Below, in pieces: positions 1-6,620 of a stretch of 6,620 nt of DNA; the stretch's first letter is position 1; every line of letters starts with the position of its first letter. Both the position numbers and the translations under genes were made by a program. The stretch covers positions 1 to 6,620 of the forward strand of contig SOJA01000060.1 of NCBI GenBank assembly GCA_004376975.1. Reading direction: 5' to 3'. This stretch comes from Candidatus Bathyarchaeota archaeon. GTDB lineage: Archaea; Thermoproteota; Bathyarchaeia; Bathyarchaeales; UBA233. The notes under the pieces were generated by a model. The model had not been told where the DNA came from. It searched no databases and was given only the letters and a program-made list of their open reading frames with translations.

Positions 1-216
1 CACCTTCAACGAGGTGGTTCTCCAACAGCCTTTGACAGGATTTTGGCCACAAGATTCGGAATCGCTGCCATAGACCTTGTCCACCAAGGCCAGTTTGGAC
101 GTATGGTTGCCATACAAGGAAATGAGATTGTTTCTGTTCCGTTAAAAGATGTTGTCGGTAAGCGAAAGACCGTTGATTTGAAGCTTTATGAAATAGCAAC
201 CGTGTTTTTTGGTTAA
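1..216 (+). CDS. pfkA: 6-phosphofructokinase, PfkA family (C-terminal part, 5' end outside window)
   Basis: The first 71 codons in frame 1 are the C-terminal end of a PfkA-superfamily phosphofructokinase, which phosphorylates fructose 6-phosphate to fructose 1,6-bisphosphate in the cytoplasm. The window opens directly on the family's conserved substrate-binding block [13 protein letters not shown], where His and Arg (H249 and R252 in E. coli PfkA) contact fructose 6-phosphate. It continues with the typical [12 protein letters not shown] helix and the [13 protein letters not shown] strand. The protein ends in TAA at 214-216. The residues that separate ATP- from pyrophosphate-dependent enzymes lie upstream, outside the window, so the phosphoryl donor is undecided. 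PfkA-type enzymes are the less common solution in archaea (many use ADP-dependent kinases); the Thermoproteus tenax pyrophosphate-dependent enzyme is a known exception. The stop overlaps the convergent galT stop. Family assignment is firm. Confidence 0.93.
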
Positions 217-1235
217 AGATTTGGAAGTGATTCTCTCAGACTCTGCGCAGCCACTTCCGGCGGCGTAACATTTATGAACATACCCGTGCTGTTCTCGAAT
301 CCAGCTTGAATTGACAATTTAGGGTAAACTTCAAGATGCCAGTGAAAACATTCATGTTGCCCATGAGTTGGAGCTATGTGGAATCCATAGGAGTACGGCG
401 GATCATTCAGGATCGTTGCGAGACTGCCAAAACACATTCTAAGAGCACGAGAAAAATCTCTCTTCCCTCTTTCATCCAGTTGCAACAACGTGTGCTGATG
501 CTTTTTGGGAAGAAGCCAAAACTCAAATGGATAGACGCTTGCCCATGGAGCAAATGCGATGAAACTTTGGTTTTCAAAAATAAATCTGGGACTACCGCGC
601 TCTGCCTCGATCATTTCACAGTAAGGACAGGCATCCTTTTTTTCCAACCAGCTCCTACAAGCAGCGAGTTCATCTGAGATTCGCTCAGGAACCATTGGAG
701 TTGCTATTATTTGACTGTGAGCATGAGAAAGTGAAGCCCCAGCCTCTTTTCCATGATTTCTAAAAATGGAAACGTATTCCCACCTTGAAAGACTCTTCAA
801 CCTATCCAAGTAAGCTTGCACAACCAACTCGATTTGCTCAAGTCTAGCACTGCTCGGATGCTCATCATGATTAGGCGACTCTATTAAGACTTCATGCGCT
901 CCAACACCGTCCCTTCTTCTATGAAGATCATCTTCAACTAAAGAAATGGAGTTACGAGGACTAAGAGCTGGATACAGATTTGGAATGCACCTTACAAGCC
1001 AATTTTTAACTCTTCTTCCGTCAGAGTCTTTCTCCCTTTTTATGCCTCCATCAGAGGGAAGGTAAAGAAGAAATGCGGGCGGTGTCTTTCTCTCATTTCC
1101 CGGACAAAAAGGGCATGCTTTCGTCTCTGTTCCTTCAGATGGCTTACTCGAATAATCTGTTGGGCGTTTCGCTCTTTCAGAGGCTATGATTACCCAGCGG
1201 TCTAGGATGTAGTCTTTTCGGATTTCGTTCGGCAT
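213..1235 (-). CDS. galT: Galactose-1-phosphate uridylyltransferase (GalT)
   Basis: Leloir-pathway enzyme of the HIT superfamily: it transfers UMP from UDP-glucose to galactose 1-phosphate through a uridylyl-histidine intermediate. The preferred start at 1235 gives 340 residues, a normal family length. The N-terminal half has a CPFCPGNE metal site (C41, C44), the NHDEH segment (about 123-126) and the active-site HAHSQ (H171, H173, Q175), the equivalent of HPHxQ in E. coli GalT with Ala for Pro. The C-terminal half has a second CPYC pair (203, 206), a conserved [10 protein letters not shown] segment and [12 protein letters not shown] (H294, H298, H300). A start four codons upstream (1247) is possible, but the ATG at 1235 has GGAG six bases before it, and the likely transcript start falls at about 1247. 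Divergent from apgM and convergent with the phosphofructokinase gene. No galK is visible in the window. Function is confident from motifs; the sugar-nucleotide specificity is inferred. Confidence 0.93.
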
Positions 1236-1241
1236 CTTTTT

Positions 1242-1245
1242 CTCC
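1242..1245 (-). promoter_or_regulatory. Ribosome binding site of galT deciding the start
   Basis: On the minus strand the bases GGAG lie six bases before the ATG at 1235-1233. They sit inside the upstream in-frame ATG (1247-1245), so using that ATG would waste the signal. This favours the shorter protein starting [14 protein letters not shown]. Confidence 0.6.
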
Positions 1246-1266
1246 ATCCAACTATATTTTAACTGT

Positions 1267-1279
1267 TAATATATCAAAT
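1267..1279. promoter_or_regulatory. TATA-like element between divergent galT and apgM
   Basis: The AT-rich core TTAATATATCAAA reads as GATATATTAA on the minus strand. Its centre, near 1272, is about 25 bases before a predicted minus-strand transcript start near 1247, leaving a 12-base leader that contains the galT ribosome binding site. On the plus strand the same core would place a start near 1296, upstream of the apgM ribosome binding site. A second plus-strand candidate, TGTATAG at 1284-1290, would start transcription near 1313. The 87-bp gap between start codons therefore probably carries both promoters, perhaps with one shared TATA core. Prediction is from spacing and composition only. 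Confidence 0.5.
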
Positions 1280-1309
1280 ACTCTGTATAGGAGGTTCTCA
1301 ACGTAAAGT

Positions 1310-1314
1310 GGAGG
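1310..1314 (+). promoter_or_regulatory. Ribosome binding site of apgM
   Basis: GGAGG lies eight bases before the GTG start at 1323. A second GGAGG at 1290-1294 lies 20 bases upstream. It is probably near or upstream of the transcript start and has no substantial reading frame behind it. Confidence 0.7.
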
Positions 1315-1322
1315 CGTAACTT

Positions 1323-2600
1323 GTGAAGTTGATCTACGTAGTCATAGACGGTATAGGCGACTTGCCAATTGAGGAACTGGGAAATAAGACTCCGCTTGAG
1401 GCTGCTGAAATTCCTAACATGGACTTTCTTGCAAAAAAAGGAAAAACAGGAATGATGTACACCGTTGGAAAGGGAATAGCTCCTGAAAGCGACGTAGCTG
1501 TTATCTCCATTCTAGGATACGACCCCTTCAAATACTCCACTGGTAGAGGGATTTTAGAGGCGTTTGGTGCAGACGTAGTTGTGAAGGACGGCGACCTCGC
1601 CTTAAGATGTAACTTTGCAACATTAGGTAGTGAAAACAAGATTATTGATCGAAGAGTGGGGCGAGATTTAACAACCGAAGAGGCTGGAGAACTAAGTAAA
1701 GCTGTAAACAAGAAGGTAAGATTGGAGTCGCATCCAGTAGATTTTGAATTTAAAAATACCATAGGCCATCGAGGAGTTTTGGTCATACGAAACAAAAACA
1801 GAACTCTATCAAGCAAAATTACAAACACCGACCCCGCCTACTCCAGAATGGAGAAGCTTGGCGTAGCAGAAACTACGGTTGAAATGATACTTAAAAAATG
1901 CAAGCCACTGGACAAAACCGACGAAGCTAAGATATCTGCAGAACTTGTAAACGAATTCGTCCAAAAAAGTCATGACATCTTAGATGAACATGAAATAAAC
2001 AAAAGGCGCGTTGCTGAAGGAAGGTTGAAGGCAAATGTTATACTTATGAGGGATGCAGGCCATTGTTTGCCGAAATTCTTCAACATTAATGAAAAATATG
2101 GCGTCAATTTCGTTTCTCTCGTCGACATGCCTGTAGAAAGAGGAATATCCAAACTAACCGGTATGCACCTTGTTGACCTTCCACCCCCGTCTCACGACCT
2201 CAAAAAGGACTGCATACTAAGAGTAAAGAAACTACTTCATCTGTTACCCGCCTATGATTGCTTTTACATACACATCAAAGGCACAGATGAACCAGGTCAT
2301 GATGGGAACTTCAGGCTCAAAACTCAACTTATCGCCACGGTTGACAAATACTTTTTTGGAAATTTACTAAAAGAAATAAAACTAGAAGACCACGTTATCT
2401 GCGTTACAGCGGATCATTCAACTCCATGCAAACTAAAAACCCACAGCGACGATCCTGTTCCAATCGTCATATCAGGTAACAAAATCAAAAAGGATAACGT
2501 TTACAAATTCTGTGAAAAAGAATGCAAAAAAGGAAGCCTAGGTGTCTTGAAGCACGGCACCGAACTCATGCCAAAGCTCATTGACTTACTCAAGACGTGA
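1323..2600 (+). CDS. apgM: 2,3-bisphosphoglycerate-independent phosphoglycerate mutase, archaeal type (aPGAM)
   Basis: Interconverts 3-phosphoglycerate and 2-phosphoglycerate in glycolysis and gluconeogenesis; cytoplasmic, metal-dependent, alkaline phosphatase superfamily. The 425 residues match the usual length of archaeal aPGAM. Visible family blocks in order: VVIDGIGDLP with metal ligand D9; TPLEAAEIPNMD (23-34); APESDVAVISILGYDP, whose S56 is the expected phospho-acceptor serine; the central insert domain with IGHRGVLVIR (147-156); MRDAGHCLP (242-250); the metal-binding HIKGTDEPGHDG (317-328, D322 and H326 likely ligands); and VTADHSTPCKLKTHSDDPVP (361-380, with D364, H365 and H374). It starts with GTG at 1323, supported by GGAGG eight bases upstream. 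It is divergent from galT, so the two may share regulation. Its mRNA end carries an inverted repeat across the stop codon. I see nothing truncated or missing. Confidence 0.95.
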   Translation: MKLIYVVIDGIGDLPIEELGNKTPLEAAEIPNMDFLAKKGKTGMMYTVGKGIAPESDVAVISILGYDPFKYSTGRGILEAFGADVVVKDGDLALRCNFATLGSENKIIDRRVGRDLTTEEAGELSKAVNKKVRLESHPVDFEFKNTIGHRGVLVIRNKNRTLSSKITNTDPAYSRMEKLGVAETTVEMILKKCKPLDKTDEAKISAELVNEFVQKSHDILDEHEINKRRVAEGRLKANVILMRDAGHCLPKFFNINEKYGVNFVSLVDMPVERGISKLTGMHLVDLPPPSHDLKKDCILRVKKLLHLLPAYDCFYIHIKGTDEPGHDGNFRLKTQLIATVDKYFFGNLLKEIKLEDHVICVTADHSTPCKLKTHSDDPVPIVISGNKIKKDNVYKFCEKECKKGSLGVLKHGTELMPKLIDLLKT

Positions 2601-2631
2601 ATCTAAGAAGAAAATAACACACTATTCACGT
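2595..2631 (+). terminator. Inverted repeat across the apgM stop codon (possible 3' end structure)
   Basis: ACGTGAAT at 2595-2602 and ATTCACGT at 2624-2631 are perfect 8-bp reverse complements around a 21-base A-rich loop; a G-U pair (2594 with 2632) could extend the stem. The left arm contains the apgM TGA stop. No long T run follows, so it is not a classic terminator. It could be a 3' stabiliser or processing site, or a transcription end marker between convergent genes, or chance. Confidence 0.35.
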
Positions 2632-2653
2632 TGAAAACGCTTATTCTAACTCG

Positions 2654-3466
2654 CTACAATCGTGAGAGTGATTTGTAGAGATATCTTGCTCCTAACGAAG
2701 TCAGCCAGCCGCTTATAACAAAGACTGTTGCTGGAAAAAATCCAACGTTGTAATTTATTAAAATGGTCTCAAGTAACAAGAAAACGATGGCAATCGTCCC
2801 TGCCGATACAAGTCCGAACTTCTTTCCATATTTTTGCATGGTTTGAATGCTAAGAAGCCCTGAGAGAAATATGTCGCCTAACCCGAGCATTATATAGCCT
2901 TCAGATGGAAAAGTTGGTACGATGATCATCACAGGTAGCTGTAGCGCAATCATTCTCTCACTCGACTCCACCATAAATCCTGTGATTAGAACCTGAACTA
3001 TATCCATAAGAGTTAGAAGGACAACGAAGAGGGTAGTGGTTTTCCATGAGAACAACCCTCCCATGTAAACTGAGATACATATGGCAAATATTATTGCAAA
3101 GAGGTTCATCAGGTAAGGCGTCCACAGGTATGTATCTCTATACAAAACGTACAGGGCGATGAACAAGGCTGGAGTTAGAACTGCCAAGTACCATTTTGGC
3201 ACAACCAAATACGTAAACAAGAACAAGATCATAGAATAGGCATACAAGAACAAAACCATTATAGCCATATCCGGAATTTGTATAATTGTCCATCCGAGAA
3301 CAGTTATCATGGCGCCCATTGCTACTACTAACAGAACCGTGTGTCGGGTCGTGAATTCCTTTCCACCCAGAAGAGATTTGACTTTTTCTCCGAATTTGGT
3401 GTAGAGAAATAGTACAGCCGCCGTGATCAGAAAGAGGGCTAGCGGGAGTGAAACATCGAATCTCAT
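2654..3466 (-). CDS. Presenilin/signal-peptide-peptidase-like intramembrane aspartyl protease (archaeal A22 type)
   Basis: A 270-residue, strongly hydrophobic protein with about nine membrane segments (roughly 6-23, 43-64, 68-88, 93-110, 116-136, 143-163, 190-208, 218-237, 243-258), as in presenilins and signal peptide peptidases. The predicted catalytic pair is visible: D155 within helix 6 (LTLMDIVQV) and D198 in GLGDIF, the diagnostic GxGD motif in helix 7, preceded by LPVMIIVP as in archaeal homologues. The 43-residue gap between the aspartates is close to that of signal peptide peptidase. The PAL motif of helix 9 appears as F-P-A-T (244-247), a Leu-to-Thr deviation. Members cleave transmembrane segments of membrane proteins; the substrate here is unknown. 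It is divergent from a rhomboid gene and probably leaderless, since a TATA-like ATTTTAA ends 23 bases before the ATG and no convincing ribosome binding site is present. Assignment rests on motifs and topology, without a similarity search. Confidence 0.82.
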   Translation of the reverse strand: MRFDVSLPLALFLITAAVLFLYTKFGEKVKSLLGGKEFTTRHTVLLVVAMGAMITVLGWTIIQIPDMAIMVLFLYAYSMILFLFTYLVVPKWYLAVLTPALFIALYVLYRDTYLWTPYLMNLFAIIFAICISVYMGGLFSWKTTTLFVVLLTLMDIVQVLITGFMVESSERMIALQLPVMIIVPTFPSEGYIMLGLGDIFLSGLLSIQTMQKYGKKFGLVSAGTIAIVFLLLETILINYNVGFFPATVFVISGWLTSLGARYLYKSLSRL

Positions 3467-3489
3467 ACCCCTGCTTAGTGCCTAACTGG

Positions 3490-3497
3490 TTAAAATT
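3490..3497 (-). promoter_or_regulatory. TATA-like element for the presenilin-like protease gene
   Basis: On the minus strand AATTTTAA ends 23 bases before the ATG at 3466, the spacing expected if transcription starts at or next to the start codon (a leaderless mRNA). The GGGGT directly abutting the ATG is too close to act as a normal ribosome binding site. Confidence 0.45.
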
Positions 3498-3530
3498 GTT
3501 TTGCGGTGCTTTGAAGAAGTCTGACACGAT

Positions 3531-4145
3531 ATGTGTATATATGTTCGTGAGCACTCGTATGAAATAAGACTGGGTGAATGGTCCTTGTTCAAACTTACGC
3601 CTTCTAACACCTTAATCATCGCAAACGTGTTGGTTTATGCCTACACAGCAGTTGTTAGTGGCAACCCTTTTACCATAAACGAAGATGTGCTTCTGTGGTT
3701 AGGTCAAGACAATGCTTTCGTTATGAGCGGTGGTTATTGGCAGCTTTTCACGTCCATGTTTGTTCACATCAACTTGCTTCATCTTTTTGGCAACATGGTT
3801 TTCCTTCTCATCTTTGGCATCAGAGCTGAGGACCTCTTCAGCACAGAAGAGTTCTTCGCAATCTATTTTGCATCTGGACTACTTGGCAACTTGTTAACTT
3901 TGTTAATGTCTCCCTTCATAGTTTCTGCTGGTGCTTCAGGAGCGATATTCGGAATATTCGGCGCAGTCGTGATCTACCTAAGAAAAACATTCGGCGAATC
4001 AATCATAGGAGCATTGATCTTTTCATTCTTTCTTTTGATGTTGAGCATGTCAGCTGGTGTCAACATAATCGCGCATTTCGGTGGACTCGTGGCAGGGTTA
4101 ATTATCGGATACGCTTTAGCGAAAACTCACAAAATTACTCTATGA
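3531..4145 (+). CDS. Rhomboid family intramembrane serine protease
   Basis: A 204-residue polytopic membrane protein with about six helices and the complete rhomboid signature. H79, H84 and N88 form the H-x4-H-x3-N motif of helix 2 (FVHINLLHLFGN), matching H145, H150 and N154 of E. coli GlpG. The nucleophile is S136 in GASG (134-137), and its partner H182 lies in AHFGG of the last helix (N178 to Y194). WQLFTSMF before helix 2 is also typical. The family cleaves transmembrane helices of membrane proteins; the substrate is unknown. The start is uncertain. The ATG at 3531 lacks a clear ribosome binding site and sits on a TATA-like TATATAT (3536-3542). An in-frame TTG at 3585, with GGGTGA seven bases before it, would give a 186-residue protein that keeps all helices. 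Head-to-head with the presenilin-like protease gene; TGA stop 20 bp from the convergent ABC permease gene. Confidence 0.93.
   Translation: MCIYVREHSYEIRLGEWSLFKLTPSNTLIIANVLVYAYTAVVSGNPFTINEDVLLWLGQDNAFVMSGGYWQLFTSMFVHINLLHLFGNMVFLLIFGIRAEDLFSTEEFFAIYFASGLLGNLLTLLMSPFIVSAGASGAIFGIFGAVVIYLRKTFGESIIGALIFSFFLLMLSMSAGVNIIAHFGGLVAGLIIGYALAKTHKITL
3536..3542 (+). promoter_or_regulatory. TATA-like element overlapping the first codons of the rhomboid reading frame
   Basis: TATATAT centred at 3539 predicts transcript initiation near 3565, downstream of the ATG at 3531 and about 20 bases upstream of the alternative TTG start at 3585. If used, the longer protein cannot be made from this transcript. Confidence 0.4.
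3572..3577 (+). promoter_or_regulatory. Ribosome binding site for the alternative TTG start of the rhomboid gene
   Basis: GGGTGA complements the 3' end of 16S rRNA (GGTGA core) and lies seven bases before TTG 3585, in frame with the rhomboid gene. Together with the TATA-like element at 3536-3542 it argues for the shorter protein beginning MFKLTPSN. Confidence 0.4.
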
Positions 4146-4165
4146 AATAACAAATGAATTCCAAG

Positions 4166-5467
4166 CTATTTTTTCAGTTTCCTGAACCTCAGCTTTCTAA
4201 ACTTTAGTTTTGCTGTCAAGATTTTCTCAGTGCCAAACAGCCTCGCCGCAATGTAGAGCACTACGATGGTAAAGATTGATACGTAAACGATGCCTATGAC
4301 AGCGGTTAGGTAATCTCCGGTGAAAGCTACCTTAGACGCCAACATCGGATGCGTGAACGGTATCGCAAGCAGAACAATCATCAGAGGAAACGGCAAGGCG
4401 TAGACATCAGTGAACATCATAATAATCATTGGAAAGACAAGTAACATGGACAGAGGTCCCACTAAGGCTTGGGCGCCTCTAACGTCTTCAGCGAAAATGG
4501 ATATTGAAATTGCTAACGCTAACGCTGAAAGCAGCGACACGAAAAGCGAAACCCCGAGTAGTAAGTATGATATCGGTGTTGGCGCCAACCCTATCGTTGC
4601 AAGGTCTACACCGATTTCGGTTGGCATCATCCCCATAAAAGAACTCATATAATAATTGAAGCCTACAATGTAAGCTGCCGCACCAATAACTGCGACAACA
4701 ATAGAACCCGTCAATTTTCCAGCCAGAATTGTGAACCTGTTGATAGGCAAGGTCAATAGAGTTTCTAAAGTCTTTTCCTCTTTCTCCGACGCAACAGACG
4801 TAGCTGCAAGTTGCATCGCAAAAATAAGCAACATCATTATACCAACGGGCATCCCAGTGGACTGCAACATCATCAACCCGAAAAGAACACCTGGGTTTAC
4901 ATTAACCGGTTTCCCTTTAATTATTGATTTTTCAGACATCTCTATAGGATTCAAAACAGTTTCTCGGGTTTCAGGAAATTTTTCACCAACTTTTTGAACA
5001 ACCAGACTTTCTTCGAATGTCTCAAATAGAGCACTTATCATCGAGGAACTAGTAGACTCGACTATGCCCCCGCCCCTAAACACCGTGTAAACATCTAGTT
5101 CTGCCTTTAAACCCTCCGTGATGTTGTTGCTGAAACCAGAAGGTATGACTACAAGCCCAGTGACGTTTGATTGCTGAACGTAGTTAACCGCTTCAGTGAA
5201 ATTCAAATCATCAACCTCAACAATTATAACGTTCAGAGCTATCAAGAAATTCGTGAGATTTTCAGCAACAGGTCCTTCATCAAGGTCCATTACTGCGATT
5301 GAAATGCTTCTCATGCTTTCTTCCGCTGTCTCCATTGAAGTTTGAATCGCGAATCCCATTAATGGAAACATTATTAGTGGGACAATTATCATGCCTAAGA
5401 GGATTTTCGGGTCTCTAACTAACTCCTTAACTTCCTTCACAATGATGTTGAACAAACCCTTAAACAA
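4166..5467 (-). CDS. ABC-2 family exporter, permease subunit
   Basis: Membrane subunit of an ABC-2-type exporter, the partner of the ATPase encoded just upstream. From the preferred TTG start at 5467 it has 433 residues: a short cytoplasmic leader with the family-typical KEVKELVRDPK (about 11-21), membrane helix 1 (about 24-43), a large extracytoplasmic domain (about 45-190), then about five to six helices to residue 410 and a basic C-terminal tail. The motif SEKEEKTLETLLTLP (about 227-241), after the second helix, is the conserved cytoplasmic segment of NatB-like and YhaP-like permeases. The longer frame from ATG 5509 would overlap the ATPase gene by 50 bp and lacks a ribosome binding site. 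TTG 5467 has AGGTGG six bases upstream and overlaps the ATPase stop by 8 bp, typical of translational coupling. The outer domain holds four N-x-T sequons (N70, N89, N101, N115). The substrate cannot be told: sodium, drug, lipid or peptide are all possible. Confidence 0.88.
   Translation of the reverse strand: MFKGLFNIIVKEVKELVRDPKILLGMIIVPLIMFPLMGFAIQTSMETAEESMRSISIAVMDLDEGPVAENLTNFLIALNVIIVEVDDLNFTEAVNYVQQSNVTGLVVIPSGFSNNITEGLKAELDVYTVFRGGGIVESTSSSMISALFETFEESLVVQKVGEKFPETRETVLNPIEMSEKSIIKGKPVNVNPGVLFGLMMLQSTGMPVGIMMLLIFAMQLAATSVASEKEEKTLETLLTLPINRFTILAGKLTGSIVVAVIGAAAYIVGFNYYMSSFMGMMPTEIGVDLATIGLAPTPISYLLLGVSLFVSLLSALALAISISIFAEDVRGAQALVGPLSMLLVFPMIIMMFTDVYALPFPLMIVLLAIPFTHPMLASKVAFTGDYLTAVIGIVYVSIFTIVVLYIAARLFGTEKILTAKLKFRKLRFRKLKK
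4169..4174 (+). terminator. Possible T-tract terminator for the rhomboid gene
   Basis: Six T residues lie 24 bases after the rhomboid stop, inside the end of the convergent permease gene. Archaeal termination often needs only a T tract, but one this short is weak evidence, and no hairpin is evident. Confidence 0.25.
4169..4213 (-). repeat. Three degenerate 15-bp units encoding a basic pentapeptide repeat at the permease C terminus
   Basis: The last 15 codons of the permease encode AKLKF-RKLRF-RKLKK, three tandem copies of a five-residue basic/hydrophobic unit. At DNA level adjacent 15-bp units agree at only about 8 to 9 positions, so this is an old or selected repeat rather than recent slippage. 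The charge fits a cytoplasmic C terminus. Confidence 0.5.
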
Positions 5468-6191
5468 AACCAACCACCTTCGCAAACACTTCTTCAAGAT
5501 TTGATGCATTCACACTTTTCTTAAGTTCAGCTGGAGAACCTTCAGCTACCATCTTGCCTTTATTTATGAGAGCCACCCTGTCGCATAGATGCTCGACCTC
5601 AAGCATGTTATGACTTGAAAGAAGCACCGTAACCCCTTGGTTTTCCACATATTGCTTTACAAGTCCTCTCACGTGAACGGAGTGAAGAACATCCAGCCCG
5701 CTAGTAGGTTCATCCAACACTGCAAGCTTAGGCTTCGTCATAAGAGCCCTTGCAACAAGAAGACGCCTTTTCATACCCTTGCTGTACGTCTTCACCTTAT
5801 CTTTGAGGCGTTCTTCTAACCCAGAAATCCTTGCTGCAACCTCAACAGTCTTCCTAATCACTTCTTTGTCTTCTGTGGTAAACTTTGCCATAAACTCTAA
5901 GTACTCATAACCGGACAGATTTTTGTAAGCTCCCGCCTCTTCAGGAAGATAGCTTATAACCCTACGAATCTCAGAAGCATCATCAACCACATCTTGACCA
6001 AAAACTTTCACAGAACCCGAAGTAGGCAACAGCAACGTTGAGACAATCCTAAGCGCGGTTGTTTTTCCAGCTCCATTAGGACCAATAAGACCGTAAATTT
6101 CTCCATTCTTAACTTGAAAACTTAAGCCGTCGAGGGCTCTAACGTCGCCGAAGTCTTTCACAAGTGCGTTACATTCAACTGCAAGGCCCAT
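5460..6191 (-). CDS. ABC exporter, ATP-binding subunit (NatA/CcmA-like, COG1131 type)
   Basis: Cytoplasmic ATPase that powers the ABC-2 permease encoded next. With the ATG start at 6191 it has 243 residues, usual for a single nucleotide-binding domain. Motifs in order: an aromatic-containing ALVKDFGDVRALDG segment that stacks on adenine; Walker A GPNGAGKTT (37-45, K43); YLPEE (about 81-85), with Glu in place of the Q-loop Gln as is common in this subfamily; signature YSKGM (136-140), a common variant of LSGGQ in this group; Walker B LAVLDEPTSGLD (156-167, catalytic E161); and switch His in SSH (H194). All catalytic residues are present. An in-frame GTG at 6215 would add eight residues, but a TATA-like element near 6231 predicts transcription from about 6205, which excludes it. 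The 3' end overlaps the permease start by 8 bp, so the two form an operon. Confidence 0.93.
   Translation of the reverse strand: MGLAVECNALVKDFGDVRALDGLSFQVKNGEIYGLIGPNGAGKTTALRIVSTLLLPTSGSVKVFGQDVVDDASEIRRVISYLPEEAGAYKNLSGYEYLEFMAKFTTEDKEVIRKTVEVAARISGLEERLKDKVKTYSKGMKRRLLVARALMTKPKLAVLDEPTSGLDVLHSVHVRGLVKQYVENQGVTVLLSSHNMLEVEHLCDRVALINKGKMVAEGSPAELKKSVNASNLEEVFAKVVGFV
5474..5479 (-). promoter_or_regulatory. Ribosome binding site of the ABC permease gene, inside the ATPase gene
   Basis: AGGTGG on the minus strand lies six bases before TTG 5467 and within the last codons of the ATPase gene, supporting translational coupling and the TTG start over the upstream ATG at 5509. Confidence 0.55.
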
Positions 6192-6225
6192 GTATACCAC
6201 AAAACTAGACCACACTCGATTATTT

Positions 6226-6235
6226 CAATTAAACC
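6226..6235 (-). promoter_or_regulatory. TATA-like element for the ABC exporter operon
   Basis: On the minus strand GGTTTAATTG, in an AT-rich stretch, is centred near 6231. It predicts a transcript start near 6205, about 14 bases before the ATG at 6191. It lies in the 93-bp gap downstream of the uppP-like gene, so the exporter operon can be transcribed independently. Confidence 0.4.
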
Positions 6236-6284
6236 TTACGCTCGTTGCTGAAGTTGCTAGTCTGTACGGCATCATCGTTCTCTC

Positions 6285-6620
6285 TCAAAAAAAGTAGAAA
6301 GCGATTGTTACTAATCCGGCTATCCAGCAGTAATACGCGAACAGGTGAAACTTCTCCTTCATAACTATCTTCTGTAACAATTTGAGAAATACGTAGCCTA
6401 CGATCATTGATGTTATTACACCGAGAAACATAGTGGCCATGTCTACGTTGCTGACCACTAAGTTTCTAGATTCTGCGATTGTTGCTCCTATCACCGCGGG
6501 TATGGAGAGTAGAAACGAATACTTGAAGGCTGTCTCTTTCTTCACTTTCCTCAACAATCCTGTGGATATGGTAACACCGCTTCTTGAAATGCCTGGAATA
6601 ATTGCGACACCTTGCGCTAT
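6285..6620 (-). CDS. uppP: UppP/BacA-family polyprenyl-diphosphate phosphatase (C-terminal part, 5' end outside window)
   Basis: The open frame runs off the right edge; the visible 111 residues are the C-terminal part of a BacA/UppP-type integral membrane phosphatase. The diagnostic PGISRSG motif, with the catalytic-site Ser and Arg, is encoded at 6576-6596, right where the family has it, followed by the typical KYSFLLSIPAVIGA segment (about residues 33-46 of the visible part) and two further hydrophobic helices ending in AFYFF. Bacterial members dephosphorylate undecaprenyl diphosphate to recycle the glycan carrier lipid. In archaea the likely substrate is a dolichyl- or other polyprenyl-diphosphate used for N-glycosylation or surface polysaccharide, which is inference. 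A TTG inside the frame (6557) is not the start, since homology clearly continues upstream of it. Seven T residues on the minus strand, at the TGA stop (6287-6293), may aid termination. On the same strand as the ABC exporter operon, 93 bp upstream. Confidence 0.9.
   Translation of the reverse strand: MAQGVAIIPGISRSGVTISTGLLRKVKKETAFKYSFLLSIPAVIGATIAESRNLVVSNVDMATMFLGVITSMIVGYVFLKLLQKIVMKEKFHLFAYYCWIAGLVTIAFYFF

What the first reader, a model, noticed from the sequence alone, without database searches (positions are those of the whole stretch)
2654..4145. Two unrelated intramembrane proteases encoded head to head
A GxGD presenilin/SPP-like aspartyl protease (D155, GLGD with D198) and a rhomboid serine protease (S136, H182) are divergent, with 64 bp (118 bp if the TTG start is used) between start codons. 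Both families cut transmembrane helices, rhomboids often first and SPP/presenilins often after another cut. Adjacency with a shared promoter region raises the possibility of a sequential regulated-intramembrane-proteolysis or membrane-protein turnover module. The motifs are seen directly; the cooperation is inference.
Basis: partly seen in the sequence, partly recalled or inferred. Interest (0 to 1): 0.7.

Follow-up and report, generated by a model that had tools for sequence, protein, structure and literature searches.

The report
Two intramembrane proteases, head to head
In one lineage of uncultured Bathyarchaeia, two unrelated membrane-cutting proteases sit back to back in the genome, most likely because one gene once moved next to the other; the pairing is real and inherited, but nothing yet shows that the two enzymes work together.

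Summary
A GxGD presenilin/SPP-like protein (2654-3466, -) and a rhomboid (PF01694, 99.6 bits) are divergent in a bathyarchaeal window. The rhomboid most likely starts at TTG 3585, not ATG 3531, so the gap is 118 bp and holds two back-to-back promoter-like elements. The GxGD protein misses Pfam's SPP cut-off, but some relatives pass it, both aspartates are invariant, and its model matches presenilin, SPPL2a and PSH. Of 256 genomes of the class, 86 have listed places for both gene families: 9 head to head, 77 unlinked. The paired GxGD genes form one clade (95/93), sister to genes lying beside rpl3. So the pair arose once, most likely by relocation of the GxGD gene, and stayed together while flanks changed. 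In five relatives the GxGD partner is a fragment or not found while the rhomboid stays. A gene-order control finds 14 of 50 divergent pairs kept at similar distance (6 of 50 with both outer neighbours changed), so retention alone is weak evidence of cooperation. Verdict: a true lineage-specific neighbourhood of two probably active intramembrane proteases; co-expression plausible; a sequential-proteolysis module unsupported but not excluded.

The parts
2654..3466 (-). Divergent GxGD (A22-like, presenilin/SPP fold) protease gene, 270 aa; Asp1 = D155 in 'MD', Asp2 = D198 in GLGD, 'FPATV' (P245) at the PAL position
3585..4145 (+). Rhomboid serine protease gene (S54), 186 aa from TTG 3585; Ser in GASGAIFG (codon 3936-3938), His in AHFGG (codon 4074-4076). 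ATG 3531 is judged not to be the start
   Evidence: PF01694 99.6 bits; start choice from comparison with 8 relatives; invariant catalytic residues
3467..3584 (.). 118-bp divergent intergenic region
3490..3506 (-). Candidate BRE/TATA of the GxGD gene (CCGCAAAAC + AATTTTAA), 24-40 bp upstream of its ATG, which suggests a leaderless transcript (inferred)
   Evidence: sequences: clear in window, L001, L002, L003, L005, L019; partly kept in L006, L008 and L061; not seen in L004
3535..3542 (+). Candidate TATA box of the rhomboid (GTATATAT), about 43-50 bp upstream of TTG 3585
   Evidence: GTATATAT in 7 of 9 sequences (window, L001, L002, L003, L005, L006, L019); GCATATATA in L008; a different AT-rich stretch in L004
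3573..3577 (+). Candidate Shine-Dalgarno GGTGA, 7 nt before TTG 3585
   Evidence: sequence; also in L001, L002 and L019

Best explanation
Two separate and probably active intramembrane proteases: a divergent GxGD (A22-like) aspartyl protease and a small rhomboid. They became neighbours once, in one lineage of Bathyarchaeia, most likely when the GxGD gene left its place beside rpl3 in the ribosomal cluster and landed in the opposite orientation between an NMNAT-like gene and the rhomboid gene behind it. The 118-bp gap now carries two back-to-back core promoters, so the genes can be expressed together but each has its own start site. Most likely each enzyme does its own membrane-protein or leftover-signal-peptide turnover, and the adjacency persists by slow gene-order decay, perhaps helped by co-expression. 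Shown: gene identities, motifs, fold match, conserved adjacency, single origin, alternative locations, loss of one partner. Inferred: promoter function, enzyme activity, relocation as the route, cellular role.
For: Head to head in 9 of 86 genomes with listed places for both families, hit-to-hit gaps 110-126 bp. One GxGD clade, support 95/93, sister to G007+G060 whose gene lies between a PF02598 RNA methyltransferase and rpl3. The rhomboid follows an NMNAT-like gene on the same strand, without a GxGD gene between, in G007, G060 and G074; in G008 the order is NMNAT, GxGD (reversed), rhomboid, SAM hydrolase, kinase (L055). Flanks differ among paired genomes: apgM with uppP or an ABC exporter; Fdx and SAM hydrolase; NMNAT and SAM hydrolase; others in G004. 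Background: 14 of 50 divergent pairs (gap <=400 bp) kept between G002 and G008, 6 of 50 with both outer neighbours changed, this pair included. Catalytic residues kept. Presenilin/SPPL2a/PSH fold.
Against: The pair survived a complete change of both flanks, which only 6 of 50 divergent pairs did in the control; that is mildly more than drift predicts and would fit selection for adjacency. The control has one genome pair, part of one genome and simple ORF calls. The rhomboid tree is weakly resolved, so the order of gain and losses rests mainly on the GxGD tree.
Confidence: 0.72

Rival explanations
1. Sequential intramembrane-proteolysis module: the rhomboid makes a first cut and the GxGD protease clears or releases the remaining helix, with co-expression secured by the divergent promoter region.
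For: Conserved head-to-head order with 110-126 bp between hits in 9 genomes; pair kept through flank changes; both active sites conserved.
Against: Single origin; 77 of 86 genomes keep the genes unlinked; 0 of 33 and 0 of 40 further GxGD-bearing genomes have a PF01694 match within 15 kb of the GxGD gene (compared by reading); GxGD gene reduced to a fragment in G061 and no orthologue seen in G063, G065-G067, with the rhomboid retained. Those last four do carry a canonical PF06550 gene elsewhere, so they are not free of GxGD activity.
Confidence: 0.15
2. Pure neighbourhood accident with no co-regulation: two independent promoters that happen to be close. This is a stricter version of the best explanation, not exclusive of it.
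For: About a quarter of divergent pairs are kept at this distance anyway (14 of 50); each gene has its own TATA-like element.
Against: Kept while both sides were rearranged, as only 6 of 50 control pairs were; the compact gap is nearly constant in length.
Confidence: 0.3
3. The GxGD-like protein is not a protease but a non-catalytic membrane protein with a presenilin-like fold.
For: Tyr of the YD motif is Met (90% or more of rows), PAL is PAT, and the protein is below Pfam's cut-off. Paired genomes G003 and G008 also carry a canonical PF06550 gene elsewhere.
Against: Both Asp, GLGD and P245 invariant in 43 of 43 rows; predicted hairpin before TM7 and P245 just before TM9, as in presenilins (the comparison with presenilins is recalled).
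Confidence: 0.08

Closest known systems
Archaeal presenilin homologue PSH / MCMJR1 of Methanoculleus marisnigri (A22; 4HYC, 4HYG, 4Y6K)
   Different: 13-14% identity over the aligned part; 'MD' instead of YD; 'FPATV' at the PAL position (the 2010 paper reports no obvious PAL in MCMJR1 but a PPL; passages of PMC2947513)
Human SPPL2a and presenilin-1
   Different: No match in the PDB sequence search with the single protein or the profile at E<=1; complex partners were not looked for
Rhomboid proteases of the GlpG type (S54)
   Same: PF01694 domain, GxSG serine and histidine
   Different: Rhombosortase and GlpG equivalog models match well below their cut-offs
Haloferax volcanii RhoII and SPP (HVO_0727, HVO_1107)
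   Same: Archaeon with both enzyme families (passages of PMC9263693)
   Different: Widely separated locus tags; not described as neighbours in the passages read

Membership tests
A22 (presenilin / signal peptide peptidase, GxGD) | Catalytic Asp in TM6 and GxGD Asp in TM7 | tested here: met
   D155 in helix 141-162, D198 at the start of helix 196-213; both invariant in 43 of 43
A22 (presenilin / signal peptide peptidase, GxGD) | Tyr before the first Asp (YD) | tested here: not met
   Window has MD; M154 is among the columns conserved in 90% or more of 43 rows
A22 (presenilin / signal peptide peptidase, GxGD) | PAL motif before the last helix | tested here: inconclusive
   P245 invariant, sequence PAT rather than PAL
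A22 (presenilin / signal peptide peptidase, GxGD) | Presenilin/SPP fold | tested here: met
A22 (presenilin / signal peptide peptidase, GxGD) | PF06550 gathering score | tested here: not met
   8.9 bits vs 23.9; four relatives of 58-62% identity reach 24.6-28.3. Filed as a divergent A22-like subfamily, not as a certified member
A22 (presenilin / signal peptide peptidase, GxGD) | Intramembrane proteolysis | not testable with these tools
   needs an assay
S54 rhomboid | PF01694 domain above cut-off | tested here: met
   99.6 bits vs 22.6
S54 rhomboid | Ser (GxSG) and His dyad | tested here: met
   GASGAIFG and AHFGG; Ser and His invariant in 22 of 22
S54 rhomboid | Intramembrane serine protease activity | not testable with these tools
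   needs an assay
Two-protease RIP module | Adjacency formed independently in several lineages | tested here: not met
   one origin; 9 of 86 genomes; only this class and part of the phylum were searched
Two-protease RIP module | Co-expression and a common substrate | not testable with these tools
   no expression or proteomic data at hand

The most novel reading that the evidence does not exclude
A divergent GxGD protease was captured next to a rhomboid in one bathyarchaeal lineage and the two became a co-expressed two-step intramembrane proteolysis unit, kept together while the surrounding genes were replaced. It would be a rare prokaryotic link between the rhomboid and presenilin/SPP families.
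Probability: 0.12. Interest if true: 0.65.

Novelty: new member of a known kind. Interest (0 to 1): 0.3.

Why it matters
The role of the GxGD protease of Haloferax volcanii is given as unknown (passage of PMC9263693), and the natural substrates of MCMJR1 were unknown in 2010 (passage of PMC2947513). This locus adds a divergent subfamily, mostly below Pfam's detection limit, with a traceable history from the rpl3 cluster to the rhomboid's side. That gives a testable, though weak, lead to function and warns against reading a conserved divergent pair as a module without a gene-order control.

Tried and rejected
Rejected: a rhomboid start at ATG 3531. Rejected: true truncation of the G004 rhomboid; its frame runs into a run of N in the record, an assembly gap or mask, so its active site could not be seen. 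Not found: recurrence of the pair outside the clade. For G009-G018, 33 genomes and 40 genomes, compared by reading, no PF01694 match lies within 15 kb of the GxGD gene; 7 of the 73 have no rhomboid match at all, and contig ends could hide a few. Among the genomes with a canonical PF06550 gene that were searched for rhomboids, the nearest pair was in G086, about 4.2 kb apart on one strand.

Led nowhere: PDB sequence searches with the GxGD protein and with its profile found nothing. Paper searches (presenilin, rhomboid, archaea, intramembrane protease, 25 of 30 listed; Bathyarchaeota, rhomboid, 1 paper; presenilin, Bathyarch, 2 papers; rhomboid, presenilin, genomic context, archaea, 0 papers) showed no title or abstract start on such a pair; apart from passages of PMC2947513, PMC9263693 and PMC4343526 none was opened. 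Searches also gave nothing on it. The survey of archaeal aspartyl proteases by Raut et al. 2021 (seen only as a reference) is not held, so I cannot say that the pair is unpublished.

Not done: a GxGD/rhomboid survey outside the phylum (no genome handle there), expression data, a rhomboid structure model.

Full report
What is there. The 6620-base window is from a relative of genomes recorded as Candidatus Bathyarchaeota; the best genome match, L001, encodes a 96% identical GxGD protein. Gene order: pfk end (+), galT (-), apgM (+), GxGD protease (-), rhomboid (+), ABC-2 permease (-), ABC ATPase (-), uppP end (-). The rhomboid passes PF01694 clearly (99.6 bits). The GxGD protein has no Pfam or NCBIfam match at E<=0.001 and only 8.9 bits to PF06550.

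Start codon and promoters. In an alignment of nine divergent regions the frame from ATG 3531 stays open only in the window, L001 and L019; in L002, L003, L004, L005, L006 and L008 it is stopped or shifted. An ATG or TTG at or next to 3585 is kept except in L006, whose first usual start codon is a few codons further in. GGTGA lies 7 nt before TTG 3585. GTATATAT (3535-3542) occurs in 7 of the 9 as a TATA-like element for the rhomboid. On the other strand CCGCAAAAC-AATTTTAA lies 24-40 bp before the GxGD ATG; it is clear in 6 paired sequences including the window, partial in 3 and absent in L004. So there are probably two back-to-back promoters; this is pattern reading, not measurement.

Is the pair conserved? 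A genome-contig scan gave 18 loci; 7 (L001-L006, L008) have the rhomboid head to head. In 256 genomes of the class, 139 match the GxGD profile and 106 match the small-rhomboid profile at E<=1e-35. GxGD match places were listed for 132 of the 139; the other seven (G061, G063, G065-G067, G102, G256) have weak matches, best E 1.7e-12 apart from G102 (9.1e-20). Of 86 genomes with listed places for both, 9 (G001-G006, G008, G064, G077) are head to head with 110-126 bp between hits; the other 77 are on different contigs or at least 74 kb apart. G064's GxGD gene is cut by a contig end and G004's rhomboid by a run of N.

History. Of the 30 loci cut around the best GxGD matches, 8 have the rhomboid, 15 have the PF02598 methyltransferase and rpl3 on either side, 1 the methyltransferase only, 4 the NAD(P)HX repair gene, 2 none of these. 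In the GxGD tree the ten paired rows (window included) form one clade (95/93; one change in 94% of bootstrap trees), sister to G007+G060, which keep the rpl3 position. In G007, G060 and G074 the rhomboid directly follows the NMNAT-like gene on the same strand; in G008 the GxGD gene lies between them in reverse. The simplest account is one relocation of the GxGD gene into that gap. Later flanks changed: Fdx in G003, G005, G006; apgM with uppP (G002) or the ABC exporter (window, G001, G077); other genes in G004. In G061 only a C-terminal GxGD fragment remains beside the rhomboid (L054). G063 and G065-G067 show no orthologue beside the rhomboid and only weak profile matches in the genome, but carry a canonical PF06550 gene elsewhere; a TrmB-type regulator gene (PF01978 in L064) faces the rhomboid in L064, and L062 shows a similar reading frame. 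The rhomboid tree is weakly resolved and left out two rows that my script cut too short (G008 and G002), so it is not used for the order of events.

Is retention unusual? I compared gene order of G002 (1.2 of 1.497 Mb) and G008 (1.557 Mb): 586 reciprocal best hits. Divergent neighbours with gaps up to 400 bp: 14 of 50 kept, 6 of 50 kept with both outer neighbours changed; with gaps up to 200 bp, 14 of 34 and 6 of 34; the focal pair is counted in each. An earlier run on 0.4 Mb with a slightly different criterion gave 4 of 15. Retention is thus somewhat uncommon but not exceptional.

Recurrence elsewhere. Any PF01694 gene near the GxGD gene was sought in G009-G018 and in 33 and 40 further genomes: none within 15 kb. 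These calls do not cover all 132 listed genomes.

Mechanism and literature. GxGD and rhomboid enzymes both cut transmembrane helices; SPPs often act after a first cut (recalled; a table passage of PMC9263693, describes SPPs as degrading signal peptides and gives the H. volcanii SPP role as unknown). MCMJR1 is an active archaeal GxGD protease, and mutation of either Asp abolishes it (passages of PMC2947513). Nothing here ties a substrate of one enzyme to the other.

Conclusion. The arrangement is a lineage-specific, vertically inherited neighbourhood with one origin. Co-expression is plausible; a sequential module is a minority possibility.

Noticed in passing
L009 7070-9960; L026, L027, L029-L035, L037-L040, L042, L045: In 15 of 30 loci cut around GxGD matches the protease gene sits between a PF02598 RNA methyltransferase gene and rpl3 of the ribosomal cluster: an intramembrane protease at the head of ribosomal genes, which might hint at a role close to protein synthesis or export.
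   Followed up: partly
L036, L044, L046, L048; also L012 4275-6673: In another lineage the GxGD gene follows a fused NAD(P)HX epimerase/dehydratase gene on the same strand.
   Followed up: no
L064 2304-2603 (G066); similar frame in L062 (G063): Where the GxGD gene is missing, a TrmB-type regulator gene (PF01978, 43.4 bits) lies head to head with the rhomboid.
   Followed up: partly
L054 1312-1494 (G061): C-terminal fragment of the GxGD gene beside an intact rhomboid: decay of one partner.
   Followed up: partly
class survey, e.g. G129, G128, G168: Many genomes of the class carry a longer form (open frames of about 320-410 aa) that matches the profile in two pieces split around position 85-105, as if it had an insertion.
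   Followed up: no
window 1248-1322 versus L001 10158-11284: Between apgM and galT the window has 75 bp whereas L001 has about 1.1 kb with most of an extra ORF: an insertion or deletion.
   Followed up: no
window 4146-4165: The rhomboid ends only 20 bp from the converging end of an ABC-2 permease gene; among the paired loci examined this neighbour is shared only with G001 and G077.
   Followed up: no
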